IMG/VR virus record: IMGVR_UViG_3300005337_000022
Coordinates: 1-51,043 of that record
From: a virus
DNA: 51,043 nucleotides
Reading direction: 5' to 3' (one strand)
The notes beneath the pieces are model-generated. The model was not told where the DNA came from. It searched no databases and saw only the letters and a list, made by a program, of their open reading frames with translations. Numbering within the stretch: the stretch's first letter is position 1; every line of letters starts with the position of its first letter. Positions 1-51,043 of the stretch are shown in pieces. The translations under genes and the position numbers were made by a program.

Positions 1-40
1 GAGGTAGAACGCGTCACCGGGCCCGATCCGAGCGCGATCG
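1..40. repeat. Terminal direct repeat, left copy
   Basis: These 40 bases are identical to the last 40 of the window (51004-51043). One reading frame continues through the joined ends. This is the signature of a circular molecule or an assembly overlap; 40 bp is short for a packaged terminal repeat. Confidence 0.97.
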
Positions 41-213
41 AAGACCTCGATCAGCCGCCCGACGAACTCTGCTGAGTCCTCGTCGGAGACGTGGCCGGCC
101 ATGAACTCGTTCGTCTCGAAATCGACCGGGCGCCGCAGCACGCGCGAGTCGCTCGGCCCCTTCACGACACGCTCGTGCGGCACCTCCGTACCGTCGATCG
201 TCAGCTGCTTCAT
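1..213 (-). CDS. Junction-spanning hypothetical protein, N-terminal part
   Basis: This is the first 71 codons of a 198-residue protein whose remainder lies at 50620-51043 once the ends are joined. The ATG at 213 overlaps the stop of the methyltransferase gene as TGATG. The N-terminal part begins MKQLTIDGTEV and is basic then acidic. The C-terminal part holds a helical region resembling a winged-helix module. No family was recognised. Because the frame is uninterrupted across the repeat, the split is an artefact of linearisation. Confidence 0.8.
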   Translation of the reverse strand, partial: MKQLTIDGTEVPHERVVKGPSDSRVLRRPVDFETNEFMAGHVSDEDSAEFVGRLIEVFDRARIGPGDAFYL

Positions 214-653
214 CACCTGGCCGCCTTCGCCACGCGGTCGTACATGACGATCGAGCCCGCCACCGCCACGTTCAGGCAGTACGCCGACGGAATCTCGACG
301 ATCGCGTCGCAGACGCTAAACACGGCCTCGCTCAGGCCACGGTCCTCCGCGCCCAGCACGTAGATCGCGTGCGCCGGATGTACGAACGCGGGCAGGTGAC
401 AGCTCGTGTCGAGCACCCGCTCAACGCCGACGATCTTGCAGCGCGGGAACACGCCCGAGAGATCGTGCGCGCCGAGATCGATCAGCGGCACGTGCCGGCA
501 CGCCTTCGTCGTGTCGGTCACCTGATCGCGCGGGTAGCGCGCGCCGCCGACCGTGAACAGCAGGTCGGCCCCGAACGCGTGCGCCGAGCGCCACAGCGTG
601 CCCAGGTTCGCCGGGGTCTTGCCGCCGTCGATCCCGATCCCGAAGTAGCCCAT
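213..653 (-). CDS. SPOUT (SpoU/TrmH-family) RNA 2'-O-methyltransferase
   Basis: The 146-residue protein is a compact TrmH/SpoU domain without an N-terminal substrate-binding extension. All three family motifs are visible: motif 1 NLGTLWRSAHAFGA near residue 15, motif 2 YVLGAEDRGLS near 100, and motif 3 IPSAYCLNVAVAGSI near 123, which forms the knotted S-adenosylmethionine site. Known relatives methylate tRNA or rRNA ribose. The target here is unknown; protection of tRNA or rRNA during infection is inference. The start at 653 is chosen because it gives a TGATG overlap; an ATG three codons upstream is possible. Such enzymes are uncommon in phages of this size. Confidence 0.9.
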   Translation of the reverse strand: MGYFGIGIDGGKTPANLGTLWRSAHAFGADLLFTVGGARYPRDQVTDTTKACRHVPLIDLGAHDLSGVFPRCKIVGVERVLDTSCHLPAFVHPAHAIYVLGAEDRGLSEAVFSVCDAIVEIPSAYCLNVAVAGSIVMYDRVAKAAR

Positions 654-1045
654 CACGCGCACACGCAGTCGGTCGTCTCCGGCGCGTTCACGCCGTCCGG
701 ATCCCCGGACCGCGAGTAGCGCGCCGCCGTCTGCGGGTCGACCGGCACCTGCCCGGTGTCACCGCAGATCGAGCAGCCGATGATGCGCAGCTCGTCGACG
801 CGCGGGTCGTCCTCGAACCGAGACGACGCCGCGAAGTCCTCCTCCGTGTCGTCGTCGAAGCGAACGCGGACCCGGGGCGGGATGCCGTACGGGCGCCCCT
901 CCTCGTCGACGTCGCCGTCGGCGTCCGTGATCTCGTAGACCGTACCGATCGCCTCATCGATCGGGTGCTCGCCGTCGATGTGGACGCGAGCGCCGACGAA
1001 GTACAGCCGACCGTCGACGTCGAGGACGCGCTCGACGGTGCTCAT
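653..1045 (-). CDS. Acidic hypothetical protein with C-terminal zinc-type cysteines
   Basis: The 130-residue protein has an acidic middle rich in Asp and Glu and a small beta-rich N-terminus (LYFVGARVHIDGEHP). A C-terminal CSICGDTG motif followed by a terminal CVC resembles a DnaJ-like zinc knuckle. The ATG overlaps the preceding stop by ATGA. No family was recognised. It sits between a membrane protein and the RNA methyltransferase in one operon. Confidence 0.75.
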   Translation of the reverse strand: MSTVERVLDVDGRLYFVGARVHIDGEHPIDEAIGTVYEITDADGDVDEEGRPYGIPPRVRVRFDDDTEEDFAASSRFEDDPRVDELRIIGCSICGDTGQVPVDPQTAARYSRSGDPDGVNAPETTDCVCA

Positions 1046-1398
1046 GCCGTCGCCCGCTCGATCTGCAGGTAGGCCGACTCGTCACGCGACCACCGGCTCA
1101 GCTCCTCAGCGCCGAGCAGCTCCGGGGAGCGCTCGACCTCGACGCCGTCCACCAGGACGACCATGACCCTGGTCCCCGGCGCGACCCCGGGCTCCGTCCG
1201 AACGCGGAGGTCGCCCTGCCAGCCGCCCGCGTCCCGCGCGCTGACCGTCAGCCGCGCGCCGTCCTCGTGCGCGTTCAGGATCGAGCACGCGACGACGCCG
1301 ACCAGGATCAGGACGAACGCCAGTCCCCACCACGCGATGACCGCAGACAGGCCGGCCGCGACGAACGCGGCCAGCAGGACCGCCGTCCCGCGCCTCAC
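1042..1398 (-). CDS. Membrane protein with a tail-sheath-like extramembrane domain
   Basis: The 118-residue protein has two hydrophobic segments near residues 5-22 and 24-42, followed by a domain of about 70 residues. That domain (50-115) resembles residues 102-172 of this phage's own tail sheath (25542..27017). Both have a G-W turn, alternating beta strands, the identical octapeptide GVEVERSP, then a helix with a W-x-R-x3-S-x-Y pattern. The similarity is read by eye, with roughly 35-40 per cent identity. The gene is in the early region, overlaps its neighbours by ATGA on both sides, and has no structural partners nearby. Function is unknown; an anchored decoy or assembly guide is inference. 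Confidence 0.75.
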   Translation of the reverse strand: MRRGTAVLLAAFVAAGLSAVIAWWGLAFVLILVGVVACSILNAHEDGARLTVSARDAGGWQGDLRVRTEPGVAPGTRVMVVLVDGVEVERSPELLGAEELSRWSRDESAYLQIERATA

Positions 1399-1820
1399 CT
1401 GTCACCACCCTTCTCCAGCAGCTCGCGGACCACGGCCAAGAACTCCTCCCCCAGCTCGTAGCCGACCCCGTAGTCGCGGCTGCTCCCGCGCTGCTCGTCG
1501 ACGACGCCCTCGACGCGTTCCGGCCCGAGCGCCAGCGTCAGCAGGTCGATCGGGATGGCGATCCCGCGCGCCGCCTTCGGCCGCTGGACCTCCTCCGTGA
1601 TGTCCTCGCCGTCGGAGTTGTAGGTGAACTTCGGGCCGTCGTAGCCGACCTGGATCGTCATGTCGTCGGACTCGCGCCTCTCGATCTTGACGGACTTGCC
1701 GTCGATCGCGGCCTCCTGCACGCGCTCCATCTGCTCGCGCGACGGCCAGTCGGTCGCCATCGCGGGCTTCTCCTCCGGCGCCTCGACGAGATCCTGCGGC
1801 GTCTCGGAACGGTCCAACAT
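1395..1820 (-). CDS. Hypothetical acidic protein
   Basis: The 141-residue protein is acidic and beta-rich in the middle (MTIQVGYDGPKFTYNSDG). No family was recognised. It is the first gene after a dyad promoter site at 1859-1873. The start at 1820 is fixed by GAAGGGAGC about 6 bases upstream. It heads the operon running through the membrane protein and the methyltransferase to the window junction. Confidence 0.75.
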   Translation of the reverse strand: MLDRSETPQDLVEAPEEKPAMATDWPSREQMERVQEAAIDGKSVKIERRESDDMTIQVGYDGPKFTYNSDGEDITEEVQRPKAARGIAIPIDLLTLALGPERVEGVVDEQRGSSRDYGVGYELGEEFLAVVRELLEKGGDR

Positions 1821-1858
1821 GAGCTGCTCCCTTCGCGGGGTTTCGGGTACTCCGCGAA

Positions 1859-1873
1859 GATAGCAGATCTATA
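1859..1873 (-). promoter_or_regulatory. Dyad promoter/operator, site B
   Basis: The plus strand reads GATAG-CAGAT-CTATA. On the transcribed strand the end of the dyad forms TGCTATCTT, an extended -10-like element. The ATG of the next gene lies about 38 bases downstream, after a GTACCCGAAAC box and a ribosome site. It shares pattern and position with sites at 2527, 5499, 14756 and 38292. Confidence 0.6.
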
Positions 1874-2237
1874 CGTGCATGTGGAGCGGGTAGAGCCCTT
1901 CGCCGCGCATCCGCTTCGTCCCGGCCCCGACCAGCCGGGCGTGCCCGTCGTCCGACCACGCCAGCTCCACGCCGAGCATCTTGACCTTCGGCCTCTTCCC
2001 GCCGACATAGCCCGAACCACCGCAGCGCGTGCAGTGCCCCGACCGCTTGCCCTTCTTCCGCTTCCGCGTCGCCGCGCACTGCGAGCAAGCCGCCCGCGGC
2101 TCCCACTCGTGGATCGAGGCGAGGTACATGACCCCGCCGATCACGACCTCCAGCACCGGGATCGAGCACACGGGACAGAACGTCCGCACGAGCGTCTCGA
2201 TCGGGTCCTGCACGGGTAAGTCCACGGTGGCCGCCAT
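1869..2237 (-). CDS. Zinc-ribbon protein
   Basis: The 122-residue protein has two or three zinc-type cysteine pairs: CPVC near residue 22, CSQC near 50 and CTRCGGSGYVGG near 67, the last like a DnaJ zinc repeat. A run of Lys and Arg between the pairs suggests nucleic-acid binding. The start at 2237 is the first ATG after the hairpins; an upstream extension would run through them and is unlikely. Function is unknown. The TAG stop lies inside promoter site B. Confidence 0.7.
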   Translation of the reverse strand: MAATVDLPVQDPIETLVRTFCPVCSIPVLEVVIGGVMYLASIHEWEPRAACSQCAATRKRKKGKRSGHCTRCGGSGYVGGKRPKVKMLGVELAWSDDGHARLVGAGTKRMRGEGLYPLHMHV

Positions 2238-2270
2238 TCCGGTGACGTCGCCACGGTACCCCAAACGCAG

Positions 2271-2302
2271 GCGGCCCCGCCGACGAGTGTCGGCGAGGCC
2301 GC
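2271..2302 (-). other. Hairpin upstream of a zinc-ribbon gene
   Basis: A 14-bp stem with one mismatch and a four-base loop lies between the terminator of the 54-residue gene and the start at 2237. It could be a second terminator or a leader structure. The sequence GGCAAG lies between the two hairpins on the transcribed strand. Confidence 0.5.
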
Positions 2303-2317
2303 TAGCTTGCCTGCGAG

Positions 2318-2346
2318 CCCGGGGCCGGACCGCCGCCGGCCCCGGG
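2318..2346 (-). terminator. Hairpin terminator after the 54-residue gene
   Basis: A perfect 11-bp GC stem with a seven-base loop begins eight bases past the stop codon at 2354. No U-tract follows, as is common for actinobacterial hairpin terminators. Confidence 0.65.
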
Positions 2347-2353
2347 CCATCTC

Positions 2354-2518
2354 TCAGCCGCGACTGACCTCGCACGCCTGCCCGCACTCCGGGCAGGCGG
2401 CATCGTCGTCATCGTTCAGGTAGATGACGCCGTGCTCGACGAAACCGTCAAGCCGACGCCGAGCCCCGTGCTCGGCGCAGTCGTGGTTCTCGCAGAGCGC
2501 GATGATCTGGTCGGGCAT
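2354..2518 (-). CDS. Small zinc-knuckle protein, probably leaderless
   Basis: The 54-residue protein begins MPDQIIALCENHDC and ends with CPECGQAC, so two cysteine pairs could bind one zinc. It lies alone between a dyad promoter and a terminator, which suggests its own transcript. The -10-like TATCCT is seven bases before the ATG, so the mRNA would start at or next to the start codon. Function is unknown; a small regulator is plausible. Confidence 0.7.
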   Translation of the reverse strand: MPDQIIALCENHDCAEHGARRRLDGFVEHGVIYLNDDDDAACPECGQACEVSRG

Positions 2519-2526
2519 GACCACGA

Positions 2527-2543
2527 GGATAGCAGTCCTATCC
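2527..2543 (-). promoter_or_regulatory. Perfect dyad promoter/operator, site A
   Basis: GGATAG and CTATCC are exact inverted halves around a five-base spacer. It is the most symmetric copy of the dyad family. TATCCT overlapping its downstream half ends seven bases before the ATG of the 54-residue gene. Confidence 0.65.
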
Positions 2544-3703
2544 TAGATCGGGTAGAGCGTGTGCAACATCCACGGCTCGCCGGCCATGCACAACGCGCCG
2601 TCGACGGAGTCGAGGTTGATCCGCTTCGGCGCGTCCTTCGCCTCGCCGTCCGACCACCACCGCACCTGCCGATCCGCCACGCCGAGCAGCTTGGCCGCTT
2701 CGGCGACGCCCAGCCGCCCAGCGATCGGCTTCAACCACGCGCGGAACGGCTCGATGTCGACCGTGCCGGGGCTCTCCTGATCGACGACGAGCCCGCTCCC
2801 CTTGCGCCCGTTGCGCGCCTTCTGCCGCAGCGGCTTCGTCTTCGCCGCGGCGATCGCCTCGTTCACCGTCCGGCCCTCACGCTCCGCCCGCAGCCGCGAC
2901 GTCATCCGGTCGGCCTCACGCAGCCGGTCGCGATCCTCCGGAGAACGCTTGCGCCGCGCCCGCCGCTGCGCGCGCACCCGCTCCGGGTTCTGCTGCCGGA
3001 AGCGCTCAGCGCTCCGCGCCGCCCGCGCGCGCCGCCGCCGCTCCGCGTACCGGTTGCACTCCTCGCAGTAGTGCTTCTTCGGCGCCCGCGCCGGCCGCTC
3101 ACCACAGCCGCGGCACAGCCCGCCGCGACGCTCAACGTGCGCCTGATCCCTGCAGCCCTCGCAGTAGCGCCGCGCCATCGGCGGCTTACGGCCACCGCAG
3201 CGCTCGCACGGCCTCCTGCGCATCGCCGAACGCGCCCGCGCCTTCGCCCGCGCCGCGTCAGCCGCGATCTCCGAGCAGTCCGCGCAGAGCCGGCGACCGC
3301 GCTCCGGCGGCTTCTCGCCGCCGCAGCGCTGACAGGGGATCGGCTTCCTGTAGGAGTTGCCCCGCGGCTCGCACGAGGCGCACAGGCGGCGACCCTGGCC
3401 GGGCGGCTTCTCGCCGCCGCAGCGCTGACAGCACGCCTGCCGCGCCAGCCGACACGACGGGCAGTACCGAGCGCCCCGCGGCGAGCCTTCCTTGCTCCCG
3501 CCGCAGCCACGGCAGACCTTCCGCGCGGCGCGCTCGTCACGACACGGTCCGCACAGGTGCCCGTTCCGCACGCAGTCGACCTTCGGCCCGCCACATGCCC
3601 GACACGGCTTCAGCGCCGGGTCGACCTCCGGCCCGTCCGGCGCCGGCACGAGCCGCAGCTCCGGACGAGCGACGAAGGGCTCCGGGCTCGGTTGCGCAGC
3701 CAC
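2543..3703 (-). CDS. Six-zinc-ribbon protein with basic linker and C-terminal HTH
   Basis: The 386-residue protein opens with six tandem four-cysteine modules between about residues 33 and 225. Each has the form CxxCGGxK, then 10-16 residues, then CxxC; examples are CRACGGPK, CRGCGGSK, two copies of CQRCGGEK, CERCGGRK and CRGCGER. A strongly basic, Arg-rich helical stretch follows (about 225-290). The last 80 residues contain a helix-turn-helix-like segment, AAKLLGVADRQVRWW. The start is GTG, directly after the TAG of the previous gene. I know no named family with this arrangement. Multivalent binding to DNA or RNA is inference. Confidence 0.85.
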   Translation of the reverse strand: MAAQPSPEPFVARPELRLVPAPDGPEVDPALKPCRACGGPKVDCVRNGHLCGPCRDERAARKVCRGCGGSKEGSPRGARYCPSCRLARQACCQRCGGEKPPGQGRRLCASCEPRGNSYRKPIPCQRCGGEKPPERGRRLCADCSEIAADAARAKARARSAMRRRPCERCGGRKPPMARRYCEGCRDQAHVERRGGLCRGCGERPARAPKKHYCEECNRYAERRRRARAARSAERFRQQNPERVRAQRRARRKRSPEDRDRLREADRMTSRLRAEREGRTVNEAIAAAKTKPLRQKARNGRKGSGLVVDQESPGTVDIEPFRAWLKPIAGRLGVAEAAKLLGVADRQVRWWSDGEAKDAPKRINLDSVDGALCMAGEPWMLHTLYPI

Positions 3704-4150
3704 CTAGACCGCCTCGATCCCGCGGAGCGTGTCGATCGTGTCCAGCACAGAGGACAGCAGGAACACCAGGCTGGTCGCGACGTCCTCGTCCTCGCCGCGG
3801 CGGATCGCCTCCTCAGCCTCTCGACCGATCGTCACGCCCACGCCCGTCAGCAACGCGGCCGCGGCCAGACGACTACCCTGCCGCGGCCGCGTCGCGCTGA
3901 TCTCCGCACACGTGCTCTCCAGCCCCGCGAGGGTCGACCGCGCCGCATCTAGCGCAGCCGAAGGTCCGCCCCACAGCGACGTGTAGCCGCCGTCCCCGTT
4001 CGACGTAGAGCGCCAGGCCGGGACCGGGGACGTCGTGCCCGCGCCCAGCGACGTCGACGTAGACCCAGCCGCGATCAGTGACCGCAGCGCCAGCCCCGCA
4101 GCGAGGCCCGCCAACGCACTCGCGACGACGGGCCGCCACCCGGCGGTCAC
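3704..4150 (-). CDS. Hypothetical protein with N-terminal membrane segment
   Basis: The 148-residue protein has one hydrophobic N-terminal segment (VVASALAGLAAGLALRSLIAA) acting as an anchor or signal. A Ser/Thr/Gly-rich stretch and a helical C-terminus follow. The GTG start overlaps the stop of the Ku-like gene by GTGA. No family was recognised. Confidence 0.7.
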   Translation of the reverse strand: MTAGWRPVVASALAGLAAGLALRSLIAAGSTSTSLGAGTTSPVPAWRSTSNGDGGYTSLWGGPSAALDAARSTLAGLESTCAEISATRPRQGSRLAAAALLTGVGVTIGREAEEAIRRGEDEDVATSLVFLLSSVLDTIDTLRGIEAV

Positions 4151-5178
4151 GACCCCGCGGCGATCGCCGCCGCGAGATCCCCGCCGCCCTGCGCCTGCGC
4201 CGAGTGGATCGGGACCCAGTGCTCGGCGCCGTCCTGCCGCGCAGCTTCGAGCAGCTCCCCGTGCAACCTCGCGCGGTCGTCCTCCAGCTCGTTCAGCGCG
4301 CTGGCCGGCTGCCGGTTGCGGCGGACGTAGTCGATCGCCGCGGCGCGCTCGGCCTCGGAGAACTCGATCTCCGTCACCTTGCCCGCAGCCGGCACGGGCC
4401 GCTCAGCCGCCGCCCACTCGACCTCCAGCAGCACGAGCGCATTGTGCCGCGCCGACGCGACGATGATCCCCAGCGCCTGGTTCGTCCGCTTCGACCAGCG
4501 CACCGCCAGCGCGCTGCTCTCCTCCCTCAGCGCCATGTACAGCAGCGCGCAGACCTTCTGCGACTCCGGGTCCTGCGGCACGACGTACTTGGCGCCGATG
4601 ATCCGCGAGCGCGGCACCGCCGCCGCGGGGATCGCCGCTGAGATCTCCATCCCTTCGAGCTTGACCTCGCGGTCGATCTCGGCCAGCTGCTTCGTCAGGT
4701 CGACGAACGTCCCGTCCTCCCTCGTCACGCCGCGCGCTGACCGTCCGATCGGCGTCTCCACGCCCAAGCGCACATCTCGTTCGAGCGCCTGCGCAGCGTT
4801 CACCGGGATGATCGGCGCCGCGCCCGGCGCCCGCGCCGGGATCAGCGAGGCCGGGTCGACAGCCTCCGGCAGGTCCGTCTCCGGGACCACCGGCGCCGCG
4901 GCGGCCGCGGCCTCCTGCTCGGCCTCGTCGCGCGTCACGCCCTCCGGCGCCAGCGATGGTGCGTCGTCGCCGGTCGTACCCACCGGCGTCTCGAACGGCG
5001 GCTGCCCGAGCAGCAACGGCGCCCCGACGTGCTCCGCCGTCCCCTCGACGATGACCTGCCCGTCCGGGCCCAGCGTCTTCGTCTCCCACCTGGTCGCGGA
5101 GGTCGTCCCCGCCACGTTCTGCAGCGACACGTCCGCCTCGACGCCGCCCAGCTTGATCGTCGTCCTCTGACCGGCCAT
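4147..5178 (-). CDS. Ku-like DNA end-binding protein
   Basis: The 343-residue protein resembles bacterial Ku in two places. The first is the opening strand pattern IKLGGVEADVSLQNV (compare the Ku start, I-x-FG-x-V-x-V-x-L). The second is the core at about 178-262, where EIS..IP is followed by Y-x-V-P-x-D, then K-x-C-A-LL-x-x-AL-x-E, then a conserved L-x-L-x-V-E-W-A-x-E-R-P. Bacterial Ku binds double-strand ends and recruits LigD. Ku genes are known in mycobacteriophages Corndog and Omega, where end joining circularises the genome. An Ala/Pro-rich insert at 70-130 is unusual. No ligase is encoded, so a host LigD would be needed. GAAGGGAGC fixes the ATG at 5178. Confidence 0.7.
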   Translation of the reverse strand: MAGQRTTIKLGGVEADVSLQNVAGTTSATRWETKTLGPDGQVIVEGTAEHVGAPLLLGQPPFETPVGTTGDDAPSLAPEGVTRDEAEQEAAAAAAPVVPETDLPEAVDPASLIPARAPGAAPIIPVNAAQALERDVRLGVETPIGRSARGVTREDGTFVDLTKQLAEIDREVKLEGMEISAAIPAAAVPRSRIIGAKYVVPQDPESQKVCALLYMALREESSALAVRWSKRTNQALGIIVASARHNALVLLEVEWAAAERPVPAAGKVTEIEFSEAERAAAIDYVRRNRQPASALNELEDDRARLHGELLEAARQDGAEHWVPIHSAQAQGGGDLAAAIAAGS

Positions 5179-5180
5179 GC

Positions 5181-5224
5181 CGGCTCCCTTCGTTCGCTCT
5201 TGCCTGGATCGGGGCCGGAGCCCC
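5181..5224 (-). promoter_or_regulatory. Leader of the Ku unit: hairpin, GGCAAGAGCGAA box, ribosome site
   Basis: A small GGGGC/GCCCC hairpin (5211-5224) is followed on the transcribed strand by GGCAAGAGCGAACGAAGGGA and the ATG. The same GGCAAGAGCGAA...GGGAGC series appears at 8134-8156 after another hairpin, so this is a repeated leader. Confidence 0.5.
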
Positions 5225-5233
5225 GTTGCTGCT

Positions 5234-5464
5234 CTACGGCGCTACGGCCGCCGCCGCGCGGCGAGCGTTGCGCTCCTCCGCGAACTTCTCGATCTCGACG
5301 CGCCGCCACACCGGCGTAGCGCGGACCTGCACGTCGCACTCCTCGCGGTCGTTCAGCGGCGCCGGCAGACCCCGCAGCTTGACCATGTTGTTCGGGTCAA
5401 CCCCGATGATCTCGGCCGCCTCGCTCTTGCCGACGAGCGGGGGCACCTTCGGGAGTCGGGCCAT
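5234..5464 (-). CDS. AlpA/excisionase-like HTH protein
   Basis: The 76-residue protein has an N-terminal helix-turn-helix (LVGKSEAAEIIGVDPNNMVK), then a beta turn and the W-R-R-x-E-I-E-K-F pattern typical of AlpA/Xis-type winged helices. Such proteins bind DNA as small regulators or recombination directionality factors. No integrase is present, so a transcriptional role is more likely. It lies directly downstream of dyad site C and has its own ribosome site (GGAGG). Confidence 0.75.
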   Translation of the reverse strand: MARLPKVPPLVGKSEAAEIIGVDPNNMVKLRGLPAPLNDREECDVQVRATPVWRRVEIEKFAEERNARRAAAAVAP

Positions 5465-5498
5465 CGGACCTCCGTGTTCGGGTACAGGGACGCAGCAC

Positions 5499-5513
5499 GA
5501 TAGCGGATCTATA
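5499..5513 (-). promoter_or_regulatory. Dyad promoter/operator, site C
   Basis: The plus strand reads GATAG-CGGAT-CTATA. On the transcribed strand CGCTATCGT could be the -10 region, followed by GTACCCGAACAC and the ribosome site of the HTH gene. Confidence 0.6.
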
Positions 5514-5514
5514 G

Positions 5515-6099
5515 CTAGCGTGCGAGCGCGTTGGGGAAGATCCGGAGGTCGATCGCACGCACGCCACGCTCGTAGCGAAACGCGAGGTTGCCGAACTCGT
5601 ACCGCGACCAGTCGTCGTCGTCGAGCCACCCGCCGGCGACCGGCTCGTCCTGCCACCACCGGGTGTCCACGTTGCCCTTCTGCAGAGCATCGCCGAGCGC
5701 CTTCTCCAGGAAGTAGCGGTGGTTCCCCTGGTCTCGCTTAGCGCGCGTCGGGAACGTCATGACGCCCTCGACCAGCACCGAGTCGAGCCCTCGCGGCAGG
5801 CCGGACTCGTGCAGCTTGACGGCCATCCCAGCGCGCCACGCCTTCAGCGCGGTGTCCATCGCCTGCCAGCCCGAACGGACCCCCAGCGTGTTCAGCGACG
5901 GCGCGTTGTGCAGGAACGCATGACGCGCACCGCCGCACACCCGACCATCACCTAGGACATGGGCGCAGCCCGACCCCTTCAACTTCTTGACGTACGAGTG
6001 GTCGGGGACGATCCGCAGCTCGACCGGCGGGACGGCGACCGTCTCCGGCGTGCTGGCCGCGATCGCCTCCGCGACGAGATCCTCATCGAACAACGTCAT
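5515..6099 (-). CDS. RusA-like Holliday junction resolvase
   Basis: The 194-residue protein has a RusA-type pattern in its C-terminal two thirds: a beta strand (VMTFPTRAKRDQGNH), a helix with LEKALGDALQKG, then WLDDDDWSRYEFGNLAF with clustered acidic residues that would bind magnesium. RusA enzymes cut branched DNA formed during recombination or replication. A CAHVL/CGGARHAF segment near 50 may be a zinc knuckle. The ATG overlaps the previous stop by ATGA. It fits with RecT and the exonuclease upstream. Confidence 0.7.
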   Translation of the reverse strand: MTLFDEDLVAEAIAASTPETVAVPPVELRIVPDHSYVKKLKGSGCAHVLGDGRVCGGARHAFLHNAPSLNTLGVRSGWQAMDTALKAWRAGMAVKLHESGLPRGLDSVLVEGVMTFPTRAKRDQGNHRYFLEKALGDALQKGNVDTRWWQDEPVAGGWLDDDDWSRYEFGNLAFRYERGVRAIDLRIFPNALAR

Positions 6100-6497
6100 G
6101 ACAGCGGAGGCATGTTGATTGACTTGTCGAACTCGCTGCGACGCACGCCGAAGCGGTCGCCGCACACGTCGCAGACGACGATCACCGGGCCCGTCGTCGC
6201 CGTCCCGTTCTCCACGCGGAACCGCCCCAGGCAGGGGAACGTCCGGTGCAGACGCAGACCCTCTAGTGAGCCGTGCTTCGCGAAGTGCTCGCCGGCCGCA
6301 GCCCGCGCCGACGAGCGGTCGATCAGGTCCCGGCTCGGATAGCGCACCGCCACCTGCGAGTGCGTCAGCCACAGCCGGTCCGTGGCGCCAACGCTCGCGA
6401 CATGCGGGAACGGGCTCAGCCGGATGCCGCGCCGCCGGAAGTCCTCCGGCGACAGGCTCGTGACGTCGAAGCCGATCGGCTGTGCCGCGACCGTCAT
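6096..6497 (-). CDS. Hypothetical protein with CxxCG motif
   Basis: The 133-residue protein ends in a CDVCGDRFGVRRSEFD segment, half of a possible zinc site; a lone Cys near 89 may contribute. No family was recognised. It overlaps both neighbours by ATGA and lies between the loader-like gene and the resolvase, so a DNA-processing link is plausible. Confidence 0.7.
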   Translation of the reverse strand: MTVAAQPIGFDVTSLSPEDFRRRGIRLSPFPHVASVGATDRLWLTHSQVAVRYPSRDLIDRSSARAAAGEHFAKHGSLEGLRLHRTFPCLGRFRVENGTATTGPVIVVCDVCGDRFGVRRSEFDKSINMPPLS

Positions 6498-7072
6498 GCC
6501 CCACCGCCTCGCGCCAGCTCTCTGCGCGCCTCACCGATCGCCGCGCCCGCTCCGCCTTCGAGCCTGCGGCGCGCTTCGCCGGCCGCGACCCCCGGCGTCG
6601 GATCAGCCTCCCACGCCCGGACGACCTCGCCGTAGTCCTTCGCGTACCGCCCGACCGCGTAGGAGTCGCCGCGCTGTGGATCCGGCATCTCCTTCGCGCC
6701 GCGCGGCCCGAGGGCCACGACAAACCGCCCCACCGCCTCGTGCTCGTCGGCCAGCCGCTCCACCAGCTCGTGGAAGTTCGACGCCGGCCGGAAGTAGTCG
6801 AGCATCGACACCCGCGCCCCGACCAGCCGCGCCGCCTCCAGGAACGTCGGCGCCGGACCCTGCACCTGACGATCGGCGATCCCCAGGATCGCCCCCGCTG
6901 TCGGCGCGCCGAACTTCCCGTCATGGGCGCGGATCGCAGCGATCGCACGATGCGGGCCGAGATCGCGCGCCGCCAACTCCAACATGAACGCGTCGATCCC
7001 GCTCCGCCCCCACGCAGCGACCTGCGACGGGAAGGACCCCAACAGCACCACTCGCACTGCGTCCTTCTCCAC
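6494..7072 (-). CDS. Hypothetical helical protein, possible helicase loader
   Basis: The 192-residue protein is mostly helical. It follows the HTH replication gene, the usual place for a phage helicase loader. The segment ELAARDLGPHRAIAAIRAHD is loosely like loader N-termini. No AAA+ motif is present, so any loader role is tentative. The GTG start at 7072 lies two bases past the previous stop. Confidence 0.6.
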   Translation of the reverse strand: MEKDAVRVVLLGSFPSQVAAWGRSGIDAFMLELAARDLGPHRAIAAIRAHDGKFGAPTAGAILGIADRQVQGPAPTFLEAARLVGARVSMLDYFRPASNFHELVERLADEHEAVGRFVVALGPRGAKEMPDPQRGDSYAVGRYAKDYGEVVRAWEADPTPGVAAGEARRRLEGGAGAAIGEARRELARGGGA

Positions 7073-7073
7073 C

Positions 7074-7892
7074 TCAGCCCAGACCACGACGCGCTCCGAT
7101 CTCGTCGAGCAGATCTCCCGCCGACTGCCGGCGGGCACCACTAGAACGTAGCGGCGTCACGCCCGCAGGCAAAGGCGGCCCGGCCATCGGCTCCGAGGTG
7201 TCCAGGAACCGCCGGTAGCGCGCGACGATGTCCGCGCACGACTTCCGCGCCCCCGGCCCGTACAGCAGCCACGCTTCGAGATCCCGCGCCACCTTCACGT
7301 GATCGCGGTCCGGATGCGTCAGCACCGCATGCCCGACCGCGGCGCGCGTCACCTGCCGCTTCTGCTCGCGCTTGAGAGCCGTCGCCTTGAGGATCTTCCC
7401 CGCGGCGATGGCGACCTCATGCAGCGACGGATCGAGGTCGTCGGGGAACGCATCCACGCGCTCGCGCTTCTTCTCCTGTCCGGAGGACTCTTCTTGACCT
7501 TCTGGAGTTCGCTGCTCGCCTGGCGGGCGAGGGTCGCCCGTGTGGCGGGCGGGGGTGTCGGATTCGTCGCTGGGCTCGATCACGATGTACTCGTTCTCCA
7601 ACCGCTGGTTTCCGTGCGTCCGCTCCTTCACGATCAGCAGCCCTGCATCGGCAAGCTCACCGATCGCGTTCTGCACGGTCGTGCGCCCTGCCCCGACGCG
7701 CTCGGCGATCAGCTTCTGCGTCACGGCGACGCGATCGACGCGGTCCTCATTCGCGAGTTCGAGCAGCGCCACGTACGCCGCCGTGGCATAGGGCCGCTTC
7801 TCGCAGCGCTCGCGGATCCGCGTCAGCGCCGCCGTCGTCACGGGCACGAACGGCAGCGTCCGCCCGTCTCGGACGAAGATCAGCGTGCTCAT
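7074..7892 (-). CDS. Winged-helix replication initiator-like protein
   Basis: The 272-residue protein has an N-terminal winged helix (about 30-100) with VTQKLIAERVGAGRTTVQNA as the recognition helix region and a wing near LIVKERTHGNQ. A charged linker (110-150) and a helical C-terminal domain (150-220) follow. This matches phage initiators related to DnaD or RepA-type HTH proteins. The origin is often inside or beside such genes; I saw no clear iteron array. It starts by ATGA overlap. Confidence 0.7.
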   Translation of the reverse strand: MSTLIFVRDGRTLPFVPVTTAALTRIRERCEKRPYATAAYVALLELANEDRVDRVAVTQKLIAERVGAGRTTVQNAIGELADAGLLIVKERTHGNQRLENEYIVIEPSDESDTPARHTGDPRPPGEQRTPEGQEESSGQEKKRERVDAFPDDLDPSLHEVAIAAGKILKATALKREQKRQVTRAAVGHAVLTHPDRDHVKVARDLEAWLLYGPGARKSCADIVARYRRFLDTSEPMAGPPLPAGVTPLRSSGARRQSAGDLLDEIGARRGLG

Positions 7893-8092
7893 CCGCGCTC
7901 CCAGCGATCGAGCGCTGCCATCGCGCTCACCGGCGGATCGCGTAGCTGCGCACTGATGACCTCCAGCGCGGCGACGACTGATCTGCGCTCGCCTTCGGCC
8001 ATCTCGGCGACCGCAGCCGTGTAGCCCGCGATGAACGCCTCTCGCGCACCCTCGCGGTTGCGCGTCTCCGCACTTTGTGTATGGTCCTGCAC
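7889..8092 (-). CDS. Small hypothetical helical protein
   Basis: The 67-residue protein has a GTG start placed six bases after GGGAG. It contains REAFIAGYTAAVAEM, a short motif also seen in the gene at 46966..47181 (AAFIAGYEAA). It is the first gene of the unit that carries the replication initiator. Function is unknown. Confidence 0.65.
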   Translation of the reverse strand: MQDHTQSAETRNREGAREAFIAGYTAAVAEMAEGERRSVVAALEVISAQLRDPPVSAMAALDRWERG

Positions 8093-8133
8093 GTCTTCTC
8101 CCTCGTCGTGGTGGGAGGTGGCCGAGATCAGCC

Positions 8134-8156
8134 CCGCTCCCTTCGCTCTTGCCGGG
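8134..8156 (-). promoter_or_regulatory. Repeated leader box GGCAAGAGCGAAGGGAGC
   Basis: It lies between the 8163-8193 hairpin and the 7889..8092 gene. Its start codon is not directly downstream here, unlike the copy before the Ku gene. It may mark a transcript leader. Confidence 0.45.
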
Positions 8157-8162
8157 TGCTTC

Positions 8163-8193
8163 CGCCGGGCCCGCCGAACTGGCGGGCCCGGCG
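8163..8193 (-). terminator. Strong hairpin terminator
   Basis: A perfect 13-bp GC stem with a five-base loop lies 50 bases after the stop of the 8243..8704 gene and before the replication unit. No U-tract follows. Confidence 0.75.
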
Positions 8194-8242
8194 TCGTTCC
8201 GGGGCCCGGCGCCCTCCCAGGCCGCCGAGCCCCGCCCACGGA

Positions 8243-8704
8243 CTACGCCGTGGCGGCCGCCGGATCCTTCACGATCGCGGCCAGCTCCGCGAGCAGCGCC
8301 TGCGCGCGGACCTGATCGGTCTGCGCGAGGTTGGCCATCTCGGCGCGGATCAGCGTCGCCTCGTCGTTCGCCGGCGAGACGAAGATCGGCTGCAGGTGCT
8401 GCCGGAACGTCCATCGATCGATCTCACCGTCGACGCGGTGCGGCACCTCCTCGACCTTGCCCGGCAGGTACGTGACGAGCACGCGCCCCTGCCGACGCGG
8501 GTTCAGCAGCCCCCCGGAGGAGACCGGCACCGCCGCCTTGCTCATGGAGACCTCGACCCCGACCGACTCGCTCGCCTTCACGAGCTTGCCCAGCGTGATC
8601 GCGTCGCCCTCCAGCGCGCCCATCGGGAACGCGGTCTGCCCGTCGACGTCCTCGTCGGGCTCGTCCGTCTCCGGGCTCTCGTTCTGCACGTCAGCTGCCG
8701 CCAT
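8243..8704 (-). CDS. Hypothetical acidic protein, single-gene unit
   Basis: The 153-residue protein has an acidic N-terminus and a middle segment with beta strands (RRQGRVLVTYLPGKVEEV), then helices. It is flanked by hairpins on both sides and so may be transcribed alone. The ATG at 8704 has GAAGGGAGC upstream. No family was recognised; its place near recombination genes allows an ssDNA-binding or accessory role, but nothing proves it. Confidence 0.7.
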   Translation of the reverse strand: MAAADVQNESPETDEPDEDVDGQTAFPMGALEGDAITLGKLVKASESVGVEVSMSKAAVPVSSGGLLNPRRQGRVLVTYLPGKVEEVPHRVDGEIDRWTFRQHLQPIFVSPANDEATLIRAEMANLAQTDQVRAQALLAELAAIVKDPAAATA

Positions 8705-8724
8705 GCGGAAGCTCCCTTCGTCCA

Positions 8725-8746
8725 CCCCGCGCCGCCGGCCGCGGGG
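8725..8746 (-). terminator. Hairpin terminator after the RecT operon
   Basis: A 7-bp CCCCGCG/CGCGGGG stem lies about 40 bases past the stop of the HNH gene and just before the ribosome site of the next gene. Confidence 0.5.
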
Positions 8747-8783
8747 CACTCGCGTGTCATGTTCCGGCGGAAGATCGAGCATG

Positions 8784-9293
8784 CTACGCCGCGAGACCGC
8801 GCGCCGCGAGGGCCGCGGCCGTCGCTCGGTAGTAGCGCTGCAGGTAGGCCACCGCGCCCGCCATGCCGAACACCTCGACGCCGAACGCGAGCGCGCGATC
8901 CGGGATCACGTCGAGCGGGACGACGTCACCGCGGCCGTGGTGGTTCAAGTGATGGTCCTCGCACAGCATCAGGCGGTTCCGCGGATCCCAGACGTCACCG
9001 CCAGCGTCTTCGACGTGCTGCTCGTAGAAGACGTGGTGAGGATGCAGCCCGGACCGGCGCCGGCACCGCGCGCACTGCCCCTCCCGCCCCTCGCGCCAGC
9101 GCTTCGGCGCCCGCTTGCGCCGCGCCGCCCGATTCGCGCCTCCTGAGCCCGGAGACCGCTTCAGGGCCCCGTTCCCCCGCTGGAGCCCCACGGAGGCCCG
9201 CAGACGGGCGTTCTGCGCGCTCTGCGCCCGAGATCGCAGCTCCCACTCCCGGAGCTTCGCGGCGTTGCGCTTCGGCGGGCCCGAGCGCTTCAC
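8784..9293 (-). CDS. HNH endonuclease, NinG-like context
   Basis: The 169-residue protein has a very basic N-terminus (1-70) and an HNH core: CARCRRRSGLHPHHVF (zinc pair and catalytic His), then WDPRNRLMLCEDHHLNHHG (Asn and metal His). HNH proteins nick or cut DNA. Being last in the RecT operon suggests recombination or junction processing rather than homing. The GTG start overlaps the previous stop by GTGA. Confidence 0.85.
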   Translation of the reverse strand: MKRSGPPKRNAAKLREWELRSRAQSAQNARLRASVGLQRGNGALKRSPGSGGANRAARRKRAPKRWREGREGQCARCRRRSGLHPHHVFYEQHVEDAGGDVWDPRNRLMLCEDHHLNHHGRGDVVPLDVIPDRALAFGVEVFGMAGAVAYLQRYYRATAAALAARGLAA

Positions 9294-9508
9294 GACGGCC
9301 GCATGGCGAGGATCTCGCCGATCAGGTCCGGGTCCCGCGGCGCGTAGAGCGGATAGACGGTCGCGATCAGGCCCTCGATCCCGTTGACCCGCGCAGCCAG
9401 CCGATCGGCGCCGGCCTCGGACATCGGGCCGATGTGCATCTCGTCGAGCGGCGCCAGCGCCCCGTTCCGCTCCCGCTCGACGATGACGCTGTAGCGCGCG
9501 TCGCTCAC
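9290..9508 (-). CDS. Small hypothetical protein
   Basis: The 72-residue protein has a beta-alpha pattern (RYSVIVERERNG, then a helix EAGADRLAARVNG). The start is GTG with a GTGA overlap. No family was recognised. Confidence 0.65.
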   Translation of the reverse strand: MSDARYSVIVERERNGALAPLDEMHIGPMSEAGADRLAARVNGIEGLIATVYPLYAPRDPDLIGEILAMRPS

Positions 9509-9717
9509 CCCGACCTCCGCAGCCGCATCTCGCCTACGCGCCGCGCCCCGGCCCGCGCCTTCTTCGCCACCGGCTTCCCCGTCTTGAGCGCGACCGCGTC
9601 GATCCCGTCAGCCGCCGGATGGCAGATCCCGCAGACCTCGATCTTCGAGCCGCGCAGCCGCCAGTCGGCGCCGCGGTGGGCCGGATACGGGCACGGCGGG
9701 AGCTTCGCCGGGCTCAC
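9505..9717 (-). CDS. Small zinc-motif protein
   Basis: The 70-residue protein has CPYPAH and CGICH pairs that could hold one zinc, and a basic C-terminal tail suited to nucleic-acid binding. The GTG start overlaps the cupin stop by GTGA. Confidence 0.65.
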   Translation of the reverse strand: MSPAKLPPCPYPAHRGADWRLRGSKIEVCGICHPAADGIDAVALKTGKPVAKKARAGARRVGEMRLRRSG

Positions 9718-10286
9718 CGGTCCTCGTCTCCGCAGCGCATCCCGAAGCCGAACGTGTCGGCGTAGTCGCGGAACGACCACCACTTGCCCTCGCGCCAGAA
9801 CCCCCACCGGCGCCGGTACGGGCCCATGACCACGAGCGTCCAGCAGCCCGACGGCAGCACGCGCGTCCGGTGGGCGTACGTCTCGTGGCGGAACCGGAGC
9901 ATCCCGACGCGCATCCGGTCGCCGCGGACCAGCCCGCGCGGGGTGCCGTGATCGATGCCACACCACGGGCAGTCGCCCGTGCGCTCCGGACCATCGGGAC
10001 CCGACGGCCAGTAGCTCAGCGCCCCGACGCCGTTGCACTGCTCGCACGGCACGAAGTCGTCGTAGCCGCCCCACAGCACGAACGTCCAGAACGGCCGCGG
10101 GTGGTCGTGCGTGTCGCGGTCGTCGGCGTTCGGCAGGAAGTGGTGCAGCAGCAGCTTCACCGGCAGGCGCCGCGCGAGCCGATCGCCCAGGAACGTCCAC
10201 CGATGCAGGATCGGGCACTCCGGGTCGCCGATGACCTCTGGCCGGAACGGCAGATGAGCCCGCGGCCGCGCCGGAACGCCGCTCAT
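9714..10286 (-). CDS. Cupin-like protein with inserted zinc knuckle
   Basis: The 190-residue protein matches a cupin-type beta barrel seen in many phages: HHFLPNADDRDTHDHPRPFW with the metal HxH, WTFVLWGGYDDF, then a late His (ETYAHRTRVL) and W-T-L-V-V-M-G-P. A DnaJ-like zinc insert CEQCNGVGA...CPWCG splits the barrel near 88-115. The substrate is unknown. The start is set by ATGA overlap with the MazG-like gene. Confidence 0.75.
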   Translation of the reverse strand: MSGVPARPRAHLPFRPEVIGDPECPILHRWTFLGDRLARRLPVKLLLHHFLPNADDRDTHDHPRPFWTFVLWGGYDDFVPCEQCNGVGALSYWPSGPDGPERTGDCPWCGIDHGTPRGLVRGDRMRVGMLRFRHETYAHRTRVLPSGCWTLVVMGPYRRRWGFWREGKWWSFRDYADTFGFGMRCGDEDR

Positions 10287-10753
10287 GGCCGGCACCCGGC
10301 CAGCGCGAGCCCGTGCTCGATCGCCGCCTCAATGTCCGGCGGACGCCACCCCGGAGGCTTCCGGAGCTTGGCGCCCGGGTCGTTCACCTTCGCCAGGTTC
10401 GCCACCTGCACGACGTGCGCGACGGCGTCCTCCGGCAGCCCGTACTCGACCATCGTCCCCGACACCACAGCGTGGACGTCGACGGACTCCTGCGCGACGC
10501 TGGCCAACACGACGCGCGGCACGCAGTAGTTCGCCGACTCCTCGTACAGGAACCGCTTGACGAGGTCGTCGCACAGCCGCTGCGTCTGGACCGGGTCGAG
10601 CCCGACCATCGCCGCGACCAGCTCGCCGACCTCCTCGCCGAGCAGACGCAGGCGCAGGCGACGCCGGTCCTGCGACAGGTTGGCCGGCTCGGCGCCGACG
10701 GGCATCCCGTGCTTGCGGTGCAGCTCCAGCGCCATCGCGAACGACGAGGTCAT
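10283..10753 (-). CDS. MazG/PRA-PH-like nucleotide pyrophosphohydrolase
   Basis: The 156-residue all-alpha protein has GEEVGELVAA near 45 and QESVDVHAVVSGT near 95, matching the EExxE and ExxD metal sites of MazG/HisE-like NTP pyrophosphatases, and ends VVQVANLAKVNDPG like the phage group. Such enzymes hydrolyse (d)NTPs or alarmone-related nucleotides. It lies in the DNA-metabolism operon with ATGA overlaps on both sides. Confidence 0.75.
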   Translation of the reverse strand: MTSSFAMALELHRKHGMPVGAEPANLSQDRRRLRLRLLGEEVGELVAAMVGLDPVQTQRLCDDLVKRFLYEESANYCVPRVVLASVAQESVDVHAVVSGTMVEYGLPEDAVAHVVQVANLAKVNDPGAKLRKPPGWRPPDIEAAIEHGLALAGCRP

Positions 10754-11622
10754 GCGACCACCGGCGGCAGCTCCAGCCACGGCCAGCCGATCTCGGACTC
10801 GATCTGGTCGGCGATCTCGACCTCGCCGATCGACCGCTTGTACTCGGCGAAGCGCTCGCGCTCGCGCAGCGCCTCCTCGACCTGAAACACGTGCAGCAGA
10901 CCGGGGTCGTGCCTGACCGCATCCCACTCCCGGACCAGCGCCGCCTTCTCGATCGCGTCGCTGGCCCCGCGGACCCGCCGCACGACCTGCCCGCGCTGCC
11001 CGATGCGATAGGCGATCCGACAGGCCGCGATCGCGTCGAACGCCGCGTCGTGCGCCCCGTCGAGTTCGACGCCGTAGACCTTGCACATGCCCTCCAACGT
11101 CCGCGACGACGGGATGCCGCGCGCGGCAGCCTGCTGCGGCGACACGCCGTAGGGATAGGACTTCCGATAGCGGTCGAGGAACTTGTCGATGACCGACGGA
11201 TCGAAGACCGGCGCGGTCAGCAACACCGCCGGGATCTCCAGTGCGTGACGCCGGCACTCGGCGGCCAAGACCGTCAGGTCAAACCGGGCGTTGAAGTCGA
11301 CCAGCATTGAGCAGACGTCCACGGCCTCGCAGAGCGTCGCGAGGATCTCGACGAGTGCGTCGCAGGGGTCGACACCGTTGGCGCGAGCCGCCTCGTTCGT
11401 GATCCCGTGGACGGCCGTCGCCTCCTCCGGGATCTCGACGCCGGGGTCCACGAGCCACGTCGCCACCTTCGGCTCCCGGCTGCCGCCGACGACCGGGACC
11501 GCCGCGCTGACGATCCGCGCCTCGAACGGGTCCGGCGCGGTCGTCTCCAGGTCGAAGCCCACGAGGCGACTGTCCCACCACGGGGGCTGCATCGTCGGCT
11601 CCCACATCGGCGTGTTCGTCAT
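10750..11622 (-). CDS. DnaQ-like DEDDh 3'-5' exonuclease
   Basis: The 290-residue protein shows the exonuclease motifs: ExoI VGFDLETTAPDP near 22 (Asp and Glu), HGITNEAA near 73, ExoII DFNARFDL near 110, and ExoIII HDAAFDAIAAC near 195 with the DEDDh His. It probably degrades single strands or proofreads. No polymerase is encoded, so it acts alone or with host enzymes. The C-terminal 60 residues are an extra helical domain. Confidence 0.88.
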   Translation of the reverse strand: MTNTPMWEPTMQPPWWDSRLVGFDLETTAPDPFEARIVSAAVPVVGGSREPKVATWLVDPGVEIPEEATAVHGITNEAARANGVDPCDALVEILATLCEAVDVCSMLVDFNARFDLTVLAAECRRHALEIPAVLLTAPVFDPSVIDKFLDRYRKSYPYGVSPQQAAARGIPSSRTLEGMCKVYGVELDGAHDAAFDAIAACRIAYRIGQRGQVVRRVRGASDAIEKAALVREWDAVRHDPGLLHVFQVEEALRERERFAEYKRSIGEVEIADQIESEIGWPWLELPPVVA

Positions 11623-11816
11623 GTCCTCTTGCCCTCCTCGATCGCATCTGCGATCTGCTGAGCGGCGACCGGCGCAGCGTCCATCCGCCGCTCCCCGATC
11701 CGCCGTTTCGCCGTCGCGAGCGACAGCCTGATCGTGTGCTCGTCGACGATCACGTCGCCGACCGCATCCGCGTAGTCCCGGGCGAGCACCTCTCGCACCC
11801 GGCCGACCTCATCCAT
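11619..11816 (-). CDS. Small hypothetical protein
   Basis: The 65-residue helical, charged protein starts with MDEVGRVREVLARDYADAV. The ATG overlaps the end of the nuclease gene by eight bases. No family was recognised; it may assist the nuclease. Confidence 0.65.
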   Translation of the reverse strand: MDEVGRVREVLARDYADAVGDVIVDEHTIRLSLATAKRRIGERRMDAAPVAAQQIADAIEEGKRT

Positions 11817-13014
11817 CGCTCGGCCCCGACGCGCCGAACGCCGCCGCGAGATCTCGCGGCGGAACCTGCAGGCGCGAGCCGGCGTCGACGATCTCGAACG
11901 CACCGCCCTTCCCACCGTCCCATCGGATCTCGCGCCCGTCGCCCGTGCTGAGCGGCAGGCCGGTCTCCTCGAACCACGACTGCATCGCCGCGCGCTGCTG
12001 CTGACGCTGAGCGTCGACGACGAGGTAGGCGGCCGCCATCGTGTCCGCAGCCTCCTGCCCGTCGATCGCGCCCGCGCCGCGCTGCTCCTCCGGGATCGGG
12101 CACGACTTCGCGACCGGGCACTGCTTCGTGCAGTGCTTGCCCGGCCGCGGCCGCCACAGCGGCGACGAGCCCCCCACGAGGACGGCCTCGTCGAGCTTCT
12201 GCAGATGCACGCCGATCTGGCGCTCGACGTGCTCCATCTCCTCACGGGTCAGCGTCACCTCGCGGATCAGGCCGTGGCGCAAGTGGATCTCGCGGAAGCG
12301 GACCTCCGTCGCCTGCGGATAGCGATGCAGCGCCGCCAGCGAGTAGGAGTCGGCCTGGTAGTGGCCGCGCTCGCTCAGGTACTGCATGCCGATCGCGACG
12401 CCGTCGGGCACGCCCTGCTGAGGCTTCTGCGGCGACTTCGGCTTCGCCCAGCCCGTCTTGTAGTCGATGACCAGCAGCCGCGTCCCCCACCGCGAGATCC
12501 AGTCCGGTTGACACGACAGCAGCCGCGTCGCGCCGTCCGGGCAGACCACCGGGACCTTGATCCGCTCCTCGATCGCGATCGTCTTCGTCACATCCCACTC
12601 GCGCTTGCAGAACTGCAACACCAACATGATCAGGTCGTCGCGTTCTTCGGCCGGCAGCGTCACCGGCGACCGCGCGTAGACCTCGTAGGCGATCTCGACC
12701 GCCTCCTGCGTCGGGATCGTGATCGCGCCATGTCCCCACATCGTGCGCAGGATCTCGGCCGCGACCTCGTGGAACACGCTCCCCAGATCGCCCGTCGCCT
12801 CGACGAACCCGACCGCGAGGTCGTCATCGACCTGCATCCCGTGGAACGTCCGCCGCGCGCACACCTCCATGCCCGCTAGCAAGCTCTGGCGCGCCTCGAA
12901 CGTCCCCTCGCGACGCTGCTTCTGGTGCTGCCAGCAGAGGCCGTTCCCGCCCGGCACCCCGCGCTGGCACGGCTTGCCGTCGCGACGTCGCCCCAGACAC
13001 TTAGGCGCGCTCAT
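11809..13014 (-). CDS. PD-(D/E)XK exonuclease with Cas4/AddB-type iron-sulfur site
   Basis: The 401-residue protein begins with a small zinc-like unit (CLGRRRDGKPC...CWQHQ, residues 5-31). The nuclease core follows: VCARRTFHGM (first cluster Cys), GSVFHE (His), QPDW (Asp), VIDYKTG (Asp, Lys) and GHYQADSY (Gln). A C-terminal CTKQCPVAKSC supplies three more cysteines, as in Cas4 and AddB. It lies two genes downstream of RecT, so it probably acts as the RecE-type partner producing single strands. The start is set by ATGA overlap. Confidence 0.85.
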   Translation of the reverse strand: MSAPKCLGRRRDGKPCQRGVPGGNGLCWQHQKQRREGTFEARQSLLAGMEVCARRTFHGMQVDDDLAVGFVEATGDLGSVFHEVAAEILRTMWGHGAITIPTQEAVEIAYEVYARSPVTLPAEERDDLIMLVLQFCKREWDVTKTIAIEERIKVPVVCPDGATRLLSCQPDWISRWGTRLLVIDYKTGWAKPKSPQKPQQGVPDGVAIGMQYLSERGHYQADSYSLAALHRYPQATEVRFREIHLRHGLIREVTLTREEMEHVERQIGVHLQKLDEAVLVGGSSPLWRPRPGKHCTKQCPVAKSCPIPEEQRGAGAIDGQEAADTMAAAYLVVDAQRQQQRAAMQSWFEETGLPLSTGDGREIRWDGGKGGAFEIVDAGSRLQVPPRDLAAAFGASGPSDG

Positions 13015-13280
13015 GAGCGAGCCCCGAACCGCTTCGCGACGTAGTCCGCGACGTCGTCGATGTGCATGTCGGCCATTCCGCCGGGCACGCCGGTAATCAG
13101 CGCCTCGACCACATCGGCGAGGCACACCGAGCGATCGAGCCCGAGCGCCTCATCGTGCGCCGCGGTGAGCAGCCCCACGGCCACGACTTCTGCCTGCGGC
13201 CCTGTCGCGGGATGCACGAGCCCGGAGGCTTCGAGCGTCGCCGCGCTCGCGGCCACGGCCGCCTTCGACGCGCCACTCAT
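13011..13280 (-). CDS. Small hypothetical protein
   Basis: The 89-residue helical protein ends ADMHIDDVADYVAKRFGARS. It lies between a winged-helix-like protein and the nuclease with ATGA overlaps. No family was recognised. Confidence 0.65.
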   Translation of the reverse strand: MSGASKAAVAASAATLEASGLVHPATGPQAEVVAVGLLTAAHDEALGLDRSVCLADVVEALITGVPGGMADMHIDDVADYVAKRFGARS

Positions 13281-13579
13281 CCCCGTGCCCCCCAGTGCGG
13301 CACGACGATCCCGGCCACCGTGCGCCGATCGGCGAGCGCGCGGCCCGCGTCGGTCAGCGCCCACCCCAGCGGCGACTTCCCGCCCGGCCGCGAGTTCAGG
13401 TAGCGCAACCGCATGAGCGCATCCAGCGAGCCCGGCGCCGGCCCGACCGCCAGCTCGATCACCTCCTGATCGAAGAACACCGGCGGCTCGCAGCCGTCGG
13501 CGATCGCCGCGTCGGTCAGGTCCCGCACCGCACCGAGCACCACGCGCTCGCGTCGGTTGAGCTTCGGATTCGCGGCCAT
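13277..13579 (-). CDS. Small winged-helix-like protein
   Basis: The 100-residue protein shows helices RRERVVLGAVRDLTDAAI and LDALMRLRYL, then a wing-like turn SPLGWALTDAGRALA; this LTDAGRA pattern is typical of winged-helix ends. It probably binds DNA. The ATG directly follows the TAG of the RecT gene. Confidence 0.6.
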   Translation of the reverse strand: MAANPKLNRRERVVLGAVRDLTDAAIADGCEPPVFFDQEVIELAVGPAPGSLDALMRLRYLNSRPGGKSPLGWALTDAGRALADRRTVAGIVVPHWGARG

Positions 13580-14719
13580 CTAGAGCACCCCCAGCGACTG
13601 CTGCGTGCCCTCGTCGGGCCACCGCGACTCGATCTCGGAGCGCAGCGCGTCCCGCTGCGCCAGCAGCTCCGCCGTCCGCGCGTCGTCGCCCTCCGCGGCC
13701 GCGTTCGCCATCTCCTCCTCGACCGCCTCCAGCTCGGCGCCCATCCGCTCGCGCAGCGCCAGCTCCGACTGCAGCTCGGCCGCCGCCTCGTCGATCTGCT
13801 CGGCCTCTGCCACCGCAGCCTCTGCGGCCGCCTCGTCCTCCGCCGTCGCCTCGACGATCTCCGCCTCCGGGGGTCCCTCCGCGGCGGCCGCGGCCATCCC
13901 GTCGAGCACCTTCGTCGCGTTCACGCACCACGCCTCGACGAACCCGGGATCCTGCTGGCCGAGCGTCACCTCAGCGTTCGCCCGGTCAGCGATCCCGACG
14001 TGCCCGAGCGCGGCCGCGCGCTGCAGGATCGCTTCGACCTTCGGCCCGAGATCCAGACCCTGCACGCCGCCGCCCTCCAGGTCGCCGCCCAAGTCGATCG
14101 CCGTGCCCTCCACGTCGAAGTCAGCCTCCGTGTAGACCGGCATCCCGTTGAAGATGTCCGGCGCGTGGAACTTGACCGCGTTCGAGGCAGCCCGCCACAC
14201 GAGCATGTTCTTGCGGTAGGCGTTCCACGCCGCCTTGGGCTCCGTCGACTTGAGCTTGCCTGCCGTCTCCGCATCCTGGACGGTGAACGTCTCCTCGCCG
14301 AGCACCTCCCACCACTGCCCCCGGAAGCGATAGGCGTCCTCGAACTGCTCGTCGACGGGGAACCCCAGGATCCGCAGCGTCGCCTTCTCCTGATCGGAGT
14401 GCATGATCTTGTACTCGTAGTCAGGCCGCTCGCGGATCCACGCGAGCAACCGGACCCCGCGGATCATGATCCCGCCCTCGACGAAGTCGATGGACATGAT
14501 CGCCACCGCCGGGGACATCCCCAGATCACGGCCCACCGTCATCTTCGCGAACGCGATCTCAGGCGTCGGCGCCTGCTTGTTGATCGTGGCCGTCGCCGCG
14601 AACGCCGAAGCGATTCGGAACGAGCGACGGATCTCGTCGTCGCTCATCACGGCAACCAGCCGGGACGCCTCCGGGGGAACGCGCCGGACCAGATCGGCGC
14701 GCGTCACTTCGTCGGGCAT
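13580..14719 (-). CDS. recT: RecT-family single-strand annealing protein
   Basis: The 379-residue protein has the RecT core at about 20-215: SFRIASAFAATATINK, FAKMTVGRDLGMSP, GGIMIRGVRLLAWIRE, and AAWNAYRKNMLVWRAASNAVK. RecT proteins coat single strands and anneal homologous DNA. The C-terminal third is an acidic coiled coil rich in Ala and Glu, longer than usual. It heads the early DNA-metabolism operon behind dyad site D, with AGGAGG before the ATG. The iron-sulfur nuclease two genes downstream is the likely partner. Confidence 0.88.
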   Translation of the reverse strand: MPDEVTRADLVRRVPPEASRLVAVMSDDEIRRSFRIASAFAATATINKQAPTPEIAFAKMTVGRDLGMSPAVAIMSIDFVEGGIMIRGVRLLAWIRERPDYEYKIMHSDQEKATLRILGFPVDEQFEDAYRFRGQWWEVLGEETFTVQDAETAGKLKSTEPKAAWNAYRKNMLVWRAASNAVKFHAPDIFNGMPVYTEADFDVEGTAIDLGGDLEGGGVQGLDLGPKVEAILQRAAALGHVGIADRANAEVTLGQQDPGFVEAWCVNATKVLDGMAAAAAEGPPEAEIVEATAEDEAAAEAAVAEAEQIDEAAAELQSELALRERMGAELEAVEEEMANAAAEGDDARTAELLAQRDALRSEIESRWPDEGTQQSLGVL

Positions 14720-14755
14720 GGAGCCCTCCTAGGGATCGGGTACACGTCCGACGAC

Positions 14756-14770
14756 GATAGCGAATCTATC
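14756..14770 (-). promoter_or_regulatory. Perfect dyad promoter/operator, site D
   Basis: GATAG-CGAAT-CTATC is an exact inverted repeat. On the transcribed strand CGCTATCGT is the likely -10, followed by GTACCCGATC and the RecT ribosome site. It lies just after the terminator that ends the tail genes. Confidence 0.65.
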
Positions 14771-14780
14771 CCTAGAACGC

Positions 14781-14807
14781 GAGAGGTCCGCCTTGGGCGG
14801 ACCTCTC
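14781..14807 (-). terminator. Hairpin terminator after the tail operon
   Basis: A perfect 12-bp GAGAGGTCCGCC stem with a three-base loop lies 93 bases past the last tail gene. A plus-strand copy of the ACCCGAACAC box sits at 14829-14838 between the gene end and the hairpin. Confidence 0.75.
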
Positions 14808-14899
14808 ACAAGCGACCTGCAACGCATACCCGAACACGATTCACGAAGGAATCCGCCCCCGAATATGTGGAGGGCGGCAGCTGGCCGCTACCGCGCAGT

Positions 14900-15226
14900 C
14901 TAGCCCTCGCCCAGCTCCGACGGCGCCGGCTCGGCCGAGCCCTCGACCACATCCGGATCTACGGCGTCGACGACGTCGTCAGGCTCGGCCGGCACGACGG
15001 GCACGACGACCTCCTCCGGTGGCTCCGGCAACGGCTGGCCGCGGTGCAGCTCCTCGACCTCCTCTTCGCTCGGCGCGTCGTGGTTCTCCTGAGCGACCAG
15101 CGCCGCGACGGCCTCCACCCGCGCGCGCTGTCCCTCCTCGGAGCGCTCAGCGGTCCGCGCCTCGTCGAACCGCTGAGCGTCCTCCTGCAGCTCCGCCAGC
15201 TCGTCAGGATCCAGGTCGAAGGTCAT
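14900..15226 (-). CDS. Acidic hypothetical protein, last gene of the tail operon
   Basis: The 108-residue protein is strongly acidic, helical at the N-terminus and Pro/Val/Asp-rich at the C-terminus. No family was recognised. Its place after the fibre genes suggests a fibre-associated or chaperone role, but this is only position. It starts by ATGA overlap. Confidence 0.65.
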   Translation of the reverse strand: MTFDLDPDELAELQEDAQRFDEARTAERSEEGQRARVEAVAALVAQENHDAPSEEEVEELHRGQPLPEPPEEVVVPVVPAEPDDVVDAVDPDVVEGSAEPAPSELGEG

Positions 15227-15516
15227 ACGACGGCCTCAACCGCAAGGCTGTGGTTCGAGCTGGTCACGACGCCTCCGTTCGTGTTGTAGGTGACGACCGT
15301 CACCTGCACCCCGCTGACCGTCACGTTCGCCAAGAGCGCCTGGAGCGGCGACGATGCCGTCGCCGACTTGATGTAGCGGATGCCTTGGAAGACGTACACA
15401 TAGGTGCCCGTCCCGGTGCGCGTCCAGGTGTACCCCGGACCGGAGCCAGACGCAGCGTCGACGGTCCGGATCGCGAACGTCTGCGTCGCGCCCTGATCAG
15501 CCGGTGTCGATCGCAT
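15223..15516 (-). CDS. Small tail fibre-associated protein
   Basis: The 97-residue beta-rich protein has alternating strands such as GYTWTRTGTGTYVYVFQG. It follows the LamG fibre by a TGATG overlap. It is probably a tip or accessory of the fibre. Confidence 0.6.
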   Translation of the reverse strand: MRSTPADQGATQTFAIRTVDAASGSGPGYTWTRTGTGTYVYVFQGIRYIKSATASSPLQALLANVTVSGVQVTVVTYNTNGGVVTSSNHSLAVEAVV

Positions 15517-17225
15517 CAGCCGGCCACCTTCAGGTCGACGACGTGCTGAGGTTCGAGCGTGTCGCAGATCATGTACAAGTTGCCCGAGTCCATGCCCTCC
15601 ACGTGGTCTCCCTCGTTCTTCGGCGACGCAGGCAGCGTCAGCGCCGACTTCTGGTAGAGCGCCCGCACCTGGTCGGACGTCAGCGCCACCGCGCTGACGA
15701 ACGCGCCGTCGACCTGGCCAACCAACGGGCTCGTCCCGTCCGGCAGCGCGCCCACGCGGAACTTGTCGGCACCGGCCAGCGTGATCGACCCGATCACCAG
15801 CGAGGTGTTCGACACGCGCCCGTCCACGTACAACTTGCGCTTGAGGCCGTCGGCTGCCGCGTTGTCCTCGACGACGACCAGGTGGTGCCACTGGCCGTCG
15901 TTCACGAGCGCCCCGCCGAAGTCGTCCGCGCCGCTGCGCGTCCGCACCACGCCCGACGCGAGCCACAGCAGGTCGTAGGCCGTCGTGCCGACCGTGCCCC
16001 AGCCCATGATGCCCATCGTCGCCGTCGACGTCCCGCGGAACCACGCGCCGTAGGACCGCGCGGTCGTGCCCGCCGGCAGGCCGGCGTCGGTCGACGAGAG
16101 GCCCGTGTGCGCCCCGCTGAACGCCTGCGCGCCGCCCACCACCCCATCGGCCCCAGGAACCGACGTGATCGCGCCAGCGCCCGGGTTCGGGGTCAACGCC
16201 GCGCCACCCGACGCCTCGCTGAGCGCCCCGGCCGTGAAGTTGTGCAGCCGGGCCGGCGCCGATGGGAAGTCGCCCACCACGAGCGCCGCGCCGCGCCGCC
16301 GCCGCGTCACGAGCATGTGCGCCCGGGTCGGCGTGACCGCGTAGCTGTGCGCGATCCGCGCCGCGTACAGGAGACGGATCTGGTCGGCGCTGAGCACGTC
16401 TCCCGTCACGTAGGTGGTGTCGATCCGGCCGTAATGCGGCGACGAGGCAGCCGTCGCGCCGTCCGCCCCGAACCCGCCGATGTTCAGCGGCGCCGCCGTC
16501 CCGAACAGCAGACCGGGCAAGCTCACCACGGTTTCGAGCGCGCCGTCGACGTAGAGGCTCAGGATCATGCCGTCGTACGTCACCGCGAGGTGGTGCCAGC
16601 GATCGTCCGCGACGTCGGACACGCCGACGATCTGCGTCGCCGTGCTCCCGTCCAGCGAGGCGAAGAACGCGGCCGCGTTCGACGTGCCATCGACCTCCAG
16701 TACCCAGCCCTGATTGCCTGCCGCCGCGCGGTACTTCGACAGGATCACCTGATCGGTGCTGCGCTTCGACGTGCGCTGCCACGCCGCGAACGTGCCCGTC
16801 TTGACCCGGAAGGGATCAGCCCCGCCGACGTCGGCCAGGAACAACGCCTGCGACGTCGCGCCCGCGAACACCGCGGCGCTCGACGCAGCCCCGTTGATCC
16901 CGATCCCGAACGGCACCGACCCCTTGTTCGTGAGGTTCCGGACGTTGCCGGAGTCGTCGTTCACCGACGCGAGGTTCCACAGCCCCAAGGGCGCGCTGAG
17001 CCCGAGCAGCGTCGTGAAGTCCGTGGGGACCAGGGTCCGGCCAGCACGCAGCTGAAACAGCTGGCCGACGTCGAGGACCGGCGACGCGGCGTACACCGCT
17101 CCAGGCTCGCGTGCAGCGATCGCGTCGATCCGCGCCGCCATCGCCGGCAGATCGACGGAGACGGGCTTGAACGGATCACCCGGCCCAGGGACCGGGATCT
17201 GCAGGCGGGGGGTGTTCGTCGGCAT
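15516..17225 (-). CDS. Tail fibre with two LamG/concanavalin-like domains
   Basis: The 569-residue protein starts with a short helical attachment region (1-60). Two LamG-type beta sandwiches follow (about 80-290 and 320-530), each with the WHHLAVTYDG or WHHLVVVEDN strand and the LYVDG turn. Such domains bind sugars, so this is a likely receptor-binding fibre. It follows the tail I-like gene with TAG directly before ATG, matching the usual baseplate-then-fibre order. Confidence 0.8.
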   Translation of the reverse strand: MPTNTPRLQIPVPGPGDPFKPVSVDLPAMAARIDAIAAREPGAVYAASPVLDVGQLFQLRAGRTLVPTDFTTLLGLSAPLGLWNLASVNDDSGNVRNLTNKGSVPFGIGINGAASSAAVFAGATSQALFLADVGGADPFRVKTGTFAAWQRTSKRSTDQVILSKYRAAAGNQGWVLEVDGTSNAAAFFASLDGSTATQIVGVSDVADDRWHHLAVTYDGMILSLYVDGALETVVSLPGLLFGTAAPLNIGGFGADGATAASSPHYGRIDTTYVTGDVLSADQIRLLYAARIAHSYAVTPTRAHMLVTRRRRGAALVVGDFPSAPARLHNFTAGALSEASGGAALTPNPGAGAITSVPGADGVVGGAQAFSGAHTGLSSTDAGLPAGTTARSYGAWFRGTSTATMGIMGWGTVGTTAYDLLWLASGVVRTRSGADDFGGALVNDGQWHHLVVVEDNAAADGLKRKLYVDGRVSNTSLVIGSITLAGADKFRVGALPDGTSPLVGQVDGAFVSAVALTSDQVRALYQKSALTLPASPKNEGDHVEGMDSGNLYMICDTLEPQHVVDLKVAG

Positions 17226-17855
17226 CTAGACCACGGCCTCAGCGTCAGCATACGTTGCGAATTGCGCCTCGACGTTCGACCACGTCGCGACCGGATTTCT
17301 CGTCTCCATCTCACCCCAGGTGACTTGCGCGGTCACCGTGAAGGTGAGGATCAGCCCCGCGGGCTTCGCCGCCAGCGCCAGCGCCTGCGAGGTCGCCGGG
17401 TCCGGCGTCTCGCTCGACCGCGTGCTGATCTGCAAGGCATAGGCGTTGCCCCCCGCGCGCTCGACGATCCCGACGTACTGCGTGCCCGTCAGCGACGGCT
17501 GGACCGCCGCGGCGATCGCGGCCGGCGTCCCGCGCTTGAACCCGTCGGTCGACTTGATCCGCGAGCGCGCCTGCGCCTCCGTCTGACCCGGGACCGGGCG
17601 CGAGCCCACGAAGAGGCCGGTGTAGGGCAGGACGTCGACCGGCGCACGGTCCGGGTCGACGATCTGCGACCACGGAGGCGCGCCGTCGCCCGTCGAGCGG
17701 GCGAGCTGCTCGACGCGGGCGAACATCTGCGCCAGCGCCGCCACGTAGACCAGCAGCGGCCAGCCGCGACCCTCGTCGCCCCCGGCGGCATCGGCGACCG
17801 GGCCCAAGCGCCCGTAGGTGTCCTGCGCGAAGCGAGAGACGACCGGCGCCGGCAT
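17226..17855 (-). CDS. Tail protein I-like baseplate protein
   Basis: The 209-residue protein lies directly after baseplate J, the P2 J-I order. The fold shows an N-terminal helical part and DVLPYTGLFVG, then RIKSTDGFKRGTPAAIAAAVQP, a pattern common in I-like proteins. It would link the baseplate wedge to the fibres. Confidence 0.75.
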   Translation of the reverse strand: MPAPVVSRFAQDTYGRLGPVADAAGGDEGRGWPLLVYVAALAQMFARVEQLARSTGDGAPPWSQIVDPDRAPVDVLPYTGLFVGSRPVPGQTEAQARSRIKSTDGFKRGTPAAIAAAVQPSLTGTQYVGIVERAGGNAYALQISTRSSETPDPATSQALALAAKPAGLILTFTVTAQVTWGEMETRNPVATWSNVEAQFATYADAEAVV

Positions 17856-19037
17856 CTACGCGACCGCCGTCCCGAGGATCGCGCCCGGGGTCGTGAGGAC
17901 CGGGATCGCCGTCCCCGTGCCGATCGCGAGATCGGCCGCAGCCTGGCCGCCACCGTTGAGGCCGATCGTCGGCGCGCCCTGCACGTAGCGGACGCCCTCC
18001 ACCGCGTTCAGGATCTCGTACACCTCGCCGATGCGCACGACGCGGTCGTCGAGCCACGTCGTCGGGTCGAGATCCTGGCCCTGGCCCCACGTCCCCGCCG
18101 ACAGCCATGCCTGCGCCGCGGTGATCGCCCGCGACTGGACGTCGGCCGGCGCGTAGCCCGGCCAGCACTTCACCGTGAACGTGAGGTCGATCACGGCGTA
18201 GATCGGGTCGACCACGAACACCGCGAAGTTCACCTCGCGCTCGCTCTGCAGCAGCGCGGCCACCGCGGCGCGGATCGTGCCCCCGACGACCGCGCCCGTC
18301 GTCGTCGCCACGGCGATGGTGATCGTCCTCGCCTGTCCCGTCGCCTCCGCCGCGAGGTCGTACGGCGGGCCGGGCTTCAGGCCGTCGATCGCCGCGGCGC
18401 GGAACACGCCCGGGATCGAGCGCGACAGCACCGCGAAGTCGTTCGGGAGGATCGGCCGCGGCGACAGCAGCGACAGCGTCTCGGCCAGCCGGTCCAGGTA
18501 GACCGCGTCGTCTTCGGCGTCCGTGCCGCCGCTGCTCGGCGCGACCAGCGCAGCGCCCTGCACGAACGCCGGCATGTCGACGAGGTCGGCCACCCCCGAC
18601 AGGCCGTTGCCGCCCGTGCCCTCCTCCGTCGCCGTCACGATCGCCGCCGTCGACGTCACCCCGACGACGTCGATGTCCGCGACCGTCTCGAACGTCCACA
18701 GCGCCCCGTCGGGATCGCGTAGCCCGATCACCGATCCCGAGTCGATGTGGTGCGCCGTCGCGTCCACGAACGACAGCGTCGCCGTCGCCGCGGCCGGGCT
18801 CGCTTCGAGCGGCGGCACGCCCACGACAGGGCCGAAGTAGCGGAAGATCGACGTGGGCACGCCCGACGCGACCTCTGCCTGCTCGGCCGCGATCTGCGCG
18901 ATCGCCTCGATCAGCAGCACGTCGAGGTTGCCCGGGGCCGGCGTCCACCCCGGGATCGCCGACTCCAGATACGCGAACGCCAGCCCGGCCAGCGCAGCCG
19001 GATCCGACTCGATCGTCGGCGCGATGAAATCGCTCAC
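17856..19037 (-). CDS. Baseplate J-family protein
   Basis: The 393-residue protein matches phage Mu gp47/P2 J: an N-terminal helix, PGWTPAPGNLDVLLIEAIAQIAAE near 30-55, then the beta core with VSGVPTSIFRYFG, GGTDAEDDAVYLDRL, FAVLSRSIPGVFRA and a C-terminal wing with NAVEGVRYVQG. It forms the baseplate wedge. The start overlaps the gp25-like stop by ATGA. Confidence 0.88.
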   Translation of the reverse strand: MSDFIAPTIESDPAALAGLAFAYLESAIPGWTPAPGNLDVLLIEAIAQIAAEQAEVASGVPTSIFRYFGPVVGVPPLEASPAAATATLSFVDATAHHIDSGSVIGLRDPDGALWTFETVADIDVVGVTSTAAIVTATEEGTGGNGLSGVADLVDMPAFVQGAALVAPSSGGTDAEDDAVYLDRLAETLSLLSPRPILPNDFAVLSRSIPGVFRAAAIDGLKPGPPYDLAAEATGQARTITIAVATTTGAVVGGTIRAAVAALLQSEREVNFAVFVVDPIYAVIDLTFTVKCWPGYAPADVQSRAITAAQAWLSAGTWGQGQDLDPTTWLDDRVVRIGEVYEILNAVEGVRYVQGAPTIGLNGGGQAAADLAIGTGTAIPVLTTPGAILGTAVA

Positions 19038-19357
19038 TGGTTACCACCTGCGCCCAGGAACACGGTCACGTCAGAGATCCCCTTCACGAGGTCGTCGTCG
19101 TCGAGGTCGAGCGTTGCCTCCGCGCGATCCTCCCACGCGGCGATGGCCGTCCGGATCTCCAGCGGGTTCGGCCCGCCGGTGCGGAAGTCCTGCGCCTCGA
19201 TCCCGAACGTCGGCGCGTCAGCGCGGTCCCCCAGCCGGTACGAGCAGATCGCCGCGACGCAGCCCGCCACGTCGTTCGGCGAGTCCTGGTCGACCACCGC
19301 GACGTGGCCGGTCGAGGTGAGGCTGAAGGGGAACGCGAAGTGCGGGACGTCGGGCAC
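19034..19357 (-). CDS. gp25/gpW-like baseplate wedge protein
   Basis: The 107-residue protein matches the gp25/W family: VVDQDSPNDVAGCVAAICSYRLGDR and the conserved FGIEAQDFRTGGPNP turn. It forms part of the wedge next to J. The GTG start is seven bases after TAGCCT, so the gene may have its own leaderless transcript; there is no ribosome site. Confidence 0.85.
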   Translation of the reverse strand: MPDVPHFAFPFSLTSTGHVAVVDQDSPNDVAGCVAAICSYRLGDRADAPTFGIEAQDFRTGGPNPLEIRTAIAAWEDRAEATLDLDDDDLVKGISDVTVFLGAGGNQ

Positions 19358-19397
19358 CGGCGAAAGGCTAGACGGCGACCGCCGTCACGGCGTCCGA

Positions 19398-19649
19398 TCA
19401 GGACGGCATCCACACCAGCAGCCATGCCTCGCCGTTGAGGTCGACCGCCGCTAGCCCCTCGTCGTCGACCGACGGCAGCAGCGCGCCGCGCGGCATCCAC
19501 CCGGCCGCCTCACGCGGCACCGCGACGTCCCACGAGGGGATGACCAGGAAGACCGGGGACCCCAGCGACACCGGCGCCGGAGCGACCACCACGCACGGCA
19601 CGAGCGCCGCGGCGTCGCCCGTCGAGAACAGCTCGCCGAGACCCGTCAC
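19398..19649 (-). CDS. Small baseplate-region protein
   Basis: The 83-residue beta-rich protein sits between the hub and the gp25-like gene, where phages often encode a small OB-fold or spike protein. Its sequence alone does not prove a spike. The GTG start overlaps the hub stop by GTGA. Confidence 0.65.
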   Translation of the reverse strand: MTGLGELFSTGDAAALVPCVVVAPAPVSLGSPVFLVIPSWDVAVPREAAGWMPRGALLPSVDDEGLAAVDLNGEAWLLVWMPS

Positions 19650-21655
19650 AGCTTCTCCTGATGGCCAGCCTTGAACACGAACCCGCCACCGTCGACGACG
19701 CCTAGCAGCGTCTCCGGGTTGCCGTGCTCGCAGCCGATGTGCAGGTGGTCGATGCCGTTGGCCGCGCCCGACCCTCCGAGGTACTGGCCCGCCTTGACGC
19801 GGTCGCCGACCTTCAGCCCCGGCGACCGGTAGCGCAAGTGCGTGTAGAACCACTGGTTTCCGCCGCCGCGCAACGTGACGTTGAAGCCGTTGGGGTTCGA
19901 GTTGCCGGTCCCGTCCCAGTGGCCGCCGAGCTTGACGATCGTCCCCTCGACCACCGCGAACACCGAGGTGCCACGCGGGCATCCGATGTCGACCGCGTTG
20001 TCGCTCTGCCAGTTGCCGAACGCCCGCGCCTTGTGCGCCGCGGGGCCACCGAGATCCTTCCCCTTGACCGACAGCGGGTACACGAGCGAGCCCGACTTCG
20101 AGGCCGGCGTCTGGCCACCGCCACCGTTCGAGTTGGTGGACTTCGCCTGCCGCGTCGCCTCCTCGGAGCGCGGCTCGGCCAGCGCCTTCTGCGGCTGCCG
20201 CAGATGGACCTCCGCCTCCGCGTCGAACAGCGGCCGCGAGACCTCGTCGACCAGCCAACGCCCGTTCAGCGGCCCGTAGTCGGCCAGCTCGATCACCGAG
20301 CCCGGCGGGGCTGCCCACCGATCGATCCGCACCCGCACGACGCACTCCGAGGGCAGCGCCACCGAGCGGCCGCGGACGACCACGGTCCGCCGGCCGACTT
20401 CGAGGTCGAACGTCGGCTTGCCCACGAGGCCCGTCGTCGTCGGGTCGATCAGGTAGCGCGGCTTCGACCGCATCAGATGCTCGTCGGCCACGAAGTAGTA
20501 GGTGCGCTTGCCAGCGACGAAGCGGCGCCAGCGGACCTCGTCGGCCCACCGCCCCGTGCAGTCCCACGTCGTCTCGACCTTCTCCGCCTGGCCGCGCGTG
20601 AACTCGTACCGCTTGTAGTAGCTCCCCGCCGCGCCGAAGCTCTCACCGCCGCCCTTGTAGGCCGCGATCATCGCCTCTGCAGATTCCTTCACCGCGTCGT
20701 ACCTCTTCGGGAAGCCCGAGCCCTGCACCGCCTGCGCGACCTGCCCCGCCGTCCACTCAGGATGCGCACGCGCGACCGCGATCGCGCCGCCCACGCCGGT
20801 GAAGCCGTCCTGCAAGAACATCTTGCACACCAACTCGATATCCCGCCGGCCACCGTGCGTCGACGTCGACCCGCCGAGATGCCCCGCCAGCAGCTGCAGG
20901 ATGCCCGAGCTGGAGCCGTCACCACCGAGCGGGTTGCGGAAGAACGGCCCCTCGACGATGCACGCCTCCGCCAGCGCCAGCGTCGCCTTCTTCCCGGCCT
21001 TCAGCGAGTCGGCGACGTCGAGCGCCCGCTCCGCGTTGCCCAGCTCCGCCGTCGTGAACGCGCGCCCATCGGGCCGCTTGACCTCTGCGCTCTCCGAGAT
21101 CCCCGGGTCGCGGTTGGACTTCCGCTCGCTGGCCGACTTCCGCTCGTCGGCCTTGCGGATCGGCTGCCGCCGGTGGATGTCCGGTGAGACGAAGACGATC
21201 GGCATGGCCTTGACCTCGCGCACGAGCGCCCGCGCCGCCTCAGCTCGCGTGAAGTCGCCGCGGGAGAACTTGCGCGGTTCGTTGTGCGTGCGCAGCGCGG
21301 CGACGATCAGGTGCTCGAAGTCGAGGACGATGGCGTCCTCCTCCTGCCGGCTGACCGACACGAGCCGGAACGGCATGTCGTCCAGCTCCGCATTCAGGTT
21401 GTAGGCGAAGATCCCCGACGTCAGCAGGTCGTCGTGCGGGTCCAGGACCGTCACGCTCAGCGACGGCGCCTCGCGCATGGAGTTGGCGACGTGGCCGTCG
21501 ATGATCTTCGTTTCCAGGCCCAGCCCCGGCAGCAGCCGGGTGTCGCTCGCCGGATGCAGCAGCAGCCGCTCGACGGAGACGTCGGTCCCGACCTGGTCCT
21601 CCGGCACGTTCGCCTCTCGCGAGACGACGAGCAGTTGCGCCGCCGCCGGACTCAC
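19646..21655 (-). CDS. Baseplate hub (gpD-like) with transglycosylase and M23 domains
   Basis: The 669-residue protein has a gpD-like beta fold split by an inserted muramidase/SLT-like domain at about 205-320, with EACIVEGPFFRNPLGG...SSGILQL where Glu would be catalytic. The hub fold resumes (370-500), then an Asn/Gly-rich linker and a C-terminal M23 peptidase (535-660). The M23 HxH motif is present (DHLHIG), but the usual first zinc His is Asp (SDNAVDIG). The protein would dig through peptidoglycan during injection. It overlaps both neighbours by four bases. Confidence 0.8.
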   Translation of the reverse strand: MSPAAAQLLVVSREANVPEDQVGTDVSVERLLLHPASDTRLLPGLGLETKIIDGHVANSMREAPSLSVTVLDPHDDLLTSGIFAYNLNAELDDMPFRLVSVSRQEEDAIVLDFEHLIVAALRTHNEPRKFSRGDFTRAEAARALVREVKAMPIVFVSPDIHRRQPIRKADERKSASERKSNRDPGISESAEVKRPDGRAFTTAELGNAERALDVADSLKAGKKATLALAEACIVEGPFFRNPLGGDGSSSGILQLLAGHLGGSTSTHGGRRDIELVCKMFLQDGFTGVGGAIAVARAHPEWTAGQVAQAVQGSGFPKRYDAVKESAEAMIAAYKGGGESFGAAGSYYKRYEFTRGQAEKVETTWDCTGRWADEVRWRRFVAGKRTYYFVADEHLMRSKPRYLIDPTTTGLVGKPTFDLEVGRRTVVVRGRSVALPSECVVRVRIDRWAAPPGSVIELADYGPLNGRWLVDEVSRPLFDAEAEVHLRQPQKALAEPRSEEATRQAKSTNSNGGGGQTPASKSGSLVYPLSVKGKDLGGPAAHKARAFGNWQSDNAVDIGCPRGTSVFAVVEGTIVKLGGHWDGTGNSNPNGFNVTLRGGGNQWFYTHLRYRSPGLKVGDRVKAGQYLGGSGAANGIDHLHIGCEHGNPETLLGVVDGGGFVFKAGHQEKL

Positions 21656-22332
21656 GGGAGCTTGAGCTGCTGGCCGACGCGGATCGAGCGCGGATCGAGG
21701 ATCGGCGGCTTCTGCGCGTCGCCCAGCGCCCGCCAGCCACCCTTGATCTTGAGGCGCTGCGCGATCTCAGACAGCGACGAGTCGCCGGCCTTGACCGTGT
21801 AGGTCTTCGGCCCCTTCGTCTTCCCCTTGCTCTTGGACGCCCGCCGCTTCTTCGACGGCGTGCTGTGCAGCGCCTCGATCCGCTCGTCGGGGTTGTACTC
21901 CGTGACGGTCACCGTGAACGCCTGCTGCGTCCGGTTGCCGCTGGAGTTCGCCTTCGCAGCCCCCCACTCCAGGTTCGTGATCACCCACTGCAGATGCTGC
22001 AGCGGCACCGCGTCGCCCTCCGCGTCAAGCCTGACGATCGGCGGCTCGTCCTCCTCGTTCAGCGGCCGCCACATGCGGATCAGGTCGTCGCGGTTCTGCT
22101 GCACCGGCCCCGCGTCGCCATCGCGGAAGTTGTCGATCAGGATCGACACGGACATGACCCACAGCGCGCCCTTGCGCCAGACCACGACCGGCCGGCGCCG
22201 CGGCAGCTCGACGATCTCGTGACCGCCCCCGCCGCCCGACGGCGTCGGCGCGGTGTCGCCCAGCCACGCCGTGCACGTCAGCACGTTGTGCGGGTCCACC
22301 GTCTTGATCTGGACGTGCCATAGATCGGTCAT
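21652..22332 (-). CDS. LysM baseplate/tail protein
   Basis: The 226-residue protein has a beta-rich N-terminus (1-150) and a C-terminal LysM domain, YTVKAGDSSLSEIAQRLKIK then IRVGQQLKLP. This is the usual gp53-like protein between tape measure and hub in Mu-like and XkdP-type tails. It fixes the hub and may bind peptidoglycan. The start gives a TAATG overlap. Confidence 0.85.
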   Translation of the reverse strand: MTDLWHVQIKTVDPHNVLTCTAWLGDTAPTPSGGGGGHEIVELPRRRPVVVWRKGALWVMSVSILIDNFRDGDAGPVQQNRDDLIRMWRPLNEEDEPPIVRLDAEGDAVPLQHLQWVITNLEWGAAKANSSGNRTQQAFTVTVTEYNPDERIEALHSTPSKKRRASKSKGKTKGPKTYTVKAGDSSLSEIAQRLKIKGGWRALGDAQKPPILDPRSIRVGQQLKLP

Positions 22333-24236
22333 TACGTGGCCGCCTGCGCCTTCAGGATCTCGCGCCGGTTGATCCGCGCCAGCTCGCGACCGGCGACCTT
22401 CAGCACGATGTCCCCGCTGCCGATGTTCAGGCTCGGCGAGCCCATCATGATCGGCGTCACGCTCGACCCGCGTGGCAAGTTGAGGATCTCCGGCCCGCGC
22501 TCACCGATCACCGCCGGCCCGCCGGGATGGAACGGCGTGCCCATCGCATAGCCCGGGATCTTCGGGACCGAGAACCCCTTGCCACCGATCCCGGGGACCC
22601 ACCCGGGCGCGTGCACCGAGATCTTGCCGGCGGTCGAGTTCCACAGCCGCGCGATGAACCCGAAGACCGACTTCGCCGCGCTCTTGATCTCGTCGAAGTG
22701 CGTCACGATCAGCGCGACCGCGCCCCCGAACGGACCGGTGAGGATCGCCAGCAGCAGCGGCCAGTGCGACTTGATCCACGAGAACGAGTTGTCGACCGCG
22801 CGGTGGAACCACCCCACCTTCACGTAGGCCAAGTAGAACCCCGCGGCCAGCAGCGTGATCGCCGTCACGGCCCACCCGAGCGGCGTCAGCCGGAACGCGA
22901 TCCCCAGCGCGATCTGCGCCGCGGTGAGCGCCTTCGTCGCGAGCGTCCAGGCGATCCACGCCTGCACCATCGGCCCCGCCAGCGGCCCCAGGAAGTGGAT
23001 GATCGCGGCGATCGCCTGCAGCCGCAGGAAGAGAAACCCGAACGCGCCCGCGGCGCCGTGCGCGCCCGACTGCACCGCGGGGAACAGCGCGCCCGCCAGC
23101 ATCCCGATGATGCCGGCCACGGGCACCGCCGCCGTGGCCAGCGCATCGAACGCGACCGCGCCCTCGTGGATGTACCGCGTGACGTCGCCCGACTTCTCGG
23201 CCGCCGTCAACCACTCGTTGAACTTGAGCACCGTCAACGTCAGCGAGTCGACCTGCCGCTGCCCGTCCTTCACGCTCGCGCCGAAGACGATCGCGATCGT
23301 CGACCCCACCGCCTTGACCAGCCCCCACCACGACCGCGTGTTCGAGACCAGCATCCCCATCGTCGTCGACAACTTGTAGGAGTCGCCCGACGACGACCGC
23401 AGCCCGTGCGCCCACCGCTCGAACGCGACCGCGCCGTCCTCGACGTACGGACTGGTCGTCCGAATCCACCGCAGCAAGACGATGAACAAGTCCGTGCCGC
23501 CACGCGTCAGCGGCCCGAACATGATGCGGAACGTGTTCGAGAGGTCGGAGATCCCCGAACGCACCTCCTGCCCCGACAGCTGCCTAATCGCGACGCCGAG
23601 ATCGTTGCGGACCACGAGCGCCGACGCGTTCGTCTCCCGAGCGAACGTCGGCATCAGGCGGGTGGCGCCCTTGATCGCGTCCGCGTAGGTCCCCAGCAGC
23701 GCCGTGCGGGCCATCCGCGTCGACGAGTCCCACGACGATCCCAGCGCGTCGACCTCGCGCACGAGCGCCAGCACCGGAGAGCCACCCGACTGCCCCACCA
23801 CCGCGAAGAGGTGCGACAGCGCGTTCGCGGCCTCCTTCGACCCGCGGCCGCTCTGCGCCACCGAGAGGTGGTAGGCGTCGAGCGCCGACGACACGTCCGA
23901 GAACCCGTCGGCCACGCGCTTCCCGACGACCATCAGGCCGCTGAGCCCGACGACCAGCCCCGCCACGCCGCCACCGGCAACCGCCCCGCCACCGATCGCG
24001 GCCGCGCCCGCGCTCGACCCCACCGCGAGGATCGCCGGCGCCGCGAACACCGCCGCGACGCCAGCCGTCCGCAACCGCGCCGAGACGTTGTTCAGGCCGA
24101 AGCCCAGCGACCCCGTCGCGATCTTCGTCTCGACGACCTCGCGGCGCAGACGCTCGAAACCGCGAGACGCCTTGTCGGTCTCGCGGTCGGCCTGGTCGCC
24201 GCCCCGCACGCGGATGAGGTATTCGAGTACGTCCAC
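22332..24236 (-). CDS. Tape measure protein
   Basis: The 634-residue protein has an N-terminal coiled helical region, then Gly/Ala-rich hydrophobic segments (60-110), helices, and further hydrophobic stretches at 360-480, ending with a globular tail. It lies after the frameshifted chaperones. At about 1.5 angstrom per residue it predicts a tail near 95 nm. The start is GTG, overlapping the chaperone stop (TAGTG). Confidence 0.88.
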   Translation of the reverse strand: MDVLEYLIRVRGGDQADRETDKASRGFERLRREVVETKIATGSLGFGLNNVSARLRTAGVAAVFAAPAILAVGSSAGAAAIGGGAVAGGGVAGLVVGLSGLMVVGKRVADGFSDVSSALDAYHLSVAQSGRGSKEAANALSHLFAVVGQSGGSPVLALVREVDALGSSWDSSTRMARTALLGTYADAIKGATRLMPTFARETNASALVVRNDLGVAIRQLSGQEVRSGISDLSNTFRIMFGPLTRGGTDLFIVLLRWIRTTSPYVEDGAVAFERWAHGLRSSSGDSYKLSTTMGMLVSNTRSWWGLVKAVGSTIAIVFGASVKDGQRQVDSLTLTVLKFNEWLTAAEKSGDVTRYIHEGAVAFDALATAAVPVAGIIGMLAGALFPAVQSGAHGAAGAFGFLFLRLQAIAAIIHFLGPLAGPMVQAWIAWTLATKALTAAQIALGIAFRLTPLGWAVTAITLLAAGFYLAYVKVGWFHRAVDNSFSWIKSHWPLLLAILTGPFGGAVALIVTHFDEIKSAAKSVFGFIARLWNSTAGKISVHAPGWVPGIGGKGFSVPKIPGYAMGTPFHPGGPAVIGERGPEILNLPRGSSVTPIMMGSPSLNIGSGDIVLKVAGRELARINRREILKAQAAT

Positions 24237-24987
24237 TAGTCGTCCTTCGCTGCTTCCTCCCGATCACGGAACACCTGCTCGGCCACCGCCTGCAGCACCT
24301 CCGCCTCCGTCGACGAACGCGTCCGGAGAAGATGGATCGGGTCGATCCCGGCGTGCACCTGTCGCGCGAGCGCTCTCACGGTGTCCGTGCCTAGGATTCC
24401 CCCACGAACCGCGCGGCCACGGCCGCCTTCCCCTTCTCCAGGAACTCCGCGATCTGCAGCGCATGCGCCGTCAGCGCGATGTCCCCGCGGAACTCGCCCG
24501 TCGCCTCCGCCCGCGGCGAGAAGAAGTGGCGCACGATGTGCACGCTCGGCCGGCGAATCTCCTCGTCGACCTCGATCCCGAGACGCTCGGCGAACGGCTT
24601 GGTGAACCGGTAGTGCTCGCCCTCGACGATCGGGATCTCGTTCCACTCGCCGTCGTCCTTCTGGCCGTCGAGCCCGACGATCTCCGCGCAGCAGGTCGCG
24701 ATCTGCAACGCGTAGGCGTTCAGCTCGGCCAGCGGCGACGGGTCCGCTTCGGCGATCTTGCCGACGTTGCGGATCCGCTCCCAGCCGCCATCCGGGTACT
24801 GGTAGCGCACGCCGATCTTCGGCGTGCCGTCCGGCGCGTTGTAGGCCGCCACCGGCAGCGTCAGCGTGTCGGCCTTGCGCGCCGTCTGCGTGCGCGCCTG
24901 CGTCAGGACGCTCAGCACGGAGCCGTCGGACTCGCTCGCCTCCGGGCGCTCGTGATCGGGATCTTCGGGGGTGATGTGCGGATCCAT
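24236..24987 (-). CDS. Tail assembly chaperone, -1 frameshift product (gpGT type)
   Basis: A -1 slip on GGGGGAA (24397-24403) would join the first chaperone to a short second frame reading GILGTDTVRALARQV and ending EEAAKDD at 24236. The second frame has no good start of its own and ends exactly at the tape measure start, as in lambda G-GT. The slip is imperfect in the A site (GAA to GGA), so P-site slipping is more likely. Confidence 0.75.
24391..24987 (-). CDS. Tail assembly chaperone (gpG type)
   Basis: The 198-residue acidic protein precedes the tape measure and ends with the slippery GGGGGAA near its stop. It carries a beta core (YQYPDGGWERIRNVGKI) and a helical C-terminus (LTAHALQIAEFLEKG). 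It probably coats the tape measure during tail assembly. The ATG at 24987 is preceded by AGGAGAGG at a long spacing. Confidence 0.82.
   Translation of the reverse strand: MDPHITPEDPDHERPEASESDGSVLSVLTQARTQTARKADTLTLPVAAYNAPDGTPKIGVRYQYPDGGWERIRNVGKIAEADPSPLAELNAYALQIATCCAEIVGLDGQKDDGEWNEIPIVEGEHYRFTKPFAERLGIEVDEEIRRPSVHIVRHFFSPRAEATGEFRGDIALTAHALQIAEFLEKGKAAVAARFVGES
24397..24403 (-). other. Programmed -1 frameshift site
   Basis: The transcribed strand reads GTG GGG GAA TCC TAG. Shifting back one base after GGG gives GGA ATC CTA and continues into the second chaperone frame. Confidence 0.7.
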
Positions 24988-25065
24988 GAGGGCCGCCGTC
25001 CTCTCCTAGGTGACTTGACCCCGGGAAGGCTACGGCCCGACCCCCGCCACGCCGTCTCAGAACGA

Positions 25066-25091
25066 CGAGAGGGCCCGTGAGGGCCCTCTCG
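25066..25091 (-). terminator. Hairpin terminator after the tail tube
   Basis: A perfect 11-bp CGAGAGGGCCC stem with a four-base loop separates tube from chaperones. A 24-base sequence ending at the tube stop (25101-25124) is 19/24 identical to one before the terminator at 36638. Confidence 0.8.
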
Positions 25092-25121
25092 CGTGTCCCG
25101 GCATGGCAAGCAGTGCCGATG

Positions 25122-25529
25122 CTAGCCGACGCCGCCCGACACCGTCATCTCCAGCTCCAGCTGCGCCGCGTTGTTCGAGTCCGCCGCCCGGTTCGGCGTC
25201 TTGACCCGCTTCAGCGTCCCGCGCCACACGTCCGGCTCACCGTCCGCGACCCCGTCCGTGTTCAGCGGCTGCTCCGTCACGACGATCGAGCCCTTGCCCG
25301 CGCGGCCGCGCAACCACTTCCGGCGCGCACGGATCGCGTCCGTGTAGAGCACCCGGACCGTCACGTTGTCGACGCTCTGCGTGCCGCCCAGCGAGATCGT
25401 CGGCCCCATGCCGCCGAGCGGGTATGTGGTCTCGTTCGAGTCCGTGTCCCCGCCCTCGCGCTCCTCGAACGTCCCCAGCGACACACCGTCGACGGTGACG
25501 GTCACCAGTGCCTGATTCTCTCTGCTCAT
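25122..25529 (-). CDS. Tail tube protein
   Basis: The 135-residue protein follows the sheath, the standard order. It shows a beta-barrel pattern VTVTVDGVSLGTFEEREGGDTDS and a C-terminal strand LELEMTVSGGVG. It would form the inner tube. AGGAGG precedes the ATG. Confidence 0.82.
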   Translation of the reverse strand: MSRENQALVTVTVDGVSLGTFEEREGGDTDSNETTYPLGGMGPTISLGGTQSVDNVTVRVLYTDAIRARRKWLRGRAGKGSIVVTEQPLNTDGVADGEPDVWRGTLKRVKTPNRAADSNNAAQLELEMTVSGGVG

Positions 25530-25541
25530 GGTTCGCGCCTC

Positions 25542-27017
25542 CTAGGCGATCGACTGCGTGATCGGGACCTTGACGACGTCGATCAGCACGCGCTCGGCGA
25601 TCGGGCTCACCCGCAGCGCCACCTGCCCGTGCATCTCGCCCGCCGCGAGCTTGGCCGGCGGGTTGATCGCCGCGCCGGTGTCGACGAAGAACGCGTCCTG
25701 CGGCGTGTCGCCGAACAGCGCGCCCACCGTGTGCAACGCCATCGCCGGGGCCCGCAAGTCACCGTTGAAGATGCCCAGCGCCACCCCCTTGCCGTCGACG
25801 GTGTCGAACTCGTGCGCGTCGCCGATCTGCCGCGCGTCGGCCACGTAGGACATGACCGTCCGGACACCCGGCGCGAAGGACCACCCCGCGTCGTTCGTCT
25901 GGTCGGCCAGCGTCCGCGCGCCCCACGTCACGATCGAGCTTCCGTACCGGCGCCGCGACACGGTCACGCCCGCCTCGTTCAGCGACTTGCGCTGCGCGTC
26001 CGTCCATGCCGGCTGCGACAGGTCGATCACGAAGCGCGCGACCCCGCGCCCGCCGCCCGTGCCCGCGGCCGCGATGTTCGGGTTGCCCAGCGCGTCGTTC
26101 CGCGCGTACTGCGCGGCCAGCCGCGCGCTCGGCGGCACCGTCCGCAACGTCTGCGCCGTCAGGCCCGGGATCACGTCCCACGGAGCCACCGGCTGGCCGT
26201 AGCGGCGCCCCTTGTTCGGCGCCGTGTAGAGCGCCTGCGCCGACGCTACGAGCGTCGCGTCGCTCGCCGTGTCCGGGAAGTCCGGCAGCGCGAAGCGGTT
26301 CCGCTGCTGCCCGTGATCGAGCAGCTGCAGATGCCCAGCCGACGTCGTGCGCCCCGGCGCGCAGATCTGGCCCGGCCCCAGGTCCGCGGGGATCCGGTCC
26401 AGCGCCGCCTGCCAGTCGGCGTCGGCCAGCGCCGCGCCGTCCGCGCCCGTCGACAGCGCCGACGCGGCGACGATCGCCGGATCGAGCAGCGACGCGCCCT
26501 GCGACAGCACGATGTAGCGCGAGTTCGCCCGCGCCCACGCGATCAGCGCCGTGGTGTCGGCCAGCGACGGCGAGCGCTCCACCTCGACGCCCGAACGGGT
26601 GATCACGAGCACGACCTCGCCGCCCACCGCGCCGGCGATGACCTGCACGCTCACCGAGTTGCCCCATGCGCCCGGGTCCGGCACGCCCAGCTGGCCGGCC
26701 GTCACCACGAGCGAGATCGCCGCAGCGCCGTCGAGCAGGTTCCGCGTCGCAGCGACCGACCCCGCACCGATCGCACGCGACACGTACAACAGCGTGCCGC
26801 CCTCCGCGAAGTAGGTCTCGGCCCAGTCGTAGACCGGGCTGGAGACCAGCCGCGCGCCGAAGTTGTCGACGACGTCCTGCAGCGACCGGCACAACCGCGG
26901 CCCGTCGATCGGCCCGCGCTCCGTCGCGCCGACGATGTACGCGGTGCCCGTGTCGGACGGCAGCGTCCGCGAGGTCCCCGCGTCCTTCACGGTGACGACT
27001 ACATCAGGAAGTGGCAT
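25542..27017 (-). CDS. Contractile tail sheath protein
   Basis: The 491-residue protein has sheath hallmarks: SDTGTAYIVGATERGP near 21, FAEGGTLLYVSRA near 70, a small beta domain with GAWGNSVSVQV (102-172), then the C-terminal core GVTVSRRRYGSSIVTWGARTL and FVIDLSQ. The domain at 102-172 is echoed in the membrane protein at 1042..1398. Its presence fixes myovirus morphology. TAG directly precedes the ATG. Confidence 0.92.
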   Translation of the reverse strand: MPLPDVVVTVKDAGTSRTLPSDTGTAYIVGATERGPIDGPRLCRSLQDVVDNFGARLVSSPVYDWAETYFAEGGTLLYVSRAIGAGSVAATRNLLDGAAAISLVVTAGQLGVPDPGAWGNSVSVQVIAGAVGGEVVLVITRSGVEVERSPSLADTTALIAWARANSRYIVLSQGASLLDPAIVAASALSTGADGAALADADWQAALDRIPADLGPGQICAPGRTTSAGHLQLLDHGQQRNRFALPDFPDTASDATLVASAQALYTAPNKGRRYGQPVAPWDVIPGLTAQTLRTVPPSARLAAQYARNDALGNPNIAAAGTGGGRGVARFVIDLSQPAWTDAQRKSLNEAGVTVSRRRYGSSIVTWGARTLADQTNDAGWSFAPGVRTVMSYVADARQIGDAHEFDTVDGKGVALGIFNGDLRAPAMALHTVGALFGDTPQDAFFVDTGAAINPPAKLAAGEMHGQVALRVSPIAERVLIDVVKVPITQSIA

Positions 27018-27362
27018 CTACTCGCCTCCGTTGGGGATGGTCGCAGCCTCGCGCTCGGCGATCGCCGCGCGCAGCTCGTCAGCCGACATGCTCGAACGGC
27101 CCTCGATCTCCAGATCGGCCGCGCGCTTGTCCAGCGCCTTGCCCGACAGCACGGGACCGGCCTCGTGCTCGGCCAGCTCCTCCGCCGTCGGCGTGAAGTC
27201 CGAGAGCGGCCGCAGCCGCCCCTCGTCGACCAACCAGCGATCCGCGCCCTCCAGGTCGAGATCGGCGCGGGCTACACGCTCGCCTGGCCCGATCATCGCA
27301 CCAGACGCGAGGTTCTCCGGGTGATCGCCGACGAGCACGAACTCGTCGTCAGTGGTGCTCAT
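27018..27362 (-). CDS. Small protein with Rho-N/SAP-like helices
   Basis: The 114-residue protein ends with KRAADLEIEGRSSMSADELRAAIAE, a helix-extended-helix unit like Rho-N or SAP domains, which often bind nucleic acid or act as a docking module. It lies between the tail terminator-like gene and the sheath and is probably a minor head-tail protein. It starts by ATGA overlap. Confidence 0.7.
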   Translation of the reverse strand: MSTTDDEFVLVGDHPENLASGAMIGPGERVARADLDLEGADRWLVDEGRLRPLSDFTPTAEELAEHEAGPVLSGKALDKRAADLEIEGRSSMSADELRAAIAEREAATIPNGGE

Positions 27363-28015
27363 GACTGCACGTCCTCTGTGATGGATTTCGCGTCGACCGT
27401 GACGTCGACGAGGGTTGCCTCCGGCCACGCGCCCGGGTCGACTTCAGGGGTCGGCAGCGGTGCGACCGGACCGCCGAGATCGGTCACCGAGTCCGGGACC
27501 CATACCGTGAACGCGACCATGCCCGCCTGCAGCGTCCGCGTCTCCGGGAACGCGATCGCGTCGTAGCGCTCGCCCAGCCACTCGACCTCGTCAGCGAGGC
27601 CGCCCATGCTCTTGTGCTGCAACACGAGCGCCCGGCACGCCAGCGCGTGCGCCTGCGCCAGCCGCCGCGTCGAGCCCTCCCAGTCCGCCGAGACGATCGG
27701 CGCGAGCTGGATCGAGTACGGCGCTCGATAGCTGCCGTTCCCCATCCGCTCCGGCTTCCCGAGAATCCCCGGCGAGACGACCACCAGGATCGGCAACTGC
27801 GACTCCGGCCAGCGATCGAGGTCCGACGCCGGCACAACGTCGAGCGGCCGCTCCAGATGCTCGCCGCGCTCGACGTAGCCCTCGACCCGAGCAACCTCGC
27901 CGAAGTAGGTCTCCAGCCACGAGCCGCCCGCATCTTCGTCGACGTCGCGGATGAACGCCGCGATCCGGCGCTCGACCTCCGCGCCCGAGATCAGCCGTCC
28001 GAACAGATTGGTCAC
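27359..28015 (-). CDS. Tail terminator/completion-like protein
   Basis: The 218-residue protein shows strands LPILVVVSPGILG and YSIQLAPIVSA, then a helix RRLAQAHALACRALVLQHK, a layout matching tail terminator or completion proteins placed before the sheath. No strong motif confirms it. Confidence 0.65.
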   Translation of the reverse strand: MTNLFGRLISGAEVERRIAAFIRDVDEDAGGSWLETYFGEVARVEGYVERGEHLERPLDVVPASDLDRWPESQLPILVVVSPGILGKPERMGNGSYRAPYSIQLAPIVSADWEGSTRRLAQAHALACRALVLQHKSMGGLADEVEWLGERYDAIAFPETRTLQAGMVAFTVWVPDSVTDLGGPVAPLPTPEVDPGAWPEATLVDVTVDAKSITEDVQS

Positions 28016-28497
28016 AGCGCACCCTGCCCGACGAGCCCGGACACGGCGTGGCGCTGGATCTCGTTCACGATCCGACGCTTGTCCCCTTCGGTCAACGCGA
28101 CCGGCGGACGGTAAGGGATCTTCCGCCGCGGGCGCGTCGACTGGTGGAAAACGGCGTAGGACAAGGTCGTGCCGAATCGTAGGGACGTCGCCGACACCTG
28201 CTCGATGTGCCGCGCATCGAACTTCCTGGTCAAGGACGTGAACAGGTTCTCCGTCGCTCGCAGGATCCGCGGATCGAGCCCGTGGCGCGCCTTGTACGCC
28301 AGCGTCGCCGCGGCCAGCTCCGGCCAGCCGCCCGACGCGTAGCTGCCCTGCGTATCGAACTGCGCCTCTGTCGCCTCGCGCAGGATCGTGCCCGCGGCCT
28401 CCATCGCCGGCGAGAAGTCCGTCACGTTGGCCGAGAACCGCAGCAGGTCGCGTTGCACGATGACCTCGCCGATCGCCAGGATCTCGATCGTCAGCAC
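28012..28497 (-). CDS. Mu gpG-like virion morphogenesis protein
   Basis: The 161-residue protein matches the phage virion morphogenesis family: a helix AGTILREATEAQFDTQGSY, WPELAAATLAYKAR, a turn ILRATENLFTSL, then SYAVFHQSTRPRRKIPYRPP. These proteins act in tail completion. The GTG start lies one base past the previous stop. Confidence 0.8.
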   Translation of the reverse strand: MLTIEILAIGEVIVQRDLLRFSANVTDFSPAMEAAGTILREATEAQFDTQGSYASGGWPELAAATLAYKARHGLDPRILRATENLFTSLTRKFDARHIEQVSATSLRFGTTLSYAVFHQSTRPRRKIPYRPPVALTEGDKRRIVNEIQRHAVSGLVGQGAL

Positions 28498-28498
28498 G

Positions 28499-29287
28499 TC
28501 ACCACTCCGTGCCGAACCCGACGATCGAGATCCCGCGCAGGACCCCATCCTCGTCGAGCCAGTGCGTGTCGAACGACATGTCGGCCTCCGGCGTGCCGAC
28601 CGCGCCATCCCCGTCCTCGTCGCCGCCCTGCTCGACCAGCGAGACCAGCGACTTCATCCGATCGTTGTAGAGCAGCCGGTAGGTCTCGGCCGGCGAGCGC
28701 CCTGACGCGACCTGCTCCGGGAAGAACGACAACTCGACTAGAACCGCCGCGTACAACGCCGCCGCGCGACGTACGCGACCCTCCAGCGACGTGCCCTCGG
28801 TGGGCGTTCCGACCTTGCCGGTGACCTCGTCGACAGCCTCGTCGATCAGGATCTGCACCTGCGACGCCGACGGCCGGGTAGGCGGCGCCGGATCGTCTCG
28901 GAACGTGCCGATCTCGGCGCCGCCCGGCACCTTCGTCCGCGCGCGCAGCAGCGCCCCGACCTCATCGACCGACGGCACGAGTCCGCGCGCCACGACCAGC
29001 CCCTCGATCACCGTCTGGTCGGGCTCCGGCCCCTGCCACACGATCGAGTACATCCCCGGCGTCTTAGGTGCCAGGAACGACGCTGAGTAGATGCCCGGCT
29101 CGACCTCCACCACCGTCGTCGCCGTCGCCACGGTCACGCTCTCGCTATCGACGATGATGACCGTCAGCACGAGCCCTTCCGGCCCCGTGGCCGTCGACGA
29201 CGTCAGGCTCCCGTCCGTGGCCTCGACCGGCGTCGCGATCGCCAACGGCCCACCCGCGGCCGCCGCGCTGAACAGGATGACCGACAT
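28499..29287 (-). CDS. Head-tail connector with N-terminal Ig-like domain
   Basis: The 262-residue protein has an N-terminal beta sandwich (1-105; VEATDGSLTSSTATGPEGLV and YSASFLAPKTPGMYSIVW). A helical connector follows with SASQVQILIDEAVDEVTGKVG and a gp6/gp36-like helix pair. The Ig-like domain is an uncommon addition and would sit on the capsid or neck surface. GGGAAGG precedes the ATG. Confidence 0.75.
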   Translation of the reverse strand: MSVILFSAAAAGGPLAIATPVEATDGSLTSSTATGPEGLVLTVIIVDSESVTVATATTVVEVEPGIYSASFLAPKTPGMYSIVWQGPEPDQTVIEGLVVARGLVPSVDEVGALLRARTKVPGGAEIGTFRDDPAPPTRPSASQVQILIDEAVDEVTGKVGTPTEGTSLEGRVRRAAALYAAVLVELSFFPEQVASGRSPAETYRLLYNDRMKSLVSLVEQGGDEDGDGAVGTPEADMSFDTHWLDEDGVLRGISIVGFGTEW

Positions 29288-29298
29288 GGTCGCCTTCC

Positions 29299-31647
29299 CT
29301 ACGTCACGAGGTTCGAGAAGAAGTTGCCGGCCGAGCCCGCCGCGCCATTGCCGCCCGTGCCGATCCCTGCGCCGCCAGCACCGCCGGTCCGCGTCGTGAC
29401 AAACGACGTCGGAGCCGCCAGCGAGTAGGTCAGGACGTGCCCGCCACCGCCGCCACCGCCGCCACCGCAGTTGCCAGCCGCAGGCGCCCCGCCAGCCCCG
29501 CCGACCGTCGTCACGGTGAGGTTGCTGATCGACTGGGCGAAGATGATGACGACGTTGGCGCCCGCGCCGCCGCCGCCGCCCTTGTTCACGCCATCACCGG
29601 TGCCGCCGCTGCCGCCCGCGCCGCCACCGAGCGCCCGCGGCGCGCCGCCCTGCGTCAGAACGCCCGCAGCGATCGACGCAATGCGCTTGGCGTACGCGCT
29701 GTTGGGCACGGTCGGGTTCGTCGCGGCCACGCCCGCGCCAGACGAGCCCGCGCCACCGGTGCCTCCGAAGCCACCGAAGGAGTAGGCGCTGGCCGACGCC
29801 GGCCCCGCCGTCCCGGCGCCGGTGTTGCCCGCGCCGCCAGCGTTGCCGATCGTGGTCCCCAGTTGCGCCGCAGCCGCGGTGCCGTCGGCGTTGCCCGACT
29901 TCCCATCGCCCTTGATCGTCCCGGGTCCGGTCACGCTGGCGCCACCGAAGATGTAGTAGCCACTCGTCACCAGCGTGATACCCGCGTTGATCTTGAGGCT
30001 GGCGCAGAAGCAATCGCGGGTCATGGTGTAGGTGTTACCACCGGTCAGGGTCGCCCACCCGACCGCAGCCACGCCGTCGAGCACCGCCGCACCGTCGCTG
30101 CCATCGCCGAAGCTCCCTCCGTAATTCGACAGCGACGGCGGCCCGATGCTGGCATAGGGAATCCCGGTATAGCCGCCGGTCCAGATCGACAGATCTGAGT
30201 GCGTCGTGCTGTAGCCGGTCAGATCGACCATCTTGGTGCCCACGGTCGCGATCGTCATCGCCACCGCACCACCCGTGGCGATCAGCGAACCCGCTGCCGG
30301 CCCGCCCTGCGCAACGCAGCCGACGAGCACCTCCGGATTTGTGTACTCCGAGCCCGCGGTCATGCCCGTATAGGTGAACGTGACGGGCCCGTTCGTCGTC
30401 GCGACCGTAGCCGTGCCGCCGTTCGGCGGCAGATGCGTGATCCCAGCCGCGTAGCCGGTCTTGTTCAGCGACAACGTCCCCGGCGCGCCTCCGGTCCAGG
30501 TCGACACGTCGACCCCGTTGCTGTTCGCATGGGCCGTCGTCGCCGGGATCTTGTAGGCGAACACGATCCCGCGAACCTGGCAGCCCTGGCCCTTGATCCA
30601 CCGGAAGCCCGCGCGCCGCGTGTCGTCACCCAAGAACCCGCTGATCTTGACGTTGATCTTGCAGGCGTTACCGAACGAGACCTTCGTCGCCGGATCCGAT
30701 GCCTCGGACGAGCCCGACGCGAGCAGACCCGGCGTCGTGCCGTCGTCGCCGAGCTGCACGCCGCAGCCGCGCGTGTAGGACTGGCCGTCGAGGTAGTAGA
30801 CCGTGCCGTCGAACGACGTGCCGCCGCCGCGGACGAGAACCTGGCCGTTCGTGGCGCCCTCCGCCTCCAGGTTCGAAGCGAAGAAGCTGTTGTCGGCGAC
30901 CACGCCCCACGTGTGCGTGTAGTCCAAGCCCCACACGTGCATCTTGCCGATCTGCAGACCACCCGCCTGGCCCTTGATCCAGAGCCCGACACCGACCGCG
31001 TTGTTCGTGTTCTGGCGGTTGGACTCGATCGTGATGTCATCGCAGCGACCGTCCGACGGGCCGCAGTGCACCCAGCCGTGGTGACCGTTCTTCCGGATCT
31101 TGAGATCCTTCCACGTGCACTCGAACGCCTGCAAGCCGGTGTTGCTCGGCTGCCCCCACTCGCCGTACAGACCGGTGTCCCAGCAGTTCTCGATCGTCAA
31201 CCCCTCCAACACGTAGTTGAAGGCGTAGACACGCACACCGTTGCCCGCGGTCTGGTTGGTGCGGTTGCCATCGATCGTGAGGTTCTTGAGCGACCAGCGA
31301 CTAGGGCCCGTCGCCTCCGTCGCCGGATCCAGGTTCGCTTGCCCCGTACCGGTGAGCGCGCCGAAGTTCGGGCTACTAACCACATCGCAGTTCGACCCGT
31401 TGGCCAGCTCCAACCTCACCGACTTGCTCGTACCGACAACATCCACCCCGCTGCGCATCAACACGGTGGAGTTGGTCCAGAGCGTGGAGCTGGTCATGCC
31501 GACGTAGGGCCCGAGAACGACCCGGCCACCGCCAGCATCATGCGCCGCCGTGATCGCCGCCGTGATCGTGATGAAATCCGCCAGGCCAGCCACATCGCCA
31601 GACGGAGCGATCTGGACGTTCCCGCCAGACGGCGGCCGGAAGCCCAT
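29299..31647 (-). CDS. Beta-helix spike with glycine-rich C-terminus
   Basis: The 782-residue protein has a right-handed beta-helix region (about 75-330) with repeats like WSLKNLTIDGNRTNQTAGNG and LEGLTIENCWD, typical of pectate-lyase fold spikes. The last 200 residues hold many Gly runs (GGAGG, GGTGG, and a run of nine Gly), compatible with polyglycine helices as in T-even adhesins. It begins AAHDAGGGRVVLGPYVG. Its place between capsid and connector genes rather than after the baseplate is odd; it may decorate the head or neck. The start is a TGATG overlap. Confidence 0.8.
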   Translation of the reverse strand: MGFRPPSGGNVQIAPSGDVAGLADFITITAAITAAHDAGGGRVVLGPYVGMTSSTLWTNSTVLMRSGVDVVGTSKSVRLELANGSNCDVVSSPNFGALTGTGQANLDPATEATGPSRWSLKNLTIDGNRTNQTAGNGVRVYAFNYVLEGLTIENCWDTGLYGEWGQPSNTGLQAFECTWKDLKIRKNGHHGWVHCGPSDGRCDDITIESNRQNTNNAVGVGLWIKGQAGGLQIGKMHVWGLDYTHTWGVVADNSFFASNLEAEGATNGQVLVRGGGTSFDGTVYYLDGQSYTRGCGVQLGDDGTTPGLLASGSSEASDPATKVSFGNACKINVKISGFLGDDTRRAGFRWIKGQGCQVRGIVFAYKIPATTAHANSNGVDVSTWTGGAPGTLSLNKTGYAAGITHLPPNGGTATVATTNGPVTFTYTGMTAGSEYTNPEVLVGCVAQGGPAAGSLIATGGAVAMTIATVGTKMVDLTGYSTTHSDLSIWTGGYTGIPYASIGPPSLSNYGGSFGDGSDGAAVLDGVAAVGWATLTGGNTYTMTRDCFCASLKINAGITLVTSGYYIFGGASVTGPGTIKGDGKSGNADGTAAAAQLGTTIGNAGGAGNTGAGTAGPASASAYSFGGFGGTGGAGSSGAGVAATNPTVPNSAYAKRIASIAAGVLTQGGAPRALGGGAGGSGGTGDGVNKGGGGGAGANVVIIFAQSISNLTVTTVGGAGGAPAAGNCGGGGGGGGGHVLTYSLAAPTSFVTTRTGGAGGAGIGTGGNGAAGSAGNFFSNLVT

Positions 31648-32075
31648 CAGACGACCCACGCCACGTAGTACGCCGCCACGCTGCCAGCGATCACGACGTC
31701 GGCGCCGAGCGCCTCGCCAGGGATCTGCTCGTCGAAGGCGCCGTTCGCCGCGATCGTGATCGTCGCACCGCCGCCGATCGTCACCGTCGCAGCCGCCGCC
31801 CCTGCGACAACCGCCACACGGGTCAGCCTCGCCGCACCGGGCACGTCGACTGTCGCCGGCGCCGCGCCCGCCGCGTAGGCGTACGTCCCGGCCTGCCGCG
31901 TCAACACCCATAGCGGCGCGCCCTGACTCACGTCCACACCAGCGCCCGGCGCGCCCTGCACGAGCTTCATCCGCTGAACGAGGACGTCCTCGCCCTCAGC
32001 GGTCGTGATCGCGTCCATAGCCACGCTGACGGCATCGCCAGCGACCGACGGCCGGACCTTCAGTCCTTCGGGCAT
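31647..32075 (-). CDS. Beta-rich structural protein
   Basis: The 142-residue protein is Ala/Val/Gly-rich with alternating strands (RVAVVAGAAAATVTIGGG) and no charged core. It precedes the spike in the same unit and may be its base or a capsid decoration. GAGGAGC lies before the ATG. Confidence 0.65.
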   Translation of the reverse strand: MPEGLKVRPSVAGDAVSVAMDAITTAEGEDVLVQRMKLVQGAPGAGVDVSQGAPLWVLTRQAGTYAYAAGAAPATVDVPGAARLTRVAVVAGAAAATVTIGGGATITIAANGAFDEQIPGEALGADVVIAGSVAAYYVAWVV

Positions 32076-32107
32076 GCGCTCGCTCCTCGATCCGGTGTTG
32101 CCAGAGC

Positions 32108-32136
32108 CAGAGCGGACCCGCCTCGCGGGCCCGCTC
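32108..32136 (-). terminator. Hairpin terminator after the capsid block
   Basis: A 13-bp stem (AGAGCGGGCCCGC paired with its copy through one G-U pair) with a three-base loop lies about 15 bases past the 32151..32804 stop. Confidence 0.65.
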
Positions 32137-32150
32137 TCTGTCTCCTACGG

Positions 32151-32804
32151 CTAGGCCCGGGCGCCCTGGTCGATGATCTTCTGCAGCGGGCCCTCGACCG
32201 ACTTGCGCGGGTCGCCGCCCGTCGCCGTCTTCTCGGCCTCCAGCACCTTGACGGCGAGCGCCGGATCGCCCTTCGCCAGCGCGACGGTGTCGGCCGCGTT
32301 CGGCTGCTCCGCTTCGATGAACGCCGAGATCTCCCCGACCTCCGCGATCGCCGCGTCCGGCGGCTCGGCCGGGGCGACGGGCAGACCGGAGTCCACCGGC
32401 ATCGTCGGCTCGATGCCCGTGTCGCCCGTCGTCAGGTCGCCCGACGGCGCGGCGCCCGACGGGGGCGGCGACACCGACGGAGCCGGCGTCTCCGTGCTCG
32501 GCGGGAACGCGACGTCGAGCGGGTTCACGCCGCGCTCGATGATCGCCTTCGCGTTGTCGGCGATCGCCCGCTCGGCGTTCGCCCGGACCTGCGCCGGGGT
32601 GCCCTCGACCTCGCGGCCGGGCGGCACGAGCATCCCCAGCTTGTCCAGCCGCGCGGCCTCCCGCGGGTGAAGCTCGACGAACTCCCCGCGCGCCGCCGTC
32701 TGGACGATCTGCGACTTGTTCCCGGCGAGATCCTCGAGCACCTCGAAGAAGGTCACCGAGACGCCCGCGACCTGCCGGCGCTCGTTCGTGATGGTGTCGC
32801 TCAT
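32151..32804 (-). CDS. Hypothetical structural protein after the capsid gene
   Basis: The 217-residue protein has a small N-terminal beta region with VELHPREAARLDKLGML, a low-complexity Pro/Ser/Thr linker (100-145) and a helical tail. In many phages a protein of this type lies between capsid and connector. Its role is unknown. Confidence 0.65.
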   Translation of the reverse strand: MSDTITNERRQVAGVSVTFFEVLEDLAGNKSQIVQTAARGEFVELHPREAARLDKLGMLVPPGREVEGTPAQVRANAERAIADNAKAIIERGVNPLDVAFPPSTETPAPSVSPPPSGAAPSGDLTTGDTGIEPTMPVDSGLPVAPAEPPDAAIAEVGEISAFIEAEQPNAADTVALAKGDPALAVKVLEAEKTATGGDPRKSVEGPLQKIIDQGARA

Positions 32805-32838
32805 GATGATGGTGTCCTTGCCTTCCGTGACCGGTCGC

Positions 32839-33753
32839 CTAGGCGATCCCGGTCATCTCCAGGATCGCGTACGGGTCGGTGACGAAGAACACCGGGTTCA
32901 CGAGCGACTGCACCCAGTCCTGCTCGCGCAGGGTCGGCGCGCCCTCCGGCGTCACGGTCGTGCGCAGCGGCTCCTCGAGCCGCATCTCGCCGACCTCGCC
33001 GCCGGCCAGCAGGTACGCCGAGCCCGACGCCTTGCGCGGCGTCGAGATCATCGACGTGATCCCGTTGTCGCTCAGGATCGCGTCGAGCGTGTCCGCGTAG
33101 ACCGTGCGGATCGACTCCGCCTCCGTCGGGTTGACGATCAGCGTGTCGTAGGCGTAGCCGAACTCGTTGTTCTCCGCCTCGCGCTGCGCCGCGGTGAACG
33201 TACGCGCCGGCCGCGCCGACGGCGACGCCGTCGTCATGGTGAGCGCCATCGCCGCCGACCACGAGATCGACGAGGCCGTGCGCGCGTTGGCCGCGATCTG
33301 CGCCGCCAACTCCGCGAGCCCCCGCTGATGCATCTTGCGGACGATGGTGTTCGAGAGTCGCCGCATGTGGTTGTTCATGCGGTTCATCTCGTTCCGACGA
33401 CGAGCCTCGTTCGTGATCGGGAACTTGCCACCGAACTTCTCGACCAGCGCGACGAGCGGCGCCGTGCGCTGACCGGTGACGATCGGCGCCTCCGTGCCCG
33501 GCTCGATGCGCTCGACATCGCGATCGGTGTAGATGTCCAGGTAGTTCGCCTGGTCGTACAGCACGGCGCCCCCGGACACGTCCCCACCGGTGGAGAACAC
33601 CCGGTCCAGGAAGAAGTTCGCCATGACGAGGTCGGCCACGATCCGCGTCACGCGGGTCGGGTTCGACAGCAGGAAGTCGACCGTGTACGTCGTGCCGCTG
33701 ACGGTGGGCGGCGCGAGCGGGTTGACGATCGGATCGGTTGCGGTGACGGGCAT
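32839..33753 (-). CDS. Major capsid protein (HK97 fold)
   Basis: The 304-residue protein follows the decoration gene. The fold markers are an N-arm (1-30), E-loop-like VSGGAVLYDQANYLDIYTDRD, the helix EARRRNEMNRMNNHMRRLSNTIVRKMHQ, an A-domain with GYAYDTLIVNPTEAE and the end DWVQSLVNPVFFVTDPYAI. It forms the capsid. The ribosome site is AGAGAGG. Confidence 0.88.
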   Translation of the reverse strand: MPVTATDPIVNPLAPPTVSGTTYTVDFLLSNPTRVTRIVADLVMANFFLDRVFSTGGDVSGGAVLYDQANYLDIYTDRDVERIEPGTEAPIVTGQRTAPLVALVEKFGGKFPITNEARRRNEMNRMNNHMRRLSNTIVRKMHQRGLAELAAQIAANARTASSISWSAAMALTMTTASPSARPARTFTAAQREAENNEFGYAYDTLIVNPTEAESIRTVYADTLDAILSDNGITSMISTPRKASGSAYLLAGGEVGEMRLEEPLRTTVTPEGAPTLREQDWVQSLVNPVFFVTDPYAILEMTGIA

Positions 33754-33788
33754 CTAGTGCTCTGTCCTCTCTAGGTGTCTGCCGGCGC

Positions 33789-34211
33789 CTAGAGCGCGAG
33801 CTTGATCTCGGAGTCGGCGCCGGCAGCGCCGACGGCCGTCATGACGGTGCCCAGCGGCTGCGAGGCGATCGTGCCATCCCACGGGATGGCCCGGCCGGTC
33901 GCGTCGCTCTGGACCCGCGTGCCCGCGACGAGCGCCGCGCCGGACTCGACCGGCACGACGAGGCCGGGACCCGCGTGCACGCCGAACAGCGCGCCGTTGG
34001 CCGCGTCGGTCTTCGACACGCCCACGGCGTTGCCGCCGGAGGCCGTGACCATCGACCCCTGATAGACGTTCGCGAGGTCCGTGCCCAGACCCGCGGCACC
34101 GCCGCCGGTCCGGTTGCCGCTGACCTTGACGAACCGCTTGCCCGTGACGGCCGCGGTTGCCTTCATCGTGAAGGAGTCGCCGCTCTCCTTGAACTGGATG
34201 GAGTCGGGCAT
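33789..34211 (-). CDS. Capsid decoration/cement protein (DUF2190-like)
   Basis: The 140-residue protein shows FTMKATAAVTGKRFVKVSG, NAVGVSKTDAANGALFGV and GTRVQSDATGRAIPW, the standard DUF2190 beta tulip sequence. It stabilises capsids and is directly before the capsid gene. AGGAGG precedes the ATG. Confidence 0.85.
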   Translation of the reverse strand: MPDSIQFKESGDSFTMKATAAVTGKRFVKVSGNRTGGGAAGLGTDLANVYQGSMVTASGGNAVGVSKTDAANGALFGVHAGPGLVVPVESGAALVAGTRVQSDATGRAIPWDGTIASQPLGTVMTAVGAAGADSEIKLAL

Positions 34212-34214
34212 GGC

Positions 34215-34817
34215 CTACACCTCCTGACGGTGCTCGACGGCGCCGACCGGGACCGGCCGACGCATGTGCTCCAGGCGCGCGGCCGCCTTCGGCCAGTGGC
34301 GCCGCATGTACGCGTCGTGCGCCGCGTCGACGTCGGCCTGCGCCTCGACGTCGACCTCGACGTGACCGCCCGCGGGCATGGTGACCGGCAGACGGCCGGG
34401 CGCCATCGACGCGAGCAGCTGCGTCACGCGCGTCTCGTCGACCTCGATCAGGCCGAGGTACGTGTCGCGCTCGGAGGGCGCGATGCGGCCCTCCCGGATC
34501 GCCTGCGCCACGACCGCCGTGCGGCGCGTCTCGGCCGCGGTGCGCTCCTGGTCCTGCACGGACGCCTCGACGGCGCCCAGGCGGCTCAGCGTGCCGTCCC
34601 AGACCGCGCGCGACACGGTGACCGTGTCGGCGCTCGCAGCGACGGCCGCCGGCTCGGCGGGGGTGGTGGGCTCGGTCGGCTCGGCCGGGGTCGCCGGCTC
34701 GGTCGCCTGCGGCGTCGGAGGCCCTGCCTCCACGGCCGCGTTCACCTCGACATCGGTCGCCGTCTCCGGGTCCAGCCCGTAGGCGACCGCGAGGGCTCGA
34801 CGCTGCGCGTCGGTCAT
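34215..34817 (-). CDS. Internal scaffold protein nested in the protease gene
   Basis: An in-frame ATG at 34817 has GGAGG exactly five bases upstream, the best ribosome site in the gene. It would give the last 200 residues: an N-terminal MTDAQRRALAVAYG, a long Pro/Ala/Thr/Glu linker, then helices. This copies the Mu I/Z and lambda C/Nu3 arrangement, where the scaffold is made from an internal start. Confidence 0.7.
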   Translation of the reverse strand: MTDAQRRALAVAYGLDPETATDVEVNAAVEAGPPTPQATEPATPAEPTEPTTPAEPAAVAASADTVTVSRAVWDGTLSRLGAVEASVQDQERTAAETRRTAVVAQAIREGRIAPSERDTYLGLIEVDETRVTQLLASMAPGRLPVTMPAGGHVEVDVEAQADVDAAHDAYMRRHWPKAAARLEHMRRPVPVGAVEHRQEV

Positions 34818-35741
34818 GCGGTCCTCCGTTGCGTTGATGGAAGCGCGCACTGCTGCGCGCGAGGCCCACGACGCGATCGTCGCGGGGTCGCCGGCCGCCG
34901 AAGCGGCGACCGGTACGTCTTGCTCTACGACCTCGACGAATGCCCCGAAGGACACCTCCGAGCCGGAGACGGTGAAGTCGACGCGGTACAGCAGCCCGGA
35001 CCGCTCGTCGGTCACCTTCAGGTAGGGCGCGCCGCCGTCGTCAAAGCGCATCGTGCGGGGCCAGAGGTCCCACGCGCTCTCGACCTCTTCGGGAAGCTCG
35101 AGGCCACCCGTGTCGAGCATCTCGATGAACCGGCGCACGACGAGGTCGGCGTCGAGCGACGCGCGCAGGTCGCGGCGCGGCCGCGGGCCCATCGACGCGA
35201 CCACGGCGACCTCCTCCGCGGCCGTCGCCTCCGGCAGCTGGCCGGACGCGAGCACCTCGCGGAAGTCGTCGAGCGTCGTCACGCCGGGCCACTCGACGCC
35301 GAGCAGCGCCACGGCCGTGATGACGAGGTCGTGCTGACGGCCCGTGCTCGAGGTCCAGCCCGGCGGGGTGCCCTCGATCGACAGCGTCGGGTAGGCCCAC
35401 TCCATCGCGTCCGCGATCCACTGCGGCACGTGCGCGTCGGCGAGCAACTCCTGCCCGCCCTCCGCCACGACGAGGTTGTCAAACCACCCGAACGCCGGCT
35501 CGCCGCCGTGCGCGGCGGGGTCGAGGCCGAGCGCCTTCGCGAGCGAGTCGATCTTGATGCGGGGCGCCTTGACGCCCTGGTCGGTCGCCAGCGCTTGCGC
35601 GGCCGAGACGAGATCCTCTTCGGCGAACGTCCGCTCACCCGAGCCGAGTGAGTAGGTCCCCGTACGCAGGATCGGGACGCCGGGGATGGTGACGAGATCG
35701 GCGGGCATCGGTTGCGCAGAGCGTAGGCGCTTCGCCGACAC
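34215..35741 (-). CDS. Capsid maturation protease with C-terminal scaffold (Mu I type)
   Basis: The 508-residue protein has an N-terminal protease-like domain (about 15-170; PGVPILRTGTYSLGSGERTF, then AYPTLSIEG and HDLVITAVALLGV, matching Mu I-like proteases with His and Ser), a middle domain, and a C-terminal scaffold (308-508). It cleaves scaffold and capsid precursors. The start is GTG at 35741, seven bases past the previous stop; ATG at 35708 is an alternative without a ribosome site. Confidence 0.8.
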   Translation of the reverse strand: MSAKRLRSAQPMPADLVTIPGVPILRTGTYSLGSGERTFAEEDLVSAAQALATDQGVKAPRIKIDSLAKALGLDPAAHGGEPAFGWFDNLVVAEGGQELLADAHVPQWIADAMEWAYPTLSIEGTPPGWTSSTGRQHDLVITAVALLGVEWPGVTTLDDFREVLASGQLPEATAAEEVAVVASMGPRPRRDLRASLDADLVVRRFIEMLDTGGLELPEEVESAWDLWPRTMRFDDGGAPYLKVTDERSGLLYRVDFTVSGSEVSFGAFVEVVEQDVPVAASAAGDPATIASWASRAAVRASINATEDRMTDAQRRALAVAYGLDPETATDVEVNAAVEAGPPTPQATEPATPAEPTEPTTPAEPAAVAASADTVTVSRAVWDGTLSRLGAVEASVQDQERTAAETRRTAVVAQAIREGRIAPSERDTYLGLIEVDETRVTQLLASMAPGRLPVTMPAGGHVEVDVEAQADVDAAHDAYMRRHWPKAAARLEHMRRPVPVGAVEHRQEV

Positions 35742-35748
35742 CCGTCAG

Positions 35749-36198
35749 TCAGCGGCGCCCCGCGCGCGTCTCGGCGTCGGCCTGGCAGTCGTTCGAGTAG
35801 GGGAACGCCCGCCGGAAGAACGAGGCCAACTCCGGGAACTGCGCCGTCGCCGTCGCGACGGTCGCGCGGTTGCGCTCGCACGCCTCGCGCAGCGACCGGA
35901 CGCGGGACGCGTGCAGCTGCGAGAACAGCACGAACACCAGGATCATCGCGACGATCATCCCGGCGCCGAAGACCGCCAGCGCCGCGGCGAGATGATGCGC
36001 CGTCGCCTGCCAGCGCGACTCGAGCGTCGCGATCCGCTGGCGCGACTCGAGGTCGGTGCGCTGATCCTCCGGTGACGCTTCGGAGCGCGGCTGCGCGGGC
36101 TCGCGCCGTAGCCACCGCAACCACAGCGTGGCGCCCGCCGCGGCCAGCAGCAGCGAGCCGACGATGATCAGTCCCAGGTCGATGAGCGACAGCATCAT
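35749..36198 (-). CDS. Membrane protein with two TM helices and coiled linker
   Basis: The 149-residue protein has TM segments at about 5-30 and 70-95 joined by a charged helix, then a C-terminal extramembrane domain with one Cys. It is third of three short membrane genes linked by stop-start overlaps. A holin, spanin or exclusion role is possible; no family was recognised. Confidence 0.7.
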   Translation of the reverse strand: MMLSLIDLGLIIVGSLLLAAAGATLWLRWLRREPAQPRSEASPEDQRTDLESRQRIATLESRWQATAHHLAAALAVFGAGMIVAMILVFVLFSQLHASRVRSLREACERNRATVATATAQFPELASFFRRAFPYSNDCQADAETRAGRR

Positions 36199-36362
36199 GT
36201 ACGGCCCCCGCGGTGGTGATGGTCGCGGCCCATCTCCCAGACGGCCGGGACGACGATCGCCGCGATGAATCCCAGGACGCACGCCTGAGCGACGGCCGGC
36301 GCCGCCAGCGACAGCACCGCGTAGAGCCCGGACAACACGAGCGCGTAGACCGCCATCCTCAC
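36195..36362 (-). CDS. Small membrane protein
   Basis: The 55-residue protein has two hydrophobic stretches with a short loop (VYALVLSGLYAVLSLAAPAV and ACVLGFIAAIVVPAVW) and a His-rich tail DHHHRGG. It starts by GTGA overlap. Confidence 0.65.
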   Translation of the reverse strand: MRMAVYALVLSGLYAVLSLAAPAVAQACVLGFIAAIVVPAVWEMGRDHHHRGGRT

Positions 36363-36604
36363 GTGGGCTCGCCCACCTTCGCGGTCGTATCGGGCACCGG
36401 TGGCGGGGGCGGCTCCGGGCGCCGCAGGACCGCGACGGCGCTCGCCGCGCGGGCGACGCCGTAGATGGTCGCCATCGTCGCGACGAGCAGCGGTTCGACT
36501 TGCCTGGTGAAGATCCATACGACTCCAAACGCGATGAGCAGGAGCAGCGCCGCCAGCCGGCCGAGCGTGGAGATCCACTCGTCGAGTGCGGTCCGCCGGT
36601 TCAC
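36359..36604 (-). CDS. Small membrane protein, first of three
   Basis: The 81-residue protein has TM segments at about 15-33 and 38-58 and a Pro-rich tail. The GTG start at 36604 is seven bases past TACGCT, consistent with a leaderless transcript that begins after the terminator. Confidence 0.65.
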   Translation of the reverse strand: MNRRTALDEWISTLGRLAALLLLIAFGVVWIFTRQVEPLLVATMATIYGVARAASAVAVLRRPEPPPPPVPDTTAKVGEPT

Positions 36605-36611
36605 GTTGCGA

Positions 36612-36617
36612 AGCGTA
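36612..36617 (-). promoter_or_regulatory. Possible leaderless promoter -10 before the membrane genes
   Basis: TACGCT lies seven bases before the GTG at 36604. The same TACGCTTCGC string lies before the portal ATG (40524) and both follow hairpins. Confidence 0.45.
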
Positions 36618-36637
36618 GACCTCTCGCCCACGAACGA

Positions 36638-36665
36638 CGACGGGCCGCCCGAAGGCGGCCCGTCG
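36638..36665 (-). terminator. Hairpin terminator after the topoisomerase unit
   Basis: A perfect 12-bp CGACGGGCCGCC stem with loop CGAA on the plus strand closes the unit 36 bases after its last stop. Confidence 0.8.
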
Positions 36666-36700
36666 CGGCTCCAGCAGCACGGCAAGCGCCGTCGATGCTA

Positions 36701-37633
36701 CTAGTCCTCGTCGACCTCGTCGCCGGCCTCGCGACGGCGATCGAGCACGTCCTGCACGTCCGACGTCAGCTGCTCGCGCTTGACGGCCTCGACGCGCACG
36801 ACCTCGTCGTACACCCGCAGGTCCATGTGCCCGGTGACCGCGTCGATCACGACCTCGCGCAACGTGGCCGGGTCCATCGCCTCCGCCTGGCACGTCTCGC
36901 CGACCCACCGCGCCGACCGCGAGTCCGACCGCTTCGGCGGCGCCGTCGGCAGGCCGTAGCGCTCGACCTGGTCGGCCGTCAGCGCGACGCGCTCAGGCAG
37001 GAACATGCCGTTCTCCTGCGTCATCGACCACACGAACTCGCCGATGTCCGCCGTCATCGACTCGAAGATCGACTCGCCCGACGGGTCGAAGTCGCCGACG
37101 TGCAGGAACACCGTCGGCCGATCCCGGCTCGCCACGCGCTCCGCGACCTCGTGCGTCACCGTCACCGACGAGAACCCGCCCGTCGAGTAGACCGCGACGT
37201 CGTACCGGTTCACGGCCCGGAGCAACTGCGGCACCATGCCGGCCGCCTCGCACCACAACTCGATCGTGACGTCTTGGCCGGCCGTGCGGTTCATGGTGAA
37301 GCGCTCGGCCTGACTCAGCTGCGACGACCACCACTGCGCGACGGAGTCCCAGCCCTCGCCACCGCGCGACACGGTGCCGTCGTCGCGGATGGCCGAGAAC
37401 GGGATCAGCTGCGCGCGCCGCGCCTTCACGAGCGCCTCGCACAGCCGCGAGTACGCCTGCTCGGTCTTGTCATAGTCGTACTGGCCGACCATGACGTAGA
37501 AGATTTGCCGCGCCGTCAGCGGCAGCTGCGGCTTGTAGCGCTCGATGATCTCCTGCACGCGCTCGATCAGCGCGACGGTGTGCGGCTTCGGGTTGAAGTC
37601 GTAGATGTAGCCCTTGGCTCGCTGCCCGGCCAT
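36701..37633 (-). CDS. Stand-alone Spo11/TopoVI-A-like (Mini-A-type) topoisomerase
   Basis: The 310-residue protein has a 5Y-CAP-like domain with LTARQIFYVMV, where Tyr46 aligns with the catalytic Tyr of Spo11 (RDIFY). A Toprim domain follows: Glu129 in ELWCEAAG, the turn STGGFSS near 150, and the DxD motif GDFDPSG at 180-186. Archaeal TopoVI-A and Spo11 make paired breaks through this Tyr. Stand-alone relatives called Topo Mini-A are known from mobile elements. No B subunit (GHKL ATPase) is present here. It lies between portal and membrane genes, three bases after a 204-residue gene. Confidence 0.78.
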   Translation of the reverse strand: MAGQRAKGYIYDFNPKPHTVALIERVQEIIERYKPQLPLTARQIFYVMVGQYDYDKTEQAYSRLCEALVKARRAQLIPFSAIRDDGTVSRGGEGWDSVAQWWSSQLSQAERFTMNRTAGQDVTIELWCEAAGMVPQLLRAVNRYDVAVYSTGGFSSVTVTHEVAERVASRDRPTVFLHVGDFDPSGESIFESMTADIGEFVWSMTQENGMFLPERVALTADQVERYGLPTAPPKRSDSRSARWVGETCQAEAMDPATLREVVIDAVTGHMDLRVYDEVVRVEAVKREQLTSDVQDVLDRRREAGDEVDED

Positions 37634-37636
37634 CGC

Positions 37637-38251
37637 CTACGCCTCCTCGCGGACCGACTCGAGCCGCTCGTCGAACGCCACGATCGCCGCCGCCAACGCG
37701 TCGTAGCCGAGCCGCAGCACCGCCAACGCGCTCTCCGCGGCGTCGACGTCCGCCTGCGTCTCCGCGCGCACCGGAGAGGCCGCCTTGCGTCGCAGCGAGC
37801 GCAACGTGCTCTCCAGCCGGTCGACCTCGTTCACGAGCGCCTGCATCACGACCCCGGCCACGGGTCGGTCGAACGAGACGCCGACGGCCGACGGTGCCGC
37901 CGTGCCGACCTCCTCGAACTCCTCGTCGCCGCCGTCGGCCTCGACCTCGAGCGCGTGGTCGTCGACGACCTCCGGCTCGTCGCGCGGCGCCCTGACGTAG
38001 ATCCGCCACGGCTCGTCCGCCCGGTAGTCGGAGTTCACGCCCGCGGCGTCCAGCGCCTCGCAGACGTCGAGCGGGTCGGGCCCGCCGAGCGTGATGATGA
38101 TCGCCACGCCGCGGCGCTGCGCGTCCGTCTCGATCACCGACAGGCCCGTAGCGCCGTCGGCCTTCGCCTCGACGAGCTTCGCGTCGCGCAACGCGGTCAG
38201 CACCGCTTCGCGTGCCGCGTCCCTCGCCTGCTGGTCGTTCTCGTACAGCAT
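37637..38251 (-). CDS. Hypothetical protein paired with the topoisomerase
   Basis: The 204-residue protein has a small alpha-beta N-terminus (GVAIIITLGGPDPLDV, WRIYVRAP), an acidic linker and a coiled-coil C-terminus (NEVDRLESTLRSLRRK). It shares a promoter with the topoisomerase and ends three bases before it, so a partner role is likely. No ATPase motif was seen. GGAGGGAGC precedes the ATG. Confidence 0.7.
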   Translation of the reverse strand: MLYENDQQARDAAREAVLTALRDAKLVEAKADGATGLSVIETDAQRRGVAIIITLGGPDPLDVCEALDAAGVNSDYRADEPWRIYVRAPRDEPEVVDDHALEVEADGGDEEFEEVGTAAPSAVGVSFDRPVAGVVMQALVNEVDRLESTLRSLRRKAASPVRAETQADVDAAESALAVLRLGYDALAAAIVAFDERLESVREEA

Positions 38252-38291
38252 GGTCCGCTCCCTCCAAGGGGTCCGTGTTCGGGAGCGTCAC

Positions 38292-38306
38292 TATAGCAGA
38301 CCTATC
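38292..38306 (-). promoter_or_regulatory. Dyad promoter/operator, site E
   Basis: The plus strand reads TATAG-CAGAC-CTATC. On the transcribed strand it gives TGCTATAGT, the best extended -10 of the family. The portal stop codon is inside the site. CCCGAACAC follows before the ribosome site. Confidence 0.65.
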
Positions 38307-40524
38307 CCGACGGCAGGAGCGGGTGCGCGCTCGAGGCCGGGTCGATCTCCGTCGCCCGGACGAACACCAACGTCCCCCGGCACCGCGGCCCGCCGTCGCA
38401 CGCATGGAAGCCGCCCGACGCGTAGTCCATCACCGCAGCCTCGATCGAGTCGTACTCCCGCCCGTCGTTCGCCATGCACTGCGGGCAGGTGTTGACGTCG
38501 AGGATCTCCGACGCGTAGATCGACGCGACCGTCTGCTCGAGCGCCTGCGCGAACACGTGGGTCCGCGCGACGTTCTGCGCCATCGTCACGGCGCCCTTCA
38601 GCTGATCGACCGTCCACGTGTGCTTCATCCCCTGAAGGTGCGCCGTCACCTCCGCCGCGATCTCCCCGGCCGAGCGGCCGCCGACCGACTGCACCGCCCG
38701 ACGCTGCGCCGCCAGCGAGATCCCGTGCGCCGCCATCTGCGACACCGCGTCGGCCTGATCGCCGACGAGCCCGGCGAGCACCTCGTCGCCGGGCATCTCC
38801 GCCGCCACGCCCTGCGCCGTGACCTCGCGCACAGCGGCCTGCGCGCCCGCACGCGCCGCGGCGAGCAGCAGGTCGGCCAACTCGTCGCGGGCGTAGCTCG
38901 AGGCCGTCACGCCGGCCATCGCCGCCCGCGTCACGCGCACCCGCTCCGTGCCCGCCTTCGTCGTCGTGATCGCGGCCGCGATCTCCGCGATCTGCGCCGG
39001 GATCACCCGCTCGAGGTACAGCGCCTCGAGCCCGGTCGCCGCGAGGTCGTGCGCGACGTCCAGCGACCGGAAGTCGACCGCGGCCTGCACCTCGACGTCG
39101 TAGGGCTGCCGGCGAAGCTCCCGGTCCGGGAGCGTCAGCGTCGCGCGGACCTGCCTAGCGGGCCGACGGGTGCGCGTCCCCGTGGCCCGCGCGCTAGGGC
39201 CCGGCGGAAGCGCCAGCTGCGCGCCGGGTTCCTGCTGCGCGATCGTCTCGACGTCCTCCGGCGGCAGGTTCCACTCGCCGCGCGCCCACGCCCGCAGCGA
39301 AGGATCGACGACCAGCAGGCCGGAGTCGATCGCCTGCACGAGCCCGTCGACGGCCGGCGCGTCGGACTTCGGCGGCTCGAAGTGCAGCCGCGGCGCGTAC
39401 TCCGCCGTCTCCCCCTCGTTCCACGCGACGAGATCCTCGAGCACGTGCTCGTCCCAGACCTTGCGGAACCACTTGGCGATCGCGTCGCGGAACGCGCCGG
39501 CCACGTTCTCGAACGTGCCGCCCAGCGCCCGCGAGCCCGTCTCCGTCTGCCCCAGCTGCACGAGCATGAGCATCCACCGGCGCGCCATCGACTCGTCGCA
39601 GTAGCGCACCGACGCGATCACGTCCGTGCCGCCCGCGCGCACCAGGTGCATCTTCGACCCGTTCGGGATCGCGCCGCCGCCGCCCTCCGTCACCTTGAAC
39701 TGCCGGGCCATCATCGCCAGCCGCTTCAACTCGCCGTCGGTCGCGCCCGGAGGACCCTCCGCCACCGGCACGCCACCGGCGCGCTCGTGGTTGACCGCGT
39801 CGACGCGGATCAGGCGGTCCTTCACCAGGAACTCGCGGCGCAGCGGCCGCAGCATCGACCGGCCGATCCACGACCCCGCCTCACGGCCCCACACGAACGC
39901 GACGAGCTTCTCGATCGGGATCACCGCCCCGCCGTAGCCACCGACGCCCAGCGGGCCCGAGCGCTGCCCCGGGAGGTTCTGGCGGATCGCGCGCAGCCCG
40001 CCGTCGGACGCGATGTCGAAGTCGCCGATGGTCCGCGGGTGCCGCGGCGCGAGCTTGCGCAGGTGCAGCCACTCGTCCTCGCCGATGTAGCCGACCTGCT
40101 CGAAGTAGAAGTGCCCGTAGAGCAGCGCCAACAGCGCGTCGGAGAGGTGCTCGTCGAAGTTGAAGCGGTACGCGCTGCGGCGCACCGGCTCGTTCTCGCG
40201 GCCCTTGACCGGCAGGCCGGTGTCCCGGCACGCGCGCTCCACCGTCGCGGCCGGCGCCCCGTTCGGGTCGATCGACACGCGCATCCCGCGGATCATCAGG
40301 GCCGTGCCGTCGTAGAGCGACTCGATCTGCGCGTCGCTGCGCATCTCGTCGGTGACGCCGATGCTCGCCGGCCACGCCAGCTGCGGGACGCGCTCGACCT
40401 CGTCGATGAACGACGACCACGAGGTGGCCTTGCGCCCCCCCGTCAGGTAGGACGGGAACTCGTTCGCGTACCGGACCGCGCCAAGCTCGGACGTGATCTC
40501 AGAGACGCTCAGGTCAACGGCCAT
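38302..40524 (-). CDS. Portal protein fused to MuF-type head protein
   Basis: The 740-residue protein has a portal domain (about 30-430): ALLALLYGHFYFEQVGYI, FVWGREAGSWIGRSMLRPL, FKVTEGGGGAIPNG and QLGQTETGSRALGG are typical Mu gp29-like portal motifs. The C-terminal third (about 490-730) is a MuF domain, LKGAVTMAQNVARTHVFAQALEQ and the zinc-type TCPQCMANDG...CDGGPRC. Portal and MuF are usually separate genes. The ATG is six bases after TACGCT, so it may be leaderless. Confidence 0.88.
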   Translation of the reverse strand: MAVDLSVSEITSELGAVRYANEFPSYLTGGRKATSWSSFIDEVERVPQLAWPASIGVTDEMRSDAQIESLYDGTALMIRGMRVSIDPNGAPAATVERACRDTGLPVKGRENEPVRRSAYRFNFDEHLSDALLALLYGHFYFEQVGYIGEDEWLHLRKLAPRHPRTIGDFDIASDGGLRAIRQNLPGQRSGPLGVGGYGGAVIPIEKLVAFVWGREAGSWIGRSMLRPLRREFLVKDRLIRVDAVNHERAGGVPVAEGPPGATDGELKRLAMMARQFKVTEGGGGAIPNGSKMHLVRAGGTDVIASVRYCDESMARRWMLMLVQLGQTETGSRALGGTFENVAGAFRDAIAKWFRKVWDEHVLEDLVAWNEGETAEYAPRLHFEPPKSDAPAVDGLVQAIDSGLLVVDPSLRAWARGEWNLPPEDVETIAQQEPGAQLALPPGPSARATGTRTRRPARQVRATLTLPDRELRRQPYDVEVQAAVDFRSLDVAHDLAATGLEALYLERVIPAQIAEIAAAITTTKAGTERVRVTRAAMAGVTASSYARDELADLLLAAARAGAQAAVREVTAQGVAAEMPGDEVLAGLVGDQADAVSQMAAHGISLAAQRRAVQSVGGRSAGEIAAEVTAHLQGMKHTWTVDQLKGAVTMAQNVARTHVFAQALEQTVASIYASEILDVNTCPQCMANDGREYDSIEAAVMDYASGGFHACDGGPRCRGTLVFVRATEIDPASSAHPLLPSG

Positions 40525-40530
40525 GCGCGA

Positions 40531-40536
40531 AGCGTA
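40531..40536 (-). promoter_or_regulatory. Possible leaderless -10 of the portal gene
   Basis: TACGCT lies six bases before the portal ATG with no ribosome site between. The same string precedes the GTG at 36604. Confidence 0.4.
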
Positions 40537-40555
40537 CCGGCACCCCTGACGCGCG

Positions 40556-40584
40556 CCGGCCGCCGTGGTCCAGACGGCGGCCGG
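40556..40584 (-). terminator. Hairpin between endolysin unit and portal
   Basis: A perfect 11-bp CCGGCCGCCGT stem with a seven-base loop follows the two-codon frame and lies before the portal. It could act as terminator or attenuator. Confidence 0.6.
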
Positions 40585-40593
40585 TCGACCGAG

Positions 40594-40628
40594 CTAGGGC
40601 ATGGTGGGAACCTCCGGCCGAGATCCTA
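40594..40628 (-). promoter_or_regulatory. Candidate promoter with two-codon leader frame
   Basis: On the transcribed strand TAGGAT (40623-40628) could be a -10. GGAGG lies at 40611-40615, and eight bases later comes ATG CCC TAG (40594-40602), a start followed by Pro and stop. The hairpin at 40556 comes next, then the portal gene, which is the layout of a small attenuator. Confidence 0.35.
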
Positions 40629-40639
40629 GCCCGAACGCA

Positions 40640-40674
40640 CGACGGCCGCCCGGGGATGAGAGGGGCGGCCGTCG
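40640..40674 (-). terminator. Hairpin terminator after the endolysin unit
   Basis: A 12-bp GACGGCCGCCC stem with an eleven-base loop lies 27 bases past the last gene of the unit. Confidence 0.75.
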
Positions 40675-40700
40675 GCACTGCATGCGGTGGGGTCCTGAAC

Positions 40701-40949
40701 CTACACCACGGCCTGCCCGCGGGGCAACTCGAGCACGTGGACGCCGACGGGCACGTCGTGCGGGTCGACGGGCTCGAGCATCAGGGTCAGGCCGTCGTCG
40801 GTGGTGACCGACGACGACACGCGCCAGATGGCCCCGGCGCCCTGCGTGCGGACGATCGGACCGCCATCACGGCCGGTCTTGTCCAGCGTGTCGAGCGCGA
40901 GCCCCGACGACCGCCCCGGGTCGAAGTGGACCCGCTGCACCCGCGGCAC
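40701..40949 (-). CDS. Small hypothetical protein after the endolysin
   Basis: The 82-residue beta-rich protein starts at GTG two bases beyond the endolysin stop. It contains IWRVSSSVTTDDGLTLMLEP. No family was recognised; a lysis accessory is possible from position only. Confidence 0.6.
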   Translation of the reverse strand: MPRVQRVHFDPGRSSGLALDTLDKTGRDGGPIVRTQGAGAIWRVSSSVTTDDGLTLMLEPVDPHDVPVGVHVLELPRGQAVV

Positions 40950-40951
40950 CG

Positions 40952-41548
40952 TCAGGCCCCCACGAAGTGGCCGTGGCGCCTGAACCACTTGGCCGCGTGG
41001 AACATGTACTCGTAGTCGAACCCCGGCCCCGGATCGGACCGATCGTTGTACCCCGCCATGCGGCTGACCTGCTGGTGCGACGTGTGCCCCTTGCGGACCA
41101 CCCGCGCCACGCCGTGGCCGCCGGGCTCGAGGTCGGCCATCTGCAAGGGCATGTTGAACTCGCGCTCGAGGTACTGAGCGATCCACGCCGCCGCCCGCAT
41201 CTGCTTCTTCGACCAGTCCTCCCCGACCGTCATGTGCATGTGCTCGATCCCGCAGGCGATCGAGTTCGCCCCGCGAGCCTGGTAGCACAGCCGGTCGGCC
41301 CGGGTGAACAGCGCGACGTTGCCGTCGCGGTCGGTGGACATCTGGACCATGAGGCCCTGCGCGAGCAGCACCCGGCGCAGCGTGTCGAAGTCCGTGTGCC
41401 CCGGACCGTTCGGCACGACCGGGATGTGGTGCACGCACGCCTTCAGGCCGATGGCGCCGCCGTTGGGCGACGTCTCGCCGCGGTAGTCGAAGATCGACGA
41501 CCGCTCCCCCTCCGCAATGCGCAGCGTCTTGAGGACCGAAGGGCTCAT
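40952..41548 (-). CDS. N-acetylmuramoyl-L-alanine amidase endolysin (Amidase_2 type)
   Basis: The 198-residue single-domain protein has the zinc sites of the Amidase_2/AmpD fold: CVHHIPV near 38, GIEHMHM near 110, and a late TSHQQVS with SDPGPGFDY supplying His and Asp. It cuts the MurNAc-Ala bond at lysis. There is no added wall-binding domain. It overlaps the holin candidate by ATGA. Confidence 0.85.
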   Translation of the reverse strand: MSPSVLKTLRIAEGERSSIFDYRGETSPNGGAIGLKACVHHIPVVPNGPGHTDFDTLRRVLLAQGLMVQMSTDRDGNVALFTRADRLCYQARGANSIACGIEHMHMTVGEDWSKKQMRAAAWIAQYLEREFNMPLQMADLEPGGHGVARVVRKGHTSHQQVSRMAGYNDRSDPGPGFDYEYMFHAAKWFRRHGHFVGA

Positions 41549-42129
41549 GCCGGCACCTCCGGCGCGGGCGCCGCCGCGCCGCCGTCGTGCAGGTCGCGGC
41601 GCTCGTCGACCGGAACGTCGGCCTCCAGCGGCGCCGGCTGCGGGCCCTCCTCCAGGTGGTCCGGGACCTCGATCGGCTCCCTGCCCATCTCCGCGGCCGC
41701 GGCCTCCGAGACAGGCGCCCCCGGCTCCGTGAACACCGTCTCGCGCACGATCGCGCTCGGCGGATCGGCCACAGGCGCCGGGCTCTCCGGGGCCGTCGTC
41801 CACGCCTGCACGCTGAGGATCTCGTCGAGCCGCTGCCCGACCTCCTTCGCGATCTCCACCGCCACGTTCTCGAGCGGCGTCGACGCCGTCTGCGTGCCTA
41901 CCAGGGGCGCGTGCGCCACGATTAGCGCCTTGGCCTGCACCGCCCGCATCGCGGCCGTGATCGCGAACGCGAGGATCGCCACCGCGGCGCCCGCGAGCGT
42001 CCCCGTCGTCTGCTCGCTGCGATCGCCGGTCGCGTAGGCCACGATCGCCGTCGCCACGCCAGCCACCGTGAGGCCGACACCGACCTGCGTCGACAGCCCC
42101 ACCGGCACCTTCAGGTCTGCGGTCCTCAT
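41545..42129 (-). CDS. Holin candidate
   Basis: The 194-residue protein has two TM helices near the N-terminus (about 17-34 and 44-62) separated by a short loop, and a long acidic, Pro-rich cytoplasmic tail, a layout common in actinophage holins. It is directly before the endolysin with ATGA overlap. Confidence 0.7.
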   Translation of the reverse strand: MRTADLKVPVGLSTQVGVGLTVAGVATAIVAYATGDRSEQTTGTLAGAAVAILAFAITAAMRAVQAKALIVAHAPLVGTQTASTPLENVAVEIAKEVGQRLDEILSVQAWTTAPESPAPVADPPSAIVRETVFTEPGAPVSEAAAAEMGREPIEVPDHLEEGPQPAPLEADVPVDERRDLHDGGAAAPAPEVPA

Positions 42130-42329
42130 CGCTTCACCGCCGTGGTGCGCAGCCCGTCGATCTCGGCCGACAGGTCGGCCATGCGGTCCTCCGCTCGCTG
42201 CCTGGTGTGCGGGTCGCGACTCGCGGCCCGCGCCTCCAGGTGCTCGCGCTCCGCGTCTGCGAAGCGCTCGAGGTCCGCGCGGGGCGCCGAGAGATCGACG
42301 TCCGCGTACACCTGCCCTCGTGTGTCCAT
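42126..42329 (-). CDS. Small coiled-coil protein
   Basis: The 67-residue charged helical protein (ERFADAEREHLEARAASR) lies between terminase and holin. AAAGGAA lies upstream of the ATG at 42329. No family was recognised. Confidence 0.65.
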   Translation of the reverse strand: MDTRGQVYADVDLSAPRADLERFADAEREHLEARAASRDPHTRQRAEDRMADLSAEIDGLRTTAVKR

Positions 42330-42342
42330 GCCGCCGTTCCTT

Positions 42343-43914
42343 TCACCATCGAGCGTCGAGCAGGTCCGCCGTGTGCGAGGTCTGCGTGCGCCGCTCATCG
42401 TCGTCCGGTAGCACCGTACCGGGATCGCCCACCCGATCAAGGCCCTCATACCAGGCCATCACCGCCGTGTCGGCCCGGTCCGGCGAGTCAATCCCCCGCT
42501 TTTTCATCTCCTCCTTCGTCTCGAGCCGGATGCGCTTGCCCGCGTCCACACGCCACTTTGGTTGCTGAAGCTGAGCGGCGAGCAGGTCGTCGTCGGGGTC
42601 GAGATCCCACAGCCCGGCCTCGAGCGCCTCGCGGGCCATCCACCACGCCTCCGTCCGCCGGTTGACGAACCGCGTCGGCTCGAGCGCCTGCTCGCCACCC
42701 GAGAACGGCTTCACGTTGTAGCCCTTGCGCCGCAGCGGGTCGTACACGCCGTAGCCCAGGCCGACGACGTCGATCGTCGCCTCGATCGCGTCGGGCTCCG
42801 TCCCGCCCTGCAAGTCCAGCAGCGCGCGGAGCCGGCCCTGCGTCACCGTCAGGTCGGCGCCACGCCACGCCGCGGGCTCGCCGCGCAGCGGGTCCGGCTG
42901 GCCGCGCTCGTCGATCGCCGGCAGGTCCACCGGCAGCGTCACGAGCCGGATCACCCCGCCGCGGTTGCGGTAGATGCACGACTCGTCGGTGCCGTGACGC
43001 GCGACGTCGAGCGCGTAGCGGCCCCGCACGAGCCCCGGCAAGCTCCGCGCCTGCGCCTCGCGGATCATCCGCGGCGTGATGACGACGTCGTCGGCCACGT
43101 CGGGGAACTGGCCCAGGCCCTTCGACGTCCACATCGCCGACGTCGCGCCCCACGCCTTCTTCTGCGCCCGCTCCCACTCGTGGCCGGGGAGCATCTCGCG
43201 CAACTCCTCCGGCACGTACTCACCGGTGAAGTTCGGCGTCTCATAGATCGAGGTGTGGAAGACGTGCCAGCCCGACCCCGGCCGACAGACCTTCTCGAAC
43301 TGCGTCGTCGGGTCGTCGGGGTTGCCGATCGCGAGGATGCGCGCGGAGTCGTTCGTCAGCGCCGACATGGCCGCGTTCCACAGCCACCCCGGGACGCCCG
43401 TCGCCTCGTCGAGGATGAACAGGACATAGCGGCGATGGATGCCTTGGAACTGCGTCATCGCCTGCTGCGGATCGGCGTAGTCCTGCGGCTTGCGGCCGAA
43501 CGCGACGACCTGGCCGTCGATCTTCCACTCCGGCACCGCGGCGTCGGTCACGTGCCCCGGCAGGCCGGCGCGAGCGTGCGCCTTGCGGATCTCCGCCCAC
43601 AGGATCTTGCGGACCTGATCGCCCGACGGCGCCGTCGTGACGACGATCGCGTCGCCGATCGGATGCGCCGCGATCCACCACGCCGCCAGCCGCGACGCCG
43701 TGAACGACTTCCCCGGCCCGTGGCACGCCGCCCACGCCGTCATCCGGTGCTCGACGACCGACCGCATCACCGCCACCTGATGCGACCACGTGAACTCGCT
43801 CAGGTCGTCGTTCACGTAGGCGACCGGGTCGCGCGGGCGCGGCCGCTCAGCTTCGGGCGTCAGCTTGCGCTCGACGCGCTCTGCGATCCCGCGAGGGAGG
43901 ATGCCGCCGGCCAT
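42343..43914 (-). CDS. terL: Terminase large subunit
   Basis: The 523-residue protein has an ATPase domain with Walker A HGPGKS (65-70), Walker B FILDEA (166-171) and coupling motif AIGNP (195-199). The nuclease domain has acidic residues at Asp303 and Asp310 (ALDVARHGTD), IDVVGLG near 355 and a late DSPDRADTA. It drives DNA into the head. The ATG is a TGATG overlap with a zinc protein gene. Confidence 0.93.
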   Translation of the reverse strand: MAGGILPRGIAERVERKLTPEAERPRPRDPVAYVNDDLSEFTWSHQVAVMRSVVEHRMTAWAACHGPGKSFTASRLAAWWIAAHPIGDAIVVTTAPSGDQVRKILWAEIRKAHARAGLPGHVTDAAVPEWKIDGQVVAFGRKPQDYADPQQAMTQFQGIHRRYVLFILDEATGVPGWLWNAAMSALTNDSARILAIGNPDDPTTQFEKVCRPGSGWHVFHTSIYETPNFTGEYVPEELREMLPGHEWERAQKKAWGATSAMWTSKGLGQFPDVADDVVITPRMIREAQARSLPGLVRGRYALDVARHGTDESCIYRNRGGVIRLVTLPVDLPAIDERGQPDPLRGEPAAWRGADLTVTQGRLRALLDLQGGTEPDAIEATIDVVGLGYGVYDPLRRKGYNVKPFSGGEQALEPTRFVNRRTEAWWMAREALEAGLWDLDPDDDLLAAQLQQPKWRVDAGKRIRLETKEEMKKRGIDSPDRADTAVMAWYEGLDRVGDPGTVLPDDDERRTQTSHTADLLDARW

Positions 43915-44177
43915 CAGGCCCGGAGGCTAGACCGCTGCGCCGCGATCTGCGCCCGACGCTCAGCGGGCGTCATGCGCGCCCACCTCCGCCGGTGCGGCGA
44001 GCAGTCCGGGCACATCTTCGGCGGGCGGCCCGTCCGCGCCGGGCTCAGCGGGCCGCCGCATCGGATGCACGCCCCCCCCCCGCTCGGAGGAGTGCACGGG
44101 CAGGGCGCGCCGAGCGGCAGCGTCAGGTAGTCGACGCCGCAGCCGTAGCACTCGCCGACGACCCGGACGTCGGTCAC
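43914..44177 (-). CDS. Zinc-finger protein before the terminase
   Basis: The 87-residue protein has CYGC, CPC, CIRCGG and CPDC pairs, enough for two zinc sites, then a basic helix (HRRRWARMTPAERRAQ). It would bind nucleic acid. The GTG start overlaps the previous stop by GTGA. Confidence 0.7.
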   Translation of the reverse strand: MTDVRVVGECYGCGVDYLTLPLGAPCPCTPPSGGGACIRCGGPLSPARTGRPPKMCPDCSPHRRRWARMTPAERRAQIAAQRSSLRA

Positions 44178-44407
44178 GGGAGCCGGTCCAGCGACAGCGT
44201 CAGCGACCGCAGCCGCAGGACCGCGTCCCGACCCTTCGCCCCGTCCAGCGCCGTGCTGATCTCCTCCGCGAAGCCGTCGAGCGCGACGTCGATGCGCGTC
44301 TCGCCCTCGTCGTCGTCGATCAGCATGTCGACGTCGACGTCGAGCCGGCGGCGGATGCGCGTGCCGTCGTCGGTGACGACGTTCAGCACCATCTCGAAGT
44401 CGCTCAT
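44174..44407 (-). CDS. Small acidic hypothetical protein
   Basis: The 77-residue acidic protein has a strand-rich start (EMVLNVVTDDGTRIRRR) and a helical tail. No family was recognised. It starts by ATGA overlap. Confidence 0.65.
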   Translation of the reverse strand: MSDFEMVLNVVTDDGTRIRRRLDVDVDMLIDDDEGETRIDVALDGFAEEISTALDGAKGRDAVLRLRSLTLSLDRLP

Positions 44408-44691
44408 GGCAGGCCGCAGCCGCAGCGCGCCTGCGAGCCGTCCGCGCGCTGCTCAAGCGGGAGCCCGCACCACCGACACGGCGGCCCGACCGGCAGCCGA
44501 CGGATCTCGAGCGGCTCGATCGAGGAGGGCGGAGCGCCCGGAGCCGAACGGCTGACGACGAGCGTCGACCCGCGGCTGCGCATGTCGTCGACCAACCGCT
44601 GTATGAACGCCGCGCGGGTCATAGGCGCGTGCCGCGGTCGGCACGCGCTCGCCCGCAGGAGGTGGGTCACGTCGCGGGGCTCGTCGGTCAT
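44404..44691 (-). CDS. Small protein with zinc-type C-terminus
   Basis: The 95-residue protein ends CRWCGLPLEQRADGSQARCG, a likely zinc ribbon, after a basic helix MTRAAFIQRLVDDMRSRG. It starts by ATGA overlap. Confidence 0.65.
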   Translation of the reverse strand: MTDEPRDVTHLLRASACRPRHAPMTRAAFIQRLVDDMRSRGSTLVVSRSAPGAPPSSIEPLEIRRLPVGPPCRWCGLPLEQRADGSQARCGCGLP

Positions 44692-44975
44692 CGCAGCGCG
44701 ATCCCCGCGGCCCGCAGCCGCGCGTCGTGGCTCTGGCGCAGCGGCGCCCCGCTGTGCGCGCTCGACGCCCCGACGAAGCCCGCGGGCATCCGTCGGCAGC
44801 GCTGCCCGGCCGGCGCCGAGCACGTCGGGCACTCGACGCGCTCGTGCGCCGTCGCGACCCGCCGGTCAAGCGCCGCAGCCGCCGCGGCGAACCGCCGGGA
44901 CTCCGGGTCCTGCGGGCCGACGTCCATCCGCGCGTCGGTCACGGGCGGCAGCCATGAGCGGTCCCCCGCGGCCAT
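44688..44975 (-). CDS. Small zinc-binding protein (CxxC...C...H type)
   Basis: The 95-residue protein has CPTCSAPAGQRCRR then SSAHSGAPLRQSHDARL, an actinophage-style zinc finger. It starts by TGATG overlap. Function is unknown. Confidence 0.65.
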   Translation of the reverse strand: MAAGDRSWLPPVTDARMDVGPQDPESRRFAAAAAALDRRVATAHERVECPTCSAPAGQRCRRMPAGFVGASSAHSGAPLRQSHDARLRAAGIALR

Positions 44976-45226
44976 CACGCACGCTCCAGGGGGACGATCT
45001 CCGCGGCCGGGATGTGATGGCCGTTGACGACCATGAACGGCCGCCGCGCGTGCGGCCGCGACACCTGCTCGAGCCTGCCCTCGACGACCGTCAGCTGCGC
45101 CGGCCGAAGCGTCGGGTGGTCGTCCAGCGTTACCCGGACGCGCGTCGCCTCGCCGCCGTGGTCGGCGTTGGTGTAGCGCCGCGCGATCTCGCACATGCCC
45201 TCCGCGTCGACCGTCTGGAGCTTCAC
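44975..45226 (-). CDS. Small hypothetical protein
   Basis: The 83-residue protein has mixed alpha-beta pattern. The GTG start overlaps the previous stop by GTGA. No family was recognised. Confidence 0.6.
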   Translation of the reverse strand: MKLQTVDAEGMCEIARRYTNADHGGEATRVRVTLDDHPTLRPAQLTVVEGRLEQVSRPHARRPFMVVNGHHIPAAEIVPLERA

Positions 45227-45438
45227 GACGCCGCCTCCCGCAGGATGCGCTCAGCGGCCGCCGACGGCGTCTCGAGGTCGACGAGGATCGTCTGCTGCCC
45301 GCGCTCATCCTCCGGCCCGACCTTGACCACCGACCCGACGACCTCGTCGCGCGGCCCCGCGCCCAGGCCGAAGCCGACCAGCCGCAGCGACTCGCCCGCG
45401 ACCGGGATCACGAACGGCTGCCCGCGCCGCGCGTCCAT
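45223..45438 (-). CDS. Small beta-rich protein
   Basis: The 71-residue protein shows strands FVIPVAGESLRLVGFGLG and QTILVDLETPS. The ATG at 45438 gives TGATG overlap; GTG at 45441 is an alternative. No family was recognised. Confidence 0.6.
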   Translation of the reverse strand: MDARRGQPFVIPVAGESLRLVGFGLGAGPRDEVVGSVVKVGPEDERGQQTILVDLETPSAAAERILREAAS

Positions 45439-45680
45439 CACCGCGACCTCTTCCCGATCTCCGGCGCCCGGGTGTGCGCCCGCGCCACGAGATGCGCCCG
45501 CGGCACCCGCCACCGCTTTCCCTGCGCGTCGACCGCGAGCACCAGGCCGCTCGCGCCCTTCGACCCGCCGAGCCTGACCGGCGTCCCCTCCGCCAGCCCG
45601 TAGACCGTCGTCGGGCCGACGTACAAGTGCGTCAGCCGAACGTCGATCGGGTCCTGCCTGCGCCGCCGCCGCAGCTTCAC
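45438..45680 (-). CDS. Small basic SH3-like protein
   Basis: The 80-residue protein is basic at both ends (LRRRRRQD and KRSR) around a beta core (TPVRLGGSKGASGLVLAVDAQ). The GTG start overlaps by GTGA. A nucleic-acid role is possible. Confidence 0.6.
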   Translation of the reverse strand: MKLRRRRRQDPIDVRLTHLYVGPTTVYGLAEGTPVRLGGSKGASGLVLAVDAQGKRWRVPRAHLVARAHTRAPEIGKRSR

Positions 45681-45967
45681 CGCGTCACCTCCGAGTCGAT
45701 GTCCAAGCACGATCCCGCAGGAACCCGGTCGCCGTCAAGCTCCGGGACCGACACCCGCATGTTGCCGTCGATCAGCACCAGGCCCTTCCACAGCGGCAGC
45801 GGGTTGTCCTGCGCGTCGACCTCGTCGGCCGGATGGCGCTGGCCCTCCGGCACCGCGACGCGCGCGAGGTCGACCTCGTCGATCAGCGACCCGCACCACG
45901 CGCACCGGACGCGGACGACCGACCCGACCCGCAGCGTCGGGCCCGCGAGGTGCACGAGCCCGCTCAC
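45677..45967 (-). CDS. Small protein with one CxxCG pair
   Basis: The 96-residue beta-rich protein contains VRVRCAWCGSLIDEVDL. The GTG start overlaps the previous stop by GTGA. Function is unknown. Confidence 0.6.
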   Translation of the reverse strand: MSGLVHLAGPTLRVGSVVRVRCAWCGSLIDEVDLARVAVPEGQRHPADEVDAQDNPLPLWKGLVLIDGNMRVSVPELDGDRVPAGSCLDIDSEVTR

Positions 45968-46332
45968 AGCACGAGCGCGAAGAACCGCACGCGCGCCGCG
46001 TAGCGCGAGTCGCTGAGGGTGCACGTCGTCCGATGCGTCGTCGCCGTGTCGCCGTGGACCTCGCGGCGCCGGACCGTGACGCACCGCCAGCGGCCGTGAG
46101 GCGTCCGGCCCGTCGACCGCGGCCGCGCCTCGCCGTGGCGCGTGACGTTGTCGATCAGCGCGCCCGCCTCGACGCACGTGGTCGCACCGTCGTAGGACGC
46201 GGCGCTGTAGTCGCCGACGCCGACGTCGTCCGAGCAGACGTGCCCCAGGCTCGTCGACGTCGGCGCAGCCACGGCGGCGCCGGCCAGCGCGAACAGCAGG
46301 ATCATCGCCGCCAGCAGGACGCGGCGCCTCAT
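45964..46332 (-). CDS. Exported protein with signal peptide
   Basis: The 122-residue protein starts with a clear signal peptide (MRRRVLLAAMILLFALAGAAVAA, cleavage after AVAA). A mature domain with four cysteines follows (C near 35, 57, 83 and 103), suitable for disulfides outside the cell. Superinfection exclusion or wall modification is inference. It starts by ATGA overlap. Confidence 0.7.
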   Translation of the reverse strand: MRRRVLLAAMILLFALAGAAVAAPTSTSLGHVCSDDVGVGDYSAASYDGATTCVEAGALIDNVTRHGEARPRSTGRTPHGRWRCVTVRRREVHGDTATTHRTTCTLSDSRYAARVRFFALVL

Positions 46333-46712
46333 GCCGGCCACCACCGGGCGAGATCGCGATCGACACGCTCGAGGTGCGGAGCGCGCCCGGGGTCTTCGGG
46401 AGTGACGAGCATGACCACATGATCGCGCTTCACCGCGACGACCTCGCCGACGACGAGCCGCTGCAAGGCGACGAACCGGTCGCCCGGCATCACCGCCCAG
46501 CGCCGGAAGTCGTCGCGCAGCAGCACCAGGAACCGGCCGGGCCGCCACCGCAGCAGCAGCCACCACGTGGCCGGGCTCAACTCGCGCCAACGCCACACCT
46601 CGCCCTGCAACACCGCCGAGCCGTCACGGCGCCGCATCCGGGCCGTGACGCGCTCCCACGCGGCGCGCTCGCGACGCATCCGCCACAGCGCCACGCGCTG
46701 GCCGACGGTCAT
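46329..46712 (-). CDS. Trp/Arg-rich hypothetical protein
   Basis: The 127-residue basic protein is rich in Trp and Arg (ATWWLLLRWRPGRFLVLLRDD) and ends with DLARWWPA. It may touch the membrane. No family was recognised. It starts by ATGA overlap. Confidence 0.6.
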   Translation of the reverse strand: MTVGQRVALWRMRRERAAWERVTARMRRRDGSAVLQGEVWRWRELSPATWWLLLRWRPGRFLVLLRDDFRRWAVMPGDRFVALQRLVVGEVVAVKRDHVVMLVTPEDPGRAPHLERVDRDLARWWPA

Positions 46713-46969
46713 CGCGGCTCACCGCAGAACGGGCAGGGCGTCGACGCGAAGCTCTCCGTCTCGCACCACACCGACCGGCAGCTGCGGCAGCGACCGGGGC
46801 GCAGCAGCGGCCGGTCGCGTGGCGCGTAGGGGCCGCGCACGAGGCCCGGCGCCTGGCCCGGCTGACGACGGGCCGGCGGGGTGGCGGCCGGCCACGCGCC
46901 GGACTCGATCGCCCGCGCCCGCGCCGCGGCGACCTCGTCGACGACACGTCGCCGCTCGGCCGGCATCAT
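46709..46969 (-). CDS. Small zinc-ribbon protein
   Basis: The 86-residue protein ends with CRSCRSVWC and CPFCGEPR, a zinc ribbon, after a helix and a Pro/Arg linker. The start is the first of two adjacent ATGs, giving ATGA overlap. Confidence 0.65.
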   Translation of the reverse strand: MMPAERRRVVDEVAAARARAIESGAWPAATPPARRQPGQAPGLVRGPYAPRDRPLLRPGRCRSCRSVWCETESFASTPCPFCGEPR

Positions 46970-47181
46970 CCGGGCCACGTCAGCGTCGTGAGGTTGCCGG
47001 CGCCGAGCAGCGCCTCCACGCGGAACGCGGACACCGGCGGGAAACTCCGCCCGTCCTGCGTGTAGCGCAGCCACGCCTCCTCCGCGCCAGCATCACGGTC
47101 GCCGAACCACTCGCCGTCGGCGGCCTCGTACCCCGCGATGAACGCCGCGCGCTGGAGCCCCGCGAGCCCGTGCTCGGTCAT
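46966..47181 (-). CDS. Small hypothetical protein with AFIAGY motif
   Basis: The 71-residue protein contains RAAFIAGYEAADGEWF, like the gene at 7889..8092, and WLRYTQDG. It starts by ATGA overlap. Confidence 0.6.
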   Translation of the reverse strand: MTEHGLAGLQRAAFIAGYEAADGEWFGDRDAGAEEAWLRYTQDGRSFPPVSAFRVEALLGAGNLTTLTWPG

Positions 47182-47276
47182 CGCCGCCGCTCCCGCCACG
47201 CGCGCGCCCACTCGCGGGCCGCGTTGCCGAACAGGACGCCGAGCGCCAGCGCGAGCATGATCGCGAACGACGTCAT
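47178..47276 (-). CDS. Single-pass membrane micropeptide
   Basis: The 32-residue peptide has one TM segment (FAIMLALALGVLFGNAA) and a basic end REWARAWRERRR. It overlaps both neighbours by ATGA, supporting a real gene. Confidence 0.6.
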   Translation of the reverse strand: MTSFAIMLALALGVLFGNAAREWARAWRERRR

Positions 47277-47572
47277 CGCCGCACCCCGGGCTCGAACACG
47301 CGGACGTCCCACAGCTGGCACGCCGGCCGGTAGCGGTCGATCAGCTTGCGGATCTCGTCGAGGAGGCCGAGAGTCGCCGACGGCAGCAGCCGCACGGTGA
47401 CGACGACCGTTGCGGGCTCGCCGGGCGCGTCGATCTCGACCCACTCGACGGCGTCGAGCAGCAGCAGGACGTACGCCCACTCGCGCTCCGTGCGCGGCCC
47501 GACCGCGAACGGGGGCGGCTGCACCTTGCCGCGCGCCATGTCGGCCTTGACGTACAGCCCGGGGCCGGTCAT
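47273..47572 (-). CDS. Small hypothetical protein
   Basis: The 99-residue alpha-beta protein has strands ATVVVTVRLLPSA and a helix GLLDEIRKLIDRY. It starts by ATGA overlap. No family was recognised. Confidence 0.6.
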   Translation of the reverse strand: MTGPGLYVKADMARGKVQPPPFAVGPRTEREWAYVLLLLDAVEWVEIDAPGEPATVVVTVRLLPSATLGLLDEIRKLIDRYRPACQLWDVRVFEPGVRR

Positions 47573-47865
47573 TCGGCCGGCTCCCGGAACGTCGTGTCGG
47601 CGTTCATCGCAGCACGCACCCGGACGAAAATCGACTGCGCCTGCGCCCTGGTCGGCGCGGTCAGCCGGACCGCGCGGCCCTTCAGCGCCGCGTCCAGCAT
47701 GGCGCCGACGAGGGCGATCTCCTCGAGCGACAGCGCGAGATGCGGCCCGCGCATCGGGACCATGTGCTTCGACTGGTGCGCGTGCTGCTGGCCCTTCGTG
47801 CGCGCCGCGATGGCCTCCTCGACCGCGGTCGTCAGCCGGTCGGACGTCTGCTCGTCGAGGGCCAT
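47569..47865 (-). CDS. Small helical protein
   Basis: The 98-residue helical protein includes LALSLEEIALVGAMLDAAL. It follows the RHH gene by TGATG overlap. No family was recognised. Confidence 0.6.
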   Translation of the reverse strand: MALDEQTSDRLTTAVEEAIAARTKGQQHAHQSKHMVPMRGPHLALSLEEIALVGAMLDAALKGRAVRLTAPTRAQAQSIFVRVRAAMNADTTFREPAE

Positions 47866-48098
47866 CACTTGCTGCCCTTCGGCCGCGCCCGGACGTTCGC
47901 CCGCGCCTCCGCCGACGTCGGCTGCCGCGTCGCGACCTGCGACCGCACGGCCTGCACCCCGGCCGGCGTCGCGGACATCCCGCGCCGCAGCCGGTCGGCC
48001 ACGAACGTCGAGAACGGGACCATGCCCCGCGCCTCGTCGATCGCCGCAGCGAGATCGACCGGCAGCGAGATCGACCGCTTGACGACCGCCTCAGCCAT
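47865..48098 (-). CDS. Ribbon-helix-helix DNA-binding protein
   Basis: The 77-residue protein has an RHH domain at 5-40: a strand VVKRSISLPVDLA, a helix AAIDEARGM and a helix FSTFVADRLRRG, then a basic tail. RHH dimers act as repressors or antitoxins. With the unit promoter near 48410, self-regulation is plausible. It overlaps the previous gene by eight bases. Confidence 0.75.
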   Translation of the reverse strand: MAEAVVKRSISLPVDLAAAIDEARGMVPFSTFVADRLRRGMSATPAGVQAVRSQVATRQPTSAEARANVRARPKGSK

Positions 48099-48399
48099 GA
48101 TGCGTCGCCTGCAGCTTCCGCAGCCGCTGCACCTCGACATCCGAGACCGTCTCGCCGGCCAACCGCCGCAAGTACAGCGACCGCATACCGAGCCCGAGCC
48201 CTTCGGCCTCGAACGCCTCGTCCTGCAGCGCGTCCATCGCTGCAATGTGCTCCTCCCGCGCGATCGCCTCCAGCGCGGCGCGTCCATCCGCGATCGGCCG
48301 ATGCGCGCGGGCCAGGATCGGGCCAGCAGCGCGGATGTCTGCGGCCAAGCGCTGCCAGCGCGTCAGTGTGGGTAGTTCCGTGTTCGGGTTTTCGGGCAT
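48091..48399 (-). CDS. Helical protein, probably leaderless
   Basis: The 102-residue protein starts MPENPNTELPTL, where its first codons also contain the CCCGAACAC box. TACCGT lies seven bases before the ATG and there is no ribosome site. Its helices end with LRKLQATHHG. No family was recognised; it is first in the unit of small genes. Confidence 0.65.
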   Translation of the reverse strand: MPENPNTELPTLTRWQRLAADIRAAGPILARAHRPIADGRAALEAIAREEHIAAMDALQDEAFEAEGLGLGMRSLYLRRLAGETVSDVEVQRLRKLQATHHG

Positions 48400-48409
48400 A
48401 CCCGCCACG

Positions 48410-48434
48410 GTAGCACCAGTACACCCGGTGCTAC
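48410..48434 (-). promoter_or_regulatory. Divergent dyad, site F
   Basis: GTAGCACC and GGTGCTAC are exact inverted eight-base halves around nine bases. The end gives TGCTACCGT on the transcribed strand, a -10-like element seven bases before the ATG. The small terminase stop lies within it. Confidence 0.55.
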
Positions 48435-49027
48435 AAGTCGGACGCCGTGCCCTCCACGTCCCCGCCCGACTCCAGCTCGCCCAACCGAGCCCCGAACTCC
48501 CGAGCGAAGATCGTCCGCTGCGCCGCCGTCAGCCGCACCGCCGCGATGGCCGCCTCCGCCGCCGCGATGATCCTGTCCGCCGCCGCCTCCAGCGCCTTCA
48601 CCCGCCGCTCGTCGATGCCGGCATCCAGCGCCTTCTTCGCCATCTCGCCCTGCCGCACGATCGCGCGCTCCAGCCCCGAGATCAGCTCCGGCGACACCTC
48701 ACCCTCGACCCCGGCCAGCTGCAGCCGGTAGTACGCCGTCACGCCCCGCGACAGCCGGACCGCTTCGAGCATGACCTCGCCCGGATCGCCGTCGACCTCC
48801 GCGCCGAGCATCCCCCTGGAGAAGTCCCGCGCCGCCTCCAGGGCCGCGTGCTTGATCCCTGACGGCGTCGACCCGCCGTGGTTCTTGCAGTTGCCGTAGC
48901 CGGGATGCGACGTCGCCCAGCCCGCGCCGCGCCCGCACGCCCGACCCTTGCGGTTCGTCCCTCCGCACTGCCGCTTAGGCGCCCGCCCGCCACGGGTCGC
49001 CACCTCCATAGCCGCCGCCGGTGACAT
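48431..49027 (-). CDS. Candidate terminase small subunit
   Basis: The 198-residue protein has an N-terminal zinc-like unit (CGGTNRKGRACG...GNCKNHGGSTPSG), of the HGGxSTG type common in phages, then a long helical region. Position beside the HNH gene and upstream of TerL supports the small terminase role, though a block of small genes separates it from TerL. The ATG at 49027 is chosen; 49069 and 49009 are alternatives. Confidence 0.65.
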   Translation of the reverse strand: MSPAAAMEVATRGGRAPKRQCGGTNRKGRACGRGAGWATSHPGYGNCKNHGGSTPSGIKHAALEAARDFSRGMLGAEVDGDPGEVMLEAVRLSRGVTAYYRLQLAGVEGEVSPELISGLERAIVRQGEMAKKALDAGIDERRVKALEAAADRIIAAAEAAIAAVRLTAAQRTIFAREFGARLGELESGGDVEGTASDL

Positions 49028-49037
49028 GCCCGGCAGG

Positions 49038-49250
49038 CTACCGCCCCCGGCCACCACCGCCAGCGCCACGCCGAGCGCCCGCGTGGGTCTTCGCGCGTCG
49101 CTCCTGCTCGTCGGCGATCTCGGCCTGCAGGTTGAGGGCTTCGTCGAGGTGCATCTCTTGGCCTTCGCCGGTGGAGGTCGCTAGGCCGTTGTCGATCTCG
49201 GCGAGCTGTGCATCGGTGAACGCGAGCCAGCGGAGGGTGTCGGGGTTCAT
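49038..49250 (-). CDS. Small hypothetical protein
   Basis: The 70-residue protein has helices TDAQLAEIDNGL and EALNLQAEIADEQERR and a Gly/Arg tail. The ATG at 49250 gives ATGA overlap; 49259 is an alternative. Confidence 0.6.
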   Translation of the reverse strand: MNPDTLRWLAFTDAQLAEIDNGLATSTGEGQEMHLDEALNLQAEIADEQERRAKTHAGARRGAGGGGRGR

Positions 49251-49618
49251 GTGGCCCATTCGCCTTCGTCGATCGTGAGCTGTCCTGCGTCGGCGCGCTG
49301 GCGGCGCTTGGTCCTAGCCCTGGTCTCTGCGTGGTGGTCGCGGTCGTAGTGCAGGTGGCAGCCCTGGCACATCACCCGCAGGTTCTCGTCGTCGCAGTTC
49401 TCGGGCACGTGGTCGAGGTGCGCGAGCGTCAGGAGGACCGTCGAGCCCGTCCCGTAGGCCGGCCCGCCGTGGACGTTCGGGCAACGCCCCTCGTGCGTCC
49501 CGCGGCCGCACTCGCCGGTGCATTCGCAGCGCCAGCCCGCGGCCACCTTGCGGCCCTCGGCGATCTCCGGCCAGTCGTCCGGGTAGCGGTCGCGGTTCTC
49601 CGGCCGGATCGGGCTCAT
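49247..49618 (-). CDS. HNH endonuclease, terminase-associated
   Basis: The 123-residue protein has CECTGECGRG and CPNVHGG zinc-like cysteines, then the HNH core LAHLDHVPENCDDENLRVMC and CHLHYDRDHH. HNH proteins beside terminases help cut cos ends in many phages. It starts by ATGA overlap. Confidence 0.85.
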   Translation of the reverse strand: MSPIRPENRDRYPDDWPEIAEGRKVAAGWRCECTGECGRGTHEGRCPNVHGGPAYGTGSTVLLTLAHLDHVPENCDDENLRVMCQGCHLHYDRDHHAETRARTKRRQRADAGQLTIDEGEWAT

Positions 49619-50145
49619 AGGGCCCGGACCTGCATCGTGCCGCCCGGCCGGCGCGGCTCCGAGAACGGGGACCTGTCGCGCTGGCCGATGATCCACTGCC
49701 CGCGCATCCGCTCCAGCACGTCCTGCAGCCGGCGCTCCGCGTCAAGCCGGTCCTGCATGTGCAGCAGCGGGATCTCCGAGCGCTCGTGGCCGTGCGCGGC
49801 CTTCGCCTGCACGGCCAGGTAGATGACCGCGGTCACCTTCGCGATGACCAGCAGCCGCGCCTCGCAGATCCGGCGCTCGATCTCCTCGTGGTCGAGCCGG
49901 TAGCCGGGCGCGTCGTCGACGACGGGCCGCAGGTGCGACGTCGTGCCGCAGCGGCCGCTGAACGGGCAGCCCGGCGTGTCCGAGCCGTCGTAGGTCGGGT
50001 GGCCGCAGCCAGCCGCGCGCCATGCGCCCTCCGGCCGCTCGCGGTGCCATTCGAGGCCGCGGCAGCCGTCGTCAGGACAGGCCGAGCGCGCGTCGGCCGA
50101 GCCGTCCAGCGCGATCCGCAGGTCGAACAGCTGGACGTCGGTCAT
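49615..50145 (-). CDS. Cysteine-rich hypothetical protein
   Basis: The 176-residue protein has CPDDGCRG, AGCGHP and CPFSGRC near 23-70, then a helical C-terminal half (RRICEARLLVIAKVTAVIYLAVQ). A zinc site is likely. No family was recognised. It starts by ATGA overlap. Confidence 0.65.
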   Translation of the reverse strand: MTDVQLFDLRIALDGSADARSACPDDGCRGLEWHRERPEGAWRAAGCGHPTYDGSDTPGCPFSGRCGTTSHLRPVVDDAPGYRLDHEEIERRICEARLLVIAKVTAVIYLAVQAKAAHGHERSEIPLLHMQDRLDAERRLQDVLERMRGQWIIGQRDRSPFSEPRRPGGTMQVRAL

Positions 50146-50399
50146 CGCCCGACCTCGTCACGGCCGCCGACGCCGATCTCGTAGCCCAGCAGGATGGCCG
50201 CGCCGGTGATCCCGACCAGGGTGCCGACGTACCGTTTGGGGATCGTCGGGGTCCCGCTCCACACGTAGTGCGTGAGGTCGTCGACGTCGAACCCGAGATC
50301 GGCGGCCGCGAGCGCGTCGCGGATCTGGCCGTTGGCGGCCTGCAGGCGCACCGCCGTGCGCTGGTGCGCCGGTAAGTCGATGATCGTTCTGCGTCCCAT
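50142..50399 (-). CDS. Small hypothetical protein
   Basis: The 85-residue protein starts MGRRTIIDLPAHQR and has a hydrophobic stretch near the end (YVGTLVGITGAAILLGYEIGV). The ATG at 50399 gives TGATG overlap. Confidence 0.6.
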   Translation of the reverse strand: MGRRTIIDLPAHQRTAVRLQAANGQIRDALAAADLGFDVDDLTHYVWSGTPTIPKRYVGTLVGITGAAILLGYEIGVGGRDEVGR

Positions 50400-50623
50400 C
50401 AGGTGACCGTCCTCACGTAGTGGTAGGTGCACGTGCCGTCGCCGCCGGAGTCGTGCTCGCGGTTCTCGTACACGTCGTAGGGCCGCCGCGGCATCGGCTT
50501 GCCCGACCAGGCGACCGGGACTAGCAGCCCGTGGTGGTAGACGATCCGGCCCGGCGCGACCGACGCCACGTCGACGACCTCGCCGTCGAGCACGCCGCCG
50601 ACAAACGTCGCCGCGTAGCTCAT
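50399..50623 (-). CDS. Small beta-rich protein
   Basis: The 74-residue protein has the pattern FVGGVLDGEVVDV and ends TCTYHYVRTVT, like small phage proteins of unknown role. It starts by ATGA overlap with the junction gene. Confidence 0.65.
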   Translation of the reverse strand: MSYAATFVGGVLDGEVVDVASVAPGRIVYHHGLLVPVAWSGKPMPRRPYDVYENREHDSGGDGTCTYHYVRTVT

Positions 50624-51043
50624 GACTCGTCGTCCTCGCCCGACGCGCGACGCTGAGCGTCCATCGCCCGGAGGTGGCCGCAGACCTGAGCCTCAGCGCG
50701 GCCCTGCGCTACGGCGAGCCCGCGCCGCGCCTTGTCGGTCGCGACGAGCCGCCCATCGTGCTCGGCGACGAAGCCGGCTTCGAGCAGCTCGCGCACCCGC
50801 CGGTCCGCGTCGGCCACTAGCAGCGGCAGCACGACGCGGTCGAGCGTGCGCAGCGAGTAGACGAGCGCGTCGCGCTCGGCGCCCTGATCGCCAGCGCGAA
50901 GGACCGCGTCCAGGACGCGGCGGCGCATCCCGCGCCGCGGGAAGCCCTTCGGCGCGCCGCGCGACTTGCGCGGCGCGGGCGGCAGCGGCTTCGGCAGCCG
51001 CGAGAGGTAGAACGCGTCACCGGGCCCGATCCGAGCGCGATCG
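50620..51043 (-). CDS. Junction-spanning hypothetical protein, C-terminal part
   Basis: This is the continuation of the gene whose start is at 213; the frame runs through position 1 into 51003. It holds a basic linker (PLPPAPRKSRG) and a winged-helix-like region (DAVLRAGDQGAERDALVYSL and ELLEAGFVAEHDGRLVATDKA). It likely binds DNA. The stop overlaps the next gene by ATGA. Confidence 0.8.
   Translation of the reverse strand, partial: DRARIGPGDAFYLSRLPKPLPPAPRKSRGAPKGFPRRGMRRRVLDAVLRAGDQGAERDALVYSLRTLDRVVLPLLVADADRRVRELLEAGFVAEHDGRLVATDKARRGLAVAQGRAEAQVCGHLRAMDAQRRASGEDDES
51004..51043. repeat. Terminal direct repeat, right copy
   Basis: Exact copy of bases 1-40; see the left copy. Confidence 0.97.

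Follow-up and report, generated by a model that had tools for sequence, protein, structure and literature searches.

A predicted phage membrane protein that carries the outer domain of a tail sheath

The locus and the g4 gene

The window analysed is the whole IMG/VR record IMGVR_UViG_3300005337_000022 (51,043 bases, 71.6% G+C), in which almost all genes lie on the minus strand. The record is that of a contractile-tailed phage of high-G+C bacteria, with genes for a terminase, a Mu-type portal, a major head protein, a tail tube, a tape measure, a baseplate wedge and a sheath. The tail sheath protein (25542..27017, minus strand, 491 aa) was assigned from its matches to PF04984 (7e-7) and PF17481 (1e-4), each slightly short of the curated cut-off, and from solved sheath relatives; the tail tube gene adjoins it.

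The gene under study, g4, occupies 1042..1398 on the minus strand and encodes 118 aa from a GTG start; the coordinates, strand and frame of this open reading frame had been correctly recognized in a preliminary description of the sequence. Its start overlaps the stop of the upstream gene g5 (1395..1820, minus strand, 141 aa) in the tetranucleotide GTGA, and its stop overlaps the ATG of the downstream gene g3 (653..1045, minus strand, 130 aa) in ATGA; these overlaps speak for the translation of g4. Family-library searches placed neither g5 nor g3 in a known family, and g4 had no match with a meaningful E-value in Pfam, PHROGs, NCBIfam or PADLOC. The G+C content of g4 at the three codon positions (0.76/0.52/0.95) matches that of the remaining genes of the phage. 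There is no other ATG, GTG or TTG until residue 79; thus, the GTG at 1398 is the only usable start, and the hydrophobic N-terminus belongs to the g4 product. The surrounding genes are non-structural and include Ku-like, RusA-like, replication initiator and SpoU genes; its designation as the early region is guesswork based on gene content.

Several genes of the window deserve mention in their own right. The Ku-like protein (4147-5178, minus strand, 343 aa) has a Ku70/Ku80 beta-barrel domain (PF02735, 2.9e-6), and no close relative was found in the viral_contigs collection. The SpoU-type RNA methylase (213-662, minus strand; PF00588, 4e-17) lies directly downstream of g3 and has relatives in 31 IMG/VR loci, mostly at 43-51% identity. 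A protein of 386 aa with many CxxC knuckles (2543-3703, minus strand) is without a match in Pfam, PHROGs, NCBIfam and PADLOC, and the product of 9714-10295 (minus strand) matches phrog_4786, a PHROG named cysteine dioxygenase (1.9e-25), and is possibly encoded by a phage metabolic gene.

The N-terminal part of g4 is a predicted membrane anchor. Residues 5-41 (1276..1386, minus strand) form a stretch of 37 residues that is hydrophobic from end to end, with a Kyte-Doolittle mean of up to 2.6 over 19 residues; Arg2-Arg3 precede it and WWG lies at its middle. AlphaFold models built from the single sequence and with sheath rows both give a helix here. Judged by hydropathy and motifs, the segment likely consists of two short transmembrane helices with a turn at WWG, or else of a single long signal-anchor; its features suggest a hairpin of two helices, both ends of the segment being cytoplasmic. 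It should be noted that GVVAC, ending at Cys38, fits the lipobox motif, with the cysteine in a late position and followed by further hydrophobic residues.

Homology and fold of the soluble half

The soluble half of g4, residues 49-116 (1051..1254, minus strand), is a domain of the Pfam Phage_sheath_domII type, as judged by pairwise comparison, profiles, hhalign and fold. The Pfam domII outer domain of sheaths is what cryo-EM papers call domain III. The similarity is confined to residues of about 99-176 of the phage's own sheath (26490..26723, minus strand), and g4 is without the sheath core, that is, the PF04984 domain and the polymerising N- and C-terminal arms. In a BLASTP comparison of g4 and this sheath, 22 of 60 aligned residues were identical without gaps (E 5e-9). 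In 2000 shuffles the observed score was never reached, likewise after masking of the octapeptide GVEVERSP that the two proteins have in common. The conserved pattern that accompanies it reads W-x-R-x2-S-x-Y, rather than the W-x-R-x3-S-x-Y given in the preliminary description. When the 71 predicted proteins of the phage were compared all against all, g4 and the sheath were the sole significant pair (4.6e-7), the runner-up being at 0.03.

The relationship was also recovered by comparisons in which the sheath of this phage took no part. An outer-domain profile built from eight sheaths of Gordonia, Arthrobacter and Brevibacterium phages detected g4 at 9e-7, the next non-sheath protein being at 0.39. 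A profile of the nearer lineage, built from five sheaths (L082, L083, L084, L023 and L024) with this phage's sheath excluded, detected g4 at 49.9 bits (E 2e-13, 15,540 frames) and ranked it above all other sheaths of that set, barring the own sheath and the five profile members; the best chance frames in the profile searches reached about 20 bits. In hhalign, g4 scored 97.3% (P 2e-11) against six sheaths from other viruses and 94.3% against an alignment that included the own sheath, compared to 0.1-0.2% for two other proteins of this phage used as controls. The g4 sequence as the sole query retrieved sheath frames of other virus records, for example at 1.8e-5 (G008) and 5.4e-5 (G019). The PF17481 model of Pfam misses g4; the same model stays under its cut-off for the true sheath of this phage too. 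A chance likeness of two unrelated short beta-rich stretches, which might be suspected given a short region and a G+C-rich proteome of skewed composition, has practically no probability left: it is refuted by the profile that excludes the own sheath, and the shuffles, the proteome control and the hhalign controls concur. We are therefore nearly certain that the soluble half of g4 is a true homologue of the sheath outer domain.

The predicted fold agrees with this result. The single-sequence AlphaFold model was confident just for the N-terminal helix, the domain having a pLDDT of about 40-65, and was discarded as too uncertain to use. With six sheath rows, the pLDDT rose to 87-95 across residues 61-110. 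Solved sheaths lead the Foldseek results for this model with a probability of 1.00 but an E-value no better than 0.04, and in VIA-align the eleven best entries are tail sheaths (Z 5.7-8.8), compared to values of at most 4.4 for unrelated chains. The model thus points to a sheath outer-domain fold; because the sheath rows shaped and biased it, the fold match backs the sequence result without being independent of it. The suggestion of the preliminary description that a real sheath domain is present in a predicted membrane-anchored protein is borne out by the profile comparisons, including the kind of profile-profile alignment it had proposed, and by the match of the predicted fold to solved sheaths; the likeness extends well beyond the octapeptide, to a profile match at 2e-13 and the sheath fold.

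Ancestry and rarity of the architecture

The octapeptide GVEVERSP is identical in g4 (residues 85-92; 1123..1146, minus strand) and in the sheath of this phage (position 26591), as had been noticed at the outset. A pattern scan added three more sheaths and a Thermoleophilia MAG contig; the motif is present in the sheaths L083, L084 and L085, and occurs as the variants NEVERSP in L023 and QDVERSP in L082. In all five of these sheaths, it is followed by L, then W, then S-x-Y. Hence, judging from these sequences, GVEVERSP is a signature of the whole sheath lineage and not a private link between g4 and its own sheath. Fifteen columns, of which one at the edge is doubtful, are invariant in six sheaths of the lineage; g4 keeps 14 of them, including E, R, S, P and W positions that are mostly missing in nine outgroup sheaths.

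The g4 domain is 38% identical to that of the own sheath and 35-40% identical to those of L082, L083, L084 and L085, whereas the own sheath domain shares 52% identity with L083 and 51% with L085. In the tree, g4 falls within the sheath lineage (support 100/100), beside L084 (92/86) and not beside its own sheath; the AU test does not reject a pairing of the two (p 0.12). As worded, the earlier claim that the domain is copied from the sheath of this phage is thus unsupported, and the domain should rather be read, from the sequence comparisons, as derived from this sheath lineage through an old duplication or transfer. Recent copying or gene conversion from the own sheath is likewise unsupported, since the octapeptide is lineage-wide and g4 is more distant from the own sheath than the latter is from L083 and L085. 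The own sheath retains its outer domain alongside g4.

The sheath of L085 (9235-10662), which is of the same lineage and is followed by a tube-sized open reading frame, lies on the Thermoleophilia MAG contig, and this contig is the only clue to the host of this phage group.

At present, the architecture of g4 is a single case among the viruses and genomes searched. The domain was carried by 36 of 44 virus records, with one copy each and every time in a sheath-length frame. No further membrane-anchored copy was found among these 44 records, six lineage records and 25 other virus records, in 399 Thermoleophilia and 396 Actinomycetota genomes, or in the phage, plasmid, viral_contigs and genome_contigs collections searched. 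The strong domain matches all lay in sheath-length frames, except for L093, a sheath from the Thermoleophilia set that is truncated by the contig end; the Actinomycetota genomes yielded six domain matches, the weakest of them inside a frame of 357 codons. Weak matches in three short frames (L098, L099 and L101) resembled noise from frames that do not code and were set aside. In tblastn, g4 had no match in 50,697 phage records or 72,556 plasmids; no collection searched held a relative of the complete protein, and literature searches turned up no described gene of this kind. The preliminary proposal to look for transmembrane-anchored sheath domains in other phages therefore yielded no second case, and with a single example in everything searched, selection on the architecture is not demonstrable.

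In a virus of 139 kb, a frame of 170 aa that is not a sheath (L145, 1375-1887) has a weak outer-domain match (E 0.016), and the outer-domain module may be shared more widely among virion proteins.

Possible roles of a membrane-held outer domain

To our knowledge, there are working tail-like bacteriocins without an outer sheath domain. In the P1 sheath, domain III comprises residues 100-242 and projects outside the sheath (PMC10304247); the range of this sheath matched by g4 in VIA-align is 104-220, which lies within domain III. Work of the diffocin type indicates that domain I alone builds the sheath and that outer domains are not expected to touch other subunits (PMC6088184). The outer domain of phiCD508 is disordered or flexible and free of neighbour contacts, its role being an open question (PMC13324602), and in the lowest sheath ring it is associated with the triplex wing of the baseplate (PMC11948020). 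Most of the extra domains of sheaths belong to the Ig-like type, which has been described as passing frequently from phage to phage, and an aid to adsorption or to tail stabilisation has been proposed for the extra domains (PMC9230969).

The explanation that we prefer is domain shuffling, in which the beta-rich domain exposed on the outer surface of a sheath of this lineage would have been excised at its domain borders and set behind an N-terminal hydrophobic anchor. The comparisons above demonstrate the homology, the domain borders, the retained signature residues and the gene context. The anchor would place the domain at the cytoplasmic membrane of the host, where g4 could act as a tethered module that binds the same partner as the sheath outer domain, namely an envelope component if the domain faces outward, or, with an inward-facing domain, a protein of the phage or the host. 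The likeliest gain would be the occupation of that partner, for example to the hindrance of related contractile phages. Because the sheath outer domain has no known partner, that the partner is the same is something we infer. We put the chance of shuffling together with a tethered module for the same partner, leaving the exclusion of related phages aside, at roughly one in three, and consider it rather unlikely that such exclusion is the benefit of g4; the readings overlap in part, and so do the figures assigned to them.

A plausible competitor, on the unlikely side in our estimate, is generic reuse, i.e., recruitment of a beta-rich domain to a membrane protein whose job is unrelated to sheaths or exclusion, such as modifying the host's membrane or retaining one of its factors. 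The common exchange of Ig-like domains between phages (PMC9230969), the non-structural neighbours of g4, its lack of pairing with the own sheath in the tree and the weak match in the non-sheath frame L145 would all suit such a history; what it leaves unexplained is that g4 has retained lineage-specific residues of the sheath, beyond the mere fold.

Superinfection exclusion by display of the domain is less probable. In this reading, an outward-facing domain on a signal-anchor or a lipid anchor would saturate the envelope ligand that the sheath outer domain of related phages uses. The lipobox-like GVVAC, the proposed help of extra sheath domains in adsorption (PMC9230969) and the existence of surface-exposed exclusion lipoproteins in phages, such as Ltp (PMC3952083), are consistent with it. 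However, Cys38 is late for a lipobox and has more hydrophobic residues behind it, a segment of this length is more in keeping with two helices and a domain in the cytoplasm, a search of g4 against defence models gave no match, and neither an integrase nor a repressor was seen among the proteins scanned. The direction of the domain is decisive for the choice between outward display and a cytoplasmic role: with the N-terminal arginine pair inside and a two-helix hairpin, the domain would be cytoplasmic and ill-suited to exclusion at the cell surface. The decoy or exclusion role raised in the preliminary description is thus possible, depending on the predicted topology, and its fullest form, in which the phage displays the outer domain of its own sheath lineage on the membrane, saturates the envelope ligand and excludes that lineage, the sheath outer domain being an adsorption domain, seems distinctly unlikely. 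Like g4, Ltp of the Streptococcus thermophilus phage TP-J34 is small and combines an anchor with a small soluble domain (PMC3952083); the two have no known sequence link, however, GVVAC of g4 is not a clean fit to the classic lipobox, and exclusion is for g4 a proposed role. Spackle of T4, another small protein made by a phage, targets a component of the incoming phage's tail (PMC7677548), but it is a periplasmic inhibitor of the gp5 lysozyme and is without a sheath domain.

A membrane guide or tether for tail assembly, with a cytoplasmic domain that recruits a tail component recognizing the sheath outer domain, e.g., the baseplate wing, is quite improbable. The hairpin topology would face the domain to the cytoplasm, as this role demands, and the lowest ring of phiCD508 provides a precedent for an association with the wing (PMC11948020). 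Conversely, the core domain alone polymerises and the outermost domain is reported to contact neither sheath subunits nor the tube (PMC6088184, PMC13324602), g4 is located outside the tail gene cluster, and in 36 further virus records this sheath family is represented by a single copy each. The guide for sheath assembly proposed in the preliminary description is at odds with these reports; as polymerisation does not involve the outer domain, g4 is unlikely to be a scaffold or a poison in sheath assembly, and a membrane-held outer domain is not expected to join, seed or poison a sheath via normal sheath contacts. We know of no sheath domain in CisA, a membrane protein of Streptomyces contractile injection systems. 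CisA possibly links a contractile device to the membrane (PMC12237407) and is an analogy only; unlike g4, it is bitopic and part of a host-encoded injection system.

Equally improbable is a recombination by-product of a sheath gene and a membrane-protein gene that has no function. A single occurrence and the absence of a whole-protein relative from all searches would be expected of such a product, whereas the intact frame of g4, its cleanly delimited domain, its overlapping neighbours and a codon use typical of the phage would not, nor would the preservation of 14 of 15 invariant sheath columns despite an overall identity of about 38%.

With members of PF17481, g4 has in common the fold and borders of the outer domain, its sequence profile and the signature of the lineage; the known members are insertions in sheaths of several hundred residues, whereas g4 is a lone domain behind a membrane anchor and thus presents a known domain in a new architecture. 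Carrying the outer domain without the rest of the sheath, g4 is a ready-made natural probe of what this domain does. Should g4 turn out to bind the envelope or to block related phages, a role in adsorption would follow for the outer domain, and g4 would be a new kind of exclusion factor; otherwise, g4 still documents the movement of the outer domain between protein architectures.
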